Source: Bacteroidota bacterium
GTDB lineage: Bacteria; Bacteroidota; Bacteroidia; Chitinophagales; Chitinophagaceae
Length of the DNA: 64,000 nt
Assembly (NCBI GenBank): GCA_016868775.1
Contig: VGFT01000003.1
Location: 1-64,000, forward strand
Direction of reading: 5' to 3'
Shown here: positions 1-64,000 of the stretch, piece by piece
Layout: every line of letters starts with the position of its first letter
How positions within the stretch are numbered: the first letter of the stretch is position 1
Notes under the pieces: model-generated
Told to the model about the DNA's origin: nothing
The model's input: the letters and a program-made list of their open reading frames with translations, nothing else
Databases searched by the model: none
Position numbers and translations under genes: made by a program

Positions 1-44
1 TCTTTAATGAAGTTCTCTGTAGATTGTTTTGGCTTCTGTTCCAT
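1..44 (-). CDS. Possible start of a further polysaccharide-locus gene (partial)
   Basis: On the minus strand an ATG at 44-42 opens a frame with no stop to the window edge (14 codons, beginning MEQKPKQSTENF). It lies downstream of the nucleotide-sugar dehydrogenase on the same strand, where a capsule or O-antigen operon would continue. Only 14 residues are visible and I do not recognise them, so the call rests on position and the open frame. Confidence 0.35.
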   Translation of the reverse strand, partial: MEQKPKQSTENFIK

Positions 45-157
45 GTCATTATTGGTTTAATTATTAATGATGGAAACACTCTACTAATTTAGACTATATT
101 TTGTCCAATTTATGCTGACGATTTACATAACTAGTGTTTTTTTACTCATTTTTTAAA

Positions 158-1447
158 TTATAATCTTCCGTCAATTTGATTTCTATCCAAAATTGCTTTA
201 ATATCAAATACTACACAATTGTCTGAATTTTTCAACTCATTCAAATTAATATGAATAAATTCTTCATGAGACACTGCAAGAATTATCGCATCATACTTTA
301 TTGGATTTGCAACCAGACTAATTCCATATTCGAGACTTACTTCCTTTGTATCGGCATAAGGATCATAAACATCTACATTTAGTCCAAATTGAATTAATTC
401 ATTGTATATATCTACCACTTTAGAATTTCTAATGTCAGGGCAATTTTCTTTAAAAGTTGCTCCTAGCACTAAAGCCTTTGCTCCTTTAATTGTAATCCCT
501 TTTTGGATCATTAATTTTACTACTTTATAGGCAACAAATACGCCCATGTTATCATTAACACGTCTACCACTAAGAATTACTTGTGGCTGATATCCAAGGC
601 TTTCTGCTTTGTGAGCTAAATAATATGGGTCAACACCGATACAATGGCCACCAACCAATCCTGGCTTATATTTTAAAAAATTCCATTTAGTACCTGCGGC
701 TTCCAATACATCATTAGTGTCAATACCCATACGATCAAAAATCAAGGCCAATTCGTTGACAAAAGATATGTTTACATCCCTTTGCGCATTTTCTATCGCT
801 TTAGATGCCTCTGCAACTTTAAGACTTGGTGCCTTATGTGTTCCAGCAGTGATAATAGATTTATATAATTGATCAACTAACTCTGAAATACCTGGAGTTG
901 ACCCTGAAGTTACTTTTTTAATTTTGGTTAACGTGTTTACTTTATCACCAGGGTTAATTCGTTCAGGTGAATAACCACAGTAAAAATCTTGATTAAACTT
1001 TAATCCAGAATATTTTTCCAACACAGGAACACAGTCTTCCTCAGTGCAACCAGGATAAACCGTAGATTCATATATCACGATATCGTCTTTTTTGATTAAC
1101 CTACCCAACATCTCAGAAGCGTTTAACAACGGTGTTAAATCAGGCGCTTTAAACTGGTCAATCGGTGTTGGGACTGTTACAATAAATACATTATAAGACT
1201 TCAGTTCGTCGATATTTGAAGAGAACTTTAAACCTACTTTACCTGATTCACTTGCTAAATCCATTGCAAACTGCAACCCCTCTAAATTTGCTTCATTGGT
1301 TCTATCTTTACCCAACTTGAGTTCATCAATCCGAGCTTGATTTATGTCAAAACCAAGGACTTTGTACTTTTTGCCAAATTCAATTGCTAAAGGGAGTCCA
1401 ACATAACCTAGGCCAATAATGGCGATTTTTGAATTTTCTACATTCAT
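158..1447 (-). CDS. Nucleotide-sugar dehydrogenase (UDP-HexNAc 6-dehydrogenase, TviB/WbpO-like)
   Basis: This enzyme oxidises the C6 hydroxyl of a UDP-N-acetylhexosamine to a uronic acid with two NAD+, supplying a sugar for capsule or O-antigen in the cytoplasm. The 429 residues match the family length. A Rossmann motif GLGYVGLPL lies at residues 12-20. The catalytic cysteine is C269 in GGHCIGVDPYYL, and the SKAIENAQRDVNISFVNE helix of the central domain is present. The overall pattern is closest to the VipA/TviB branch (UDP-GalNAcA or UDP-ManNAcA producers) rather than UDP-glucose dehydrogenase; the exact substrate cannot be read from sequence. Its bases are clearly more AT-rich than genes after 3.6 kb, as is usual for surface-polysaccharide loci gained by transfer. 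It probably continues an operon running off the left edge. Confidence 0.9.
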   Translation of the reverse strand: MNVENSKIAIIGLGYVGLPLAIEFGKKYKVLGFDINQARIDELKLGKDRTNEANLEGLQFAMDLASESGKVGLKFSSNIDELKSYNVFIVTVPTPIDQFKAPDLTPLLNASEMLGRLIKKDDIVIYESTVYPGCTEEDCVPVLEKYSGLKFNQDFYCGYSPERINPGDKVNTLTKIKKVTSGSTPGISELVDQLYKSIITAGTHKAPSLKVAEASKAIENAQRDVNISFVNELALIFDRMGIDTNDVLEAAGTKWNFLKYKPGLVGGHCIGVDPYYLAHKAESLGYQPQVILSGRRVNDNMGVFVAYKVVKLMIQKGITIKGAKALVLGATFKENCPDIRNSKVVDIYNELIQFGLNVDVYDPYADTKEVSLEYGISLVANPIKYDAIILAVSHEEFIHINLNELKNSDNCVVFDIKAILDRNQIDGRL

Positions 1448-1623
1448 AATTTATTACTTAATATTTATTGCGCACCAAACTACGCACCAACACTTATAAT
1501 TTTGCTTGATTATTGAAGATTTGAAAGAAACTTATTTATTAGAAAGGTTGTGATTACCAATACTTTAAGGCTATATACTTATTAGCAAATACCCATCCTC
1601 GGTCTGGACCACACTAATTCTAA

Positions 1624-2220
1624 TTAGAATTTACCCCCCCCCCTCCCCCATTCACTATTATACACACACACATGCGGTAATTCGTGAATAAGCGCCAGAT
1701 CAAATTCAACTAGGGTGTACACGGCGGTGCGGATCTTTTTATTCAAAAGCTTTTCCGCTTTGATACATAGTTTGTCAAAATAAGTCCGATCGATGTCGCC
1801 GACAACCACGAGATCAATAAAGGGACTCTCTTTCCCCTCCGCCATATCTCCAGTGAGATACACCTCCACCACATCTCCCAATTTGTAGAATACCTGCTCC
1901 AACAATTGATCTACCCCGATGAACTTGAAAATGATTGAGCGGAGATTATCGTATAACGGGTGAAAAGAATTGGCACAGTATTTTTTGATCTTCGCCTCTT
2001 TTCCGTCTTTACCTTCTACCACATTGATCAATTTCATCTCCATCAACTTGTTCAATTCCAACCGCACCGTATTGCTGCTCACATTTAACTCCTTCTGCAA
2101 CTGACGCAAATAGACCTGGCTACCCGGATTCAATAACAATCGGGACAGCAACCGCAAGCGAATCTTACCGGTAAATAAATGGTCGAACAATATAGCAGTG
2201 GTTGGAGACGGCAAAGCCAC
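1624..2220 (-). CDS. Winged-helix regulator with nucleotidyltransferase-like C-terminal domain
   Basis: Residues about 12-75 form a winged helix-turn-helix of the ArsR/MarR type (LNVSSNTVRLELNKLMEMKLI is the recognition region). Residues about 95-185 resemble a small nucleotidyltransferase-like fold (VVEVYLTGDMAEGKESPFIDLVVVGDI), where a G-x-x-x-x-x-x-x-x-D-L pattern suggests a relic or regulatory domain. Proteins of this build are common beside Bacteroidota polysaccharide clusters, so it may control the operon downstream; that role is inference. The ORF opens at GTG 2220. A TTG a few codons later would also fit, so the start is uncertain. The 3' end runs through a ten-C tract (1634-1643 on the plus strand) giving a C-terminal Gly-rich tail; slippage would change only the last few residues. 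Confidence 0.7.
   Translation of the reverse strand: MALPSPTTAILFDHLFTGKIRLRLLSRLLLNPGSQVYLRQLQKELNVSSNTVRLELNKLMEMKLINVVEGKDGKEAKIKKYCANSFHPLYDNLRSIIFKFIGVDQLLEQVFYKLGDVVEVYLTGDMAEGKESPFIDLVVVGDIDRTYFDKLCIKAEKLLNKKIRTAVYTLVEFDLALIHELPHVCVYNSEWGRGGGKF
1634..1649. repeat. Homopolymer tract C10-T-C5
   Basis: Ten C, one T, five C on the plus strand, inside the last codons of the winged-helix regulator. In the annotated frame it encodes G-R-G-G-G. A loss or gain of one base ends the protein within 4-7 codons in either alternative frame, so the effect on the product is small. Confidence 0.9.
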
Positions 2221-2733
2221 GGTCAGTTACAGGAGCGTTTTGGGAACTGACACAATAATGAGTAGTAAAGGTACTCGATTAGATCGAGAAGTAGTTAAAA
2301 TTACCTGTTTTTTTGGAAAAAAATGATAGTGTTCATTTTTTCAATCCAGCGGATTTTGACCCCTCTTTTTTAATGCATTTACCCCCCAACCCTCCGGGTT
2401 TTATCTCTTCTTTTTTGTATTGACTTTTCACCCGAACCCTAAAGGGCTTACTTTCATTCTTTTGCCGTAATGCATTTACCCCCCAACCCTCCGGGTTTTA
2501 TCTCTTCTTTTTTGTCTTGACACAAAAAAGAAGCAAAAAAAGTCAAGGCTGCGGAAAAATCGCTAAAAATGGTCTCCCTCGCCTAAACCCGCCAAACTCG
2601 CCCCTTCGGGGCTCAGACAGTGGCGGCTTTTACAGCTCGCTCCCCCATTTTCTTAACGCTCTTTTTCCGAGGCCGATCAATAGCATTTTTCTCAAACAAA
2701 AGCATTGGAAACTAACGAAATATCGAACCGAAC
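2221..2733. repeat. Repeat-rich gap with a 48-bp direct repeat and a hairpin element
   Basis: No gene is supported here. A 48-bp sequence occurs twice exactly, at 2371-2418 and 2468-2515. The second copy runs into a perfect 12-bp inverted repeat (2504-2515 pairing with 2522-2533, six-base loop CTTGAC), followed by an A-rich stretch and CTCAAG-like words. The block 2590-2670 (CCTTCGGGG, CAGCTCGCTCCCCC) looks like the tail of the same element. A related element lies at about 3480-3570 on the opposite strand. A short ORF across 2517-2771 is made of this repeat and is not a gene. Confidence 0.75.
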
Positions 2734-2768
2734 AGCATTGGACATTCGACATTGGACATTGGACTATT
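2734..2768. repeat. 7-bp tandem array (GACATTG family), array A
   Basis: Five consecutive 7-bp units: AGCATTG, GACATTC, GACATTG, GACATTG, GACTATT. It ends with GACTATT, the same last unit as the array at 3610-3654. It lies about 110 bp upstream of the orphan ORF at 2880. Confidence 0.85.
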
Positions 2769-2879
2769 TAAAGCTTCGGCTGGAAAGTCGGACTGAATTA
2801 AAACAAACTTACCAACAATAGCATATATGTCACCCCCTGACAATCATCTTAAAAATTTCTATACATTTACTTCTGAATC

Positions 2880-3311
2880 ATGATCTTATCCTTTCCCAAT
2901 AGAACTATTTCGAACGGGTCTCCGGTAGTAGAATATTCAGGAGCGTATACATCGTTTCCGGCAGTACTGGAAACACTACGCTCAAACGGTATAAGCACTC
3001 GTTTTGCTGAGCCCACCGCCTCCGATCCGCAGGCCCTGACCCTTTACTTTCATGAAGGTGATGAAGGTCAGCTCCAGCAGGTGCTACAACGCAAATCAGC
3101 CAACCAAATCCTGGTCGTTTCTCGAGCGAAAATATCCTCCATACCGGAAGACAGCGCCGTTATCTGCTTTACCCACAACGACCCCGCAGATGGCTTTGAA
3201 ATTGCCCGCTGCATATACCTCAAGGCGATACGCCTGAGAACGCGTCGACAGTCACCGTCGGCGATTGCGATGAGACGGTTTTTTCGATATGCGGTTAAGC
3301 TTTTGAGCTAG
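2880..3311 (+). CDS. Hypothetical protein, 143 residues, no recognised family
   Basis: I do not recognise this protein. It starts with ATG and encodes a soluble-looking N-terminal half (residues 1-115, mixed alpha/beta character) and a very basic C-terminus (RLRTRRQSPSAIAMRRFF). No signal peptide or membrane segment is convincing. Support for a real gene is mainly contextual: the 7-bp repeat array to its right begins exactly at its TAG stop codon, as such arrays do beside other genes in this window, and related arrays sit on both sides in opposite orientation. It could also be a remnant of a longer gene. No close TAnnTTTG promoter box was found. Confidence 0.45.
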   Translation: MILSFPNRTISNGSPVVEYSGAYTSFPAVLETLRSNGISTRFAEPTASDPQALTLYFHEGDEGQLQQVLQRKSANQILVVSRAKISSIPEDSAVICFTHNDPADGFEIARCIYLKAIRLRTRRQSPSAIAMRRFFRYAVKLLS

Positions 3312-3330
3312 AATACAGTCCGATGTCCGA
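3311..3330. repeat. Inverted copy of the GACATCG array, array B
   Basis: Read on the minus strand, 3327-3311 is GACATCG followed by GACTGTATTC, matching 14 of 17 bases of 3617-3633 in array C. It begins at the last base of the stop codon of the ORF at 2880-3311. A nested hairpin follows at 3344-3357. Confidence 0.75.
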
Positions 3331-3609
3331 CTTGCCAGCCGAAGCCTTGGCGAAGGCTGGGGTCAGTTGTGGTCCGCCGTCCGCTGATGCACAATTCTAA
3401 AGTCAGTTTTAAATATGATCTGGTTTGAAACAGGATGTGTGCGTGGGCCGGAAAAACGGGCGGAGCCAATCGTATTTCCTTGATTTTTTGGTTCTTTTGC
3501 ATCAAGGCAAAAGAACGAAAGAAAAGCCCCCTTAGGGGTCGGGGGTAAAAGGTCAAGACAAACATGAATTATAACACCATCCTTTATCGGGGATGCGGCT
3601 GGAAAATTC
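3331..3609. repeat. Intergenic stretch with an inverted relative of the 2371-2533 element
   Basis: No gene is supported. A perfect 10-bp inverted repeat lies at 3491-3500 / 3507-3516 (GTTCTTTTGC, loop ATCAAG). On the minus strand the order C-rich block, T-rich stem, CTTGA-type loop, A-rich stem, ATCAAGG repeats the layout of the element at 2371-2560, so the two are diverged copies facing each other across the ORF at 2880. The CCCCCTTAGGGG word at 3537-3548 is a further short complement. Confidence 0.65.
3344..3357. repeat. Nested palindrome GCCTTGGCGAAGGC
   Basis: Perfect 5-bp stem (GCCTT/AAGGC) with a GGCG loop, flanked by a second short complement (CCAGCC at 3335-3340 and GGCTGG at 3355-3360). 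It lies directly downstream of array B and is one of several distinct short palindromes next to or within the tandem arrays. Confidence 0.7.
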
Positions 3610-3654
3610 GACATTGGTCATTGGACTGCATTCGACATTGGACATCGGACTATT
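3610..3654. repeat. 7-bp tandem array (GACATTG family), array C
   Basis: Units in order: GACATTG, GTCATTG, a 10-bp unit GACTGCATTC, GACATTG, GACATCG, GACTATT. The last unit ends at 3654 and the next three bases (TCA, 3655-3657) are the minus-strand TGA stop of the beta-CASP hydrolase, so the array abuts the gene exactly. Confidence 0.85.
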
Positions 3655-5058
3655 TCACGCTAACCCAACTTCATAATGCATCTCCGGTATCTCCACATCC
3701 CCAAACCCCTTCTTCAAAAGCCGTTCCTTAAAATCCTGCTGCACATCGTACTCACCATGTACTAAAAAAATACGCCGCACGGCCTTGGCATCCTGACAAG
3801 AAAGCCACTGACTCAAATCGTCATAATCCCCATGCGCACTCATACTGCGGATCACACCTACGGAGGCATGGACCTCGTGCTGAACACCATAAATGCCAAC
3901 TTCGCTTTGCCCGGCTAATAAACGCCCGCCAAGTGAACGCGGCTCGCAATATCCCGTAAATAAAATTCCATTCCGACTGTTCTCTACATTGTTACTGATA
4001 TGATGCTTCACCCGGCCCGCATCGGCCATGCCACTGGCAGAAATGATCACCATCGGACCATCCATGAAATTTAATTGCTTCGACTCCTCCACCGTCTTTA
4101 CATACTTGAGCCCGCTGAACGAAAACGGATCCCTGTCCGTCTCCAACACCCGCTGCACCGTCTTGTTGAAATAATTCGGATACTTCTTTACCACCTCAGT
4201 AGCGTGTACGCTCAGCGGACTATCCACGTAATACGTAATTGGCGACAACCGATTCTCCAACTCCAATTGATTCAACGTATACAAGATCTCTTGCGTCCGC
4301 CCCACACTAAAAGCCGGAATGATCAACTTCCCCTTTTTCTTCAAACAGATCTTCTCGATCCACTCCAAAAACATATCCGGAGTAGATCGATGTAAGTCAT
4401 GCAAACTATTCCCATACGTCGATTCCATCACGATATAATCCGACTGGGGAAAAGGTGCCGGCGAACGCAAGATCGCATCGCGGTAACGACCCACATCCCC
4501 GCTAAACGTCAACACCCGATCCTTCCCATTCTCCTTAATCTTCAAATGGACACAAGCACTGCCAATAATATGCCCCGCATCCGTAAACTGCAACTCCACC
4601 CCCTCCATAATGGTTGTCCATACCCCATAATCCGCCTCCACAAAACACTTGGCCGCCGCCTGCGCATCTTCAATCATATACAAGGGCTTGAGAAAGGGCT
4701 CCCCCCTCAACTTGCGCCGCTTGTTCAAATAGCGAATATCATCTTCCTGTATTTGTGCCGAATCTTCCAATAAGATCGTCACCAATTCCGCGGTACCATG
4801 TGTACAAAAGATCTTGCCGGTAAACCCTTCGCTGACCAGCTTCGGGATCAGTCCGCTGTGATCAATGTGCGCATGCGAAAGTACCATCACGTCGATTTCT
4901 TCGGGACGAAAACCAAAACTCCGATTCAGTCGGTCGGTATCCTTGCCCATCCCCTGAAACATCCCGCAATCGAGCAGGATCTTCTTCCCACTCGCCAGCG
5001 TTACCAAATGCTTGGATCCGGTCACCGTACGGGCCGCCCCGTGAAATGCGATCTTCAT
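3655..5058 (-). CDS. MBL-fold beta-CASP hydrolase (RNA-processing exo/endonuclease family)
   Basis: A metallo-beta-lactamase-fold protein of the beta-CASP group (CPSF/YsH1-like), which act on RNA or DNA phosphodiester bonds. The zinc motif SHAHIDHSG is at residues 61-69. Beta-CASP features follow: PAFSVGRTQE, SASGMADAGRVKHH, FTGYCEPRSLGGRLL and MSAHGDYDDL, which supply the later metal ligands and the RNA-specificity (RMMBL) tail. The 467-residue length is typical of bacterial members. The ATG at 5058 is six bases past the stop of the DUF4442 gene, so the two form one minus-strand operon. The physiological substrate is not known from sequence. Confidence 0.9.
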   Translation of the reverse strand: MKIAFHGAARTVTGSKHLVTLASGKKILLDCGMFQGMGKDTDRLNRSFGFRPEEIDVMVLSHAHIDHSGLIPKLVSEGFTGKIFCTHGTAELVTILLEDSAQIQEDDIRYLNKRRKLRGEPFLKPLYMIEDAQAAAKCFVEADYGVWTTIMEGVELQFTDAGHIIGSACVHLKIKENGKDRVLTFSGDVGRYRDAILRSPAPFPQSDYIVMESTYGNSLHDLHRSTPDMFLEWIEKICLKKKGKLIIPAFSVGRTQEILYTLNQLELENRLSPITYYVDSPLSVHATEVVKKYPNYFNKTVQRVLETDRDPFSFSGLKYVKTVEESKQLNFMDGPMVIISASGMADAGRVKHHISNNVENSRNGILFTGYCEPRSLGGRLLAGQSEVGIYGVQHEVHASVGVIRSMSAHGDYDDLSQWLSCQDAKAVRRIFLVHGEYDVQQDFKERLLKKGFGDVEIPEMHYEVGLA

Positions 5059-5063
5059 AAAAA

Positions 5064-5549
5064 TTATTTGGAGGTTTTGGCCTTGATCGACCAGGTGATA
5101 TAAAAATCGGCCACTACTTCGCCGGCAGGGTTTCTGCCGGTGGACCGCGCCCGTACCGTCCGGGGCAGTCCGTCGGCCAACGTGCCCTTCACCGCCTCAT
5201 AAAACAATTTTCCGTCGGCACAGGTAAAAAAGATCCGCTCCGTGGCCTTTTTGAAATAATCGGATTCCAATCGCACGACCAGCATGCTTACGGGCGGGTC
5301 AGATTGGTATAAATGCGCCATGGCCAGCAGCCCGGTACTCATCTCCGCCGCCATTGACAGCGAAGCGAAGTAGGTGGACCGAAACGGATTTTGCGTGATC
5401 CACCGATGCGGCACCGAGCAAACACAAGCCTCCGAAATCAACGAATCAACCCTCACCCCCGAAAAGAACGAGGCAGGCAGCTTCCAGAGCTGGAAAAACT
5501 TGAATTTCCAACGGTTATGGACTTGGGCGATGAATTTGTCGGAATGCAA
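5064..5549 (-). CDS. DUF4442 hotdog-fold protein (thioesterase-like)
   Basis: A 161-residue protein matching the DUF4442 family, which has the hotdog fold of acyl-CoA thioesterases and related fatty-acyl binding proteins. Characteristic stretches are the N-terminal WKFKFFQLWKLPASFF and the core FRSTYFASLSMAAEMSTGLLAM, containing the buried helix of the hotdog. No signal peptide is seen, so it is probably cytoplasmic. It is the first gene of a two-gene operon with the beta-CASP hydrolase (5-bp gap). Catalytic activity is inferred from the fold only. A GTTTAGG tandem array starts one base upstream of its start codon. Confidence 0.8.
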   Translation of the reverse strand: MHSDKFIAQVHNRWKFKFFQLWKLPASFFSGVRVDSLISEACVCSVPHRWITQNPFRSTYFASLSMAAEMSTGLLAMAHLYQSDPPVSMLVVRLESDYFKKATERIFFTCADGKLFYEAVKGTLADGLPRTVRARSTGRNPAGEVVADFYITWSIKAKTSK

Positions 5550-5550
5550 T

Positions 5551-5608
5551 GTTTAGGGTTTAGGCCTGCCTGACGGCAGGGTTTAGGGTTGAGGGTTTAG
5601 CGTTTAGA
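5551..5608. repeat. GTTTAGG 7-bp array split by a 16-bp palindrome, array D
   Basis: Two units GTTTAGG (5551-5564), then the palindrome CCTGCCTGACGGCAGG (5565-5580; 6-bp stem, TGAC loop), then GTTTAGG, GTTGAGG, GTTTAGC, GTTTAGA (5581-5608). The palindrome sits exactly between units without disturbing phase. The array begins one base from the start codon of the DUF4442 gene (5547-5549). Confidence 0.95.
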
Positions 5609-5636
5609 ACAGGTATGTTAAATTTATAAATTACTA

Positions 5637-5667
5637 TTGGCTCGTGAACTGTCCGGCGGTAAGTTTG
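5637..5667 (+). promoter_or_regulatory. Bacteroidota-type promoter for the DUF6263-like gene
   Basis: -7 box TAAGTTTG at 5660-5667 and a TTG at 5637-5639 with a 20-bp spacer, close to the known TTTG-N19-TAnnTTTG pattern. It predicts a leader of about 45 bases that contains the 9-bp array E. Confidence 0.6.
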
Positions 5668-5677
5668 TTGCCAAATT

Positions 5678-5713
5678 AAACTACCCAAACTGTCCAAACT
5701 ACCCAAACTAATC
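5678..5713. repeat. 9-bp tandem array (AAACTACCC family), array E
   Basis: Four 9-bp units: AAACTACCC, AAACTGTCC, AAACTACCC, AAACTAATC. It ends five bases before the ATG at 5719. Its complement, GTTTGGGTA-like, forms the array at 36691-36726. Confidence 0.9.
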
Positions 5714-5718
5714 TAAAT

Positions 5719-6579
5719 ATGCGTTTCATCACCTTCCTCGCCCTGACCTTAATCACATTTGTTACCCAAGCTCAAAAAGTCACGGGTAAGTTGGTGTTCC
5801 AACCCGGACAAGTCCTCAACATCACCACCAAAAGCTCGATGAGCAATCTGGTGAGTGCGATGGGACAAGAGATCGAACTGAAATCCGAATCGACCGTCGA
5901 CCAACTCGTACAAGTCACGAACACCACGGAGGAAAGTCACACCCTCAGCCAGGAGATCAAGCGCATCCGAATGACCTCCGAAGGCATGGGTAATAACATC
6001 AATTTTGATTCCGATAAGGAAAGCGACCTCAAAGGCCAGTTCGGTGGTCCCATCAAAGAACTCCTGGGCAAAAAGATCAACATGGTCATCGATGCCTCCG
6101 GCAACACGCTGATGGCCATGGCGGACGGAGCCCCCTCCAAATCCACCGCCGACGGTGCCAACATGCTAAGCCAGTTCATCGGCGGTATCGGCGAAATGAC
6201 CGAGGCTCCTAAACAAGGCGAGGCCAGTTTCTTCAAGGTGCTCCCGGCAACGGAGGTGGGAAAAGGCGACGGATGGACCAACACCATCGACCGCAACGGC
6301 AACAAGATCGAAGAGGCCTACTCCGTTGCTGAGATCAACGACAATGCCATCATCCTGAATTATCTCTCCAATTCCGCCAGCTCCCGCGTGCAAGAAAACA
6401 TGGGCATGGAAGTGACCATCAACCTGAAAGACAAAACGGAAGGGAAGATCACGGTCGATCGTAAAACCGGAATTGTAAAGGAAAAAGCACTAACCACCAC
6501 CTCCACCGGAAGTGTTGTGACCGGGATGGGGGAGTTTCCCATCAATTCTACTTCTACCACCCTGATCACTGTTAATTAA
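5719..6579 (+). CDS. Secreted DUF6263-like protein
   Basis: A 286-residue exported protein with an N-terminal signal peptide (MRFITFLALTLITFVTQAQ, cleavage likely after TQA). The rest is beta-rich, with repeated Thr/Ser segments and the layout of the DUF6263 family (FQPGQVLNITTKSS near the start, GEFPINSTSTTLITVN at the end). No catalytic motif is visible; function unknown, probably periplasmic or surface-located. Its TAA stop (6577-6579) overlaps the stop of the convergent lysA gene (6576-6578). Confidence 0.75.
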   Translation: MRFITFLALTLITFVTQAQKVTGKLVFQPGQVLNITTKSSMSNLVSAMGQEIELKSESTVDQLVQVTNTTEESHTLSQEIKRIRMTSEGMGNNINFDSDKESDLKGQFGGPIKELLGKKINMVIDASGNTLMAMADGAPSKSTADGANMLSQFIGGIGEMTEAPKQGEASFFKVLPATEVGKGDGWTNTIDRNGNKIEEAYSVAEINDNAIILNYLSNSASSRVQENMGMEVTINLKDKTEGKITVDRKTGIVKEKALTTTSTGSVVTGMGEFPINSTSTTLITVN

Positions 6580-7805
6580 TCGGAAGATTGCTTATTCAGC
6601 GGCAACTGCGTAAGCAGTAAATCCTCCATCGTCTGCCGACGACGGATCAGCTGCATCTCGTCACCGCGAAACAGCACTTCTGCCGGCAAAAACCGCGCAT
6701 TGTACGAAGAGGCCATCTCAAATCCGTAAGCCCCGGCGGTTCGGATGGCAAGCACGTCGCCTTCGTGTACCTGAGGAAGCGAGCGGTCCTCCGCAAACGT
6801 ATCCGTCTCACATACATTCCCAACCACAGTATAGGTACGCTGTTCCCCTTCGGGATTGGAAAGATTATCAATTGTATGATAGGACCCATAGAACATGGGG
6901 CGAATGAGTTGATTCAGTCCGCTATCTACCCCCACGAACTCAATAGTACCCGATTGCTTAATGACATTTACTTTGCAAAGCAACGAACCAGCGTCGGCTA
7001 CAAAATATTTTCCCGGTTCAAACCAGATGGAGAGGGCTTTCCCACTAGAAGCTTTGTATTCGCTTAATTTTTTTTCGATGCCCTTGGCCAGAGCATTGAC
7101 ATCCGTACCGGTCTCTCCGGGTTGATAAGGCACTTTGAATCCCCCACCCAGATCGATCACTTCCAGTTGGGGAAAATTCAAGGTAAGATCAAAAAGCAAA
7201 TCCAATCCCTTTAAAAACACTTCCACTTCCTTGATCTCACTGCCTGTATGGATATGCAACACGCGTACCGATAGCTGTTGCGCTTGAATCAGATGATAGA
7301 CCTTGGGCAGTTCGGCGAGGGCGATGCCGAATTTGCTGCGATCGTGTCCGGTTGAGATTTGCAAATTTCCGCCGGCCATGATATCGGGACGTATCCGAAT
7401 ACCAACGGGATAAGTATTACCGAATGCACGTGCGAATTTTTCCAGATTAGACAGACTGTCGATGTTGATGTGCACACCAAGCGATTTTGCTTCTTCGATC
7501 TCCTCGAAGGCCACGCTATTGGAGGTGTAAAGAATTTGATCGGGTTTGAAGCCGGCTTGGATCGTCAGTTTTACTTCGTTGATCGAGCTGCAATCGATAT
7601 CGGCGCCAATCCGGCGGATGTGATCGAGGATGTGCAGGTTGGTGAGGGCTTTGGCGGCGTAGAAGAAGCGAACGGGCTGATTGGCAAAGGCCGTTTGCAG
7701 TTGTTGAAATTGATAGGTGATACGCTCGGCGTGATATACGTAGAGCGGAGTTCCGAACCGGCGCGCCGCTTCCAGCAATTGCCCGTTGGTGAGGGTGGAT
7801 GTCAT
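6576..7805 (-). CDS. lysA: Diaminopimelate decarboxylase
   Basis: Last step of lysine synthesis: decarboxylates meso-diaminopimelate to L-lysine with PLP, in the cytoplasm. The PLP lysine is K52 in FFYAAKALTN. Other family marks are the HIHTGSEI segment, the glycine loop DLGGGFKVP, EPGKYFVADAG, the substrate-binding NVCETDTFAED near residue 330 and the C-terminal MQLIRRRQTMEDLL. At 409 residues it is the usual size. Its ATG (7805-7803) overlaps the scpB stop in an ATGA arrangement, so it is translated from an atpG-scpB-lysA transcript. Its stop overlaps that of the convergent gene at 5719-6579. Confidence 0.95.
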   Translation of the reverse strand: MTSTLTNGQLLEAARRFGTPLYVYHAERITYQFQQLQTAFANQPVRFFYAAKALTNLHILDHIRRIGADIDCSSINEVKLTIQAGFKPDQILYTSNSVAFEEIEEAKSLGVHINIDSLSNLEKFARAFGNTYPVGIRIRPDIMAGGNLQISTGHDRSKFGIALAELPKVYHLIQAQQLSVRVLHIHTGSEIKEVEVFLKGLDLLFDLTLNFPQLEVIDLGGGFKVPYQPGETGTDVNALAKGIEKKLSEYKASSGKALSIWFEPGKYFVADAGSLLCKVNVIKQSGTIEFVGVDSGLNQLIRPMFYGSYHTIDNLSNPEGEQRTYTVVGNVCETDTFAEDRSLPQVHEGDVLAIRTAGAYGFEMASSYNARFLPAEVLFRGDEMQLIRRRQTMEDLLLTQLPLNKQSSD

Positions 7806-8467
7806 CAGCTTTCTTCGCCGGCGCCCAGATCGGTTTCTTCGATCATTGGCTCGGTAGATGCGGTTTCGGAGCTCATGCCTTCCATTGCTTCATCGACCGT
7901 AGTGGGTAGGATCATTTGCTCGGCCAATACTTCTTTGATCTTGGGCAGGTCCTCGGGCGAGTTGATCCCGAAATAATCCATGAAGCTACGAGAGGTCGTG
8001 TATAGCAGGGGGTGTCCGGGTAGTTTTTCGTTTCGTCCGCTGATCACAATGAGCTCTTTCTCCAGCAACTTCTGTACCGCGTAATCTGAGCTGACGCCGC
8101 GGATGGCTTCGATCTCGGATTTGGTGACCGGTTGTTTATACGCGATGATCGACAGCGTTTCAAGTGATGCCGTGGAGAGTCGTTTCAGGAATTTATCGCC
8201 ATTGAGCTGTGCGATAGTTTTATGGAATTCTTTTTTACTGAGGAATTGCCAGCCGCCGCCGCTTTGGCGTACTTCAAACGGATAGAATTCAGCCGCGTAT
8301 TTTTCTACCACGCCCTCAATGGCGGCTTCAACCTGATCCATCGGAATCTTATCCTCCATGAACCCGAAAGCCTGATTGATCAGATCGGTGAGTTCGAGGG
8401 TACTGAGGGGACGATCCGATGCGAAGATCAGGGCCTCTACGTGGGATATGAGTTGCGGGATTTCCAT
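7805..8467 (-). CDS. scpB: Segregation and condensation protein B
   Basis: Subunit of the SMC-ScpAB condensin, a pair of winged helices that binds ScpA. I place the start at ATG 8467 (MEIPQLISHVEALIFASDRPL), giving 220 residues; the open frame extends 13 codons further upstream but those would overlap atpG and do not resemble ScpB. Typical segments are HVEALIFASDRPLS, LSTASLETLSIIAYKQPVTKSEIEAIRGV and LPGHPLLYTTSRSFMDYFGI. The acidic tail after residue 190 is variable in the family. It sits between atpG and lysA on the same strand. Confidence 0.92.
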   Translation of the reverse strand: MEIPQLISHVEALIFASDRPLSTLELTDLINQAFGFMEDKIPMDQVEAAIEGVVEKYAAEFYPFEVRQSGGGWQFLSKKEFHKTIAQLNGDKFLKRLSTASLETLSIIAYKQPVTKSEIEAIRGVSSDYAVQKLLEKELIVISGRNEKLPGHPLLYTTSRSFMDYFGINSPEDLPKIKEVLAEQMILPTTVDEAMEGMSSETASTEPMIEETDLGAGEES

Positions 8468-8480
8468 TGAATGTATTTCA

Positions 8481-9362
8481 TCAACCCTGCAGGGCGGCAG
8501 CACCACTTACGATCTCGGTGAGTTCGGTGGTGATGGTAGCCTGACGGGCGCGGTTGTAAGAGATCTTGAGGGCGCGGAGAATTTCATTAGCGTTTTCGCT
8601 GGCCTTGTCCATCGCAGTCATCCGCGCGCCATGTTCGGAAGCGTTGGCGTCAAGCACGGCTTTGAAGAGTTGGGTATTAAGGATCTTTGGCATGAGTTCG
8701 GCCACGAGTTGTTCGCGGTTCGGATCGAAAATAAAATCATTTTGAGATTTACCGGCAATGGGGGCGGCTTTGGGGATGGGCAGGAAGCGCTCCACTTCAA
8801 ATCGCTGGGTGGCGGCGTTTTTGAATTGACTATAGATCAGTTCGACCACATCGAATTCTTTGTTCTCGAAGGCCTTCATCGCAGCTTGTGCGGCTTGCTG
8901 AACTGTTTCGAAGGTGAGGTTCAGAAAAACATCCTTGAACCGGGCATCGGTTTGATAACCGGATTTGGTGAGGCTTTCGTATCCTTTCTTCCCAATATTC
9001 CAGATGTGCACATTGCCTTTTTTGTAGGCATCGGCATATTTTTCGGCGATGGTGGCTTTGGTCAGTTTTACGACATTGGCGTTGTAAGCACCGGCCAGTC
9101 CGCGGTCACTCGTAATCACGATCAACAGTACTTTTTCAATGGGTCTTTCTGCCGCCAGACTCATAGCGGCACCGGAATCGGAGCTGCTCACGATGTTGCT
9201 GAGCATTTCCTGCAACTTGCCGGCATAGGGGCGCATTTGCACGATGGCATCCTGGGCGCGGCGAAGTTTGGCGGCACTTACCATTTTCATGGCTTTTGTG
9301 ATCTGCTGGGTGCTTTGGACGGACTTGATCCGGGTCCGTACTTCTTTGAGTTGTCCGGGCAT
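8481..9362 (-). CDS. atpG: F0F1 ATP synthase gamma subunit
   Basis: Central rotor stalk of the F1 sector. The conserved termini are present: MPGQLKEVRTRIKSVQSTQQITKAMKMVSAAKLRRAQ at the N-terminus in form, and KISYNRARQATITTELTEIVSGAAALQG at the C-terminus in form. At 293 residues it is normal length. It is not beside atpA here: its 5' neighbour is the divergent secA and its 3' neighbours are scpB and lysA. A minus-strand TAnnTTTG box lies about 20 bases upstream, so it seems to have its own promoter. Confidence 0.95.
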   Translation of the reverse strand: MPGQLKEVRTRIKSVQSTQQITKAMKMVSAAKLRRAQDAIVQMRPYAGKLQEMLSNIVSSSDSGAAMSLAAERPIEKVLLIVITSDRGLAGAYNANVVKLTKATIAEKYADAYKKGNVHIWNIGKKGYESLTKSGYQTDARFKDVFLNLTFETVQQAAQAAMKAFENKEFDVVELIYSQFKNAATQRFEVERFLPIPKAAPIAGKSQNDFIFDPNREQLVAELMPKILNTQLFKAVLDANASEHGARMTAMDKASENANEILRALKISYNRARQATITTELTEIVSGAAALQG

Positions 9363-9383
9363 TTTTTTCTAGTTCTGAGGGTG

Positions 9384-9391
9384 CAAAAGTA
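9384..9391 (-). promoter_or_regulatory. -7 promoter box for atpG
   Basis: Reading the minus strand, 9391-9384 is TACTTTTG, an exact TAnnTTTG, 21 bases before the atpG start. No clear -33 TTTG was found at the usual distance, where the GACATCG repeat block begins. Confidence 0.55.
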
Positions 9392-9405
9392 AGAGATTTA
9401 GGGGT

Positions 9406-9590
9406 TGGATGTATGAGAGGGTCCGGTGTCGGTTTAGGTACGGTGTCCGTTTGGGTACGGTGACCGGTGTCCGATGTAGTCAGATGACCGGTGCCAATCT
9501 CCCAACCTCATCGGACATCGGACAGTCCGCGAAGCGGACGACCGACATCGGACCCAAACGGACACCGGTCACCGGACATCGGACCTTCCA
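9406..9590. repeat. GACATCG-family repeat block with nested GCGAAGC hairpin, array F
   Basis: The atpG-secA gap. Words GTCCGATGTC, GACATCG and GACACCGG recur on both strands. 9442-9456 and 9552-9566 are perfect 15-bp inverted repeats, so the block can fold as a long imperfect cruciform. Inside it, 9525-9539 is a perfect 6-bp stem with a GAA loop (GTCCGC-GAA-GCGGAC), interrupting a run of GACATCG units (9514-9523 and 9543-9552). The block lies between the divergent atpG and secA promoters. Confidence 0.85.
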
Positions 9591-9595
9591 GGACA

Positions 9596-9626
9596 TTGCC
9601 CCGCGGCCATCCAACCCGTATCTTTG
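9596..9626 (+). promoter_or_regulatory. Bacteroidota-type promoter for secA
   Basis: -7 box TATCTTTG at 9619-9626, with TTG at 9596-9598 and a 20-bp spacer. It predicts a leader of about 25 bases before the ATG at 9656. Confidence 0.7.
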
Positions 9627-9655
9627 CCCCCCGAAACATCACTCAACAAGGCAAA

Positions 9656-12600
9656 ATGCTAGGCTTCCTATCCAAGTTAATCGGTGGCAGTAAATCCGAA
9701 AAAGATGTCCAGAAGATCCAGCCTCTGGTAGGCAAGATCAATGGGTTCTTCCAGCAATATCAGTCCCTAAGTAACGACGAGCTCCGGGGCAAGACCCGGG
9801 AGTTCCGATCCCGCATCGCCGAGCACCTGGCCCCCATCGATGCCCGCATCGCCGAAAAGCTGCAAGAAGCTGAGGCCCTGCCGGCAGCCGACCTGAACGG
9901 CCGCGATGCCATCTACCAAGAGGCCGATACCCTCAAAAAAGAACGCAACCAGCACCTCGAAAAGGTCCTCGAACAGATCCTTCCAGAGGCCTTTGCCGTC
10001 ATCAAAGAAACCGCCCGCCGCTTCAGCCAGGGCACCGAGATCGTGGCCACGGCCATCCAGCTCGACCGCGACCTATCCGTCAAAAAGAATTACATACAGA
10101 TCCGGGACGATCAGGCCATCTATCAGAACAGCTGGACCGCCGCCGGAGGCGCCGTAACCTGGAACATGGTGCATTATGACGTACAGCTCATCGGCGGTAC
10201 CGTACTGCACCAAGGCAAGATCGCCGAGATGGCCACGGGCGAAGGAAAAACCCTGGTCTCCACCCTACCCGCCTACCTCAACGCGCTTCCCGGCATGGGC
10301 GTGCACATTGTAACCGTGAACGATTACCTGGCCCGCCGCGACCAAGAATGGAATGGTCCCATTTTCGAGTGGCTCGGGCTCACCGTAGACTGCATCGACA
10401 AACATCAGCCCAATTCCGAGGAACGTCGCAATGCCTACCTCGCAGATATAACTTACGGAACCAATAATGAATTCGGATTTGATTATCTGAGGGATAATAT
10501 GGTCCACTCCCCCGAGGAAATGGTGCAACGCAAGCATCATTTTGCCATGGTGGATGAGGTGGACTCCGTGTTGATCGATGATGCGCGTACGCCGTTGATC
10601 ATTTCCGGTCCCGTGCCCAAGGGCGAAGACCAGCAATACCACATCCATCGCCCCCGTATCCAGCAATTGGTACAGGAACAAGAGCGGTTGGTGCGCAATT
10701 GCCTGAACGAAGCCAAAAAACGTTTCGCGGAAGGAAAAGAAGATCCAAAAGAAGGCGGACTGTTTCTTTTCCGTGCCTATCGCGGATTACCGAAATACTC
10801 CCCGGTGATCAAATTCCTCAGTGAACCGGGCATCAAGGTCAAAATGCAAAAGGCGGAAAATTATTATTTGCAGGACCAGCAGCGCAACATGCACATAGTA
10901 GATGAGGAATTGCTTTTTCACATAGATGAAAAGAATAACTCGGTCGAGTTGACGGAGAAAGGATTGGCGATAATCACCCGCACCGGTGAGGATCCGGAGT
11001 TTTTTGTCCTCCCCGACATCGGCGTAAAACTCGCTGAAGTGGAAAAAGCCGAGGGATCTGCCAATGAGAAAATGCAATTGAAAGAAGCCGTATTGGCCGA
11101 CTATTCCCAAAAAGCAGATCGGATCCATTCCGTGCAGCAATTGCTAAAAGCCTATACCCTGTTTACTAAAGATGTAGAGTATGTGGTGATGGATGGGGCC
11201 ATTAAGATCGTAGATGAGCAGACGGGTCGTATCCTCGAAGGGCGTCGTTACTCAGACGGATTGCATCAGGCCATTGAGGCGAAGGAGAACGTGAAGATCG
11301 AGGCCGCTACGCAAACCTATGCGACCATTACGTTGCAGAATTATTTCCGGATGTATCACAAGCTCTGTGGTATGACGGGTACGGCGGAGACGGAAGCGGC
11401 GGAGTTGTGGAGCATTTATAAGTTGGATGTGGTGAGCATTCCTACGCACATGAAGATGATTCGGGACGATCGCGAGGATCTGGTGTATAAGACCAAGCGG
11501 GAAAAATACAAGTCGGTCATCGATGAGATCGAGGCCCTTCGCAATGCAGGCCGTCCGGTGCTCGTGGGTACCACATCGGTGGAGGTGAGTGAATTATTGG
11601 GGCGGATGTTGCAGCAGAAGAAGATTCCGCACAACGTATTGAATGCAAAACAGCACGCGAAAGAGGCGCAGATTATTACAGAGGCCGGATTAGCGGGTGC
11701 GGTTACGATTGCGACGAACATGGCGGGTCGTGGTACGGATATTAAGTTAGGTCCGGGTTTAAAAGACGCCGGTGGACTGGCCATCATTGGTACGGAGCGG
11801 CATGAAAGCCGCCGGGTAGATCGTCAGTTACGGGGTCGTGCCGGTCGACAAGGCGATCCGGGTTCTTCTCAATTCTATGTTTCCTTGGAGGATGATCTGA
11901 TGCGCTTATTCGGTAGTGAGCGGATTGCGTCGATGATGGACAAGTTGGGATACAAGGAGGGCGAGGTGATCCAGCACAGTTGGATCAGCGGTTCCATTCA
12001 GCGGGCTCAGCGCAAAGTGGAGGAAAACAACTTTGGCATTCGTAAGCGTTTGTTGGAATATGACGATGTAATGAACATGCAGCGTAATGCCGTGTACAAG
12101 CGTCGTAATCACGCCTTGTTTGGCGATCGGTTGGCGTTGGATATTGATACGGCTTTTGTGAGTTTGGCGGAGGGATTGATCCATTCGTTCCGCGAGCAGG
12201 AGGACCACGACGGATTCAAGTTGGCCGTGATTATGAGTTTTGGGGTGGATACGTCCATTACCCGGGAGCAGTTGAATAAGATGGATGTGGGCGGACTTAC
12301 GGATCTGTTGTATTCGGAGGTGATGGAAAGGTATGAACGGCAAAAGAAGGAGTTGCAAACACAATCGGTGCCGGTATTCAAGAATATCAAGTTGCAGCAG
12401 GGCGGTCATATTGAGAATGTGGTGGTACCTTTCACGGATGGCAAGCGGGGCTTGAATGTGCTTTCTAATATGGCCAAGACCTTAGAGACTTCGGGTGTGG
12501 AGTTGACCAATGCCTTGGAGCGTACGATCACTCTGGCGATCATTGATGAATCGTGGAAGGAGCATTTGCGCGCGATGGACGATCTGAAGCAAAGTGTACA

Positions 12601-12955
12601 GACGGCGTATTTGGAGCAGAAGGATCCGTTGGTGATTTACAAGATGGAGGCGTATAATTTATTTCGTTCGATGAATGAGGAGGTGAACAAGTCGATCGTT
12701 TCGTTTTTGACCCACAGCGCTATTCCCATTCAGGACGAGCGGTCGCAGTTGAAGGAAGGTCGTCAGCAAAAAACCGATATGAGTCGCATGAAGATCAACA
12801 AAGACGAGATCGACTCATTGGGCGATGATTATGCCGCCAACGAGCGCGACAAAGCTCCTGCTACGCCGGTTGTTGCCGGTCCGCGTATTGGCCGCAATGA
12901 TCCGTGTCCCTGCGGGAGTGGGAAGAAGTATAAGCAGTGCCATGGACGGGAGTAA
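9656..12955 (+). CDS. secA: Preprotein translocase ATPase SecA
   Basis: Motor of the Sec export pathway, at the inner membrane with SecYEG. Start at ATG 9656 (MLGFLSKLIGGSKSEKDVQ); the longer open frame upstream runs through the promoter and repeats. The 1099 residues are long but normal for Bacteroidota SecA. Visible are Walker A in EMATGEGKTLVSTLPAYLNAL, the DEVDSVLIDDARTPLIISG motif, IVDEQTGRILEGRRYSDGLHQAIEAKE in form, NMAGRGTDIKL and QLRGRAGRQGDPGSSQFYVSLEDDLMRLFG in form. The C-terminal zinc-binding SEC-C tail is RNDPCPCGSGKKYKQCHG. Segments around residues 270-330 and 350-450 are insertions seen in this phylum. Confidence 0.97.
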   Translation: MLGFLSKLIGGSKSEKDVQKIQPLVGKINGFFQQYQSLSNDELRGKTREFRSRIAEHLAPIDARIAEKLQEAEALPAADLNGRDAIYQEADTLKKERNQHLEKVLEQILPEAFAVIKETARRFSQGTEIVATAIQLDRDLSVKKNYIQIRDDQAIYQNSWTAAGGAVTWNMVHYDVQLIGGTVLHQGKIAEMATGEGKTLVSTLPAYLNALPGMGVHIVTVNDYLARRDQEWNGPIFEWLGLTVDCIDKHQPNSEERRNAYLADITYGTNNEFGFDYLRDNMVHSPEEMVQRKHHFAMVDEVDSVLIDDARTPLIISGPVPKGEDQQYHIHRPRIQQLVQEQERLVRNCLNEAKKRFAEGKEDPKEGGLFLFRAYRGLPKYSPVIKFLSEPGIKVKMQKAENYYLQDQQRNMHIVDEELLFHIDEKNNSVELTEKGLAIITRTGEDPEFFVLPDIGVKLAEVEKAEGSANEKMQLKEAVLADYSQKADRIHSVQQLLKAYTLFTKDVEYVVMDGAIKIVDEQTGRILEGRRYSDGLHQAIEAKENVKIEAATQTYATITLQNYFRMYHKLCGMTGTAETEAAELWSIYKLDVVSIPTHMKMIRDDREDLVYKTKREKYKSVIDEIEALRNAGRPVLVGTTSVEVSELLGRMLQQKKIPHNVLNAKQHAKEAQIITEAGLAGAVTIATNMAGRGTDIKLGPGLKDAGGLAIIGTERHESRRVDRQLRGRAGRQGDPGSSQFYVSLEDDLMRLFGSERIASMMDKLGYKEGEVIQHSWISGSIQRAQRKVEENNFGIRKRLLEYDDVMNMQRNAVYKRRNHALFGDRLALDIDTAFVSLAEGLIHSFREQEDHDGFKLAVIMSFGVDTSITREQLNKMDVGGLTDLLYSEVMERYERQKKELQTQSVPVFKNIKLQQGGHIENVVVPFTDGKRGLNVLSNMAKTLETSGVELTNALERTITLAIIDESWKEHLRAMDDLKQSVQTAYLEQKDPLVIYKMEAYNLFRSMNEEVNKSIVSFLTHSAIPIQDERSQLKEGRQQKTDMSRMKINKDEIDSLGDDYAANERDKAPATPVVAGPRIGRNDPCPCGSGKKYKQCHGRE

Positions 12956-12956
12956 G

Positions 12957-13036
12957 GTCCGGTGTCGGTCGTCCGCAGCGCGGACTGCACTCTACACCGG
13001 TCATCGGACAGTCCGCGCAGCGGACGGCGGACATTT
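12957..13036. repeat. GACATCG-family repeat with two nested hairpins, array G
   Basis: Fills the gap between the convergent secA and amidohydrolase stop codons (12955 and 13040). Contains two perfect 6-bp stems with 3-base loops: 12971-12985 (GTCCGC-AGC-GCGGAC) and 13011-13025 (GTCCGC-GCA-GCGGAC), separated by CACCGGTCATCGGACA. It may act as a two-way terminator, but there is no T-run after either stem. Confidence 0.85.
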
Positions 13037-13039
13037 TAC

Positions 13040-14377
13040 TCAAAACCCCTTCTTCCCCTTATTAATCTCATACTTCTCCTCGAAACGGCGGTTCAGCAGC
13101 TTGTGCTTATCCGTCAAATCAATCTGCCGGCCCTGAATAAGTGCCATGGTTACATTGCTGCTCTTCATGTCCAAAATATCGCCTTCACTTACAACAATGT
13201 TCGCGTCTTTGCCCACTTCAATACTACCCGTACGATCGGCAACACCCATGATCTTAGCAGCGTTGAGGGTAATGGCAGCAAGAGCCTCCTCCTTCGATAA
13301 TCCGTAAGCGGCTGCCGTACCGGCATTGAACGCTAAGTTTCGTCCGCGGGTCTGAGAGTCGTCGTCCGAGATGGAGAACAACACACCGGCTTTTTGCAAG
13401 GCCGCAGCCGTTTTGTAGGGCTGATCCACATCGTCATCCTCCGCCGTAGGCAAACTATGTGATTGCTGCAAGATCACCGACACATTGTACTTCTTCAACA
13501 GATCGGCCACCTGATAACTCTCGCTGCCACCCACGATCACCAGATCCACCCCGAACTCCTGTGCAAAATCCAACGCGGCCAGAATTTGCTTCACGGTATT
13601 TCCATGCACATACAGTTTTTGCTGCTTGTTCAACAGCTTCTTAACCGCCTCAAACTTCAAATTGGTTTGCTCGTGTACTGGCATTGCATGATACGCTTTT
13701 GCCTCGCGCAGAAATTGCTTAAACGATTCGATCTTGTCGAGACCCTCCTTAACCGGATCGCCGGCACCGGGTTGAGGACCACCAAATCCGCCCATGCCAC
13801 CCCGACCACCGGACGGACGCGGCATCAACGAAGGAAAATAGACATGCATACCGGCATCGGACTGATAGGCCGCATCCTCCCAATTCCAGGCATCTAACTG
13901 CACCACAGAAGAAGTACCAGCCACAAAATTTCCCTGCGGAACCACATTGGCCAGCAAGATCCCGTTGGAACGAAGCGTGTTGATCACCTTCGAATCGGAA
14001 TTGTATGCCACCAGCGAACGCACACTCGGATTAAAATCACCGATCTCTCGAGCATCCTGTGTGGCGCGCACCGCACTGATCTCCACCAGTCCCAATGCAC
14101 TGGTGGGGAGGATGAGTCCTGGGTAAACATGCTTACCGGCAGCATCCACCACCTGAATATTGGCACTGCGCGGAACGGGAATGTCATTGCCCACGGCCAT
14201 GATCATTCCACCCTCCACGCGAATCGTTCCTTTTTCAATAACGGTGCCGTTTCCGGTATGAATGGTGGCATTGATGATGTAAATGGGATCGGTCTGCGCC
14301 TTGGCAGGAAGCACGGTCTCCTGCGCCATCAGCGAATAACTAAGTCCGATCAGTGCGGCGAATAATATCTTTTTCAT
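13040..14377 (-). CDS. Secreted amidohydrolase-like protein lacking the usual metal motif
   Basis: A 445-residue exported protein (signal peptide MKKILFAALIGLSYSLMAQ) with the composite beta-sandwich and TIM-barrel layout of the amidohydrolase superfamily. The segment that normally reads PGLIDxHxH is here HVYPGLILPTSALG (residues 83-96), so the first two metal-binding histidines are absent. The C-terminal features AAITLNAAKIMGVADRTGSIEVGKDANIVV are intact, and SISDDDSQ near residue 350 replaces the usual late Asp region. It may be non-catalytic or use another metal set. A Gly-rich insert (residues about 195-215) is notable. It lies 30 bp after a larger relative on the same strand, so they form one operon and may act together. 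Confidence 0.85.
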   Translation of the reverse strand: MKKILFAALIGLSYSLMAQETVLPAKAQTDPIYIINATIHTGNGTVIEKGTIRVEGGMIMAVGNDIPVPRSANIQVVDAAGKHVYPGLILPTSALGLVEISAVRATQDAREIGDFNPSVRSLVAYNSDSKVINTLRSNGILLANVVPQGNFVAGTSSVVQLDAWNWEDAAYQSDAGMHVYFPSLMPRPSGGRGGMGGFGGPQPGAGDPVKEGLDKIESFKQFLREAKAYHAMPVHEQTNLKFEAVKKLLNKQQKLYVHGNTVKQILAALDFAQEFGVDLVIVGGSESYQVADLLKKYNVSVILQQSHSLPTAEDDDVDQPYKTAAALQKAGVLFSISDDDSQTRGRNLAFNAGTAAAYGLSKEEALAAITLNAAKIMGVADRTGSIEVGKDANIVVSEGDILDMKSSNVTMALIQGRQIDLTDKHKLLNRRFEEKYEINKGKKGF

Positions 14378-14407
14378 ATGCTTGTGTATGCGTAGTGAAT
14401 AATGTGA

Positions 14408-17400
14408 TTAATAGTTTTCTTCAGCATCGATGACCAGCAATCCGTGGCTATGCCCATGATCGCTGCAGGTATGCATGTATTGATAAGAAGGTTGAGCCGG
14501 AATGGTAGGCGCGCCACTTCTTTTCTCTCCGTTCATTTTTCGCACCAGTCGCAACCGTTCGGCATCAATTTCTTTTTGCATCTGCTCATCTTTGGCGCGG
14601 TCGAAATAAACCGTTCCATCCACAATGGTGTAAAGCGATTTGGCATAAATACTTAGCGGATGATCGCTCCACAGTACCACGTCGCCGTCCTTACCGGGTT
14701 TAAGGCTTCCAACTTTGTCCTCCACATGTAACATCTTCGCCGGATTCAACGTCACCATCTTCAACGCCTCTTCTTCCGTTACACCGCCATACTTCACGAT
14801 CTTGGCGGCTTCTTGATTAAGACGGCGAGCCATCTCGGCATCATCGCTGTTGATGGCCACAGTGAGTCCCACTTTTTGCATAATGGCCGCGTTATAGGGG
14901 ATTGCATCCTCTACTTCCATTTTATAAGCCCACCAGTCAGAGAAAGTAGAAACAAAGGAACCGTGCTTGAGCATTTTGTCCGCCACTTTATATCCTTCCA
15001 GAATATGCGTGAACGTATTTACGGTATATCCCATCTGCTCGGCCACTTTCATAGCGCCGTTGATCTCGCTTTGTACGTAGGAGTGACACGTGATGAATCG
15101 TTTTTTCTCAAGGATCTCCACAAGTGCATCCAGTTCAAGGTCGCGGCGAGGCGCTGATCCGGTAAATCCTTTCTTGCCTTTATTGGCTTCGTATTCTTTC
15201 CAGCTGCGCTGATAATCTTTTGCGCGGGTAAAGGCATCAATCAATACTTGCTCGACACCCATACGGGTATCGGGGTAGCGGTTGTTGCCCAGGGGCGAGG
15301 AGGAACGTTTTACGTTCTCACCGAGGGCGAACTTGATCTGTCCGGGCCATCCGCGGAATTTCAGGTCCTCGTCGTTTCCTCCCCAGCGAAGTTTGAGCAG
15401 CTGGGTTTGTCCGCCGATCACATTGGCTGAACCATGCAGGATATGAGAGGAAGTAACACCGCCGCTGAGTTGGCGATAAATATTTACGTCGTCGGGGTTG
15501 AGGTTATCGCCGATGCGTACTTCGGAGGTAACGGATTGTCCGCCTTCATTGATCGAAACCGCAGCGATGTGCGAGTGTTCATCTATGATTCCGGCGGTAA
15601 CGTGTTTGCCGGTTCCGTCAATGACCCGAGCTGTTGGGTCTGATAGATTCTTTCCAACTGCAGCGATCTTTCCATTTTTAATAAGTACGTCGGATTGTTG
15701 CAGGATGCCTTCTTTTTCGTTGGTCCACACCGTGGCATTCTTGATCAGGATCGTCTCTTGTTTGGGCTTATCTTCTTCTTTCCAGCCAAAGGGAAGCAGC
15801 GGATAAGTTAGGTCGCCCAGTGTGGGAAGCTCTTTTTTCTTTACGCTGTCGGCTTTGTATTCGGCCGACTTCACCTGCACGGCGGTCCAGCTAAGCGGAT
15901 TGCCCAAGGAATCCGTTCCGGTTCCGTTCCAGCTGCTACCGTTTACGAGTCCGCTAAGTCTTGTCGCCGTCACCGGCAGTGGCTCCGCTCCCGAAGGCAT
16001 TCCTCTTCCACCAAATCCTCCAGCAGCTTGACGCGTTGTATCCGCTCCGGGAGCACCGGGCGCACGCAACCGTTTTGCAGCCGGCGCATAACTTAACTTG
16101 ATCTGTTTGCCGTCGACCGTCAGCTTGGATTGCAGTGTATCCTTTGCATAAAGAGAAGTAACACCACCGGCTTTTACTTCGAGGGTGTATTGCTCGGAAC
16201 CGGCGGGACCATTCACGGTCAACGTATAGGTGCCATTAACAGCTCCGGCATCTTCCTTGACGGTGTATTTGATACCCTGTACCCAATTCTGCAGAAGAGT
16301 TGATTTTTCCTGAAACATCGGTCCGCTCATCACCAGAAAATTCGCCAGCTTACCGGCTTCCAGACTACCCACCAGATCCGCAACACCCAATGCTTTGACC
16401 GGATTAAGCGTCAATGCATCCATGGCAGCTTTTTCAGAGAGTCCGTATTCCATCGATTTTTTCATCGCAGCCGCGAATTGCGAAACGGATTTGAGATCAG
16501 CGGTCGTGAGACAAAACGGAATACCCGCTTTTTCAAACGAAGCAGCTAATGTGGGTGCGAGCTCCCAATGTTTCATATCGCCTAAAGACACAAAGCGGGC
16601 ATCGTTGGGATCTTCTACATCCTGCGCGAGTGGAAAATTCAGTGGCAGAATGAATGTAGCGTTGGTAGATTTCATCTCCCGAATCCGTTGGTATTCGTTT
16701 TGCCCGGCTTTCAGAATGTATTGCACGCCAAACTCATCGCCGATACGGTCGGCCCGCAGGTCATTCCACTTATCGCCTGCCTCAAATACTTGCGGCAGCG
16801 AGCGGGTTTCATTAAACGCTTTCAAGCTGAGATTCAATCCCTCTGCGGCAGGTTTGTTTTTGTACCAATCGGCATCGAGATAAGTTTGCCGTAGCAACGA
16901 AATGGATCCCATCATGGAACTGGGATAGCTTTGGGTAGAGGTTCCTTTATTAAATGAATAGTGTGCGGAAGCTTTTTCTTTGAGCATCACCAGATTTTCT
17001 TTTTCCGTGGCCAGGGTAACAAGTGCACCGGTACCACGAGCAATGCCATCTTTCATGTGCGTGAGCACGGTACCGAATCCCGCTTCGCGGAGAGATTTGG
17101 CTTGTGATTCGTTTACCGAGAAGGAAGCGTAGGCGTTGACTTCGGGACGAATCGCCTGGTTCCATCCAAAGGGACCTTTGGTAGCGGTTTCCAATTGGGC
17201 CGGTTGGGCAAAATTGAATCCACCCCTTCCAGTGTTTTGCTGAGTGGGCATGCCATAGTCGGCATAGAGATCCACAAAGGATGGATAAATGAATTTATTC
17301 GTGCAATCGATCTCCACGGCCCCAACGGGAACGGGGAGTCCGGTACCTACGACTACGATCTTCCCGTCGCGCACCACGAGGGTCGCATTTTGGATCGTCG

Positions 17401-17554
17401 AATTGGAATGTTGCACCAAGGTGGCATGCGTGAATGCGTAATAACCGGTTCGAGGGTCGGCAATGCCGTTTTCCGGAAAAGTCGGTTGAGCAAAAGCCGT
17501 GAGTCCGGAGAAAGAAAAGAGCATCAAGGCCAGCAAACGATGGAGTGGTCGCAT
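14408..17554 (-). CDS. Secreted double amidohydrolase, one degenerate and one canonical domain
   Basis: A 1048-residue exported protein (signal peptide MRPLHRLLALMLFSFSGLTA in part, cleavage near AFA-Q). Domain 1, residues about 45-415, has FIYPSFVDLYADYG (88-101) where HxH is expected, and so lacks it. A beta-rich linker (about 430-575) holds a Gly/Pro-rich stretch. Domain 2, residues about 600-1000, has HVTAGIIDEHSH with H660 and H662 in place, plus INSDDAEMARRLNQEAAK and TLNPAKMLHVEDKVGSLKPGKDGDVVLWSDHPLS in form. It ends with a His-containing tail (TCSDHGHSHG). Only domain 2 looks able to bind the metal pair. Probably a periplasmic cyclic-amide or peptide hydrolase; the substrate is unknown. 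It leads the operon with the amidohydrolase downstream. Confidence 0.87.
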   Translation of the reverse strand: MRPLHRLLALMLFSFSGLTAFAQPTFPENGIADPRTGYYAFTHATLVQHSNSTIQNATLVVRDGKIVVVGTGLPVPVGAVEIDCTNKFIYPSFVDLYADYGMPTQQNTGRGGFNFAQPAQLETATKGPFGWNQAIRPEVNAYASFSVNESQAKSLREAGFGTVLTHMKDGIARGTGALVTLATEKENLVMLKEKASAHYSFNKGTSTQSYPSSMMGSISLLRQTYLDADWYKNKPAAEGLNLSLKAFNETRSLPQVFEAGDKWNDLRADRIGDEFGVQYILKAGQNEYQRIREMKSTNATFILPLNFPLAQDVEDPNDARFVSLGDMKHWELAPTLAASFEKAGIPFCLTTADLKSVSQFAAAMKKSMEYGLSEKAAMDALTLNPVKALGVADLVGSLEAGKLANFLVMSGPMFQEKSTLLQNWVQGIKYTVKEDAGAVNGTYTLTVNGPAGSEQYTLEVKAGGVTSLYAKDTLQSKLTVDGKQIKLSYAPAAKRLRAPGAPGADTTRQAAGGFGGRGMPSGAEPLPVTATRLSGLVNGSSWNGTGTDSLGNPLSWTAVQVKSAEYKADSVKKKELPTLGDLTYPLLPFGWKEEDKPKQETILIKNATVWTNEKEGILQQSDVLIKNGKIAAVGKNLSDPTARVIDGTGKHVTAGIIDEHSHIAAVSINEGGQSVTSEVRIGDNLNPDDVNIYRQLSGGVTSSHILHGSANVIGGQTQLLKLRWGGNDEDLKFRGWPGQIKFALGENVKRSSSPLGNNRYPDTRMGVEQVLIDAFTRAKDYQRSWKEYEANKGKKGFTGSAPRRDLELDALVEILEKKRFITCHSYVQSEINGAMKVAEQMGYTVNTFTHILEGYKVADKMLKHGSFVSTFSDWWAYKMEVEDAIPYNAAIMQKVGLTVAINSDDAEMARRLNQEAAKIVKYGGVTEEEALKMVTLNPAKMLHVEDKVGSLKPGKDGDVVLWSDHPLSIYAKSLYTIVDGTVYFDRAKDEQMQKEIDAERLRLVRKMNGEKRSGAPTIPAQPSYQYMHTCSDHGHSHGLLVIDAEENY

Positions 17555-17683
17555 AAAACAGGTATTGAGTGAATGATAGGGGGGGACAAATCAACGGAAA
17601 ATACTTGACAAAGCGCTTGAAAAAGGAGGTTGATTTGGGGCTGTTTTGGGGGAGTTATAAACGGGCAATCCACACAATAGTTC

Positions 17684-17691
17684 TATTTTTG
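17684..17691 (+). promoter_or_regulatory. -7 promoter box for the deoC operon
   Basis: TATTTTTG, an exact TAnnTTTG, ending 11 bases before the deoC ATG, so the leader would be very short. Confidence 0.55.
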
Positions 17692-17702
17692 AGAATACGA
17701 GT

Positions 17703-18623
17703 ATGAAACGCTCCTCCCCCGCTCAGATTTTGCCCGATTTTCGACGCACCCGGGTGGTCGACCAAACCGGCATCGAGGAACGGGCCGCGCGCTTTACCAA
17801 GCGCAGTATCAAGCAATCATCTAAGCGACAAGCCCTTGATCAGGTGCTCAGTATGATCGACCTGACAACGCTGGAGGGAAAGGATACCGATCAGAAAGTC
17901 CGCCACCTCTGCTACAAGGCCCGGCACCTGCACGATGAACTTTGCAACATCCCCACTGTGGCCGCCGTTTGCGTCTATCCGAATTTTGTTCGCGTCGCCA
18001 AAAAAGCACTGGAAGGATCCTCCGTCAAAGTGGCTTCAGTGGCTACGGCGTTTCCAAGCGGACAATCCACCCGTGCCATCAAACTGGCCGATACGCGATT
18101 TGCTGTAAGTGAAGGGGCCGATGAAGTGGACATGGTGATCAGTCGAGGTAAATTCCACGCCGGCGAGTACAATTTTGTTTTCGATGAGATCGCAGCCATC
18201 AAAGAAGCTTGCGGCAAGGCCCGATTGAAAGTGATCCTGGAAACCGGTGAGCTGGGTTCATTCGATAAAGTTCGAAGGGCCAGCGAGATCGCGATGTATG
18301 CAGGAGCGGATTTTATCAAAACATCAACCGGAAAGATCCAACCTGCGGCCACTATGCCCGTTACACTGGTGATGTTGGAGGCCATTCGGGATTTTTATTA
18401 TAAAACGGGCAAACAAGTGGGCATGAAACCTGCCGGAGGGATCTCGAAATCCAAATTAGCCCTGCATTATTTGGTGATGCTGCGCGAGACCTTGGGGCAG
18501 GACTGGATGAGCAACGAGTGGTTTCGATTCGGAGCCAGCAGTTTGGCCAATGATGTGTTGATGCAGATCCGAAAAGAACGAACCGGACAATATCAGTCGG
18601 CTGCATATTTCTCGGTCGACTAA
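17703..18623 (+). CDS. deoC: Deoxyribose-phosphate aldolase
   Basis: Cleaves 2-deoxyribose-5-phosphate to acetaldehyde and glyceraldehyde-3-phosphate through a Schiff base. The catalytic lysine is K206 in ADFIKTSTGK, and the proton-relay lysine is K242 in GMKPAGGIS. At 306 residues it is longer than the about 220-residue enzymes of E. coli type and resembles the longer DERA group, with an extra N-terminal helix region (residues 1-45). It heads a tight five-gene operon whose next gene is an aldehyde dehydrogenase, which could oxidise the acetaldehyde produced. Confidence 0.95.
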   Translation: MKRSSPAQILPDFRRTRVVDQTGIEERAARFTKRSIKQSSKRQALDQVLSMIDLTTLEGKDTDQKVRHLCYKARHLHDELCNIPTVAAVCVYPNFVRVAKKALEGSSVKVASVATAFPSGQSTRAIKLADTRFAVSEGADEVDMVISRGKFHAGEYNFVFDEIAAIKEACGKARLKVILETGELGSFDKVRRASEIAMYAGADFIKTSTGKIQPAATMPVTLVMLEAIRDFYYKTGKQVGMKPAGGISKSKLALHYLVMLRETLGQDWMSNEWFRFGASSLANDVLMQIRKERTGQYQSAAYFSVD

Positions 18624-18636
18624 CCAAGCAACTACC

Positions 18637-20106
18637 ATGGCAAAAAAAATAAAAACCCTTCGCTTCGATACGGATTGGCAATACGATCCGGCACCGGAAT
18701 CGGCGTCCGCCGCCAAGATCAATGCCCAGTACGACCTGTTCATCGATGGCCGCTGGCAAAAACCCCAAAGCGGAAAATATTTTGAAACCATCAACCCGGC
18801 CAACGAAAAAACTCTCAGTCGCGTCGCAGGTTCGAATGAAAAAGATGTGGATCGTGCTGTGCGGTCGGCTCGACAAGCTTACGAGAAAGTTTGGAAAAAA
18901 ATGGCACCCGCCGAGCGTGGAAAATATATTTTTCGCATTGCCCGGATGATGCAGGAAAAAGCCCGGGAGTTGGCGGTCATTGAAACCCTGGAAGGGGGCA
19001 AACCCATTCGGGAGAGCCGCGATTTTGACGTACCCACAGCCGCGCAGCATTTTTTCTATTATGCGGGATGGGCCGATAAACTGGACTATGCCTTTCCAAA
19101 TAAAAAAGTTGCCCCGCTGGGCGTAGCGGCTCAGATCATTCCCTGGAATTTTCCGTTGCTGATGGCCGCCTGGAAAATTGCGCCGGCACTGGCCACCGGG
19201 AATACCGTGGTGTTAAAACCGGCCGAGACCACTTCGCTGACGGCCTTAAAATTGGCCGAGATCATTCAGGAAGCCGACCTGCCACACGGTGTGGTGAACA
19301 TCATAACCGGCGCGGGAAAGACCGGCGTGGCGATGGTCAACCACCCCGATGTAAATAAGATCGCCTTTACCGGATCTACCGAAGTGGGAAAGATCATACA
19401 GCACTCCATTGCCGGAACAAACAAGCGCTCGACATTGGAGTTGGGTGGTAAGGCCGCTAATATTGTATTTGAAGATGCGGCCATCGATCAGGCCGTGGAG
19501 GGGGTGGTAAATGGGGTCTATTTTAATCAGGGACATGTATGCTGTGCCGGATCGAGGTTGTATTTGCAGGAATCGATCGCGAAAGAGTTCATCCAAAAAC
19601 TAAAAGACCGGGTGGCTACGTTGATCGTGGGTGATCCGATGGATAAGAATACAGATATCGGGGCAATCAATTCAAAAAATCAGCTCGATACGATCTTGAA
19701 ATATATTCAGATTGGGAAAAAAGAGGGATCTGCGATCTATCAGCCCGCCTGCTCGTTGCCAAAAAAAGGATTTTGGTGTCCGCCTACTTTATTCACCGAT
19801 GTGGCCCAAAGCAACCGGATTGTGCAGGAGGAGATCTTTGGTCCGGTCTTGGCCATTCTCACTTTCCGCACCGATAATGAGGTAATTGAAAAAGCGAATA
19901 ACACGCCGTACGGATTGAGTGCGGGGGTGTGGACCGACAAAGGTTCGCGCATATTCAATATGACGCGTCGATTGCGCGCAGGAGTGGTATGGGCAAATAC
20001 ATTCAATAAGTTCGATGCGGCTTCGCCCTTTGGCGGATATAAAGAAAGTGGATTTGGTCGCGAAGGCGGATTGCACGGATTAACCCCTTATTTAGAAATC
20101 ATTTAA
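18637..20106 (+). CDS. Aldehyde dehydrogenase, catalytic
   Basis: A complete NAD(P)+-dependent aldehyde dehydrogenase of 489 residues. Visible are the NFPLLMAAWKIAPALATGNT block with K194 in VLKPAE, FTGSTEVG (245-251), the general base E268 in LELGGK and the catalytic cysteine at C302/C303 in FNQGHVCCAGSR. PFGGYKESGFGREGG in form near the C-terminus completes the fold. It follows deoC by 13 bp. Acetaldehyde from 2-deoxyribose breakdown is the obvious substrate to consider, by context only. Confidence 0.93.
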   Translation: MAKKIKTLRFDTDWQYDPAPESASAAKINAQYDLFIDGRWQKPQSGKYFETINPANEKTLSRVAGSNEKDVDRAVRSARQAYEKVWKKMAPAERGKYIFRIARMMQEKARELAVIETLEGGKPIRESRDFDVPTAAQHFFYYAGWADKLDYAFPNKKVAPLGVAAQIIPWNFPLLMAAWKIAPALATGNTVVLKPAETTSLTALKLAEIIQEADLPHGVVNIITGAGKTGVAMVNHPDVNKIAFTGSTEVGKIIQHSIAGTNKRSTLELGGKAANIVFEDAAIDQAVEGVVNGVYFNQGHVCCAGSRLYLQESIAKEFIQKLKDRVATLIVGDPMDKNTDIGAINSKNQLDTILKYIQIGKKEGSAIYQPACSLPKKGFWCPPTLFTDVAQSNRIVQEEIFGPVLAILTFRTDNEVIEKANNTPYGLSAGVWTDKGSRIFNMTRRLRAGVVWANTFNKFDAASPFGGYKESGFGREGGLHGLTPYLEII

Positions 20107-20118
20107 AAACGGAAAGTC

Positions 20119-21006
20119 ATGCCAACTAAAAATAAATCTACCCGACTCTCCGTCCTCAAGACATACAAGTTGTATATCGGCGGACAATTTCCGCGCACGG
20201 AATCCGGCCGCTATTACGTCGTAAACGATGCCAGCGGAAATCCCCTGGCCAATGCTTGTTTATCCTCTCGAAAAGACCTGCGCGATGCCGTTTCCGCCGC
20301 GCGTTCGGCGTTTGGCGGATGGAGTGGACGAGCGGCGTATAACCGGGGACAGATCCTGTATCGAATGGCAGAAGTATTGGAATCGCGACAAACTGAAATG
20401 ATCCGCGAATTGCAACAGCGTGGTGCGTCTGCCAGTCAAGCTAAAAAAGAGATCACCGCTTGTATCGAAACCTTGATCCACTATGCGGGTTGGTGCGATA
20501 AGTTTCAGCAGCTCTTCAGCTCGGTGAATCCGGTGGCGAGTTCGCATTATAATTTTTCCGTGCCGGAGCCCATGGGTGTAGTGGGAATTATTTCTTCTTC
20601 TGAAAATGCATTATTGGGATTGGTTCAAGCGATGTGTGGGGTGATTGCCGGCGGAAACACCTGCGTAATTGTGGCCAATACGGATAATCCATTGGCGGCA
20701 ATCGATTTTGCAGAGGTGCTGGCCACTTCAGATCTCCCGGGGGGCGTAGTGAATATTTTAACCGGAAACGTATCGGAGTTGTTGCCTTGGATGGCTAGTC
20801 ACATGGATATAAATGCGGTCTTATACGACCCGGATGTGAAACTTGACAGAGAAGCCTTAGCGCAAACGGCGACTGGGAATCTGAAACGGGTGATCAAGTT
20901 TAACAAAAAAGATGTTTTATCGCCTTATCGTATATTGGACCTTCAAGAAATTAAAACCACTTGGCACCCCATTGAGAACATTGCTCCATCGGGTGCCGCT
21001 TATTAA
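20119..21006 (+). CDS. Truncated aldehyde dehydrogenase-like protein (no catalytic cysteine)
   Basis: A 295-residue relative of the preceding gene that covers the N-terminal cofactor-binding half (YIGGQFPRTESGRYYVVNDASG, SVPEPMGVVGIISSSENALLG, LPGGVVNILTGN) and stops before the catalytic domain. The catalytic cysteine and general glutamate are missing. The open frame is intact and closely spaced (12 bp from the previous gene, 3 bp to the next), so this looks like a maintained short form, not a fresh pseudogene. An intact plus a catalytically dead ALDH domain is the arrangement known in one chain in ALDH16 proteins, so this may be a split ALDH16-type pair; that is inference. Confidence 0.85.
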   Translation: MPTKNKSTRLSVLKTYKLYIGGQFPRTESGRYYVVNDASGNPLANACLSSRKDLRDAVSAARSAFGGWSGRAAYNRGQILYRMAEVLESRQTEMIRELQQRGASASQAKKEITACIETLIHYAGWCDKFQQLFSSVNPVASSHYNFSVPEPMGVVGIISSSENALLGLVQAMCGVIAGGNTCVIVANTDNPLAAIDFAEVLATSDLPGGVVNILTGNVSELLPWMASHMDINAVLYDPDVKLDREALAQTATGNLKRVIKFNKKDVLSPYRILDLQEIKTTWHPIENIAPSGAAY

Positions 21007-21009
21007 CCT

Positions 21010-21492
21010 ATGAAGCAACGGTTTCTATACTTGTCGCTTTTTTTTCTATGGCTGGGCTTTGCGAAGGATGCAGGCGGGCAGGATACCTTATCTCGCTCCC
21101 CTACCGATACCGGATTGGTTCGGATCTTCAAGGACCCAAGACTTGATTTATTGATCGAAAAGCAGATCGAGGTGAATGAAGTGACTACGCGTTCCGGCAG
21201 ACGGTTAATCGTAGGCTTTCGATTGTTGGTCATAAACACCAAGGATCGCCAAGAAGCGATCAATGCAAAAGCCTTGCTTTATGAAAAATTCCCTGAGCTG
21301 AAATCGCAATTCTGGCATCAAACGCCCTATTACAAGATCAAGGCGGGCAATTTCAAAAACAGGGAGGTTGCTGAGATCTATGAAAAAAGACTGCGACCGC
21401 ATTTCCCGAAGGGGGTTTTTATTATGACGGATGTGATCGATACCTACTTTTTAAACGAACCGACTCCTTCCGGCAATAAAAAGAAAAAATAG
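21010..21492 (+). CDS. Secreted SPOR-like domain protein
   Basis: A 160-residue exported protein with a signal peptide (MKQRFLYLSLFFLWLGF start, likely cleavage near AGG-Q). Residues about 60-140 have the SPOR layout: GFRLLVINTKDRQEAINAKALLYEKFP and YYKIKAGNFKNREVAEIYEKRLRPHFPKGVFIMTD in form, with the two beta-alpha-beta halves. SPOR domains bind denuded peptidoglycan, often at division sites. The C-terminus is a lysine run. It is three bases from the previous gene and two from the next. Confidence 0.75.
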   Translation: MKQRFLYLSLFFLWLGFAKDAGGQDTLSRSPTDTGLVRIFKDPRLDLLIEKQIEVNEVTTRSGRRLIVGFRLLVINTKDRQEAINAKALLYEKFPELKSQFWHQTPYYKIKAGNFKNREVAEIYEKRLRPHFPKGVFIMTDVIDTYFLNEPTPSGNKKKK

Positions 21493-21494
21493 TC

Positions 21495-22676
21495 ATGCTT
21501 GCACGCATACAGGAGATTTCAAATAAAATAGCGTCGGAGGTAATTGAATGGAGACGCCACCTCCATGCCCATCCCGAGCTGAGCTATCAGGAGTTTAAAA
21601 CGGCTGCCTTTGTTCAGGAAAAACTTCAAGCGATGGGCATTCCGTTTGAGATTATGGCCACTACGGGGGTGATTGGATTGATCCAAGGTAAAAATCCGGA
21701 GAGTCGCATAGTGGCCCTACGAGCCGACATGGATGCCCTGCCGATTCAGGAAGAGAACGATCTTTCATTTAAATCCACCCACCCGGGCATCATGCATGCC
21801 TGCGGACACGATGTGCACACGGCTTGTTTATTAGGGGCTGCAAAAATTTTACAGGAAACTCGAACCGAGTGGAGCGGTACGGTCAAGTTGATCTTTCAAC
21901 CCGGAGAGGAGAAAAATCCGGGTGGTGCCTCATTGCTCATTCAAGAAGGGGTGTTGGAAAATCCAAAACCGCAAGCCATAGCCGCGCTGCATGTCAATAC
22001 GATTCTGGAAGCGGGAAAGGTGAGTTTTCGTTCCGGAAAAGTAATGGCAAGTGCCGATGAACTGTATTTTACCATCAAAGGAAAAGGCGGGCATGCCGCT
22101 TCACCCCACCTGACGGTTGATCCCATTTTGATCAGCTCCCACCTGATTACGGCTTTGCAGCAACTCATCAGTCGGCATAACCATCCTTTCAATCCCACCG
22201 TACTTTCCATCACCTCCATCCACGGCGGGAATACGACCAATGTCATTCCCGATGAAGTAAAACTGATGGGTACGTTTCGGGCCATGGAGGAGTCCTGGCG
22301 TTTCGAAGCGCATCAGAAGATTCGTCAACTTTCAGAGAGTTTGGTGCGCTCAATGGGTGGAGAATTGGATTTGCATATTGATGTGGGCTATCCCTGCGTG
22401 CACAATGATCCGCAGGTAAACGAGGCTTGTCGCCTCCTAGCGGAAACCTATCTGGGTGCGGAAAACGTTTCGGAAACAGAGCTTCGGATGGGTGCGGAAG
22501 ATTTTGGATTTTATGCGCAGCAGATCCCCGGTTGTTTTTTCCGACTGGGTACACGCAATGAATTAAAGGGGATCGTCCACGGCGTTCATACGCCTCGTTT
22601 TATGGTCGAGGAATCGGCCATTGAGACGGGCGTGGGACTCATGGCTTGGTTAGGCATGCGCCTGCTGGCCGATTAG
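21495..22676 (+). CDS. M20-family metallo-amidohydrolase (hippurate hydrolase-like)
   Basis: A 393-residue M20D-type enzyme that hydrolyses N-acyl amino acids or similar amides with two metal ions. Metal ligands are visible in [31 protein letters not shown] (GHDxH), [12 protein letters not shown] with the general-base glutamate pair, and [14 protein letters not shown] near the C-terminus. The inserted dimerisation domain spans residues about 185-300. No signal peptide is seen, so it is cytoplasmic. It ends the deoC operon; its substrate cannot be read from sequence. Confidence 0.9.
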
Positions 22677-22723
22677 CCCCCTTTCCCTCGGGGTTTTGTA
22701 CCTTGCAACCTCTAATACACACT

Positions 22724-25069
22724 ATGCAGAACGACCTGAGGAAACAGCAGGCCCTCGAGTATCATGCCAAGGGGCGACCCGGCAAGATCGAAGTGGTGCC
22801 CACCAAAGAAGCCAAGACCCAACGAGACCTCTCCCTCGCCTATTCACCCGGCGTGGCCAGTCCCTGTCTGGAGATCGCTGAAAACCCCGAGAATGTTTAC
22901 AAATACACGGCCAAAGGAAATCTGGTGGCCGTGATCAGCAACGGCACGGCGGTATTGGGATTGGGTGATATTGGTCCCGAAGCCGGCAAACCCGTAATGG
23001 AAGGAAAAGGCGTATTGTTCAAGATCTTCGCCGACATTGATGTATTCGACATCGAGATCAATGAAAAAGATCCGGTGAAGTTTGTAGAAATCGTGAAATC
23101 CCTCGAACCCACGTTTGGAGGCATCAACTTAGAGGACATCAAAGCCCCGGAATGTTTTTACATCGAACAGGAGCTGAAAAAACAATTGAACATTCCCGTG
23201 ATGCACGATGACCAGCACGGAACGGCCATCATCAGCGGGGCCGCGCTGCTCAATGCGCTCGAGATCCAAAAGAAAAGAATTGATAAGATATGTTTTGTAG
23301 TGATGGGTGCGGGCGCTGCGGCCATGGCTTGTATCAAACTTTATGAAGCACTGGGGGCTAAGCAGGAGAATTTTCTGCTCTTTGATCGGAAGGGAGTGTT
23401 GCATAAGGGTCGGACCGACATGGACGAATTCAAAAAGAATTATGCCAATGCCAAGGGAGAGATGACGCTGGCGCAAGCGATGAAGGATGCCGATGTATTT
23501 ATCGGATTGAGCTCCGGAAATCTGGTGACGCCGGAGATGGTGAAGTCGATGGCCAAGAATCCCATTGTATTCGCCATGGCCAATCCCGACCCCGAGATCA
23601 GCTGGGAAGCGGCCACCGGTGCGCGCAAGGATGTGATCATGGCCACCGGAAGAAGCGATTACCCCAACCAGGTCAACAATGTTCTTGGCTTCCCGTATAT
23701 TTTTCGCGGAGCGCTCGACGTACGAGCCAAACACATCAATGAGGAGATGAAATTGGCTGCGGTGAAAGCACTGGCAGAGCTGACGCGTTCTCCCGTGCCC
23801 GACATCGTGAACATGGCATACAACGAGAGCAACATCACCTTCGGTCCGAATTACATCATCCCCAAGCCGCTGGATCCTCGTTTGCTGGCGACGGTAGCGC
23901 CTGCCGTTGCCAAAGCGGCGATGGAAAGTGGGGTGGCGCAAACGCCCATTACGAATTGGCCGGGTTATGTGACAGAATTGAATAAACGCTTAGGGTTAGA
24001 CAATCAGGTGATGCGCATTTTGGGCAACAAGGCCCGTCGTGATCCCAAACGCATTGTGTTTGCCGAGGCCGACAATGTAAAAGTGCTCAAGGCCGCGCAG
24101 ATCGTATTTGATGACGGCCTGGGTTATCCGATCTTATTGGGGGATGAAAGCCGGATCCGCAGCATTGCCGAGGCCAATGGCATTGATGTGGAAGGACTCC
24201 CCATCATCGACCCGCGCGGCGATGCGGCCGAAGAAAAACGAAATCATTACGGTGAGTTGTTTTTTGCCAGAAGGGGACGCAAAGGATTTAACGCATATGA
24301 GTCCAAGAAGATCATGAAGGACCGAAACTATTACGGATGTATGATGGTAGAGTGTGGCGATGCGGATGCGATGATCTCGGGACTTTCGAAAAATTATCCC
24401 GATACGATTCGTCCCGCGCTACAAACAATCGGCACCGAAGAAGGAACAAACAAGATTGCTGGGATGTATATGATGCTGACCAAAAAAGGTCCCCTTTTCC
24501 TGGCCGATACTACGGTGAATTTTAGTCCAACTGCCGAGGAACTGGCCGAGATCACCTTACTGGCCGCGCGGGAAGTACGCAATTTCAACATCGTTCCCCG
24601 CATTGCGATGCTGAGTTATTCAAATTTTGGAAGCAGCGATTCACCAGAAGCACGTTTGGTGGCAAGAGCACGCGAGATCGTAAAACAAAAAATGCCCAAT
24701 CTGATCGTAGATGGAGAAATGCAAGCCAGCGTGGCTTTCAATCAGGAGTTGATCAAAGAAAACTATCCGTTCAGCGAACTGGCCGATCAGGAGGTAAATA
24801 CCTTGATCTTCCCCAACCTTGCGGCGGGTAACATTGCGTATAATTTGATGAAGGAATTGGAGACGGCCGATGCGGTGGGACCGATCCTGCTGGGACTGAA
24901 ACGCCCGGTGCATATCCTTCAGTTGGGTTCTACCGTGCGCAGCATCGTGAATATGGCGATGATTGCCGTGGTGGATGCGCAATTGAAATCCCGTACCGCA
25001 ACTGCCGAGATCGTAAAACGTTCTCGTTGGTGGAAACGTTTCCGTAAACCCTTGCCACAGGCACAGTAA
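22724..25069 (+). CDS. maeB: NADP-dependent malic enzyme with phosphotransacetylase-like C-terminal domain
   Basis: Decarboxylates malate to pyruvate with reduction of NADP+, linking the TCA cycle to pyruvate and NADPH. Start at ATG 22724 ([17 protein letters not shown]); the open frame extends 26 codons upstream but without similarity. Malic domain (about 10-420): [43 protein letters not shown] in form, [12 protein letters not shown] and the nucleotide site [11 protein letters not shown]. The C-terminal about 320 residues match phosphate acetyltransferase, which in this enzyme class is regulatory and binds acetyl-CoA. A near promoter box TACCTTGC lies at 22699-22706. The stop is one base before the next gene. 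Confidence 0.94.
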
Positions 25070-25070
25070 G

Positions 25071-25808
25071 ATGAACCTACTGAGTGATATTGGACGATTT
25101 GTGATCATGCTGAAAGGCATGTTCGCCAAACCCGAGAACGGACGGATGTATTGGCGCGAGTTCATGCAACAGTGCGCCGAGATCGGAATTGGTTCATTGG
25201 GGATCGTAGCGATCATTTCTGTTTTCATCGGTGCAGTTTCCACCATTCAGACGGCTTACCAGCTGGTGAGTCCGCTGATTCCCCTCACCACCATTGCCCA
25301 GATCGTTCGGGATACAGTGATCCTGGAATTTGCTCCCACCCTGGTTTGCATCGTACTCGCCGGAGTAGCCGGAAGCCGGATCTCCAGTGAGCTGGGAAAC
25401 ATGCGCGTCAGTGAACAGATCGATGCGTTGGAGATCATGGGCATCAATTCCAAGGCCTATTTGATCTTGCCCAAGATCCTGGCGGCCCTGATCATGATCC
25501 CGTTGCTGGTGGTCATTGCGATGGTCCTGGGCATTTTGGGCGGAAGACTGGCAGGCACGATGGCAGGTATCATCCCCGCCAATATTTATGACAAGGGATT
25601 GGTGGAGTTGTTTGTCCCCTACAATGTTTTTTTCGCCCTTACCAAATCGTATGTATTCGCCTTTATCATCTCCACCATTCCGGCCTTTTACGGTTATTAT
25701 GTGCGTGGAGGAGCCCTGGAAATTGGACGTGCCAGTACTAAGGCAGTGGTGGTAAGTTGCATCCTCATCCTGTTCGCCGACTACATTCTCTCGGCCCTAT
25801 TGCTCTAA
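25071..25808 (+). CDS. MlaE-family ABC transporter permease
   Basis: Inner-membrane permease of an Mla-type phospholipid (or hydrophobic substrate) transporter. The 245 residues hold about five hydrophobic segments (e.g. 40-62, 90-112, 140-165, 195-218, 222-242) and the family marks LEFAPTLVCIVLAGVAGSRISSELGNMRVSEQIDALEIMGIN in form. It directly follows maeB by one base and precedes its ATPase by two, so it is translated as part of that transcript. An MlaD-type MCE protein is not in this window. Confidence 0.92.
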   Translation: MNLLSDIGRFVIMLKGMFAKPENGRMYWREFMQQCAEIGIGSLGIVAIISVFIGAVSTIQTAYQLVSPLIPLTTIAQIVRDTVILEFAPTLVCIVLAGVAGSRISSELGNMRVSEQIDALEIMGINSKAYLILPKILAALIMIPLLVVIAMVLGILGGRLAGTMAGIIPANIYDKGLVELFVPYNVFFALTKSYVFAFIISTIPAFYGYYVRGGALEIGRASTKAVVVSCILILFADYILSALLL

Positions 25809-25810
25809 CC

Positions 25811-26620
25811 ATGATCGAAGTAAAAAATATACAGAAGTCCTTCAACGGAAAAGTCATCATCGAGGATTTGAATGCGGTGATGAAAGCCGGTCAGTGCAAC
25901 CTGATAATCGGGGCCAGCGGCAGTGGAAAGACCGTGCTGATGAAGTGTATGGTGGGACTTTTTCAACCCGAATCAGGCGAGATCTTGTATGATGGCACTT
26001 CGTTCACGCAAATGAACGAAGAACAGCGCACGGCGATCCGAAAGGATATCGGTATGCTTTTTCAGGGATCGGCCCTGTTCGATAGTTTGAATGTAGAGGA
26101 AAATATCTTGTTCCCCCTCAACATGTTCTCGACCGATACGCCGGCCGGAAAAAATGAACGGGTGAATCAGGTACTAGAGCGGGTTAATTTACCCGGAGTC
26201 AATAAAAAATTTCCCTCAGAGCTTAGTGGGGGGATGAAAAAACGGGTGGCCTTGGCCCGCGCCATCGTACTCAATCCCAAATATCTTTTTTGCGACGAGC
26301 CCAACTCGGGATTGGACCCGCAAACCTCGCTGGTGATCGATAAACTCATCCGCGACATTACTCTCGAGTACAACATGACTACGGTGATCAATACCCACGA
26401 CATGAATAGCGTGATGGAGATCGGTCACTATATTTTGTACATGTATCAGGGCAAAAAAGAGTGGGAAGGCAGCAATAAAGAGATCATTTTCAGCAAGAAC
26501 CAGCGGTTGAATGATTTTATTTTTGCTTCCGACTTTTTGAAGGATGCCAAGGACATGCGGATGTTAGAGGAGCGGGGTAAGATCGATCCGGAAAGGAACA
26601 TGGATGACCTCTTGAAATAG
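25811..26620 (+). CDS. MlaF-like ABC transporter ATPase
   Basis: Cytoplasmic ATPase partner of the permease just upstream. Start at ATG 25811 ([16 protein letters not shown]), not the longer upstream frame, which overlaps the permease. Walker A is GASGSGKT (34-41), the signature LSGGMKKR (138-145) and Walker B YLFCDEP with D162 and E163; the H-loop follows in INTHDMNSV. The C-terminal extension after residue 235 ([32 protein letters not shown] in form) is typical of Bacteroidota members. Two bases separate it from the permease gene. Confidence 0.93.
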
Positions 26621-26633
26621 CCCGGCTTCCCCC

Positions 26634-26641
26634 TAATTTTG
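26634..26641 (+). promoter_or_regulatory. -7 promoter box for sucD
   Basis: TAATTTTG, an exact TAnnTTTG, 20 bases before the sucD ATG. Confidence 0.6.
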
Positions 26642-26661
26642 CGGACAATTACAAGGCACAT

Positions 26662-27537
26662 ATGAGTATACTCGTCAATAAATCATCCAAGGTTCTGATA
26701 CAAGGATTTACCGGAACGGAGGGCAGTTTTCATACGGGACAAATGATCGAGTACGGAACCCAGGTGGGGGGGGGCGTTACCCCGGGTAAAGGCGGCACCA
26801 CACACCTCGACCGACCCGTTTTCAATACGGTTGCAGAGGGCGTAAAAGCTACCGGTGCCAACGTGAGCATCATCTTCGTTCCCCCGGCCTTTGCCGCTGA
26901 TGCCATCATGGAAGCTGCGGAGGCCGGCATTGAACTGGTGGTCTGTATCACGGAGGGAATTCCCGTACAGGACATGGTCAAGGCCAAAAATTATTTATTG
27001 GGCAAAAACACCCGCTTGATCGGTCCCAACTGCCCCGGTGTTATCACCGCCGGTCAGTGCAAAGTGGGCATCATGCCCGGTTTTGTATTCATCCCCGGTC
27101 GAATTGGCATCGTCTCCAAATCCGGCACCCTCACCTATGAGGCGGCCGATCAGGTAGCCAAGGCCGGACTGGGTATTTCTACAGCCGTAGGAATCGGAGG
27201 CGACCCCATCATTGGCACCACCACCCGCGATGCCATGGAACTTTTCATGAATGACCCGAATACCGATGCGATTGTGATGATCGGCGAGATCGGAGGCAGG
27301 ATGGAAGCCGAAGCGGCTCATTGGATCAAGCAACAAGGCAATAAAAAACCTGTAGTGGGATTTATCGCGGGACAAACCGCGCCGCCCGGTCGGCGTATGG
27401 GTCACGCAGGTGCCATCGTGGGCGGCGCGGATGATACCGCTGCTGCGAAAATGAAGATTATGAGTGAGTGCGGAATACATGTGGTGAGCAGTCCCGCCGA
27501 CATCGGAAAGAAAATGGCCGAAGTCCTCGGAATATAA
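26662..27537 (+). CDS. sucD: Succinate-CoA ligase, ADP-forming, alpha subunit
   Basis: TCA-cycle enzyme half that carries the phosphohistidine and the CoA-binding Rossmann fold. At 291 residues it is full length. Marks: [20 protein letters not shown] with the CoA loop, [41 protein letters not shown] and the catalytic histidine in [11 protein letters not shown] nine-G run (26766-26774) is in frame inside a glycine loop. The beta subunit gene sucC is not adjacent. A strong terminator follows immediately. Confidence 0.96.
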
Positions 27538-27545
27538 CAACCCAA

Positions 27546-27568
27546 CCGCATCTCCGATGCGGTTTTTT
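27546..27568 (+). terminator. Rho-independent terminator after sucD
   Basis: Perfect 7-bp stem CCGCATC/GATGCGG with a TCC loop, followed by six T. It starts nine bases after the sucD stop codon. Confidence 0.9.
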
Positions 27569-27584
27569 CTTGAATACTAGTGGC

Positions 27585-28634
27585 ATGCAGGTAGATCTAC
27601 TGATCGTTGGTCAAGGCCTTTGCGGCAGCTGGCTGAGTTATGAAGCCCAAAGGGCCGGCTTAAGCGTTTGTGTACTGGATACACAAAGACCCAATTCTCC
27701 TTCTCGCATCTCCGCGGGCATCATCAATCCCATTACCGGAAGGCGACAGGTGGAAGTCTGGTTATCCGACGAGTTGCTCGCGCACGCAAAATCTGCTTAC
27801 TCATCCATGTCGGAAACCTTGAACCGACCGCTGATCCGCCAAACCACCCTGATCGATTTTTTCCCTTCCGATCAAATGTGCAAGAGCTTTCAGGATCGGA
27901 TCGCACAAAACGGAAAATTTGTCTCCCTAGCGCAAGAAACACAGATAACTATGCTCCCGTTTGATCAACCGCATGGAGCCGGCATCATCAACCCCGTATT
28001 TCTGATCGACCTGCCCGCATTTCTCGAGGGAAATCAAAAAAAGTTGATCGATACCGGATCCTTGTTGGAAGAGCAAGTGGAGGCAACGCAGCTACGAATC
28101 GAACCGGATGGTGTTCGATACAAGGATATCCGGGCTGAACGGATCGTTTTTTGTGAGGGAACCGCGGGGCTATCCGCTCATTTTTTTCCGAACCTTCCTT
28201 TTGCCCCCAACAAAGGGGAGGTCTTGATTCTGGACATACCCGGATTGCAAAGGGATCATTTGTACAAACACGGATTGATGTTGGCACCACTCTCAGATGG
28301 TACCTGGTGGGCCGGATCGAGTTATCAATGGTCGTTCAACCACCCTCACCCTACCCCGGCTTTCCGAGAAGAAATGGAGCGCACGTTAAAGAGCTGGCTG
28401 ACGCTTCCCTTTCAAGTGATCGATCACCGGGCCGGGGTTCGTCCCGCTACCCTCGAACGCCGGCCCTTCGTCGGATTTCATCCACAACTGCCACGCATAG
28501 GAATACTCAATGGCATGGGCACCAAAGGTTGTTCGCTGGCACCCTTTTTTGCCCGGGAATTGATTAGGCATTGGTTTCTGGAAGAACCGATTCACCCCGA
28601 GGCTTCGATCGAGCGGTTTTCAATCGCGCGCTGA
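27585..28634 (+). CDS. FAD-dependent oxidoreductase (DAO family)
   Basis: A 349-residue flavoprotein. Start at ATG 27585 (MQVDLLIVGQGLCGSWLSYE), chosen because the dinucleotide-binding motif VGQGLCGSWLS lies right at the N-terminus; the longer frame runs back through the sucD terminator. GIINPITGRRQV and the C-terminal GILNGMGTKGCSLAPFFARELI in form, which closes over FAD, support the amino-acid-oxidase-like group. Substrate not known; no signal peptide. Confidence 0.87.
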   Translation: MQVDLLIVGQGLCGSWLSYEAQRAGLSVCVLDTQRPNSPSRISAGIINPITGRRQVEVWLSDELLAHAKSAYSSMSETLNRPLIRQTTLIDFFPSDQMCKSFQDRIAQNGKFVSLAQETQITMLPFDQPHGAGIINPVFLIDLPAFLEGNQKKLIDTGSLLEEQVEATQLRIEPDGVRYKDIRAERIVFCEGTAGLSAHFFPNLPFAPNKGEVLILDIPGLQRDHLYKHGLMLAPLSDGTWWAGSSYQWSFNHPHPTPAFREEMERTLKSWLTLPFQVIDHRAGVRPATLERRPFVGFHPQLPRIGILNGMGTKGCSLAPFFARELIRHWFLEEPIHPEASIERFSIAR

Positions 28635-28670
28635 AACCAATTTTTATTATCTTTCCCCAAACCAACGAAC

Positions 28671-29084
28671 ATGCCCGAGCAAACCGAATCCGTTTATTAC
28701 ATCCCCGCCCGTTTTCGACGGATGGAGAACATGCACATTGTTTTCTGGCTCCTCAAAGACATTAGCTGGTGTTTGTTTTGGAAGGAATTGGGAATTGCAA
28801 TGATCCTGCCCACGCTGACCATCGCGATCATGATCAGCTGGCGCACCCGCCACATTGCCTCCGAGTTGGCGCACAATCTGGCCGTGGCGTTTTGGATCAG
28901 TGCCAACTCGTTTTGGATGATCTCGGAGTTTTTGGGATTCGATGTGGCGATCATATGGAGGGACATTACCGGAAAACAACTCTCCCTGATCCCGTTTTTT
29001 ATCGGAGTGCTGATTCTGGTGAACTATTATCTATTTCAACGCCCTCGGGAAATACGCGAGAAAAGAACCACCACCCTTCTATAA
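28671..29084 (+). CDS. Small membrane protein, unknown function
   Basis: A 137-residue protein with three likely transmembrane segments (residues about 40-57, 67-88 and 103-121). The N-terminal motif [25 protein letters not shown] and a polar loop around [12 protein letters not shown] suggest a conserved family, but I do not recognise a named one. A near promoter box (TATCTTTC) lies about 25 bases upstream. It stands between an oxidoreductase gene and aspS. Confidence 0.7.
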
Positions 29085-29113
29085 ACTCCGTTTCCGTTGC
29101 CCCGGATTCGGGT

Positions 29114-29121
29114 TATCTTTG
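29114..29121 (+). promoter_or_regulatory. -7 promoter box for aspS
   Basis: TATCTTTG, an exact TAnnTTTG, 18 bases before the ATG at 29140. It rules out the earlier in-frame TTG at 29119 as start. Confidence 0.65.
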
Positions 29122-29139
29122 CGAGGGAAAATTACTTTC

Positions 29140-30969
29140 ATGTTCAGAACTCATACTTGTGGTGAATTGCGGGCCGGTCATGTTGGAAAAAACACGACCC
29201 TGGCCGGCTGGGTACAGACCATCCGAAAATTCGGATCGATCACGTTTGTGGACCTGCGCGACCGCTATGGCATCACCCAATTGCTGTTCAATGAGTCGCT
29301 GAACCCCGAGCTGGAAAAAAATCCCCTTGGAAGAGAATTCGTCCTGCAAGTAAACGGCACCGTTTCTGAACGCAGCAACAAAAATACCCAACTGCCTACC
29401 GGCGACATTGAAATACTGGTTTCTTCCTTCACCATCCTCAATGCCGCCGCTACCCCTCCCTTTACCATTCAGGACGATACCGATGGGGGCGACGACCTGC
29501 GGATGCGCTATCGATACCTTGACCTGCGTCGCCCAGCCGTGCGCAATAATCTTGAGCTGCGGGATGCCGTCAACCGTGCCGCTCGCAATTACCTGCATCA
29601 AGAAGGATTTCTGGATATTGAAACGCCGTTTCTGATCAAGTCGACCCCCGAAGGGGCCCGCGACTTCGTGGTACCCTCTCGGATGAATCCTGGACAATTT
29701 TACGCCCTCCCGCAATCGCCCCAAACCTTTAAGCAATTGCTGATGGTAAGTGGCTACGATCGTTATTATCAGATCGTGAAATGTTTTCGCGATGAAGACC
29801 TGCGTGCCGACCGTCAGCCTGAATTCACCCAGATCGATTGTGAAATGTCGTTCGTGGAACAAGAGGATATTCTCCAAATGTTCGAAGGGCTGATCAAAAG
29901 TATTTTCAAGGAAGTAAAAGGAATCGATTACACAGAAACCGTGCAGCGGATGAGCTGGGAGGAAGCCATGTGGACTTGCGGCAACGACAAGCCCGATATC
30001 CGCATTGGCATGAAACTGCTTAACCTGAAAAAACCGGATTCGGTTTACCGCGACCGCAACGCATCGCCTGAATTGATCTGCGGAGCCGATTTTAAAGTTT
30101 TTGATGAAGCTGAAACCGTGATCGCCCTAGCCGTTCCCGGTGCAGCCGAATACACCCGCAAACAAACCGATGAACTGACCGAGTGGGTGAAGCGTCCGCA
30201 GATCGGGATGAAAGGATTGGTGTATATCAAGTGTCAGTCGGACGGCCACTTCAAAAGCTCCGTCGATAAATTCTATTCGGAAGAGCGATTACAAGCCATT
30301 GCGCAGGCCTGTGGGGCCCAGCCCGGCGACCTCGTCCTAATCGTAGCCGGCGCCGAAGAAAGAACCCGGAAGGCCGCCAGTGAATTGCGGTTGGAATTGG
30401 GAGAGCGAATGGGTCTTCGTAAAAAAGATGAATTCAAATTGCTGTGGGTATTGGACTTCCCGCTTTTCGAATACGATGAAGAAGGCAATCGATGGGTAGC
30501 GCGTCATCATCCGTTCACCGCGCCCAAACCCACACAGATAACCACGATGATCGAGAAAGAGCCGGCAATCTCAGATGCCAGCAAATACCTGGATCACCCG
30601 TATGCGCAGATCAAGGCCAATGCCTATGATATGGTATTGAACGGGAATGAAATCGGTGGTGGTTCTATCCGAATTTATCAACGGGCCTTGCAAGAAAAAA
30701 TGTTCGCCGCCCTTGGAATGGATAAGGAAGAACAACAGCACAAGTTCGGATTCCTACTCGGAGCCTTTGAATACGGAGCGCCTCCTCATGGGGGCATTGC
30801 CTTTGGGTTCGATCGACTTTGTTCGATCCTCGGAGGCAGCGAGAGCATTCGTGATTTCATTGCGTTTCCGAAGAACAATGCCGGAAGGGACGTGATGCTA
30901 GATGCACCTTCATCGATCGATGATAAACAACTGGACGAATTGCAGATCCGGTTGGATCTCAAAAAATGA
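29140..30969 (+). CDS. aspS: Aspartate--tRNA ligase
   Basis: Class II aminoacyl-tRNA synthetase charging tRNA-Asp. Start at ATG 29140 ([17 protein letters not shown]), which matches the usual N-terminus, giving 609 residues. OB-fold anticodon domain (about 1-105), then the catalytic core with motif 2 [20 protein letters not shown] and motif 3 GIAFGFDRL; the bacterial-type GAD insertion lies in the middle (about 280-410). Its stop is two bases from that of the convergent E1 gene. Confidence 0.97.
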
Positions 30970-30971
30970 TC

Positions 30972-33029
30972 TTACTCGTTCAGTAGGCGATTGACTCGCT
31001 CGGCTACTTTCTGCGCGCTGGGGAGCATAGCTTTTTCCAATCCCATATTCATCGGTACGGCCGGCAGATCCAGTGCGCCCATCACTTGAATGGGTGCATC
31101 CAGTGAGGAGAAACAATGCGTAGTGAGTTTTCCGGCCAGCGATTGTACGAAGGAGTGCGTCTCTTGTTCTTCGGTGAGCATCAAACATTTTCCATGTACC
31201 CGGATGCGGGCGATGAGCAAGTCTTCATCGACGGGTGCCAGGGTACGCAGGTCGATAATTTCGATCTGTCCGGGAAAATCCATTGCCGCTTCTTTGGCCC
31301 AATACACGCCCATTCCATAGGTGATGATCAAAAGCGTATCGCCGGCATCCAGATAATCTTCCTCGGCCTGTAATACGATCTGTGCTTTCCCCAGCGGTAA
31401 GATATAATCCGCATCGGGCTCCGGGGTGCGGGCCTCTTCGGTACCGGGCACTTTGCTCCAATAGAGTCCCTTGTGCTCGAGCATCACAACGGGATTGGGA
31501 TCGTAATAGGCCGCTTTCATGAGTCCCTTCATATCGGCCGCATTCGAGGGATAGACCACTTTGATGCCTTTGATGGAGAGCAGGGTGCTTTCGACCGAGC
31601 CGCTGTGGTAGGGACCACCGCCGCCGTAGGCCCCGATGGGAACGCGCAGGATCATGGGCACAGGAAATTTTCCCATCGACAGATAACAGCTTTTGGAAAG
31701 TTCGGTGACCAGTTGGTTTAGTCCGGGATAGATATAATCGGCGAATTGTACTTCCACAATGGGACGAATCTCCACGGCGGCCATGCCCACGGTTGACCCT
31801 ACGATATATGCTTCTTGAATAGCCGTATTGAATACGCGGTGATCGCCGAATTGATCGCCCAAGGTTGCGGCTTCACGAAACACGCCGCCCAGCCGTTTGC
31901 CTACGTCTTGTCCGTATACGATGGCTTCCGGATGTTTTTGCATGAGCTCGCGGATCGCGAAGAGCGCGGCATCGACCATGATCACTTTGGCCGCACCGGG
32001 TGGATTTCGTTCGCCTTGTTCCTGTGTGATGGGCGTTGGGGCGAATACATGTTGGCGAACCGTTTCGGGGTCTGGATCGGGGGCTTGAACGGCGCGGTCG
32101 AAATCTTGTTCAATAAGCCACTCGGCTTCGGCGCGAATATTTTCCAATTCGGATTCAGCTATTCCGGCCGCAAGAATTTTTCGTTTCAGTTTGACAAAAG
32201 GGTCGTGTGCGTGGTGTTTTTCGAGATCGGCTTCGTCGCGATAAAATTCTTTTCGCACGCCGCTGGTATGGTGGCCGAGCAAGGGAACGGAGGCGTGTAC
32301 GAGGATCGGAGCACGTTTGTCGCGCACATATTGCACGGCTTCTTGCATCACGCGGTAAGAGGCTTCAAAATCGCTGCCATCGACTTGAACGCGGTGCATG
32401 CCTTTGAATCCGGCCGCGAATTCAAAGGCGTTCATGGCACGGGATTCTTCGGCGGTGACGCTGATGCCCCATTGATTGTCCTGCACCAAATACAAAATAG
32501 GCAGTTGATGCAGTACGGCGGTTTGCCAGGCTTCGCTGACTTCTCCTTCAGTAACACTGGCATCGCCGAGGGAGCAGATCACTACAGGTGAATCGTTTAG
32601 CAAGGAATGGTTGGGATCCTGTTTTTCCCAATAACGGAGTCCGTGTGCGATCCCCGTGGTTGGAATAACCTGCATCCCGGTGGCGCTGCTTTGGTGGATG
32701 ATGGTGGATTTATCGGGACTGCGGTAGTTGGGATGCGCATAGTATTCACGTCCGCCCGTAAAAGGGTCTTCGCCCTTTGCGAGTAGTTGCAGCATCAGTT
32801 CGTAGGGGGAGAATTCGAGTCCGAGTAAGAGACTATCGTCGCGGTAATACGGACTTACATAGTCATTTGGACCCAGCTGATAGGCGGTTGCGAGTTGGAT
32901 GGCTTCGTGTCCGCGGGCCGTGGCATGAACATATTTACAGATCGATCGGTTCGCCTCGTATTTGCTGGCCATGGCGGAGAGCAGGGCCATGTGTCGGTAT
33001 GCGCGGAGTTGGATATCGGTGGCGAGCAT
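30972..33029 (-). CDS. Fused 2-oxoacid dehydrogenase E1 (alpha plus beta), branched-chain type
   Basis: Thiamine-diphosphate enzyme that decarboxylates a 2-oxoacid (probably branched-chain) and passes the acyl group to the E2 lipoyl domain. One 685-residue chain carries both subunits. The alpha half (about 1-330) has the ThDP motif GDASVTEGEVSEAWQTAVLHQLPILYLVQDNQW in form. The beta half (about 345-685) has AIRELMQKHPEAIVYGQDVGKRLGGVFREA in form, VEVQFADYIYPGLNQL and GGGGPYHSGSVES. Such fusions are common in Bacteroidota. It is downstream of an FAH-type gene on the same strand. Confidence 0.92.
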   Translation of the reverse strand: MLATDIQLRAYRHMALLSAMASKYEANRSICKYVHATARGHEAIQLATAYQLGPNDYVSPYYRDDSLLLGLEFSPYELMLQLLAKGEDPFTGGREYYAHPNYRSPDKSTIIHQSSATGMQVIPTTGIAHGLRYWEKQDPNHSLLNDSPVVICSLGDASVTEGEVSEAWQTAVLHQLPILYLVQDNQWGISVTAEESRAMNAFEFAAGFKGMHRVQVDGSDFEASYRVMQEAVQYVRDKRAPILVHASVPLLGHHTSGVRKEFYRDEADLEKHHAHDPFVKLKRKILAAGIAESELENIRAEAEWLIEQDFDRAVQAPDPDPETVRQHVFAPTPITQEQGERNPPGAAKVIMVDAALFAIRELMQKHPEAIVYGQDVGKRLGGVFREAATLGDQFGDHRVFNTAIQEAYIVGSTVGMAAVEIRPIVEVQFADYIYPGLNQLVTELSKSCYLSMGKFPVPMILRVPIGAYGGGGPYHSGSVESTLLSIKGIKVVYPSNAADMKGLMKAAYYDPNPVVMLEHKGLYWSKVPGTEEARTPEPDADYILPLGKAQIVLQAEEDYLDAGDTLLIITYGMGVYWAKEAAMDFPGQIEIIDLRTLAPVDEDLLIARIRVHGKCLMLTEEQETHSFVQSLAGKLTTHCFSSLDAPIQVMGALDLPAVPMNMGLEKAMLPSAQKVAERVNRLLNE

Positions 33030-33043
33030 GGAGGCGTTTTGAT

Positions 33044-33655
33044 TTACTTGACCTCGAGTTTGAAAAGGGAATCGGAGCCAATGAATCCTTCCAGCATGTC
33101 GCCCGGTACCACTTCGCCGACCCCGGCGGGGGTTCCGGTGTAGATAAGGTCGCCGATCTGCAGGGAGAAATAATTTGAGATTTCGGATACGATCCGGTTG
33201 AAGGAGTAGATCATCAGGGAGGAGTCGCCTTGCTGCACGATTTGCCCATCTTTTTGTAGAGAGAACAGGATAGAGGGTTTATCGGCGAAGGATTCAATCG
33301 GGAGCCAGGATCCAAGGACGGCGGAATGATCCCATGCCTTGGCTTTTTCCCAAGGAAGTCCTTTTGTTTTCAGGTCTTGTTGAATATCGCGTGCCGTGAA
33401 GTCGATACCTACGGTAATGGCATCGTAATAGGTTGCGGCTTGTCGCGCTGAGATGTATCGTCCGTTTTTGCTCACCCGCAGCACCAGTTCGCATTCGTAG
33501 TGGAGTTCGTTGGTGAATTCCGGATAATGGAAAAGGGTACCGGTGGGCAGCAGGGCCGATTTGGGTTTGAGGAAGATGACGGGTTCTTCGGGGACATCGT
33601 TTCCCAATTCTTTGGCGTGGGCGGCATAATTTCTACCGATGCAGAAGATTTTCAT
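33044..33655 (-). CDS. Fumarylacetoacetate hydrolase family protein
   Basis: A 203-residue member of the FAH superfamily (2-hydroxyhepta-2,4-diene-1,7-dioate isomerase, acylpyruvase and related). It starts MKIFCIGRNYAAHAKELGND and shows the metal-binding pair of glutamates in ELHYECELVLRV, followed by DFTARDIQ and the closing GDLIYTGTPAGVGEVVPGD. Its length fits acylpyruvase (FAHD1-like) members. It lies 14 bases upstream of the E1 gene and 37 bases after pth. Confidence 0.88.
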   Translation of the reverse strand: MKIFCIGRNYAAHAKELGNDVPEEPVIFLKPKSALLPTGTLFHYPEFTNELHYECELVLRVSKNGRYISARQAATYYDAITVGIDFTARDIQQDLKTKGLPWEKAKAWDHSAVLGSWLPIESFADKPSILFSLQKDGQIVQQGDSSLMIYSFNRIVSEISNYFSLQIGDLIYTGTPAGVGEVVPGDMLEGFIGSDSLFKLEVK

Positions 33656-33692
33656 ATCCGTTATTGGAGGATGCTAAATTAAGAAAAGCCCG

Positions 33693-34271
33693 TCAGGGGA
33701 GTGTATAGCGTTGTTGATTGAGTTGGCTCATGACGGAAGGGAAGCCTTGTTGAAAAACAGATTCGAGGACGGCAACAGCCGCATCGATCTTGTGTTTGAC
33801 CAGCGGTTCTTCTTCCGGTTTCCATTTGCTGAGTACGAAATCGGCTTGCATGCCTTTAGGAAAATCGTTTCCGATGCCGAAGCGAAGGCGGGCATATTGG
33901 GTGCTGCCGAGTACTTCCTGGATGCTGCGCAGGCCGTTATGACCGGCGTCGCTTCCGGCGGTGCGGAGGCGGAGTTGATCGAGCGGGAGGGCCAGGTCGT
34001 CGACGATGACCAGAATGTTTTCATGGTGTATGTTGTCTTTCTCCATCCAATACTTCACGGCTTTGCCGCTGAGGTTCATGTAGGTGGTGGGCAAGAGGCA
34101 GACATATGTTTTCCCCTTCCATTTTACCTCGGAGACGTAGGCCAGTCGGTCGTTTCGAAAGGCACCGCCATGTTTTTGCACGAAGGTGTTGACCACATCG
34201 AAGCCGATGTTGTGGCGGGTGTGGGCGTATTCATTTCCCACGTTACCTAGGCCGACGATCAGGTATTTCAT
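33693..34271 (-). CDS. pth: Peptidyl-tRNA hydrolase
   Basis: Frees tRNA from peptidyl-tRNA that dropped off the ribosome. I place the start at ATG 34271 (MKYLIVGLGNVGNEYAHTRHNIGFD), three codons inside the longest frame; 192 residues is normal. The catalytic histidine is in TRHNIGFDVV, with KPTTYMN-like LLPTTYMNLSGKAV, VIVDDLALPL and GHNGLRSI also present. It follows rplY after a terminator-like hairpin. Confidence 0.95.
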   Translation of the reverse strand: MKYLIVGLGNVGNEYAHTRHNIGFDVVNTFVQKHGGAFRNDRLAYVSEVKWKGKTYVCLLPTTYMNLSGKAVKYWMEKDNIHHENILVIVDDLALPLDQLRLRTAGSDAGHNGLRSIQEVLGSTQYARLRFGIGNDFPKGMQADFVLSKWKPEEEPLVKHKIDAAVAVLESVFQQGFPSVMSQLNQQRYTLP

Positions 34272-34297
34272 TGGGTTCAAGATACTCGATTCAACAT

Positions 34298-34329
34298 AAA
34301 AAGACCCGCATCCGGTGGGGTGCGGGTCT
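34298..34329 (-). terminator. Terminator after rplY (minus strand)
   Basis: Perfect 9-bp stem AGACCCGCA/TGCGGGTCT (34302-34310 with 34321-34329) and a 10-base loop. On the minus strand it is followed by a T-run (34301-34298). It separates rplY from pth. Confidence 0.85.
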
Positions 34330-34349
34330 GAAAGTTTTGATTGGAGCGA

Positions 34350-34979
34350 TTATTTTTTCGCGGCCGGAGCGGCAGCGGCGGGGGCGGCGGCCGGAGCGGC
34401 AGCGGCGGCCGGGGAGGCGGCTTCTTCTTGTTTGAGCTGACGGGTCAGCACCACGGAAGCGATGGGAATGCGGGGGGAGTTTAGGATCTCATAGTTCTCC
34501 ACCTGTACATCTTCCACGCGGATATTTCCGTTGAGGTCGAGGTTATCGATGGGCACATCGATTTTTTCGCGGAGGTGTTTCGGATAGGTCTTCACCTTGA
34601 GGGATTTCATCTTGGTGATGAGTTTACCGCCGTCTTTTACGCCTTTGGAGACGCCGGTGAAGTGAAGGGGAATGTCGGCTACGACTTTTTTGTCTTCGAC
34701 GAGTTCCAGCAGGTCGATGTGGGTGAGTTTGTCGCTCACCTTGTCGAATTGCAGGTCCTTCATGATGGTCCGATAGGTTTGTCCGTCTACTTTCACTTCG
34801 GCGATCTGGAAGTTGGGGGTGTAGGCCAACTTTTTGAATGCGGCTGCCGGTGCGTGAAAATGGATCTCATTTGCACCCCCGTAAATTACACCGGGCACCA
34901 GGTCCTGAGAGCGGAGTTGACGGGTGGCTGACTTGCCGAATCCGGTCCTCAGTTGTCCTTCGATGGTAATCGTGTTCAT
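34350..34979 (-). CDS. rplY: 50S ribosomal protein L25 (CTC form)
   Basis: Binds 5S rRNA in the large subunit. The 209 residues include the L25 domain (1-95, MNTITIEGQLRTGFGKSATR) and the beta-barrel CTC domain (about 100-190, GVKDGGKLITKMKSLKVKTYPKHLREKIDVPIDNL in form). The tail (190-209) is a long Ala/Pro/Lys stretch, low in complexity. It lies 18 bases after prs on the same strand, the usual prs-rplY order in this phylum. Confidence 0.95.
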   Translation of the reverse strand: MNTITIEGQLRTGFGKSATRQLRSQDLVPGVIYGGANEIHFHAPAAAFKKLAYTPNFQIAEVKVDGQTYRTIMKDLQFDKVSDKLTHIDLLELVEDKKVVADIPLHFTGVSKGVKDGGKLITKMKSLKVKTYPKHLREKIDVPIDNLDLNGNIRVEDVQVENYEILNSPRIPIASVVLTRQLKQEEAASPAAAAAPAAAPAAAAPAAKK

Positions 34980-34997
34980 AGTATCTGAGTTAAAGGT

Positions 34998-35945
34998 TTA
35001 CTTGTTTCGCCGCTGCGAATGGACAAAGAGGCTGGTGATGCTCTTGTTTTCAAACGCGTTGCGGATGGCCACCGCAAAGAGTTCAGCTACGGAGAGCACT
35101 TTTAGTTTTGGGCTCTCTTGTCGGAGGGGGATCGTATTACAGACCACCAGTTCTTCCAACACGCTGTTCTCGATGTTCTCGTAGGCCTTGCCGCTGAGCA
35201 CCGGATGGGTGATCAGCGCCCTGACCGAACGGGCTCCCTTGTCCTTGAGCATCCCAGCACTTTTTGCCAGGGTGCCGCCGGTGTCGCAGATGTCGTCGAT
35301 GATGACCACATCCCGGTCGGTGACGTCTCCGATGACCACCATGCTGGCGATTTCGTTGGCTCGTTTCCGGTGTTTATCGCAAATGACCATTTCTGCGTTG
35401 AAATAGCTGGCGATTTCCCGGATCCGGTTGGTAGCCCCTACATCGGGGGCGGCAAAGGTAAGGTTTTCCAGCTTCAGATTCTGGAGATAGGGGATGAAAA
35501 CGGCGTGGCTGTCGAGGTGGTCAACCGGTATGTCAAAATACCCTTGGATCTGGGGGGCGTGGAGGTCCATGGTCACGATCCGGTTGGCCCCAGCGGCGAC
35601 TAACATATTGGCGATCAGCTTACTACCAATGGCTACCCGGGGGCGGTCTTTTCGGTCCTGTCGCGCGTACCCATAATAGGGAATCACGGCAATGACCTTG
35701 TAGGCGGAGGCTCTTCGGGCGGCATCGATCATCAGGAGCAGTTCCATGAGGTTTTCGGCCGGGGAGAAGGTGCTTTGAACGAGGAATACGTAGTCGCCCC
35801 GTACACTTTCCATGAAAATGGGGCTGATCTCCCCATCGCTGAATCGTTGGATGTTGACTTGTCCGAGGTGTGTTCCATACGAGGCACAGATCTGCGTGGC
35901 CAGCTCCTGTGATCCGGTGCCCGCGAATATTTTGGCTTTTTGCAT
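34998..35945 (-). CDS. prs: Ribose-phosphate pyrophosphokinase
   Basis: Makes PRPP from ribose-5-phosphate and ATP, feeding purine, pyrimidine, His, Trp and NAD synthesis. Start at ATG 35945 (MQKAKIFAGTGSQELATQI); the 32-codon upstream extension is not part of the family. At 315 residues it is normal. Marks: PYYGYARQDRKDRPR, VDLHAPQIQGYFDIPVDHL in form (here TMDLHAPQIQGYFD), RKRANE and the PRPP loop VVIIDDICDTGGT. A near -7 box (TATCTTCG, minus strand) lies about 20 bases upstream. Confidence 0.96.
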   Translation of the reverse strand: MQKAKIFAGTGSQELATQICASYGTHLGQVNIQRFSDGEISPIFMESVRGDYVFLVQSTFSPAENLMELLLMIDAARRASAYKVIAVIPYYGYARQDRKDRPRVAIGSKLIANMLVAAGANRIVTMDLHAPQIQGYFDIPVDHLDSHAVFIPYLQNLKLENLTFAAPDVGATNRIREIASYFNAEMVICDKHRKRANEIASMVVIGDVTDRDVVIIDDICDTGGTLAKSAGMLKDKGARSVRALITHPVLSGKAYENIENSVLEELVVCNTIPLRQESPKLKVLSVAELFAVAIRNAFENKSITSLFVHSQRRNK

Positions 35946-36085
35946 GAAGGGGAAATTGTGTGGCGAAGATAAAACTATGTATTTGGTTGGGAGTCGGGCT
36001 GTGCATAACGATTTGTGGCATGGAGACGGGCTGTTGGCCATCGTATCATTGAAGATGGCACAGAAAAAAATTCTGGGGTTGGGGG

Positions 36086-36691
36086 GTGATGGTCGCCAGG
36101 ACCCCCACCCCGCTTTTATTGGCGCGAATCTTGGGCACCTCTAAGGGTGCTCAGATTTTAAGGGAGTCCGTTGAAGGCGATCTGGGTCGGCTGGCTACGA
36201 TGGACCCGGAGGAGCTCATGCAGGTGCGGGGGTTGGGTGCGGAGCGGGCGGACAGGCTATGGGCTGCCTGTGAGTTGGGTCGGAGGTTATTGACTTTTCG
36301 GTTGGGGCAGGTGCGAACGCCCTTGCAATCTTCATCTGAGGCTGTCCGGTATTTGCAGGCGCAGATCGGGTATTTGGATCACGAGGTTTTTTGCGTGATG
36401 TATTTGAATCGGGCCTTGCGGTTGGTCAAGTTGGAGCAGGTGAGTCAGGGTGGTATTACGGGCACGGTTGCCGATCCGCGGATCATTTTCCTAAAGGCCT
36501 TATCGCTACGGGCGGTGAGTTTGATCTTGGGGCACAATCACCCTTCGGGTGCTTTGCATCCAAGCGAATCCGACCGCGAGCTCACCGAAAAAATACGCCG
36601 GGCCGCGGAGTATTTTGATATGACGGTACATGATCACCTGATCGTGAGTCGGGAGGGGTATTACAGTTTTGCGGACGAAGGCATATTATAG
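36086..36691 (+). CDS. radC: RadC-family protein, short N-terminus
   Basis: A JAB/MPN-fold protein of the RadC family (its role in repair is disputed). The helix-hairpin-helix region is LMQVRGLGAERADRLWAACELGRR (about 45-67), and the JAB metal motif is intact: H150-N-H152-P-S-G, with D163 in SESDREL. The C-terminus HDHLIVSREGYYSFADEGIL is standard. The frame starts at GTG 36086 or ATG 36089, and about 20-30 N-terminal residues of the family (the DRPREKLL block) are missing. An in-frame TGA at 36050 blocks extension. An A7 and a G6 run lie just upstream, so a frameshift near the start is possible. Its TAG stop is the first base of repeat array H. Confidence 0.85.
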   Translation: MMVARTPTPLLLARILGTSKGAQILRESVEGDLGRLATMDPEELMQVRGLGAERADRLWAACELGRRLLTFRLGQVRTPLQSSSEAVRYLQAQIGYLDHEVFCVMYLNRALRLVKLEQVSQGGITGTVADPRIIFLKALSLRAVSLILGHNHPSGALHPSESDRELTEKIRRAAEYFDMTVHDHLIVSREGYYSFADEGIL

Positions 36692-36726
36692 TTTGGGCAG
36701 TTTGGACAGTTTGGATAGTTTGGGTA
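36691..36726. repeat. 9-bp tandem array (GTTTGGGTA family), array H
   Basis: Four units: GTTTGGGCA, GTTTGGACA, GTTTGGATA, GTTTGGGTA. It begins at the last base of the radC stop codon and is the reverse complement of the family seen at 5678-5713. Confidence 0.9.
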
Positions 36727-36727
36727 G

Positions 36728-36744
36728 TTAGTTTATAGTTAGTT
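36728..36744. repeat. Left inverted repeat around the four-helix-bundle gene
   Basis: TTAGTTTATAGTTAGTT, perfectly complementary to 37161-37177. Similarity extends outward and inward to about 26 of 30 bases. Confidence 0.9.
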
Positions 36745-36766
36745 ATTAGTTCAATTAAAAATAGAT

Positions 36767-37146
36767 ATGGCAACAGTTAGGAGATATGAGGATTTGGTGG
36801 TTTGCAGAAAGCGAGGATGTTGAATAAACAGGTCGTTCAGTTGACGAGTTTGCAAGCATTTGATCGGGAATGGAAATTAAAGGACCAGATCCGGAGGTCG
36901 GCTGGTTCCGTGATGGACAATATCGCTGAAGGATTCGGCCGTATGGGGAATCGGGAGTTTGTGAATTTTCTTCTAATCGCCAACGGATCTGCTATGGAAA
37001 CCCGCTCCCAACTCACCCGAAGCCTGGACTATGGATACATCTCTGCTGTCTCGCACGACGAACTCATGTCGCTTCTCGATGAAATATCACGAATGATCTT
37101 TAGCCTGATCCGATACCTTAGAAAAAACGATAAAACCGGTCAATGA
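36767..37146 (+). pseudogene. Four-helix-bundle (S23/IVP-like) gene with a frameshift
   Basis: The family (TIGR02436-type, related to proteins encoded in 23S rRNA intervening sequences and to Avd of diversity-generating retroelements) forms a small helical pentamer. ATG 36767 opens MATVRRYEDLVVC in one frame, which stops at TGA 36821. The rest, QKARMLNKQVVQLTSLQAF through IAEGFGRMGNREFVNFLLIANGSAMETRSQL, continues in the next frame to 37146. Inserting one G in the TTTG at 36801-36804 (TGG for the W of DLVVWQKA) joins both parts into about 126 residues. Either a recent frameshift, a sequencing error, or a shortened product from TTG 36802. Inverted repeats flank the gene. Confidence 0.8.
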
Positions 37147-37160
37147 TATCGCTAACCAAC

Positions 37161-37187
37161 AACTAACTATAAACTAATTATCCAAAC
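37161..37187. repeat. Right inverted repeat plus one inverted 9-bp unit
   Basis: 37161-37177 is the perfect 17-base complement of 36728-36744, and 37179-37187 (TATCCAAAC) is the complement of the array unit GTTTGGATA. Together with array H it frames the four-helix-bundle gene. Confidence 0.9.
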
Positions 37188-37189
37188 TC

Positions 37190-37210
37190 GGCGCAAGCTA
37201 CGCTTGCGCC
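37190..37210. repeat. Palindrome at the 3' end of the DUF3467 gene
   Basis: Perfect 9-bp stem GGCGCAAGC/GCTTGCGCC with a TAC loop. The loop and right arm include the TAG stop (37200-37198 on the minus strand) and last codons of the DUF3467 gene, so the palindrome has shaped the C-terminus of that protein. No T-run follows, so it is not a classical terminator. Confidence 0.85.
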
Positions 37211-37515
37211 GTCGGTCCGCCGAAATTCAACGGCAACTGCACTTCTTCAATATCCTGAATGGGACCATGTGCGCCTTCAAACTTTTGGATGTTTTCGGTG
37301 AGCGCACGCATGAGTCGCTTCGCATGTTGCGGGGTGAGGATGATGCGGGACTTCACTTTGCTCTTGGGGGTGCCGGGCATCACGTTCACAAAATCGATCA
37401 CGAACTCGGCATGTGAGTGCGTAATGATGGCCAGGTTGGCATATTGTCCTTCAGCGACCTCCTCGGAGATCTCAATGTTCAATTGATTGGGCGCAGGGGG
37501 ATTGTTCTCTTGCAT
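37198..37515 (-). CDS. DUF3467 protein
   Basis: A 105-residue protein matching DUF3467, a small conserved bacterial family of unknown function. The core is QYANLAIITHSHAEFVIDFVNVMPGTPKSKVKSRIILTPQHAKRLMRALTENI in form, with the typical RIxLTPxHAKRL segment. No signal peptide. Two bases separate it from the upstream secreted-protein gene's stop (37518), so they share a transcript. The last codons lie in a palindrome. Confidence 0.88.
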   Translation of the reverse strand: MQENNPPAPNQLNIEISEEVAEGQYANLAIITHSHAEFVIDFVNVMPGTPKSKVKSRIILTPQHAKRLMRALTENIQKFEGAHGPIQDIEEVQLPLNFGGPTAQA

Positions 37516-37517
37516 GG

Positions 37518-38246
37518 TTATTGATTGATAAGGGATATGGCTTGTTTCAGGGCCTGATCAGGATTCTGGTTGTACGCTTCCGAAGTAAACACCGCCGTAA
37601 CATTTCCAAAGGCATTGAGCTCCTTCAGCAGACCATTGTAACTATTCTTCACTTTTTTGAGCGTACCATTCGAAGCATTGTAAACAAAATAATCATATAA
37701 CAGATCAAATTGACGAAGCTCCGATTGCACGTAGTTGCTTGACACATAGCCTACATCGGCCTTGTAACGCTTATAGATACTGGCTTTGGTACTGGTCGCT
37801 AATTCCAAGAAATAGGACTTCTCACTCGATCCCAAATACTTGCCATACACAAACCGCATGTCGGCTTCTAGTCCCATTGTTTTATTGGCCAGGAACACAA
37901 ACGAATCCACCTCTCCCGGCGATTTGATCAGCGGTTGCCCCGGGTTGGACGGGGAAATGAATTCAACTTCCTGCGTGTAGGTATTGTACCCCAGTTGTAT
38001 GTTTACGGCCGTGGCATCTGGGGAGTAGATATTGCCATTGTTTCGCTCCCCCAAAAAATAGGAACTACCGATCACCCGGTAGGGTCCGATCAACTTATAT
38101 ACGCCTTCCCCTGTTTGCTCACGGAGGAGTCGGTTGTGATTCAGTACCGGGTCGACCCAGCCCACGGTGGGCGTAATGATCCCCGATTGTGCGAAAGCAG
38201 CACTGGCAAGCAGCATAAACAGGAAAATTAAAAGTCGCTGTTTCAT
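37518..38246 (-). CDS. Secreted protein of unknown function
   Basis: A 242-residue exported protein, starting at ATG 38246 (MKQRLLIFLFMLLASAAFAQ signal peptide); an in-frame ATG five codons upstream is also possible. I do not recognise a family. The mature part is rich in Tyr and Asn, with VGWVDPVLNHNRLLREQTGEGVYKLIGPYRVIGSSYFLGERNNGNIY-type beta segments near the start and an alpha-helical C-terminal third (LRQFDLLYDYFVYNASNGTLKKVKNSYNGLLKELNA in form). Probably periplasmic or surface-located. Confidence 0.7.
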   Translation of the reverse strand: MKQRLLIFLFMLLASAAFAQSGIITPTVGWVDPVLNHNRLLREQTGEGVYKLIGPYRVIGSSYFLGERNNGNIYSPDATAVNIQLGYNTYTQEVEFISPSNPGQPLIKSPGEVDSFVFLANKTMGLEADMRFVYGKYLGSSEKSYFLELATSTKASIYKRYKADVGYVSSNYVQSELRQFDLLYDYFVYNASNGTLKKVKNSYNGLLKELNAFGNVTAVFTSEAYNQNPDQALKQAISLINQ

Positions 38247-38297
38247 AGATCGTTTTATCAAAGTTAATCAAATGCCATGCCCATCAAAGGGGAATAA

Positions 38298-38324
38298 AAA
38301 AGGGATTGTTAAACAATCCCTTTT
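38298..38324 (-). terminator. Terminator after the SusC/SusD operon (bidirectional shape)
   Basis: Perfect 12-bp stem AAAAGGGATTGT/ACAATCCCTTTT with a TAA loop. On the minus strand it ends in a T-run, right for the SusC-SusD-DUF1735 operon that stops at 38346. Confidence 0.9.
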
Positions 38325-38345
38325 GAAAATCTTATTGGTGTCTGA

Positions 38346-39290
38346 TTAACGAGCGCGCAGGTATTGCAGGTCGTCGAAGAAGGCACGAAGCGGATTGTTG
38401 TTGTAGTTCCAGTCAACCGTCATGTTGCGGGTGGCGGGATCCCAGCGACCAACACGGCTGCCCGCACCGGTGAACATGGTGATGGGAGGACCGGCAGGGT
38501 CGCTACCAAACACGTTGGTCACGAGGTTTGTACCAGTGTTGAACACAACCACTGGAGCAACAACCGGTCCATACCAGCTCAGCGCGTTGTTGGGACCGAT
38601 ACCGATCGGGTGACCTACCCCACCGACCAAGGGCCAGAAGAAGTAAACGGCATTGGGGCCGGATGTTACCATGTGCATGGTAGTCTGGTAGGGGAAGGTG
38701 TAAGGAGTACGGTTGTGATAACCGGTTAGGTTGTACACCCCGTCATATTTATTCTTGATGGAGAACTGGATCAAGAGGTTCTTGAGGTTCTCGGCCACGA
38801 TGTAGTTGCCAGAAGCAGAAGTGATCTGAACAGCAACACCGTAGGCAATGTTTGGATTCAGCGACAGCGTGCTGGTAACCACTAAAGGTACAATTACATT
38901 ACGTGCACCGGCGGGAATCGTAACGGTGGAGGGCATGGTGTACAAGGTGGAGGGCAGGATCTGAATGTTGGTCCCGTTGGCCGTGTTGTAGGCACCGATC
39001 AACTCTGTGCTCTTGATGGCCAGGTTGATGGTAATGTCTGCAGGAGCAGGATTACCGGCATTCAGGTTCAAGAAGGTCAGTTCGGCTACGGTCTGCGGAC
39101 TTCCCGACACATCCAAACCATATCCGTTCATGCCTTTGGCGGCAAAGGGAAAACCTACGCCGGGAGGCTGTGTATCCGGATCGTTGATCCCGTACTGATA
39201 GTTTTCAAAACCCTTGTCCTTCAAACACCCGGTCAGGGTAAGGGAAAGCAGCGCGAGAGCCAGAAACGCTTTGTTGAAGATATTTTTCAT
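38346..39290 (-). CDS. DUF1735 surface lipoprotein (SusE/F-like position)
   Basis: Exported lipoprotein of 314 residues (start at ATG 39290, MKNIFNKAFLALALLSLTLTGC; lipobox LTGC). Residues about 40-170 form a DUF1735 (BT_3987-like) domain: VAELTFLNLNAGNPAPADITINLAIKSTELIGAYNTANGTNIQILPSTLYTMP in form, then LVVTSTLSLNPNIAYGVAVQIT. The second half (about 180-314) is beta-rich and probably binds ligand on the cell surface. In this position it usually assists SusC/SusD in glycan capture. No glycoside hydrolase is nearby, so the ligand is unknown. Confidence 0.87.
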   Translation of the reverse strand: MKNIFNKAFLALALLSLTLTGCLKDKGFENYQYGINDPDTQPPGVGFPFAAKGMNGYGLDVSGSPQTVAELTFLNLNAGNPAPADITINLAIKSTELIGAYNTANGTNIQILPSTLYTMPSTVTIPAGARNVIVPLVVTSTLSLNPNIAYGVAVQITSASGNYIVAENLKNLLIQFSIKNKYDGVYNLTGYHNRTPYTFPYQTTMHMVTSGPNAVYFFWPLVGGVGHPIGIGPNNALSWYGPVVAPVVVFNTGTNLVTNVFGSDPAGPPITMFTGAGSRVGRWDPATRNMTVDWNYNNNPLRAFFDDLQYLRAR

Positions 39291-39316
39291 GATTCGCATA
39301 TTTATTGAATGGTAGA

Positions 39317-40915
39317 TTAATTAAGGTCCCAGAAGATTTTAGAATAGCGATCAACCGTACCCTGAGCACCAACGTTGATAGGATTGTAATTGTATTCGCT
39401 CTGGGGATACATGTAACGAACAGGGATCTTAGTTGCGGTGTTCTGTGGAGAGACCGAGATGGGCGGTCCGGGATCGTATCCAACACCGGCGCCGTACACA
39501 AAACGGTCATTGGCCGGAGAGGTAGTTACTACCTCGTTGTAGCCCATGCGACGATAATCCGTCCACACTTCCAAAGTATTGATACCATTTAAGGCAAACC
39601 ACTTTTGAGAGATGATGGTGTACAATCCGCCAGTCGGCTGTGTACCCGCCGGGTTAACCGGAGAGTTGGCGACGGCATTGATATCAACATCGGAGTAGCC
39701 GGCATTGTTCGCCAAATAGGTAGAGGGATCGCCTGCACCCATGTAGCGGAAGCTTTCTGCAATACCGGTGTTGGTGAGAGTAGCCACGGTAGGACCAGCG
39801 GTGATGAAACCACGCTGACGTGCTTCGGCTTGCAGGAAGAAGCTTTCAGCAGCTATCATGATGGTCTGGGGGGATAGGTTGGTCTTGTACAAACCGGGGC
39901 CAATACCCGCCAGGTTGGCAGCAGCATTTGCAGTCACCGGAGGTAGTCCGTATTGCACCCCTACGAGCCCGTTTGAACCAGCCTCATAGAAACGGGTGGT
40001 ACGAGGATCTCCGTTGTATTTGTAGTAATCAATCCCCCACTTGTTTGCACGGTAGTAAACGTTGTTGGCGGTTTGGGCACCGGCAACAGAGGTTTTGTAC
40101 AAGTTGAAGAAAGGATTGGGTTTGTCAGCCAAATAGCCGGGCTGAACCATTACATCTTCTCCAATTCCGAGGAAACCGGATCCTTCGGCAGCGATACGGG
40201 CCATTTCAGCGGCCTTATTAATACCGGCAACGGCATAGGCATGAATCATCATGCGCAACTTCAGGGTGTTGGCAAAACGGATCCACTTGCCTTTGTTACC
40301 CTGGAAGACGATGTCGTTAGTAGAGATACGCTGGTTGGCGTTGGTGGTGGTAACCACGGCATTCTTGATCAGACCGATCGCGGTGTCGAGTTGACGGAAC
40401 AAGTCGCGGTAAACATTGATGCCTTGATCATAGCCCGGAGTGGGATTTCCACCGCCCTTCAGCGCCTGGCTGTAGGGGATGTTTCCATAAACGTCGACCA
40501 GGATCATGAAGTTGTGTGCCTTCATAACGCGGGCAATACCCTCATAAAAGGTAGCACCTGCACCACCGGCCTTGTTCTGTACGATTTGGTAGTCGTAGTT
40601 GTTGTCGTAGCAAGAGTTCCAGATACCATTACCAAAGTTGGTGGTCAGGTCATAGGTCTCTTCCGTTACGTTGGGGGCATAGGTACCGGAGCGGGCCCAG
40701 TAACCCATCCAGTTTTGGGTGGTCCCCCAAGAAGTTCCGACAATTGAACCGGAAGCATGCAGGGCAGCAGGCAGCACCACGTCGTAGGTAACCGTAGAGT
40801 CGGTTACGCTGTTCACGTTTTGGTTGATGTTGAACTGACTCTTCCGACAACCCGTCGCGGCAATGAGCAAGGTTGCTGCCATTGCGGTTCCGTATATTAC
40901 TTTATTCAGTTTCAT
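39317..40915 (-). CDS. SusD/RagB-family outer-membrane lipoprotein
   Basis: The 532-residue lid lipoprotein of a SusCD transporter. Signal peptide with lipobox ATGC (MKLNKVIYGTAMAATLLIAATGC start). The SusD-like_2 layout is visible: GTSWGTTQNWMGYWARSGTY, the helical repeat region with ARVMKAHNFMILVDVYGNIPYSQALKGGGNPTPGYDQGINVYRDLFRQLDTAI in form, and WFALNGINTLEVWTDYRRMGYNEV near the C-terminus. It lies between the SusC gene and the DUF1735 lipoprotein on one transcript. Confidence 0.94.
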   Translation of the reverse strand: MKLNKVIYGTAMAATLLIAATGCRKSQFNINQNVNSVTDSTVTYDVVLPAALHASGSIVGTSWGTTQNWMGYWARSGTYAPNVTEETYDLTTNFGNGIWNSCYDNNYDYQIVQNKAGGAGATFYEGIARVMKAHNFMILVDVYGNIPYSQALKGGGNPTPGYDQGINVYRDLFRQLDTAIGLIKNAVVTTTNANQRISTNDIVFQGNKGKWIRFANTLKLRMMIHAYAVAGINKAAEMARIAAEGSGFLGIGEDVMVQPGYLADKPNPFFNLYKTSVAGAQTANNVYYRANKWGIDYYKYNGDPRTTRFYEAGSNGLVGVQYGLPPVTANAAANLAGIGPGLYKTNLSPQTIMIAAESFFLQAEARQRGFITAGPTVATLTNTGIAESFRYMGAGDPSTYLANNAGYSDVDINAVANSPVNPAGTQPTGGLYTIISQKWFALNGINTLEVWTDYRRMGYNEVVTTSPANDRFVYGAGVGYDPGPPISVSPQNTATKIPVRYMYPQSEYNYNPINVGAQGTVDRYSKIFWDLN

Positions 40916-40937
40916 ATCTAGTTGTTTTGTAGTTGGG

Positions 40938-43900
40938 TTAGAGGTTGAGGTTCAAGGTGGCACCGAAGATGCGAGTCGGCGGTGTATTATCCAATCCACT
41001 CACCCCTTGTGCGTTACCCGTTGTATTGGAGAACTCGGGGTCGGTCCACTCGTTGGTGCTCGGCAGGAACATGAAGAGGTTACGTCCGGATACAGTGAAC
41101 TGAGCACCTTTGATTGCGTTCTTGGCAAATCCCAGCCACTTCATTGGAATGTTGTAGCTCAAGCTCATTTCGCGGATCTTCCAGAAATCTCCACTTACCA
41201 GGTAGTTGGTGTTGGCAGAAGTGTTCACCGACTGCGACCAGAAGTTGTAACCACCGGTCATGTAAATGTTGGTATTCGCCACGTATTTGGTTCCATCCCA
41301 GTAAGAAGAATTCGGCATGATGAAAGGCTGACGCGCATTTTGTGCAGAGCGCTTCGAGATACCGGTGAAGTCCATACCGGTTCCGAGGTTACCCGTGTAG
41401 ATCTGAGCACCACCGCGGTAATCGGCCACGGCACTAAAGGTCAGGTTCTTCCAGTTCAAGTTCAGGTTCAGACCCAGGAGGTGATTGGGTTGGGTATGAC
41501 CAAAAGGTCTAACCACCGGATCCAGACTCGGCAAACCGGTTGTACGGTTTACCACCACACGTCCCTGATCGTCGCGAACATAGTCAGAGAGCTGGAAAGT
41601 ATAGGCCGGATAGCCAACCATCACGAAGTTTCCGTTACCGATACCCAATTGGTCCACCCCTTCTACGATGCGATTAACCTTGTTGGTTTGATAGGTATAG
41701 TTCGCTTTGAAGTCGATGGAAACGTTGCGAATCTTGATCAGCGGAGTCAATTTCAGGTCGAACTCCAATCCTTTGTTTACGAAAGAGGCCGCATTCAACA
41801 GGGCGCTGGTGAAACCAGTAGCACCGGAGTAAGCCACCTGCACGATTTGATCGGTATTGTCCTGCGTGTAAGCAGTGGCTTCCAGGTTCAAGCGGTTCTT
41901 GAACAAGCCCAACTCAAATCCTACTTCGGTGTTCAGAACGAACTCCGGAGTGTAACGATTCAAGCGAAGCACGTTACCCGACGTATAACCCACCAAGGTT
42001 CCGTACGGGAATCCACCACCCAGTCCGTATGTATTCTCCAGCGCTTGCGTGCCGAGGTTTACGTTACCGGTCTTGGAGTGTGCTCCACGAAGTTTCAGGT
42101 AGGAGATCTGCTTGCTGTTCTTGATGGCAGGGATGGCCTCGCTCAACAAGAAGGAGAGGCTGGCGCCGGGGTAGAAGAAGCTGATCGCTTTTACATCATA
42201 ATTAAAGTAGTAGGCCAGGCGGCTGTTCATGTCGTAGCTGGCAGTAACCTCGGCAAAGGCCCAGTTCTTGTAACCGATCGAAGCTTTACCGAAGAAGCGC
42301 TGCAGGCGAGAGCGGAAATTGCTTTCCGAAGCACCGGGCTCCCCTTTACGTCCGATGATGTTGAACAAGGTCGGGAACGCCAAGTTGTTGCTCGATACGT
42401 TTATGTTCTTGGAGTTGTCCTCGCGGAAAGACTGACCAACCAACCCCTCCAGCTTGAATTCGCCGATGGATTTGCGGGCACTGGCAAACAATTCGGAGTT
42501 GACCCGGAAGGAGGTGGACATTCCGTCGCCCACTTGGGAAACAATGTCGCCAGACTGTGCATTGGATTTACCGGAAGCCTTTGCGAAGTCGCTATAGTTG
42601 AACGCATGGGCAAGGCTCTTGGCCTGACCCAAAGACATGGTTACACCCAACCGGTAGGTAAAGGACAACCAATTGTTGGCTTTGTAATTGAATTCGAGGT
42701 TTCCGAACAGGTCGTCGGTGCGACCAACGCTGCGGAAATTATCGATCATGAAATAAGGATTCGTGTAATAGTCATTGAAATATCCGTTGGGATTCGACCA
42801 GAAATCATTCCGCCAGTTCTTGAAACGGGTAATGGGAATTTGCTGAGGCGTATTGATCAGGTTCCAATACACGGTGTAGTCACGACCGTTTCCGAAGCTG
42901 GAACCGGCAGTTACATCATAATTACCGCGGGTGTAGTTTACGTTGAATCCGGCACGGAACTTATTGAACTCTTTGTTGCCGGCCATGCGAACCGACATAC
43001 GACGATTCACATCCTTCGGCATGATCCCCTGTATCAATACATTTTGCGCACTCATGTAGAAGTCGCCGGTAGAGAAAGAAACATCGGTTTGATTCGTGAT
43101 ACCGGTATTCCAAAAACGGAGTTTTTCCTTGGGGAGCGCACTGTACTCAACCAGGTATTGCTCCCCGTTGGGACCATCCCGTCCGATCTGACGCATGGTG
43201 CCATCAAAGGCATCTCCATAACATTGGTTCTCAACGGGATCATAAACACCATATCCAAAGGCATCCACAGAAGAACCCGAACCGAATTGATTTTGCAACT
43301 CAGGCATATAAGAAACGCGCTCTACCTGTACCGTATGGCTCACGCTGATCTGAGGCTTGTTCTTATTACCACGCTTGGTAGTGATCACCAAAGCACCGTT
43401 GGCACCATCCGGACCATAAATGGCCGTTGCAGAAGCCGATTTCAAGATCGTTACATCCAATATATCATTGGGGTTAATCGAATTGATGTATCCCAACGAA
43501 ATGGGCACACCATCCAAGATCAGCATCGGCTGGTTGTTACCAGTCAATGAACGAATACCGCGAAGCGTGATACGCGTATCGGCGAATACACCATTGTTAA
43601 CGGTTTGAATGTTCAGACCGGATACTTTACCAGTCAATCCATTTTGCAGATTGATGGTTTTGGCCTGTGTCAGTTCGGTCGCCTTCACTTTGGCTGTGGA
43701 GTAACCTAGCTCTTTTGCCTGACGGGCCACACCCAGAGAAGTGATCACCACATCCGTGCCACTGATAACCACACGCTTTACAACGATTACGATTGTGTTA
43801 CCAGCACCAATGGTTGCTGATGTTGTTTCCAAACCGGCCCCGCTGACCACCAGCACATCGCCGGTTTTAGCAGTGAGACGGAACTGACCGTTGTTGTCGG

Positions 43901-44057
43901 CCGCAATACCCGTCTTAGTTCCTTCAATACGTACAGATGCACCGGGAAGCGGAGCTCCCGTCTCATCTGTAACGGTTCCGGAGATAGCCCGGGTCTGACC
44001 GTTTGCAAGTGCTGTGAAGAGCACCAGCATCGATAACAGTGATGCGATTTTTCTCAT
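40938..44057 (-). CDS. SusC/RagA-family TonB-dependent transporter
   Basis: Outer-membrane beta-barrel, 1039 residues from ATG 44057 (MRKIASLLSMLVLFTALANGQ signal peptide). The open frame extends 11 codons further but the extra residues do not fit a signal. Domains: carboxypeptidase-regulatory-like N-terminal domain (ISGTVTDETGAPLPGASVRIEGTKTGIAADNNGQF in form, about 23-95), SusC signature plug (about 110-230: TEL TQAKTINLQNGLTGKVSGLNIQTVN region and RGIRSLTGNNQPMLILDGVPI), then the barrel to the C-terminal beta strand. It leads the SusC-SusD-DUF1735 operon. A very long antisense frame (895 codons) opposite it is a composition artefact. Confidence 0.95.
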   Translation of the reverse strand: MRKIASLLSMLVLFTALANGQTRAISGTVTDETGAPLPGASVRIEGTKTGIAADNNGQFRLTAKTGDVLVVSGAGLETTSATIGAGNTIVIVVKRVVISGTDVVITSLGVARQAKELGYSTAKVKATELTQAKTINLQNGLTGKVSGLNIQTVNNGVFADTRITLRGIRSLTGNNQPMLILDGVPISLGYINSINPNDILDVTILKSASATAIYGPDGANGALVITTKRGNKNKPQISVSHTVQVERVSYMPELQNQFGSGSSVDAFGYGVYDPVENQCYGDAFDGTMRQIGRDGPNGEQYLVEYSALPKEKLRFWNTGITNQTDVSFSTGDFYMSAQNVLIQGIMPKDVNRRMSVRMAGNKEFNKFRAGFNVNYTRGNYDVTAGSSFGNGRDYTVYWNLINTPQQIPITRFKNWRNDFWSNPNGYFNDYYTNPYFMIDNFRSVGRTDDLFGNLEFNYKANNWLSFTYRLGVTMSLGQAKSLAHAFNYSDFAKASGKSNAQSGDIVSQVGDGMSTSFRVNSELFASARKSIGEFKLEGLVGQSFREDNSKNINVSSNNLAFPTLFNIIGRKGEPGASESNFRSRLQRFFGKASIGYKNWAFAEVTASYDMNSRLAYYFNYDVKAISFFYPGASLSFLLSEAIPAIKNSKQISYLKLRGAHSKTGNVNLGTQALENTYGLGGGFPYGTLVGYTSGNVLRLNRYTPEFVLNTEVGFELGLFKNRLNLEATAYTQDNTDQIVQVAYSGATGFTSALLNAASFVNKGLEFDLKLTPLIKIRNVSIDFKANYTYQTNKVNRIVEGVDQLGIGNGNFVMVGYPAYTFQLSDYVRDDQGRVVVNRTTGLPSLDPVVRPFGHTQPNHLLGLNLNLNWKNLTFSAVADYRGGAQIYTGNLGTGMDFTGISKRSAQNARQPFIMPNSSYWDGTKYVANTNIYMTGGYNFWSQSVNTSANTNYLVSGDFWKIREMSLSYNIPMKWLGFAKNAIKGAQFTVSGRNLFMFLPSTNEWTDPEFSNTTGNAQGVSGLDNTPPTRIFGATLNLNL

Positions 44058-44212
44058 AATAAACATTGATTTTTTGGTATACAAGAACATTGGTAATCAA
44101 AAACTACCAATGAGCAAAACATTGACAATCCACCGTACAAGACAGAGGATGTCAGCGAGTTGCTGCGGCAAATTACTCTTTTTTTTAACAATCTGTTGGG
44201 GAGAGGCAAAAA

Positions 44213-44999
44213 TTAGTGCCTGTCGCCTCCCCACTGATACCGGAATTGAAGGGTAAATCCGGGCCTGGCAGGTCCGCCTAAGCTCATAACTAAATGATTT
44301 TCAGCATTTTTATCGAAAAATATACGCCCCCAAACCGTAGTAGCCTTACCTAAGATTACCCGAATATTTGGGTGGCATCTCAGGAGTTGGCCATAAAACG
44401 CCGGAAAACCAACCTTATATTGCACATCCCGCTCGTAGGCATAAACCCGGCTTTCCCATCCCCCTTAGAGGCCCAGGAAGCTCTAAGATCCATCCCCACC
44501 CAGCCACCAAAATCCCGCCTCCATTCCAAATAAGATAAAAAGCCCGATTCCTCCCGCTGCCCTCCCACCTGTACCCGAACCCATTCCGCCCGGCAGGCCA
44601 GCAAGTCTTGGTCGCTGATAAAAAATTGTCCATGTAATCGAACCGATCGATTCAATCGGTTCCACACAACGGGCATCTGACCTTGTTCTTCATCCACTTC
44701 CCGACGCGAGGTCTGAAACCGGATGTATACGAGATTTTTTTTGTCGGGCTGATAGTTCCATTTAAAACCACGCACCCAACCAACTGCTGGCATACTCACT
44801 TGCGCACTCGGTTCCTCGGTACGATATACATCCACGAACGCATCCACCGTATGCTGTTCATTTAACCGAACCCGCAGTTGCGTGTAAAAACCCAATTCCG
44901 ACCGGCCTGACGCGAAAAGCCCGGTTGCGCCATCGATAAATTCGGATACAACAGAACCATACAAATCAAAAACAGGAAAAGGGGTGGATTTTTAGTCAT
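44213..44999 (-). pseudogene. Decayed outer-membrane protein, resembles C-terminal half of HHH (ComEA-like) proteins
   Basis: Three frame fragments. A signal peptide opens at ATG 44999 (MTKNPPLFLFLICMVLLYPN, then LSMAQ). A second frame (to 44380) carries barrel-like sequence GFYTQLRVRLNEQHTVDAFVDVYRTEEPS, then VRLHGQFFISDQDLLACRAEWVRVQ and GFLSYLEWRRDF. A third frame from about 44450 reads VYAYERDVQYKVGFPAFYG and on to TLQFRYQW at 44213. This order matches, from memory, the C-terminal half of large Bacteroidota helix-hairpin-helix proteins. The signal peptide joins almost directly to it, so several hundred residues, including any HHH domain, appear deleted, with two frameshifts. Family call is tentative; decay itself is clear. 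Confidence 0.65.
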
Positions 45000-45083
45000 T
45001 TCTCAAAATAGATGGATGGGTGGGGGCCTAGCAAAAAAGGGAGCAGGTATTTTGCCGACAGGGGCGGAGAAAAACACAGCACC

Positions 45084-45091
45084 TACCTTTG
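45084..45091 (+). promoter_or_regulatory. -7 promoter box for folD
   Basis: TACCTTTG, an exact TAnnTTTG, ending only four bases before the folD ATG, so transcription would start at or next to the start codon. Confidence 0.65.
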
Positions 45092-45095
45092 CGCC

Positions 45096-45974
45096 ATGCA
45101 ATTACTCGATGGAAAAAAAGCCGGGCAGGCCATCCGGGAGGAGATCCGCTTGCATGTTGCCCAACGCCTAAGCGAAGGAAAAAAACAACCACACCTCACC
45201 GCCATCCTGATCGGCAACAACGGGGCCAGTGCCACCTACGTCGGTGCGAAGGTCAAAGCCTGTGAGGAAGCCGGCATTCTTTCTACGTTGTTGCATTATG
45301 AAAACGATCTGCCCGAGCAGACGCTGCTCGAAAAGATTGAGTCACTGAACAACGATCCCGATGTCGACGGCATTCTGGTGCAACTGCCCCTGCCCAAACA
45401 AATTCGGGAATCGGCTGTGATCCATGCCATCGATCCGAAAAAAGATGTAGACGGATTTCATCCGATTAATCAGGGGCTATTGATGCAGGGACAACCCGGG
45501 TTCATTCCCGCCACACCATACGGCATACAATTGTTGTTGCAGCATTATAAAATTGAAACCGCAGGCAAGGAAGCGGTGGTGATCGGAAGAAGTAATATTG
45601 TTGGCCGACCCATGAGTGTGTTGTTGAGTCAACCCGGACCTGTTGGCAATTGCACCGTTACGCTTTGTCACTCAAAAACAACCGATCTCGCAGCACATAT
45701 TCGTCGAGCCGACATTGTAGTAGCCGCACTGGGTCAGCCTGAATTCGTCAATGCCGACATGATCAAACCCGGTGCCGTCGTGATCGATGTGGGTATCACC
45801 CGCGTCGAGAATCCGTCGAAAAAATCAGGATTTGAATTGAAAGGCGACGTGGATTTCGCAACCGTATCGCGGCTTTGCAGTTGGATCACGCCCGTGCCGG
45901 GCGGCGTGGGACCCATGACCATCGCTGCGCTCTTGCAAAATACCCTGCTGGCCTGTCAGCAGAAAGATATCTGA
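45096..45974 (+). CDS. folD: Bifunctional methylenetetrahydrofolate dehydrogenase / cyclohydrolase
   Basis: Converts 5,10-methylene-THF to 10-formyl-THF with NADP+. Start at ATG 45096 (MQLLDGKKAGQAIREEI); 28 codons of open frame upstream run through the promoter box. At 292 residues it is full length. Marks: GASATYVGAKVKACEEAGI with the catalytic Tyr/Lys pair, DVDGILVQLPLPKQI, KDVDGFHPINQG, VIGRSNIVGRPMSVLL and the closing TPVPGGVGPMTIAALLQNTL. It is followed three bases later by queE. Confidence 0.95.
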   Translation: MQLLDGKKAGQAIREEIRLHVAQRLSEGKKQPHLTAILIGNNGASATYVGAKVKACEEAGILSTLLHYENDLPEQTLLEKIESLNNDPDVDGILVQLPLPKQIRESAVIHAIDPKKDVDGFHPINQGLLMQGQPGFIPATPYGIQLLLQHYKIETAGKEAVVIGRSNIVGRPMSVLLSQPGPVGNCTVTLCHSKTTDLAAHIRRADIVVAALGQPEFVNADMIKPGAVVIDVGITRVENPSKKSGFELKGDVDFATVSRLCSWITPVPGGVGPMTIAALLQNTLLACQQKDI

Positions 45975-45977
45975 TCT

Positions 45978-46586
45978 ATGTCAATCCCCCACTTGCTTCC
46001 GGTGATGGAACATTTTTACACCCTGCAAGGAGAAGGTATGCATCAGGGAAAAGCAGCGTATTTCATTCGACTGGCCGGATGCGACGTGGGATGCGTGTGG
46101 TGCGATGTGAAAGAAAGCTGGGACCGATCCAAACACCCCGATCTTTCCATTGATGAATTGCTCGCCGCCATCCAGCAAACCCCTACAGAGATCGTCGTCA
46201 TTACCGGCGGTGAACCGTTGATGCACAACTTAAGTACACTCACTACCCGGCTGAAACATGCCGGATATAAAACACATCTGGAAACCTCCGGCGCCCATCC
46301 GCTATCGGGCACGTGGGATTGGATCTGTCTCTCGCCCAAAAAATTCCGGGCACCCCAACAGGAGATCTTCACCATGACCAATGAATTGAAAGTGGTGATC
46401 TTTCATCCCAGCGATTTTGCCTGGGCCGAGCAGTACGCCCTGCAGATGCGAACAGATACAGTATTGTATTTGCAACCGGAGTGGGACCGCTCCGCCGAGA
46501 TGATTCCACTCATCGTGGACTATGTAAAAGCTCATCCGCGCTGGCGCGCCACCCTTCAAGTACATAAATACCTGAACGTTCCCTAA
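45978..46586 (+). CDS. queE: 7-carboxy-7-deazaguanine synthase
   Basis: Radical-SAM enzyme of queuosine precursor synthesis that turns 6-carboxytetrahydropterin into 7-carboxy-7-deazaguanine. The [4Fe-4S] cysteines are C35, C39 and C42 (CDVGCVWC). The substrate end motif YTLQGEGMHQGKAAYFIRLAG and GGEPLMHN fit the family. At 202 residues it is the short Bacteroidota form. It is cotranscribed with folD (3-bp gap). Confidence 0.93.
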   Translation: MSIPHLLPVMEHFYTLQGEGMHQGKAAYFIRLAGCDVGCVWCDVKESWDRSKHPDLSIDELLAAIQQTPTEIVVITGGEPLMHNLSTLTTRLKHAGYKTHLETSGAHPLSGTWDWICLSPKKFRAPQQEIFTMTNELKVVIFHPSDFAWAEQYALQMRTDTVLYLQPEWDRSAEMIPLIVDYVKAHPRWRATLQVHKYLNVP

Positions 46587-46640
46587 AATTAACAAATCCT
46601 CCTCCCAAAAGGAAGAAAAAAATTCCGTTCCTTTAATTAC

Positions 46641-48560
46641 ATGTTGCGTGTATGGATCCTCATATTAATCGGACTCGGGTGGGCAATTCCAATTTCGGTT
46701 CAGGCCCAATCCAAAGCAGCAATTAAAAAAGCGAAGCAACTCTGCGAACAAGGTTTTCTGCGCTTGGAAGAGGGAGAGAACTTACAGGCAATGGGACTTT
46801 TCCGCGAGGCGATTTCGATTGACTCGAATCTTGCCCGTGCCTGGGCCGGGATCGGAGCGGTGCAGTCTGAACACAAACAACATGAAGTCGCCGTACAATC
46901 CTTTCTGCGAGCGCGTCGGCTCGACCCCACCTCCATGGAACCGTTTTTACCCACACTGGCAGAGGATCTGGCCGGAATCGGATCGTTTTCTGAAGCGTTG
47001 TCGTTGACCGATTCACTGATGCAGACGCCGCTGGGAAGTACGGCAGCGATGAAAAAATACCTCGAGAAAAGAAGAACGCGCTACTTGTTCGGCGTGAATT
47101 ACCAAGCCAATCGAACCGATACGGGCTATCGTTTTGAACCCCAAAATTTGGGTCCGCTGGTCAACAGCCGCGATCCCGAATACCTGCCCTCACTCACGAT
47201 CGATGGCAGCCAACTGGCCTTCACCCGTAACCGCGGCAGTCGAAATGAAGATTTCTTTGCCTCTGAACTCGACAGCAATGGGAAATGGAAAGTTTCTCAA
47301 CCCTTACCCGGAGAAGTAAATACCCCCATGAACGAAGGTGCCATGCATATTTCCCAAGATGGGGAATGGATGGTTTTTGCCGCTTGCTCCCGTCCCGATG
47401 GCTATGGCGGTTGCGATCTATATATTTCTTACCGAACTCCTTCCGGGTGGACGCCTGGAATAAATCTGGGCGGGCGGATCAATACCGACCAATGGGAAAC
47501 CCAGCCCTGTCTCTCGCCCGACAAACAATCGCTGTATTTTGTCAGCCGCCGTCCCGGCGGATTGGGCGGAAGCGACATTTATGTTTCTCGCCTGCTCAGC
47601 AACGGCCGATGGGATGATCCCTTGAACCTTGGTCCCAATATCAACACCAGCGGAGATGAACAATGTCCCTTCCTCCACGCCGATAATCAGACCTTATATT
47701 TTACCAGTCCGGGTTGGCCCGGTTACGGAAACGACGACCTTTTTCTGTCGCGCAAACAACCCGACGGCTCTTGGTCAAAGCCCGAAAACCTCGGCTTTCC
47801 AATCAACACGATCGACCGGGATGGAAGTCTGATTATCGCCGCAGACGGCATCACTGCCTATTACGCTAGCAACCGAAGTGATTCCTATGGCGAAATGGAT
47901 CTCTATCAATTCAGTTTACCCAAGCACGCTCGCTCTACGCCCACGTATTGGATCCGCGGGAACGTAACCGACAGTCTTATTGGAAAACCCATTGCCGCTA
48001 TTCTTTACCTGCGCGAAGCAGAATCCGGCAACGCCATCAAACAAGTACAAGCAGATACGGAAGGAAATTATCTGGTCACCCTCCCCGCCGGCACCAATTA
48101 TTTACTCACGATCCGACAACCCGGGTATTTTTTTCACAGCGAAGTTTTTGAAATGAAAAAAACGTCGGATGCCAAACCCCAACAACTCAATGTACGGTTG
48201 CGCCCCCTGAGCACCAATGCCTCCGTCGTACTGAAACATGTTTACTTCCGTACCAACCGGGCCGAACTAGCCGACAGTTCCCGCGCCGAACTCATGAGTC
48301 TGGTGGAACTTCTCCAAGAAAATCCAGGCCTGATCGTGGAGATCGGCGGTCACACCGATAACCAAGGCAGTGCCAGCGAAAATCTATCCCTCAGCAAACG
48401 CCGCGCCGAAGCCGTAGTGCATTTTCTGACCGATCAGGGCATCCCCTCCAACCGACTTCAAGCAAAAGGATATGGTGCCGGCCAACCCATTGCCGATAAT
48501 TCCAACGCAGAGGGACGAGCAAAAAACAGAAGAAGCGAGATGAAAATCATTCGCAAATAA
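46641..48560 (+). CDS. PorE-like OmpA protein (TPR, beta-propeller, CRD, OmpA)
   Basis: Exported 639-residue protein (signal peptide MLRVWILILIGLGWAIPISV, cleavage after QA). Domain order: TPR helices (about 30-115), PD40/WD40-type beta-propeller (about 150-420, repeating units such as GRINTDQWETQPCLSPDKQSLYFVS), a carboxypeptidase-regulatory-like beta-sandwich (about 435-520) and an OmpA peptidoglycan-binding domain (about 530-639, IGGHTDNQGSASENLSLSKRRAEAV). This four-part order is that described for PorE, the T9SS component that ties the machinery to peptidoglycan. Here the signal peptide is of the SPI type, not an obvious lipobox. With sprA and type B cargo nearby, a T9SS role is likely but inferred. 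Confidence 0.82.
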   Translation: MLRVWILILIGLGWAIPISVQAQSKAAIKKAKQLCEQGFLRLEEGENLQAMGLFREAISIDSNLARAWAGIGAVQSEHKQHEVAVQSFLRARRLDPTSMEPFLPTLAEDLAGIGSFSEALSLTDSLMQTPLGSTAAMKKYLEKRRTRYLFGVNYQANRTDTGYRFEPQNLGPLVNSRDPEYLPSLTIDGSQLAFTRNRGSRNEDFFASELDSNGKWKVSQPLPGEVNTPMNEGAMHISQDGEWMVFAACSRPDGYGGCDLYISYRTPSGWTPGINLGGRINTDQWETQPCLSPDKQSLYFVSRRPGGLGGSDIYVSRLLSNGRWDDPLNLGPNINTSGDEQCPFLHADNQTLYFTSPGWPGYGNDDLFLSRKQPDGSWSKPENLGFPINTIDRDGSLIIAADGITAYYASNRSDSYGEMDLYQFSLPKHARSTPTYWIRGNVTDSLIGKPIAAILYLREAESGNAIKQVQADTEGNYLVTLPAGTNYLLTIRQPGYFFHSEVFEMKKTSDAKPQQLNVRLRPLSTNASVVLKHVYFRTNRAELADSSRAELMSLVELLQENPGLIVEIGGHTDNQGSASENLSLSKRRAEAVVHFLTDQGIPSNRLQAKGYGAGQPIADNSNAEGRAKNRRSEMKIIRK

Positions 48561-48579
48561 TTCCCGCCCCCCACCCCGA

Positions 48580-48587
48580 TAGATTTG
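48580..48587 (+). promoter_or_regulatory. -7 promoter box for the dprA remnant
   Basis: TAGATTTG, an exact TAnnTTTG, seven to eight bases before the position where the dprA start codon should be. Confidence 0.5.
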
Positions 48588-48597
48588 CCGGGTGTAG

Positions 48598-49684
48598 GAC
48601 CAACTGCTGCACCGCATTGCCCTTACGTTTGTCCCGCTGATCGGACCCGTTCAGGCGCGTCAGTTGCTGCAACAGTTAAAACCCGAAGAGATCTTTCGTG
48701 CCAGACGCCACCAGCTGCTGCAAATAGAAGGCATCGGCCCGGAAAGAGCGCAGAACATTTTACGCTTTCGGGATTTTGCCCGCGCAGAAAAAGAGATCCG
48801 ATTCCTGGAAAATCAAAAGATCCGCGTACTGGCCATCGACGACCCCGACTATCCCAAACGCCTACTGCACTGCTTCAACCCACCGGTGTTGTTACATTAT
48901 ATAGGACAAGCAGACCTCAACGCCCCTCGTATGCTGGCAGTCATTGGCACCCGATAACAGACTGATTATGGAAGTATGTGGACCGAACGCATTGTCGAGG
49001 AACTAAAAGCTTGTTCGGCAACCATCGTCAGCGGACTCGCCGCCGGCATCGATGCCATCGCACACCGCACCGCGCTTCGCAACCACCTCTCCACCATCGG
49101 CGTATTGGCACATGGACTAGACCGAATCTATCCGTACCACCATCGAAAACTAGCGCAGGAAATGGAAAGAGAAGGAGGGCTGCTCACGGAGTTTGTGCAC
49201 GGAACCGGATCGGTATCATTTTCCCGCCCGCAACCGGTTGGTAGCAGGAATGACCGATGCTACGCTGGTCATCGAATCGGGAGAAAAAGGAGGAAGCCGA
49301 ATTACAGCCTCTCTGGCCAACCAGTACAACCGGGATGTCTTTTCTCTTCCCGGTAAAATCAGCGACGAAAAAAGTATGGGGTGTTTGAAATTGATCCGAC
49401 AACATCAATCCGAAATCTTTACCTCTACACTGGAGATGCTCGATCGGTTGGGGTGGAATGATTCGCCGATCGAAAAAAAAATTACCCCCACGCTGTTTCC
49501 TGAATTGTCAGATGAAGAAAAAAAGATTGTGGATCATTTACAAAACCGAAACGCTTTGCACCAGGATCAGATCGGATGGGAACTTCGTATGCCCTCCTCA
49601 CAATTGAACAGTTGCTTGCTTCAACTGGAAATGAAAGGGGTGGTCCTATCTTTGCAGGGCAAACAATACCGGTTGCTACCTTGA
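48598..49684 (+). pseudogene. dprA: dprA pseudogene (DNA processing protein A) with three lesions
   Basis: DprA loads RecA on incoming single-stranded DNA in transformation. Lesion 1: the N-terminal DQLLHRIALTFVPLIGPVQARQLLQQL has no start codon; the preceding codons read GTG-TAG, and adding one T would restore ATG-GAC. Lesion 2: a TAA at 48955-48957 cuts the core right after VIGTR, where the family has GTRKxTDYG. Lesion 3: after GGLLTEFVHG (about 49200) the frame shifts, with EPDRYHFPARNRLVAGMTDATLVIESGEKGGSRITASLANQYNRDVFSLPG continuing in another frame. Restored length would be about 362 residues. The C-terminal winged-helix part is otherwise intact to 49684. Confidence 0.9.
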
Positions 49685-51729
49685 TACTGGGTTTTTCAAT
49701 TTGTCGGATCAGATTTCTGTTCTTGCTTCTGTGTATCGGAGGATCCATTTCTCCGCTCATTGTACGCGCGCAGGCCTGTACCACGCTGGGGCAAACGCCC
49801 TCCACCGCTTTTCCCGTTTGCGGAACCACCACTTTCACACAAGCCAGTGTGCCACTTTGTGCCACCAACAGTTTATATGTTCCCGGCTGCTCCGGAACCG
49901 GCGCAAATTATGAGAACCGGAATCCGTTTTTTTATCGCTTTACTTGTTACACCTCCGGGTCGCTGGGATTTGTAATTACCCCGCTAGCCCAAAATGAAGA
50001 TTATGATTGGCAGTTGTATGACATCACGGGGAGAAATCCCAACGACATCTTCACCGTAAACAGTTTGGTGGTTGCCGGCAACTGGGCGGGTACTTACGGT
50101 CCCACCGGTGCCTCGGCCAACGGAACCAATGGCATTCAATGCGCCTCCGATCCCGCTGCCAATGCACCCACCTTTGCCAAGATGCCCAACTTGATCCAGG
50201 GCCGTGAGTATTTGCTGCTGATCAGTCATTTTACCAACACCCAAAGCGGTTATACGTTATCCTTTTCCGGGGGGACGGCCGTGATCACCGACCCTACCGA
50301 GCCACATTTATTAAATGCCAAGGCCGATTGCGATGGCACCAAGATCCGGGTGAAGCTCAATAAGAAAGTCAGTTGCCGATCGCTCACCGCCAACGGAAAT
50401 GAATTCAAAATCGTTCCGGCTGCACAAACCGTAGTGAGTGCCCAACCCGATTCCTGCAGTTTCGCGTTTGATTTCGATGAGATCGAACTCACGCTGAGCG
50501 GTGCGTTGCCCAATGGCAATTATCAGTTGGTAATCCAAAATGGAAGTGATGCCAATACATTACTGGACAATTGCGGAAGGGGGATTCCGGTTAATGAGCA
50601 AGTTCCGTTCACGTATCAATCCCCCCAACCCATCTATGCCGATTCCATTGGCACGACCAGTTGCAAGACCGACTCGATCCGGGTTTATTTTCCCAAGCGG
50701 ATCAGTTGCGCGAGCATTGCGGCGAACGGATCGGATTTTGTGGTAACCGGTCCCACCCCCGTTTCCGTCACCTACGCCGGGGGTAATTGCATACAAGGGA
50801 AGACTGATTTTGTGGTGGTGCGCTTTGCTTCTCCGATCTATACGCGCGGTACCTACACGCTCTCGCTTCGACCGGGCAACGATGGATCGGTTTTGATCGA
50901 TGAATGCGGACAGGAAACACCCAACCAACAATTGAATTTCAATACGGCCGATACCGTGAACGCCGATTTCACCTACACCGAAAAATTAGGTTGTCAACGC
51001 GACACGTTACGATTTTCGCACAACGGATTGAATCAGGTGAACCAATGGAGCTGGGTAATCAATGGTACGGCTGTAAGCAGCCAGCAAGTGTACACACATA
51101 TCTTTCCGGCCACCAGTCAGAATACCATTCGTCTGTACGTAAGCAACGGCACCTGTGGCGACACCAGCACGCAGCAAGTCGTGCTAAACAATGAAGTGAA
51201 AGCTTCCTTTGAAATGCCGACGGTGATCTGTCCGGAAGATGCCCTGATGGTGAAGAATACGACGGTGGGGACCGTTACCACCTGGCGATGGCAATACGAC
51301 TTGTTGGGAAGCAGCCCGCTAAAGGATCCGCCTCCTTTCCAATGGCCGAACAGCGGAAGAGAAGCCTTTTATACCGTGAAACTGACTGCGTATAATTCTA
51401 TACTGAATTGCAGCGATAGCCTGCGGAAGACCTTGCGGGTATTGAATTTTTGTTCCGTCGCGGTACCCACGGGTTTTACACCCAACAACGACGGACGAAA
51501 CGATCGGTTTGGTCCGTATAACGCCTTGAAGGCGGACAACTATCATTTTCAGGTCTTCAATCGATGGGGCCAGTTAATTTTTCAATCGCGCAACTGGCAG
51601 GAGAAATGGGATGGAAAGTGGAGCGGTGTGGAGCAACCCGGCGGGGTTTATGTGTGGACGCTTACCTACACCAATCGGGATACCGGTCAGGCCGTTGCTC
51701 AAAAAGGGACCGTGGTATTGATCCGATAG
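49681..51729 (+). CDS. T9SS type B sorting-domain protein with PKD-like domain
   Basis: Exported 682-residue cell-surface or secreted protein. Best start is TTG 49681, which gives a clear signal peptide (ILGFSICRIRFLFLLLCIGG, cleaved near VRA-Q) and overlaps the dprA stop as TTGA. Earlier in-frame starts lie inside dprA. The middle holds Cys-rich beta segments and a PKD-like domain (about 470-590). The last about 85 residues are the gliding-associated / type B sorting domain: PTGFTPNNDGRNDRFGP, FQVFNRWGQLIFQSRNWQEKWDG in form, PGGVYVWTLTYTN and GTVVLIR. Such proteins cross the outer membrane through the T9SS. Ligand unknown. Confidence 0.87.
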   Translation: MILGFSICRIRFLFLLLCIGGSISPLIVRAQACTTLGQTPSTAFPVCGTTTFTQASVPLCATNSLYVPGCSGTGANYENRNPFFYRFTCYTSGSLGFVITPLAQNEDYDWQLYDITGRNPNDIFTVNSLVVAGNWAGTYGPTGASANGTNGIQCASDPAANAPTFAKMPNLIQGREYLLLISHFTNTQSGYTLSFSGGTAVITDPTEPHLLNAKADCDGTKIRVKLNKKVSCRSLTANGNEFKIVPAAQTVVSAQPDSCSFAFDFDEIELTLSGALPNGNYQLVIQNGSDANTLLDNCGRGIPVNEQVPFTYQSPQPIYADSIGTTSCKTDSIRVYFPKRISCASIAANGSDFVVTGPTPVSVTYAGGNCIQGKTDFVVVRFASPIYTRGTYTLSLRPGNDGSVLIDECGQETPNQQLNFNTADTVNADFTYTEKLGCQRDTLRFSHNGLNQVNQWSWVINGTAVSSQQVYTHIFPATSQNTIRLYVSNGTCGDTSTQQVVLNNEVKASFEMPTVICPEDALMVKNTTVGTVTTWRWQYDLLGSSPLKDPPPFQWPNSGREAFYTVKLTAYNSILNCSDSLRKTLRVLNFCSVAVPTGFTPNNDGRNDRFGPYNALKADNYHFQVFNRWGQLIFQSRNWQEKWDGKWSGVEQPGGVYVWTLTYTNRDTGQAVAQKGTVVLIR

Positions 51730-51731
51730 GG

Positions 51732-51764
51732 TTTGGTGCGAATTTGTGCGGTTCCGTATCTTTG
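51732..51764 (+). promoter_or_regulatory. Bacteroidota-type promoter for guaB
   Basis: -7 box TATCTTTG at 51757-51764 and TTTG at 51732-51735 with a 21-bp spacer. The box ends three bases before the ATG at 51768, so the message would be leaderless or nearly so. Confidence 0.65.
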
Positions 51765-51767
51765 CAC

Positions 51768-53258
51768 ATGGCAACCAAAAAATCTCCCCCCACTTTATCG
51801 GAAAAAATTGCGCTTGAAGGTCTCACCTTCGATGACGTTTTATTGATGCCGGGCTACAGCGAAGTGCTGCCCCGGGAGGTTGATATCCGTAGTCGACTCA
51901 CCCCCCGTATCACGCTGAATATTCCCCTGCTTTCTGCGGCCATGGATACGGTCACCGAAGCCGCCTTGGCCATTGCGCTGGCAAGAGAAGGCGGGCTGGG
52001 CATCTTGCACAAAAACATGTCGATCGAAAAACAAGCCGAGCAGGTACGTAAAGTAAAAAGAAGTGAAAGCGGACTGATCATTGATCCGGTGACCCTGAAA
52101 GCCAATGCTACCATCGGCGACGCGCTTCGGCTCATGCGCGAGAACCGGATCGGGGGGATTCCTATCATCGACAACCAAGGCAGACTGGTGGGTATATTAA
52201 CCAACCGCGACCTGCGGTTTGAAGAGGACATGAAACGAAAAGTGAGCGAAGTAATGACCAAAGAAAATTTATACACCGCTCCCGAAGGAACAGACCTGAG
52301 AAAAGCCGAGCAACTGTTCAAGAAGACCAAGGTAGAAAAACTGCCCATTGTAAATAAGAAGGGAAAGTTAGTAGGACTCTTCACGTACAGCGATATTTTA
52401 AAATTGAAAAGTCACCCGCACGCCGTCAAAGATTCATTCGGCCGACTGCTCGTGGGCGCAGGCGTGGGCATCACCAAAGACATCTTGGATCGCGTGGCCG
52501 CCTTGCAACAAGTGGGGGTAGATGTGATCGCACTCGACAGTGCACATGGTCACAGCCGAGGCGTGATCGATGCATTAAAATCCGTAAAGAAAAATTTTCG
52601 AGGGGTAGATGTGATTGCCGGAAATGTAGGAACCGCCACGGGTGCCAAGGCCTTGTCGGATGCCGGAGCAGATGCGGTGAAAGTAGGAATTGGTCCGGGT
52701 TCGATTTGCACCACCCGCATCGTAGCCGGTGCCGGCATGCCGCAGATGTCCGCTGTAATGGAAGCAGCGGCGGCGTTGAAAAAATCGCGCACGACCCTGA
52801 TTGCCGATGGAGGCATTCGATATACGGGAGATATGGTAAAGGCAATCGCCGCCGGAGCCAATGCGGTGATGATGGGCAGCATTTTTGCGGGGACGGAAGA
52901 AAGTCCGGGTGAAACGATCATTTACGAAGGCAGAAAATTCAAAGAATACCGCGGCATGGGTTCCCTGGGCGCCATGGCTACCGGGAGCAGCGACCGCTAT
53001 TTTCAGGACGGCGAATCGGATGCCAAAAAATTCGTTCCGGAGGGCATCGAGGGTCGAGTTGCCTACAAAGGTTTACTCCGCGAAGTGGTTTACCAGTTCG
53101 TGGGCGGATTGCGTGCGGGAATGGGGTATTGCGGAGCGAAAAACATCTCGGCCTTACAGGACGCCAAATTCGTGAAGATCACCAATGCGGGCATGCGCGA
53201 GAGCCACGCGCACGACATCGACATTACGAAGGAAGCCCCGAACTACAGCCGGAGTTAA
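51768..53258 (+). CDS. guaB: IMP dehydrogenase
   Basis: Oxidises IMP to XMP with NAD+, the rate-limiting step to GMP. Start at ATG 51768 ([19 protein letters not shown]), 496 residues; 68 upstream codons belong to the previous gene region. The catalytic cysteine is C314 in [14 protein letters not shown] pair of CBS domains spans about 106-215. [55 protein letters not shown] and [10 protein letters not shown] complete the barrel. Its TAA stop overlaps the TTA (minus) stop of the next gene. Confidence 0.97.
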
Positions 53259-53986
53259 TCGACTGCATAATCGATCCGGATCGTAATAGAGGCTGTTTTG
53301 TTTTTTGAGCTGGTGTTGAAAACCCCGCCATAAGAAAAATCCTCATTGCTGTTCTGTCCGGTGATCTGAAAAACACCCATTGTCGCTTTTTTTATTTTTC
53401 CCAGATCACTTCCTGAATTTTTTGCAATGGTCTGCGCCCGATCTTTCGCATCGGCACTGGCCTTGGCTAACAGATCGATTTTCAGCTCGGAAAGTTTTGA
53501 ATAGTAATAAGACGGATTGGAGGAATTGAACTCAATGCCGCTTTCGATCAGCTCGGTGGCTTCGCGGGAGATCTTCTCGACTTTTTCGATTTCGCGTGAA
53601 TCGACCGTTACGGATTGACTTAGTTTATACCCGCCAAAATCTGTACCCAGTGTACGACCCTCTGAATCATAACGAGTATTGAACAACTTCTCAATGCTCA
53701 CGGAAGAAAAAACAAATTCAGCGTCTTTCACCCCCTTATCCATCAAGTATTTCCGGATGGCTTGCTCATCTGACTTGAGTTGGGCATAGGCGGCCCGCAA
53801 GTCCATCATGGTTCGGCTGTAGTTCCCGTCCCATACGATCTGATCACTTGCAAAATCTTTTTCTGCCAGACCGGTCACAGAGATGGTCTCTTGTGCACGA
53901 AATTTATATTTATAGGCTCCGGCCAAAACGGTTACCCCCAGCAATGCCGTCAAACAGACAATAAGGGTTTTGATATAAGGTTTCAT
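53255..53986 (-). CDS. SIMPL (DUF541) domain protein
   Basis: A 243-residue protein with a single N-terminal membrane anchor or uncleaved signal (MKPYIKTLIVCLTALLGVTV). The DUF541/SIMPL domain follows (about 35-240): ISVTGLAEKDFASDQIVWDGNYSR, KDAEFVFSSVSIEKLF, VTVDSREIEKVEKISREATELIESGIEFNSS in form and AKASADAKDRAQTIAKNSG. SIMPL proteins are periplasmic or outer-membrane-associated stress or envelope factors of unclear mechanism. Its stop overlaps that of the convergent guaB by three bases. Confidence 0.88.
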   Translation of the reverse strand: MKPYIKTLIVCLTALLGVTVLAGAYKYKFRAQETISVTGLAEKDFASDQIVWDGNYSRTMMDLRAAYAQLKSDEQAIRKYLMDKGVKDAEFVFSSVSIEKLFNTRYDSEGRTLGTDFGGYKLSQSVTVDSREIEKVEKISREATELIESGIEFNSSNPSYYYSKLSELKIDLLAKASADAKDRAQTIAKNSGSDLGKIKKATMGVFQITGQNSNEDFSYGGVFNTSSKNKTASITIRIDYAVD

Positions 53987-54074
53987 CCGATTGATTTTAG
54001 GATAAAGCTAATACATTGCTTACATAGAGAATGTTAATTTCGCTTTAATTCACCTCCATGCCAAATCAACTGAT

Positions 54075-55691
54075 TTGAATCGTCTTCCGCCCATCCTGCT
54101 TTCCCTGATCGGGGGGATCTTGCTCTCGGCCGCCTGGCCCACGTTCTCCCTCACCCCACTGCTGTTCGTGGCTTGGATTCCCTTGCTCTGGCTGGAAACC
54201 CGGGTTTCGAGTCGTTGGCACTATGGCGGATTGGTTTACCTGCACATGTTGGTTTGGAATGGGCTGACCACCTGGTGGATCTGGTATGCCAGTGTACCGG
54301 GTACCATTTCCGCCATCCTCGCCAATAGTTTACTGATGGGCTTGCCTTGGTGGGGCTACCGGTTCGTTAAGAAGAAAAGGGGACAGACAGCCGGACTCCT
54401 TGCACTGCTCACCGGATGGATGAGCTTTGAATACATTCACCTGCAGGATTGGGGACTCAGCTGGCCCTGGCTTACACTTGGCAACGGACTGGCCACACAA
54501 CCCGGCTGGATCCAATGGTATGAATATACCGGCACCAGTGGCGGAACGCTTTGGATCCTAGTTGTGAACACGTTGTTGTTCCTTCATTGGCAAACAAACC
54601 GAAGCGCCTCAAGTACTACTCGTTCTCCGTATCGATGGATTACCCTGGCCACGATCGTCTTACCCATCGCACTTTCCCAATGGATCGATCATCGATTGAG
54701 CAAGCAACCGGAATCATCCCGTTTGGCTGAGGTAGCCCTGTTGCAACCCAATGTGGATCCCTATGAGAAAGTTAGCAGCTATGCCTCTTTTGATTTTCAA
54801 TTGCAAAACCTCATTCGTCAAAGCGAGGCGTGTATGACCGATCAAACCCAATTATTGATCTGGCCCGAAACCGCACTGTACCGTCTGGGTGGCATTGGAG
54901 AAAAGGAGCTGCGCGAAAAAATCCCGGCATTTGATTCTCTTTGGTCTTTTCTCAGACGTCATCCGGATCTTACCCTTTTTACCGGCGTTGAGAGTTATGC
55001 CGTTACACTGAAAAAATCTCCGAACAGCATTCCGGCGCCCGACTGGCTTCGCCTAGCCGGACAACCCGGTTCTCAATTTATTGAATCCTATAACGGAGCC
55101 GCCTTGATCGATACCGGGGGTGCCGATCAATTCTATCATAAATCAAAACTGGTTCCTGGGGTTGAAACGCTGCCAGGCTTCTTGCAATTTTTATCGGCTT
55201 GGTTTGAGGAATTTGGGGGCACCTCCGGTGGATATACACCGCAAGCTGACCGAACCCCTTTGCTTGCCAAAAATGGTTTTCGATTGGCACCGGCCATTTG
55301 CTACGAGAGTATTTACGGGGAACACCTTAGCCGATACTTTAAAGAAGGCGCCAACTTGTTGGTCATCATCACCAACGATGGCTGGTGGCGAAACACACCC
55401 GGACACAAACAACATGCCCTATACGCATCCTTGAGAGCCATCGAAACCCGACAATGGGTTGCCCGTAGTGCCAATACGGGTATTAGCGGATTTATTGACC
55501 CTTCCGGAAAATGGATCGACCCGCAGCCCTACGATACCGCCGCCTGCGTAAAGCAGAAAATTCCAATCCGATCCGGCGGCACCACCTTCTTTGTTAGCTA
55601 TGGCGACATACTTTCTAAAGGAGCGTTAACGTTTTATATGGGGATCTGGATTCTGTGCTTGGCGTTTCGACGGAGAAAGGAAAATTCATAA
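54075..55691 (+). CDS. lnt: Apolipoprotein N-acyltransferase
   Basis: Inner-membrane enzyme that adds the third acyl chain to lipoproteins. It opens at TTG 54075 (NRLPPILLSLIGGILLSAAW); an ATG at 54058 is out of frame. At 538 residues it is full length. Six to seven transmembrane segments fill residues about 7-205 and one lies at the C-terminus (about 515-535). The nitrilase-type triad is E265 (WPETALY), K356 (YHKSKLVPGVE) and C409 (PAICYESIYGE). ITNDGWWRNTPGHKQHALYASLRAIETRQWVARSANTGISGFIDP in form is standard. A near promoter box TAATTTCG precedes it. Confidence 0.93.
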   Translation: MNRLPPILLSLIGGILLSAAWPTFSLTPLLFVAWIPLLWLETRVSSRWHYGGLVYLHMLVWNGLTTWWIWYASVPGTISAILANSLLMGLPWWGYRFVKKKRGQTAGLLALLTGWMSFEYIHLQDWGLSWPWLTLGNGLATQPGWIQWYEYTGTSGGTLWILVVNTLLFLHWQTNRSASSTTRSPYRWITLATIVLPIALSQWIDHRLSKQPESSRLAEVALLQPNVDPYEKVSSYASFDFQLQNLIRQSEACMTDQTQLLIWPETALYRLGGIGEKELREKIPAFDSLWSFLRRHPDLTLFTGVESYAVTLKKSPNSIPAPDWLRLAGQPGSQFIESYNGAALIDTGGADQFYHKSKLVPGVETLPGFLQFLSAWFEEFGGTSGGYTPQADRTPLLAKNGFRLAPAICYESIYGEHLSRYFKEGANLLVIITNDGWWRNTPGHKQHALYASLRAIETRQWVARSANTGISGFIDPSGKWIDPQPYDTAACVKQKIPIRSGGTTFFVSYGDILSKGALTFYMGIWILCLAFRRRKENS

Positions 55692-55734
55692 TTTCACCGA
55701 TCCATCCCGCAACAAATTTATTGTTAAGGTCTCC

Positions 55735-58356
55735 ATGAGAAAATTCCTGCTCACAGCCTTGCTTTCGCTGTCGATGATATTCGCCGAAGCGGCGCACATC
55801 AAAGGGGGTTTCTTTTCCTATCAATACCTCGGTCCCGGTCAAGGCACCAACCTGCGCTACCGCATTACCCTTACGGTGTATATGATATGTGGACCATCAA
55901 CCGGACAATTATCGAACCCCATTAATTTCAGCATCTTCAACGCCGGCAACAACCAGTTCATCCAAAACGTCAGCGTTCCGATCACCAATCAATACAATTT
56001 GGGCAAAGCAGCCGACGAACCCTGTATCACGGGCGATCAGAGCGGATGCTATTACACCATCGTCATCTACGATCTTCCTGTCATTGAACTGGCCCCCTCC
56101 GCCTCCGGTTACATCATCGCCTATCAACGCTGCTGCCGGATCGCGGGCATCAATAACATACAGAATTCCGGAGCCGTTGGAAACACGTTCTCCATTCAGA
56201 TCCCCGGAACCGATGTGCTACCCGGCGCCGAAACCAACAGCAGTCCACAGTTTCTCGTAAACGATACCGCCATCGTCTGCGCCAACAACTATTTTCAATA
56301 TTCGTTCCAAGCCTCCGATCTCAACGGCGATTCACTGGCCTATGATCTTTGCTATGCCATTGAGGGTGGGGATCAGACCAACAACTCCCCTCCAACAGCG
56401 GCCAATCCGCCTTATGGTTCCGTTCCCTATTCATTTGCTTATACCGGGTCCTTCCCCATGGGGCCGGGCGTGAACATCAATTTCCAAACCGGACTCATCA
56501 GCGGTATTGCACCCAGCATGACGGGTGAATATGTAGTGTGCGTCTGCGTACGAGAATACCGCAACGGGGTTTTGATCGGAACGACCCGAAAAGAACTACA
56601 TATTCGGGTCGGCGACTGCACACCCCTCAATGCCCAACTCTCGCCTCGAACTACGACTTGTGAAGGCTTCACGGTGAATTTCAGCAACGAAGTAAACAAT
56701 CCCTCGAATGCGGAATTTGTTTGGTCTTTCGGTCAACCGCAACTCGGCAGTGGCGATACCTCTTACCTGCCCGCCCCTACGCATACTTATACCGATACAG
56801 GCACCTTTCTGGCAAAGCTGAAGATCTCGTTGCCTGGTGGACTATGTGCCGATACCGCCAACGTGGTCATCCGTGTTTATCCTGGATTCTTCCCCGGATT
56901 TCTGATAAACGGAAGTTGTTACACCACGCCCTATCAATTCACCGATACCACCCGAACCAATTACGGTGTGGTGAACAGTTGGTCCTGGAATTTTGGCGAT
57001 CTCAGTACGCTGGCCGATACCTCGAGGAATCAAAATCCGCAGTGGACATTTAACGGCCCCGGACCCAAAACCGCCACCCTCATCGTCACCAACAGCAAAG
57101 GGTGCATCGATACCGCTCAGGTCAATTTTGTGGTGCTTGACAAACCCATCCTGAATTTGCCTTTCCGAGATACCCTGATCTGCGTGCCGGATACCATCCA
57201 ATTGCAAGCCAACGGATCCGGAGCGTTCAATTGGCAACCCAACACGAATATCATTAATCCAAATACCCCCAACCCCCGGGTTTATCCCTCCACAACTACT
57301 TGGTACTATGTGAATCTGACGGAGAATGGTTGTACCAACCGCGACTCGGTTCGAATACGGGTAACACAAGGTGTTCAACTTTTTGCCAGCAGCGATACCA
57401 CGATCTGTCGGGGAGATCCGGTTCAATTACAAGCCAGTGGAAATGCCACGGCGTATAGTTGGTCGCCCCCAACCGCCCTAAGCAACACGGCTATTCCAAA
57501 CCCCGTCGCTACCCCACTCGCCCCTTTGATCACCTATCAGGTAACGGGTAGCATCGGCACGTGTCGGGATGTACGTAACGTGACCATTCGTACCGTTCCC
57601 TACCCACAAGCCAATGCCGGAAACGACCTGACGCTATGTTTCAATACGTCGGGACAATTGCAAGCACAGATCACGGGCAGCCGGTTTCAATGGAACCCCA
57701 CCGCATACCTGAACAACCCCAACATCCTGAATCCGCTGACTACCCCTCCGCGTACCACGATGTATCGGTTGTTTGCCTACGATAACCAAGGTTGTCCGAA
57801 ACCCGGTATCGACTCCGTATTGGTAACGGTTCAGCCCCGTATCCGTGCCAATGCCGGCAGGGATACCAGTGTGATCGTGGGACAACCCCTCCAACTCAAC
57901 GGCTCCGGTGGAGTGGGTTATACTTGGTCGCCCGCCATCGGACTCAACAGCACCACCATCGCTAATCCCATTGGTATCTATGGATCCAGTCTTGATTCCG
58001 TAAGATATAAACTCGTGGTTCGCGATGCCGCGGGTTGCGCCGACTCGGCTTTCATGACCGTGCGCATATACAAAACGCCGGTTAGCATTTTTGTTCCCAC
58101 TGCTTTTACCCCCAATGGCGATGGACTCAATGACCTGGCCCGCCCCATCTGTGTCGGCATCCGAAAGATCCATTACTTCACCATTTATAACCGATGGGGC
58201 GAATTGGTGTTTACCACCAACCAAGATCGCCAGGGTTGGAATGGCATCTTCAGAGGGCAGCCCCAAGGTTCGGCCGTGTTCGTTTGGGTGGTGAGTGCCG
58301 AGGACTATGAGGGAAAACCTTATTTTGGCAAAGGAACCGTAACCTTGATCCGTTAA
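55735..58356 (+). CDS. Large T9SS type B sorting-domain protein with PKD domain
   Basis: Exported 873-residue protein (signal peptide MRKFLLTALLSLSMIFAEAA). Residues about 20-300 form a Bacteroidota-specific N-terminal region (HIKGGFFSYQYLGPG, then Cys-containing beta segments). A PKD domain (about 310-375) and further beta-sandwich repeats rich in Thr/Asn/Pro follow (e.g. NLTLCFNTSGQLQAQITGSRFQWNPTAYL-like units). The C-terminal type B sorting domain has VPTAFTPNGDGLNDLARPI, YFTIYNRWGELVFTTNQDRQGWNGIFRG in form and GTVTLIR. Likely a T9SS-exported surface adhesin or gliding-associated protein; function not known. It follows lnt by 43 bp. Confidence 0.88.
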   Translation: MRKFLLTALLSLSMIFAEAAHIKGGFFSYQYLGPGQGTNLRYRITLTVYMICGPSTGQLSNPINFSIFNAGNNQFIQNVSVPITNQYNLGKAADEPCITGDQSGCYYTIVIYDLPVIELAPSASGYIIAYQRCCRIAGINNIQNSGAVGNTFSIQIPGTDVLPGAETNSSPQFLVNDTAIVCANNYFQYSFQASDLNGDSLAYDLCYAIEGGDQTNNSPPTAANPPYGSVPYSFAYTGSFPMGPGVNINFQTGLISGIAPSMTGEYVVCVCVREYRNGVLIGTTRKELHIRVGDCTPLNAQLSPRTTTCEGFTVNFSNEVNNPSNAEFVWSFGQPQLGSGDTSYLPAPTHTYTDTGTFLAKLKISLPGGLCADTANVVIRVYPGFFPGFLINGSCYTTPYQFTDTTRTNYGVVNSWSWNFGDLSTLADTSRNQNPQWTFNGPGPKTATLIVTNSKGCIDTAQVNFVVLDKPILNLPFRDTLICVPDTIQLQANGSGAFNWQPNTNIINPNTPNPRVYPSTTTWYYVNLTENGCTNRDSVRIRVTQGVQLFASSDTTICRGDPVQLQASGNATAYSWSPPTALSNTAIPNPVATPLAPLITYQVTGSIGTCRDVRNVTIRTVPYPQANAGNDLTLCFNTSGQLQAQITGSRFQWNPTAYLNNPNILNPLTTPPRTTMYRLFAYDNQGCPKPGIDSVLVTVQPRIRANAGRDTSVIVGQPLQLNGSGGVGYTWSPAIGLNSTTIANPIGIYGSSLDSVRYKLVVRDAAGCADSAFMTVRIYKTPVSIFVPTAFTPNGDGLNDLARPICVGIRKIHYFTIYNRWGELVFTTNQDRQGWNGIFRGQPQGSAVFVWVVSAEDYEGKPYFGKGTVTLIR

Positions 58357-58364
58357 AAACCAAC

Positions 58365-59123
58365 ATGACCAGAACCATCTTCATTACCGGTGCCAGCTCC
58401 GGATTTGGAAAAGCCTGTACTGAAAAATTTGCTGCAAACGGAGACCGGCTGATCCTGCTCGCCCGTCGTAAAGACCGGTTGGAATCCTTGGCTGAGGATT
58501 TGAAAAAAAATCATCGCACCGAGAGTCTGATCTTGGCAGCCGATGTACGCGAACAAGCTACGATTACCGAACAGATCGATCAACTGCCGGCCGAATGGAG
58601 CCAAATAGATGTGCTGATTAACAACGCCGGATTGGCCTTAGGGCGTGATTTTTTTGAGGAGGCAAACCTCAGCGATTGGAATACGATGATCGACACCAAT
58701 GTGAAAGGGTTGCTGTATGTGGCGCAAGCCGTCGCCAAAAAAATGTCGGCTCAAAAAAACGGACACATCCTCAACATCGGATCCATCGCCGGAAAAGAAG
58801 TCTATGAAAAAGGGAATGTATACTGTGCCACCAAATTTGCCGTCGATGCCATTAGCAAAGCGATGCGGATCGACCTGCTGCGGCATGGCATTAAGGTAAC
58901 CGCCATTCACCCCGGTGCAGCCGAAACCGAATTTTCCTTGGTTCGCTTTAAGGGCGATTCCGATAGAGCTAAACAAGTTTACAAAGGATTCAAGCCACTC
59001 AGCGGCGAAGACATTGCAGCAGTCGCTTTTTATTGCGCCGGATTACCCGCCCATGTCTGCATCAATGACTTAACCCTGACCTGCACCCAACAAGGCTCCT
59101 CTACCCATTTTTGGAAAGAATGA
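58365..59123 (+). CDS. SDR-family oxidoreductase (YdfG-like)
   Basis: Classical short-chain dehydrogenase of 252 residues. NADP site TGASSGFGKA (8-17), the NNAG motif at 86-89 and catalytic S140, Y153 and K157 (YCATK) are all present. The closest well-known group is YdfG (3-hydroxy acid / serine dehydrogenase, malonic semialdehyde reductase); the true substrate is unknown. It follows the large T9SS protein by eight bases and may be cotranscribed by read-through. Confidence 0.9.
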   Translation: MTRTIFITGASSGFGKACTEKFAANGDRLILLARRKDRLESLAEDLKKNHRTESLILAADVREQATITEQIDQLPAEWSQIDVLINNAGLALGRDFFEEANLSDWNTMIDTNVKGLLYVAQAVAKKMSAQKNGHILNIGSIAGKEVYEKGNVYCATKFAVDAISKAMRIDLLRHGIKVTAIHPGAAETEFSLVRFKGDSDRAKQVYKGFKPLSGEDIAAVAFYCAGLPAHVCINDLTLTCTQQGSSTHFWKE

Positions 59124-59238
59124 TCTGCGAAACTTCCCCTCGTAGTTTTCCGATTCCAGGTGAATTTTTCAGGATTTTTGCCGCTATTTATCGATGTTTC
59201 AAAGGGCGATGTTACTTTTAGGTCAATCCAATTGAACA

Positions 59239-59715
59239 ATGAAAAAAACGCTGCTTGCCTTTGTCCTGATCGGCGCCCTGGTAGCACCTGCGTTGGCACA
59301 ATCTCACTCCCTTCAACAGATCCGTCAGCAAGCCGATAGCCTAAAAAACCTCTATGTGAGCGACGGCTTTCAATTGCTGCGGGAGACGCCCCTTCAAATG
59401 GAAAGTGAGTACGACATTCCCATCGTGCTGCCCCTGACGCAGGGAACCTTCTATCAATTTGTATTCATCGGCGAGCCAACTTCCCGGCTATACGAAGTGC
59501 GCATGTACGACTGGCAAGAAAAACAAGTTATTTTTTTACAGAACCGATGGGGCGAGGTGGATGGCAATGTCATTGCCTTTTTCTACATCCCAAAAACTTC
59601 GGAGTATCACATGCTGCGACCGGTTCAAGTGAACAAACAACAAAAGCGCAACCTGAATGGATATGTGATGCTGCTCAAGAAATCGGCGGCCAGCGCATCG
59701 AACCAAGCCAAATAA
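59239..59715 (+). CDS. Small secreted protein, unknown function
   Basis: A 158-residue exported protein with signal peptide MKKTLLAFVLIGALVAPALA (cleavage before Q). The mature part (SLQQIRQQADSLKNLYVSDGFQLLRE, then TQGTFYQFVFIGEPTSRLYEVRMYDWQEKQVIFLQN in form) is alpha then beta. I do not recognise a named family; it looks like a Chitinophagaceae-type periplasmic protein. Positioned between an SDR and sprA. Confidence 0.75.
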   Translation: MKKTLLAFVLIGALVAPALAQSHSLQQIRQQADSLKNLYVSDGFQLLRETPLQMESEYDIPIVLPLTQGTFYQFVFIGEPTSRLYEVRMYDWQEKQVIFLQNRWGEVDGNVIAFFYIPKTSEYHMLRPVQVNKQQKRNLNGYVMLLKKSAASASNQAK

Positions 59716-59739
59716 TAAATTTTCTGTTTGAAACAAATC

Positions 59740-59758
59740 CCTCCACCGAGGTTTTTTT
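59740..59758 (+). terminator. Weak terminator after the small secreted protein
   Basis: Stem CCTC/GAGG with a CACC loop and seven T; the T-run overlaps the minus-strand stop codon of sprA (59759-59757). The 4-bp stem is short, so efficiency is doubtful. Confidence 0.5.
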
Positions 59759-62700
59759 ATTGTGCCAGTGAGATCCGCACCTGCACCCCTCCCCGGGTAT
59801 TGGTGATCGGGAAGGCGCTGCTGATCTTGGGGATGTTTCGGTTCTGCTCAAAATAGAGCTTGAGGTTGATCCGATTGTTCAGCACATAATCAATGGACGG
59901 CGCGAGACGGATCACTCGCTGGCCGCCGGTTCCGAAAGAGGTTCCCTGATCCAACTTGCTGTTTGACGTGGCATCATCACGCAAACCAAAATCCATCCGG
60001 ATCGTAACGTCGTTGTCGAGCTTCGTGCCGTTCTTGCCGATCTTGAGGTTTTGGAAGAAGGGCAGGCCCTTCTTCCTCCAGTTAAAAGAAAAGGTGTACT
60101 CGGTGCTGTTGTTCTCGGCCAATTGATAATCGATCAGACTCAAGCTGAGTTGCCGGCTCTTTCTCCATTCAAATCGGGTTGTGATCTGGTTGGTGAAGGT
60201 CATATCCACTTCGATCAAGGGCTCAAAGGCTTCCTGGATGGTGATGTTGGGGATCAGAAAATAAGGGATGAAATTACCGGTGAGTGTATCGCGGAAAAGG
60301 GGATAGCCAACCCGCAACGGATCGGTGAACAAAAGTGCTGTATTAAAGCTGTTCATGCTTAAGGAGCTTCGGTATCCGTGTCGGATAGAGAAATTCGTAA
60401 AGATCTTATTCAATCCGGGAATTCTTGACAAACCATTATAGGTCAATTTCCAGTTTGGCAGCGGCAACAGTCCCGAAAAAGGATTGGATCGAAGCGAAGG
60501 ATTGCTGTTGCGAATCGACTTCACACTCAAGGGATCTTTATCGGTATAGGCCGCAAGAAAGGCCGGAATCACCACATCCTGCGCATACCGACCATAGCCC
60601 TTGAAATAGCCATCAGCATCAGTTCCCGATTGATAAGGGTTTATAGAAGCAAGTTTACCGGATATGAGACGGCGGTTCGATTCAAATTTTTTGAAGGTTT
60701 GGGACACCTGATTTGGATCAAACGGTTCGAACAGGGTTTGGAAGGAAATATAGCTGATGTTGAATGACCCCATCGCATATGGGTTGAGCCGTGCCAACCC
60801 CGAAAAACCAGTTGTGTCTTTATACAGTTCCGAATACTGCTTGTCAAAGGTCTTGTCCAGGTTCAAGTCAATATTGAAATCCCGGAACGGGGTCACCTGC
60901 GCGGTCAGGTTCAATCGCTGATTGTATCGTTGTTGGATCATAGCACTGACCAGTGAATCGCGCGAGAGCAATCCCTTCGACCCAAACCGGTTTACCCAAT
61001 TGGTATCGGGCTGATACCCGAATAGGTAGGCGAATCCCGGTTGCCCGCTTCGAAGGTTAGAACCGAACAGCTGGGTGCTGTCCATGTACCCCGGAAGCGA
61101 GGTGCCAAAATCTTCGGTATACTGAATCCCCACCCGCTTGAGCGAAGTAGCCAGCTGCGCGATGAATCGCGAAACGGCACCCACTTCCGGAAGGGGTTTC
61201 ATCGATGGCGGAATCCGAGTCTTTTTGATCTTGCGCTTTTTGATGCGAATGATCTTCCCTGTTTTGTTTCGGATGGTATCGTAGCGGGATTGGGGACCAT
61301 CGTCCGATTGACCCATCTCGGAGTTGGACTGGGGCCTTCCCCCCGATTTATCGGTCTTGTCGCGGTTGGATCTTCCACCACCGGATTTCTTGTCTTTTGC
61401 ATCTTGTCCCATCGTAGGATCCAGATTCGGGTCTTGGGGTTGTGCGTTTGATCCGGAATAAACCGCCCGCAGGAATCGTGATTTATTATACAAGTCCTCA
61501 AGCTTCAACTCCCCATTCAGGGTGCGGGTTTGCGTATTGCTGAGGATATTTCCGAGCGACCTGGCCAGCAACGAGGCCGTAACCCAATTGTATTTTGTAT
61601 TGTAGCTGGCCCGCAGCGAGGTCCAACTCAACAACGGGATCTTATTCGTGGGCACGTTGTAATTGATCGTTACATCCTGTGCATAATTGGTATTTCGCCC
61701 GCCTTTGAAAAAGTTTGAACGAACCGAATCCTTTTTGGCGTCGGTATTGATTCGACCCGCCGGCTCATCGATGCGGGCATTGTTGGTGGCATTGAAATCA
61801 ACCGAGATCGAACGGGTCAGGTTCCACTGCAAAACATAGTACCGATCGAAGGTGAAAAACTTGTTGTAAGTCTCTGGTACGCGGTACGGACCACCCCCCA
61901 CGTTTCGCGGACGCGTAGCCCCAAACTGACGAAACACATCGGCCCGGATACTGATCTGAGACGGCGCGTAATTGAAATTGAAATCCTTCAGCCAGGTCAG
62001 CCAGGGCGAATTTGATTTGATCCATTTTCGGAATGGCTCGAACGGCTGTACTTGTGGCGCATAACTATACCCGATCGCGCCGCGGGTTCTGCGCATCTCA
62101 TCCCGCTCGATCAGGGGATTGTGGCTGAGGGTTTGGATATAGGAGTAATTCAGATCAAAATTCGAGAGCGACCAGATCTTGGGTTTTTTATCACCCACCC
62201 GCAGTTTCTTGACGTTGGTAAAATTCAGCGTCTTGATGGTCGTGATGTCCTGCGCATCGGTGCGGATAGAATCCCGCTTGTTCGCATCGGCCAACCGCAA
62301 CTTGTCTTTTAAGATCAGATCCAGGTCGTACGGATCGTATTCGGGTGTGCTGCTGCGCTGACTGATCGCCGCATACATGGGCAATTGGAGTCCGAGTTGC
62401 TTGGGCAGCAATTTACCCAATTCCAGATTCAAGGAGGCATCCAACGTATACACATCCTCCCGACTCCGTTCATTGACGCGTTGCTCCAACGTTCCAAATC
62501 CGCGCGAACGGGCCGTACCCGATAAGGAGAGGGTTCCTAAGTCCGCCAACCGAATATCCGTGCGGGCCAAAGCCGACCACCCACCTTTCTCATCCAACTG
62601 TTGCAAACGAAGTTCGTTGAACCAGACCTCCGTGCAGAGCGCCTCTTGTATCGTATTCTCTACCCCAAGTAGCATTCCCCGCACCTCTCCCAGGTTCGGA

Positions 62701-64000
62701 TTTCCGACGATCGCATAAGAACGTCCATTGGGAAGTGTCTCTTTGTAGTACCGCGAGGGGGAAAGTCCGGATTTATTTCGTCGGGTCTTGAGATCGGTCA
62801 GTTCCGCTAGGTCAAAGTCCAAATTATTGTCGGCCGGCCAGATCTTCAAACTATCCCGCTCGCCAAAAGGAGTAACCTGAAGTGGAATCTTCACTTCGTA
62901 ATAATTACCGGAAAAATCATTACCAATCCGTATCACTGCATTCAATTCACCGAACTGGATCGGCTGAGCCCCCTGTACGCTTTCGGCATGAATGAACATA
63001 GACAGGCGGGCGTACTGACGCATATCGATGTTCATATTCTTGAAGATCCCGCGTGATTCGTGCATCGGCAATCCGCAGACCTGTATGCTCACCGCTTGTT
63101 CATTCAAGAACAGGGCCACATTGTTGTTGCTGAGCTGTTGTTGCCGCTCGATGCCCGGCGGGATCCGGTACACGATCGGTTGCCGCTGATCGTTCTCCTC
63201 TACGTTCACCGCCAATACATTTACATTTACGGGATCGGGCAAAGGAGCGGGAATGAAATTGCCGGTCGTATCAATGTTATTGCGATACTTCCGCCACTGA
63301 TTCCGGACCAGCTCCAGTTTTCCAAAACGTAGCACGATCGAGTCCTGAAAACCGGTCATGAACATTCGGATGAACCGGATCGATTTGAAATCCGGAATAT
63401 TACCCACTTTACGCGAATACTGGCCCACGGGAATCCGGAACAAATACCAGCGCTCGGTGCGGGACTGACCATTGGCCAGCGTAACTGTAGGTGTTCGTAC
63501 GTCCGTAATAAAATTGGTCCCTACACTCATGTTCGGCAAAATATCCACGCGGTACTGAAAATACTCTTCCACTTCGTTCATGGTATTGTCGCGATTCAAC
63601 TCCTCAGCATCCGGATACTGTGTGAAGGCATTGACGAACTGTGTATTGTTGTTGGCTACCGGTGAGTTTCCATGGGGATTGTTGATGTTCTTGTACCGCT
63701 GTAAGATGCCGGCCAGAGGAGTCTGATCAAAACTGGCATCTCGATAGGCCTTGAAATTATCCCCCGACGGATCGTTCAGCGCCTGCTGATAAATGCGGGA
63801 GCCGGCACCGAACGTGGCTTGAAGTGTATTGAGATACGACTGGAATTTGGTCTTCTCATTATCGTCCGTCAATCCATCAAATCCCGCATCCTGATATTGA
63901 CGATCGTCGGGAATGGTGCTAAAGGCATTAGTTACTTGCAAGGGGATCGAAGGAACTTTTCCCCAGTTGGTGGAACTGTCGACCCGCGCATTGTTGGTGG
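59757..64000 (-). CDS. sprA: SprA, T9SS outer-membrane translocon protein (C-terminal part; 5' end beyond window)
   Basis: SprA forms the giant 36-strand outer-membrane pore of the type IX secretion system. The frame is open from 59757 through the right edge; its upstream residues VDSSTNWGKVPSIPLQVTNAF continue past 63941, so the gene is cut by the window and I do not take the internal Met at 63941 as a start. About 1414 residues of roughly 2400 are visible. Features include many beta strands separated by charged loops, a low-complexity basic insert (about residues 850-900 of the visible part, GRSNRDKTDKSGGRPQSNSE), and the C-terminal strand FPITNTRGGVQVRISLAQ. With PorE-like and type B proteins in the window it supports an active T9SS. 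Confidence 0.93.
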   Translation of the reverse strand, partial: TNNARVDSSTNWGKVPSIPLQVTNAFSTIPDDRQYQDAGFDGLTDDNEKTKFQSYLNTLQATFGAGSRIYQQALNDPSGDNFKAYRDASFDQTPLAGILQRYKNINNPHGNSPVANNNTQFVNAFTQYPDAEELNRDNTMNEVEEYFQYRVDILPNMSVGTNFITDVRTPTVTLANGQSRTERWYLFRIPVGQYSRKVGNIPDFKSIRFIRMFMTGFQDSIVLRFGKLELVRNQWRKYRNNIDTTGNFIPAPLPDPVNVNVLAVNVEENDQRQPIVYRIPPGIERQQQLSNNNVALFLNEQAVSIQVCGLPMHESRGIFKNMNIDMRQYARLSMFIHAESVQGAQPIQFGELNAVIRIGNDFSGNYYEVKIPLQVTPFGERDSLKIWPADNNLDFDLAELTDLKTRRNKSGLSPSRYYKETLPNGRSYAIVGNPNLGEVRGMLLGVENTIQEALCTEVWFNELRLQQLDEKGGWSALARTDIRLADLGTLSLSGTARSRGFGTLEQRVNERSREDVYTLDASLNLELGKLLPKQLGLQLPMYAAISQRSSTPEYDPYDLDLILKDKLRLADANKRDSIRTDAQDITTIKTLNFTNVKKLRVGDKKPKIWSLSNFDLNYSYIQTLSHNPLIERDEMRRTRGAIGYSYAPQVQPFEPFRKWIKSNSPWLTWLKDFNFNYAPSQISIRADVFRQFGATRPRNVGGGPYRVPETYNKFFTFDRYYVLQWNLTRSISVDFNATNNARIDEPAGRINTDAKKDSVRSNFFKGGRNTNYAQDVTINYNVPTNKIPLLSWTSLRASYNTKYNWVTASLLARSLGNILSNTQTRTLNGELKLEDLYNKSRFLRAVYSGSNAQPQDPNLDPTMGQDAKDKKSGGGRSNRDKTDKSGGRPQSNSEMGQSDDGPQSRYDTIRNKTGKIIRIKKRKIKKTRIPPSMKPLPEVGAVSRFIAQLATSLKRVGIQYTEDFGTSLPGYMDSTQLFGSNLRSGQPGFAYLFGYQPDTNWVNRFGSKGLLSRDSLVSAMIQQRYNQRLNLTAQVTPFRDFNIDLNLDKTFDKQYSELYKDTTGFSGLARLNPYAMGSFNISYISFQTLFEPFDPNQVSQTFKKFESNRRLISGKLASINPYQSGTDADGYFKGYGRYAQDVVIPAFLAAYTDKDPLSVKSIRNSNPSLRSNPFSGLLPLPNWKLTYNGLSRIPGLNKIFTNFSIRHGYRSSLSMNSFNTALLFTDPLRVGYPLFRDTLTGNFIPYFLIPNITIQEAFEPLIEVDMTFTNQITTRFEWRKSRQLSLSLIDYQLAENNSTEYTFSFNWRKKGLPFFQNLKIGKNGTKLDNDVTIRMDFGLRDDATSNSKLDQGTSFGTGGQRVIRLAPSIDYVLNNRINLKLYFEQNRNIPKISSAFPITNTRGGVQVRISLAQ

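Follow-up and report, generated by a model that had tools for sequence, protein, structure and literature searches.

Among described systems, the intervening sequences (IVSs) of 23S rRNA genes stand closest to the locus analyzed here. In the available parts of the report on Coxiella burnetii, the IVS of this bacterium is 428 nt long and has terminal inverted repeats forming a 28-bp stem, and its cleavage by RNase III was shown (PMC4990558). Three (in some strains two) tandem GACAGAT heptamers precede the start of its S23p open reading frame (ORF), which is said to decay, and the origin of 23S IVSs is still called unclear in the same parts of that source (PMC4990558). According to an excerpt of another study, rRNA insertions of CPR bacteria also contain the domain of this protein family (PMC11270868). 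Repeats of partly similar build have been described in other contexts: (i) intergenic TAACTGA heptamers, reported in the sections available as direct repeats of Beggiatoaceae, Cyanobacteria and some Bacteroidetes (MacGregor, 2015; PMC4679880), and (ii) foldback-type elements such as Galileo, whose terminal inverted repeats are built of internal repeats, as stated in the available portion of the article (PMC3573991). Among the matches listed from the open-licence literature, no account was found of an inverted heptamer frame around free-standing genes of the S23-type family.

We analyzed a 64,000-nt stretch of DNA (hereafter the window; positions 1 to 64,000 of contig VGFT01000003.1, assembly GCA_016868775.1) of a bacterium of the Chitinophagaceae. 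We consider it fairly probable that the window holds a probably decayed copy of a widespread free-standing element, in which a four-helix-bundle gene lies between inverted, locus-specific arrays, and which would be the intergenic counterpart of S23-type 23S IVSs. At the level of sequence, the comparison shows the inverted frame, the heptamer build and orientation of the arms, sense placement after stop codons, matched turnover of the two arms, the use of one site by more than one clade, and gene-less sites in relatives.

The framed gene between radC and DUF3467

The family gene of the window is situated between the stop codon of radC and that of a convergent DUF3467 gene (Table 1). The initial annotation had described a 17-bp perfect inverted repeat with a longer imperfect extension, plus a 9-bp array on the left and an inverted unit of it on the right. 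The perfect pair (36728-36744/37161-37177) was recovered inside arms of 35 nt, which are 89% complementary and spaced by 402 nt; the left array was likewise found, and one inverted unit on the right (36708-36720/37176-37188) is 92% complementary. Local alignment of one flank with the other gave a score of 50; when the flanks of 93 family genes were dinucleotide-shuffled, 930 shuffles in all, no score exceeded 29. The window arms belong to a minority type, with units longer than a heptamer.

Table 1. Features of the radC-DUF3467 locus (window coordinates).
Feature	Position	Strand	Remark
radC-family gene, upstream neighbour	36086..36691	+	left array begins at the radC stop codon
Outer left array, 9-bp unit AGTTTGGnn	36688..36729	+	45 further stretches in the same genome match
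Inverted repeat, left arm	36717..36751	+	31 of 35 positions pair with the right arm
Expected gene start: ATG, 18 codons, stop	36767..36823	+	frame breaks; one base missing compared with relatives' genes at this site
23S_rRNA_IVP/S23-family four-helix-bundle reading frame	36802..37146	+	345 bp, 114 aa from TTG
Inverted repeat, right arm	37154..37188	-	pairs with 36717-36751
Palindrome, 10 bp, 3-nt loop	37189..37211	.	overlaps the DUF3467 stop codon; read by eye
DUF3467 gene, convergent downstream neighbour	37198..37515	-	domain match

The assignment of the enclosed gene to the rRNA intervening sequence family, made from the sequence alone, was borne out by profile searches, in which it exceeded the curated cut-offs of both PF05635 (E 1.7e-30; 105.8 vs. 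33.8 bits) and TIGR02436 (E 4.7e-30; 104 vs. 24 bits). PF05635 was the only domain matched in the one reading frame scanned between the arms; in NCBIfam the family is named only "four helix bundle protein". No rRNA match was obtained between positions 35500 and 38500 of the window. The predicted minimum-energy structure of the RNA has a closing stack of 28 contiguous pairs (36717-36744 with 37161-37188), in agreement with the suggestion of a long stem with the gene in its loop; the window element thus shares with 23S IVSs complementary ends that form a predicted stem. The folding of the whole element is no better than that of its shuffles (z -1.24). Directly after the right arm lies a palindrome, the right half of which is the coding end of DUF3467. 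In a relative (L034), as read by eye, both of its halves differ and pairing is kept, a pattern resembling the copying of one half from the other.

Near its 5' end the window gene is one base short in comparison with three genes of relatives at the same site, and its ATG opens only 18 codons. On this basis, the copy seems to be decayed, i.e., a pseudogene. The other family gene of the same genome (L002) appears, by eye only, to have a similar gap in the same short region near its start, and the two family domain matches of this genome begin at profile positions 7 and 8, which agrees with the start gaps. These one-base gaps may reflect decay, assembly error or frameshifting.

The AlphaFold2 model of the window protein is a confident four-helix bundle (mean pLDDT 95.3). 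In the Foldseek search the top ranks were taken by 2gsc and 2rld, each a five-chain entry, and lower down by Avd, a protein of diversity-generating retroelements (DGRs; 4dwl and 8ube, TM up to 0.78, E 0.04 or worse). Avd is a pentamer and binds nucleic acid. Judged by these relatives in fold, the family protein probably binds nucleic acid as a pentamer.

Extent, build and placement of the inverted frame

Of 205 family genes found, the 198 whose flanks were complete were analyzed; they came from the genus of the window, a sample of its phylum, and named genomes of many phyla, the last represented by the best 80 loci of a longer listing; this holds for all counts below that include the named set. 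The family profile was built with one stop-containing seed row left out, and an inverted score above 25 was taken as a frame. The 198 genes are not independent, since only identical domains were removed and orthologues remain.

Conserved inverted ends, which the initial annotation expected in other family members, were found in 147 of the 198 genes, but among 292 other ORFs of these loci in only 13 (named set, best 80 loci); in 51 genes the frame was absent by the score test. Framed genes made up 71 of 87 in the genus, 15 of 30 in the phylum sample and 61 of 81 in the named genomes (best 80 loci). A score of at least 34 was reached by 98 of the 198 family genes vs. a single one of the 292 control ORFs, and in a direct-orientation version of the test only 23 of the 198 scored above 25 (named set in both, best 80 loci). 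For the 93 distinct family genes of the genus, the median inverted score was 34, vs. 18 in their 930 dinucleotide shuffles (maximum 29); 77 of them exceeded the 99th percentile of the shuffles and 64 the maximum. In 1104 cross-locus flank pairs of the genus the median was 18 and the 99th percentile 33. Shuffles, cross-locus pairs and control ORFs rule out a chance origin of the inverted flanks.

Of the 296 genomes sampled from the phylum, 232 have a match to the family, 220 of them above the curated cut-off, and the copies are often many. By title, 27 of the best 80 named loci are from outside Bacteroidota; one gave no family row (L185) and two had short flanks (L196 and L231), and among the 25 genes remaining 21 are framed. 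These loci include Clostridia, Acidobacteria, Planctomycetes, Proteobacteria, Chloroploca, Cloacimonadota, a Kaiserbacteria metagenome-assembled genome (MAG) and a MAG labelled Methanophagales, although MAG labels may hide misbinned contigs. In a MAG labelled Terriglobia (L227), the flanks of the gene at 2501-2818 form inverted arms of at least 155 nt, built of AGTTCTC heptamers and truncated by the 300-nt test window (score 310).

The arms are mostly built of heptamers. Among 101 strongly framed loci, the upstream arm has a period of 7 in 78 and of 8 in 7, the rest having another period or none. Heptamer periodicity and the frame overlap incompletely: in 38 of the 51 frameless genes one flank or both are 7-periodic, compared with 9 of 73 control ORFs located more than 350 bp from a family gene, and 27 of the 147 framed genes have no such flank by the periodicity test. 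The most frequent number of heptamers per arm is five with free rotation (35 of 78) and four with fixed rotation (43 of 126). Aligned units of different loci have T-N-R-G-T-N-N in common, and their remaining positions are locus-specific. The fit to TNRGTNN amounts to 3.04 bits, compared with a mean of 2.42 and a maximum of 2.70 in 60 trials in which the letters of each unit were shuffled. The units were phased by fitting, which by itself creates part of the consensus; the excess of information over the shuffles is genuine, though small. Independently of phase, G exceeds C in the upstream arm of 95 of the 101 strong loci.

The turnover of the arms was followed by picking the most 7-periodic window of one flank blind to the other; the comparisons are directed and related, and thus not independent. 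Over four rising bins of protein identity, the score against the opposite arm of the same locus was 35.7, 33.7, 30.5 and 39.1, whereas that against the orthologous arm was 20.8, 23.3, 29.2 and 46.4. The arm of the same locus matched better in 50 of 61 comparisons at 45-60% identity and in 99 of 125 at 60-75%; at 75-88% the two were even (30 vs. 27 of 61), and above 88% the orthologous arm was better (13 vs. 3 of 20). In total, the score within the locus was higher in 182, lower in 72 and tied in 13 of 267 comparisons. An earlier within-locus figure (49 of 52) was inflated, as the arms had been selected by their match, and the blind version is fairer. The two arms of a locus change together, because their mutual match stays high while the orthologous match falls with divergence. 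We infer that one arm is copied from the other, which is likelier than compensatory mutation alone, since the latter would hardly replace the unit in every repeat.

Placement relative to neighbouring genes (predicted ORFs of at least 90 aa) was scored in 196 loci with near neighbours (named set, best 80 loci). The upstream gene lies on the same strand as the family gene in 174 of these. More telling are the 152 loci in which both neighbours run in one direction, since the family gene is in sense with them in 143 (best 80 named loci in both counts); ordinary neighbouring gene pairs in these loci share a strand in 234 of 293 cases. Part of this bias could reflect selection for being read with the operon. 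In framed loci, the arm starts a median of 3.5 nt after the same-strand upstream gene (at most 15 nt in 105 of 126) and ends a median of 6 nt before the same-strand downstream gene (at most 15 nt in 65 of 110). An RNA-family scan of 40 of the best 80 named loci revealed no rRNA.

The radC and DUF3467 genes are side by side in 28 genomes of the genus. Orthologous sites were expected to be empty in some relatives, and this is the case: the family gene is present between the two genes in 8 genomes and absent in 20. In several gene-less sites (e.g., L035, L036, L038 and L040) only 9-18 bp, both stop codons included, separate the last sense codons, and in two (L039 and L060) arrays are seen by eye where the family gene is missing. 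Three occupied sites were added from other loci, giving 11 in all, each with the gene in sense with radC. These 11 genes do not form one clade (p-AU 9.6e-6), which means repeated use of the site or replacement of its gene. Six copies occur at the L002 site; the starred branches of the tree force them into at least two groups, and the copy of the window's own genome is opposite in orientation to the other five; by eye, the spacers of relatives hold facing arrays without a gene (L252, L260 and L263) or no arrays (L261, L264 and L265). Inheritance and loss are commoner than gain, as one change on the tree suffices for 9 of the 15 multi-copy sites listed. No target-site duplication or exact element boundary was found, the gene-less radC sites being too diverged for a duplication to be read, and a distant DNA search of plasmids gave no match.

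Gene-less arrays and competing explanations

In the window's own genome (G000), 47 stretches match the left array at E up to 1, including the two arms of the locus itself, although only two family genes are present. This genome forms the basis of the main rival for the window locus itself, according to which the arms are a general gene-end repeat: AGTTTGG arrays would follow stop codons, those of radC and DUF3467 would face each other at a convergent pair, and the family gene would merely lie between them. Such an origin is suggested by the 45 further matches and by their position, since 17 of 39 array clusters, from 31 places, come after a gene end in sense orientation, with 7 in antisense and 15 not placeable; in addition, facing arrays with no family gene between them were seen by eye in L300, L302, L303 and L316, and several clusters of G000 appear by eye as facing pairs with short loops. 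On the other side, tandem arrays away from the family are rare in relatives: in stretches of up to 20 kb, 9 were found in 200 kb of ten family-bearing genomes and 3 in 180 kb of nine family-free ones, and only one of these 12 has more than three copies. Moreover, 99 of 143 loci in which both neighbours are codirectional, and which thus contain no convergent pair, have inverted flanks (named set, best 80 loci), and the units are locus-specific. We regard the gene-end repeat as an unlikely explanation of the locus. The arms in G000 behave as a dispersed gene-end repeat, and may be either gene-less derivatives of the element or a repeat that was taken up by it. Because array densities per non-coding DNA are nearly equal in family-bearing and family-free genomes (3.66 vs. 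2.98 per 10 kb), we do not propose that arrays are dispersed throughout the genome by the gene.

Several other arrangements of arrays were noted in the same genome. Facing 9-bp arrays enclose a 191-aa reading frame that matches the HicA toxin domain (PF07927, E 5e-15; L279:1489-2252; G000:C1, about 34,170-34,930); the arrays form 20-nt perfect and 30-nt 93% inverted pairs with a spacer of about 700. A tmRNA gene (L273:960-1545; G000:C2) has arrays of the 9-bp type on both sides, the upstream ones being able to form a short-loop hairpin. In the window, facing intergenic arrays with differing units (7-mer and 9-mer) occur about 70 bp apart at 5578-5607 and 5678-5710, and no family gene separates them; at 2736-2764, a CATTGGA-type heptamer occurs four times outside long reading frames.

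For the locus as an undescribed free-standing mobile form, as first proposed, the balance is mixed. The widespread inverted ends, the empty sites, the use of the radC site by more than one clade and the predicted closing stack of 28 pairs agree with the proposal, while the 51 frameless genes of 198, the scattering of the arm sequence without the gene in its own genome and the seemingly pseudogene state of the window copy speak against it.

As we envisage the free-standing element, it would be transcribed together with the upstream gene and would probably be message-borne. Base pairing between its arms in the transcript would place the gene in a loop, and RNase III would trim the stem, as in 23S IVSs, which would free the messages of the neighbours and keep them expressed. 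Now and then, copies would enter new intergenic sites by means of machinery that the element itself does not encode.

A far-reaching version of this scheme, which we hold to be decidedly unlikely, is a pan-bacterial, message-borne selfish element, whose pentameric protein ring would recognise RG dinucleotides spaced in phase along its own heptamer arm; copying would regenerate both arms from one hairpin, each copy would thereby have a private, self-matched address, and 23S IVSs would represent the small number of copies that reached rRNA. Four to five heptamers would serve five subunits, which may be likened to TRAP, a protein that wraps spaced triplets.

Two further explanations invoke enzymes acting in trans, neither of which (RVT_1 or Y1) was matched in G000. 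According to the first, which is very unlikely, an RNA element is copied by a reverse transcriptase, as the related Avd serves DGRs. The resemblance of the protein model to Avd (TM up to 0.78, with a Foldseek E of 0.04 or worse), the sense placement after stop codons and the matched renewal of both arms would be in line with such copying, but 36 of 42 genomes of the genus have no RVT_1 match, including ten with at least nine family genes (three of the ten being less than 90% complete).

The second assumes REP-like DNA hairpins spread by a Y1 transposase (RAYT/IS200-type), with the four-helix gene as a passenger, and is highly improbable. A Y1 match was found in 18 of the 42 genus genomes (17 over the curated cut-off), all of which carry the family, and in none of 12 family-free genomes (Fisher p 0.0003); copy numbers of Y1 and the family also correlate, including in 25 genomes of at least 2.5 Mb (rho 0.61, p 0.001), although the correlation ignores phylogeny and some genomes are incomplete. 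However, 12 family-positive genomes of the genus, that of the window included, have no Y1 match, and inverted flanks were present in 6 of 20 Y1 genes examined from a longer listing, where they are, by eye, palindromes of another type and not heptamer arrays. An invertible switch, in which recombination between the arms flips the gene, can be dismissed as extremely improbable: the L002 copy of G000 is indeed opposite to the five others at its site, but it does not group with them on the tree, and the sense orientation in 143 of 152 loci between codirectional genes (best 80 named loci) argues against flipping.

The free-standing element, which we favour over these alternatives, suggests a little-studied and widespread mobile or RNA-processed element, as the small uncharacterised family also occurs between ordinary genes in many phyla. 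Common border rules (oriented inverted heptamer arrays, sense placement after stop codons and co-changing arms) make these orphan genes one testable class. The same rules connect this class with 23S IVSs, and predict RNA processing and binding of the arrays by the protein.

Comparison with known systems

Avd of DGRs, which has a similar fold by Foldseek, works with a reverse transcriptase and template/variable repeats, and G000 is a genome without an RVT_1 match. REP/RAYT systems consist of short hairpins at gene ends, some of them without a gene; they differ in that the inverted flanks of Y1 genes of the genus look by eye like palindromes, not heptamer arrays, and G000 contains no Y1 match. 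Galileo, according to the available part of the source, is a eukaryotic DNA transposon with a transposase (PMC3573991), whereas no transposase was found in the window element in the one frame scanned.

The TAACTGA repeats share with the arms a tandem, intergenic heptamer build and an occurrence in Bacteroidetes, and their reverse complement, TCAGTTA, fits TNRGTNN; they differ in being described, in the sections available, as direct repeats located mostly near start codons (PMC4679880). The available main text of that article contains no mention of "intervening sequence", "23S" or "four helix", and so offers no link to the S23-type family (PMC4679880).

The likeness to the Coxiella 23S IVS, as described in the available parts of the report, comprises the protein family, the sense orientation of the ORF within the host transcript, a 28-bp stem formed by the inverted ends, and tandem heptamers (PMC4990558), which have an RG core when read as ACAGATG. 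The Coxiella IVS lies inside helix 45 of 23S rRNA (PMC4990558), whereas the free-standing form lies between protein genes, with a unit that differs by locus. As a location inside 23S rRNA is a defining feature of 23S IVSs, we do not count the free-standing form as a member of this group; by the features compared here, it resembles an element of the same type at a different location.
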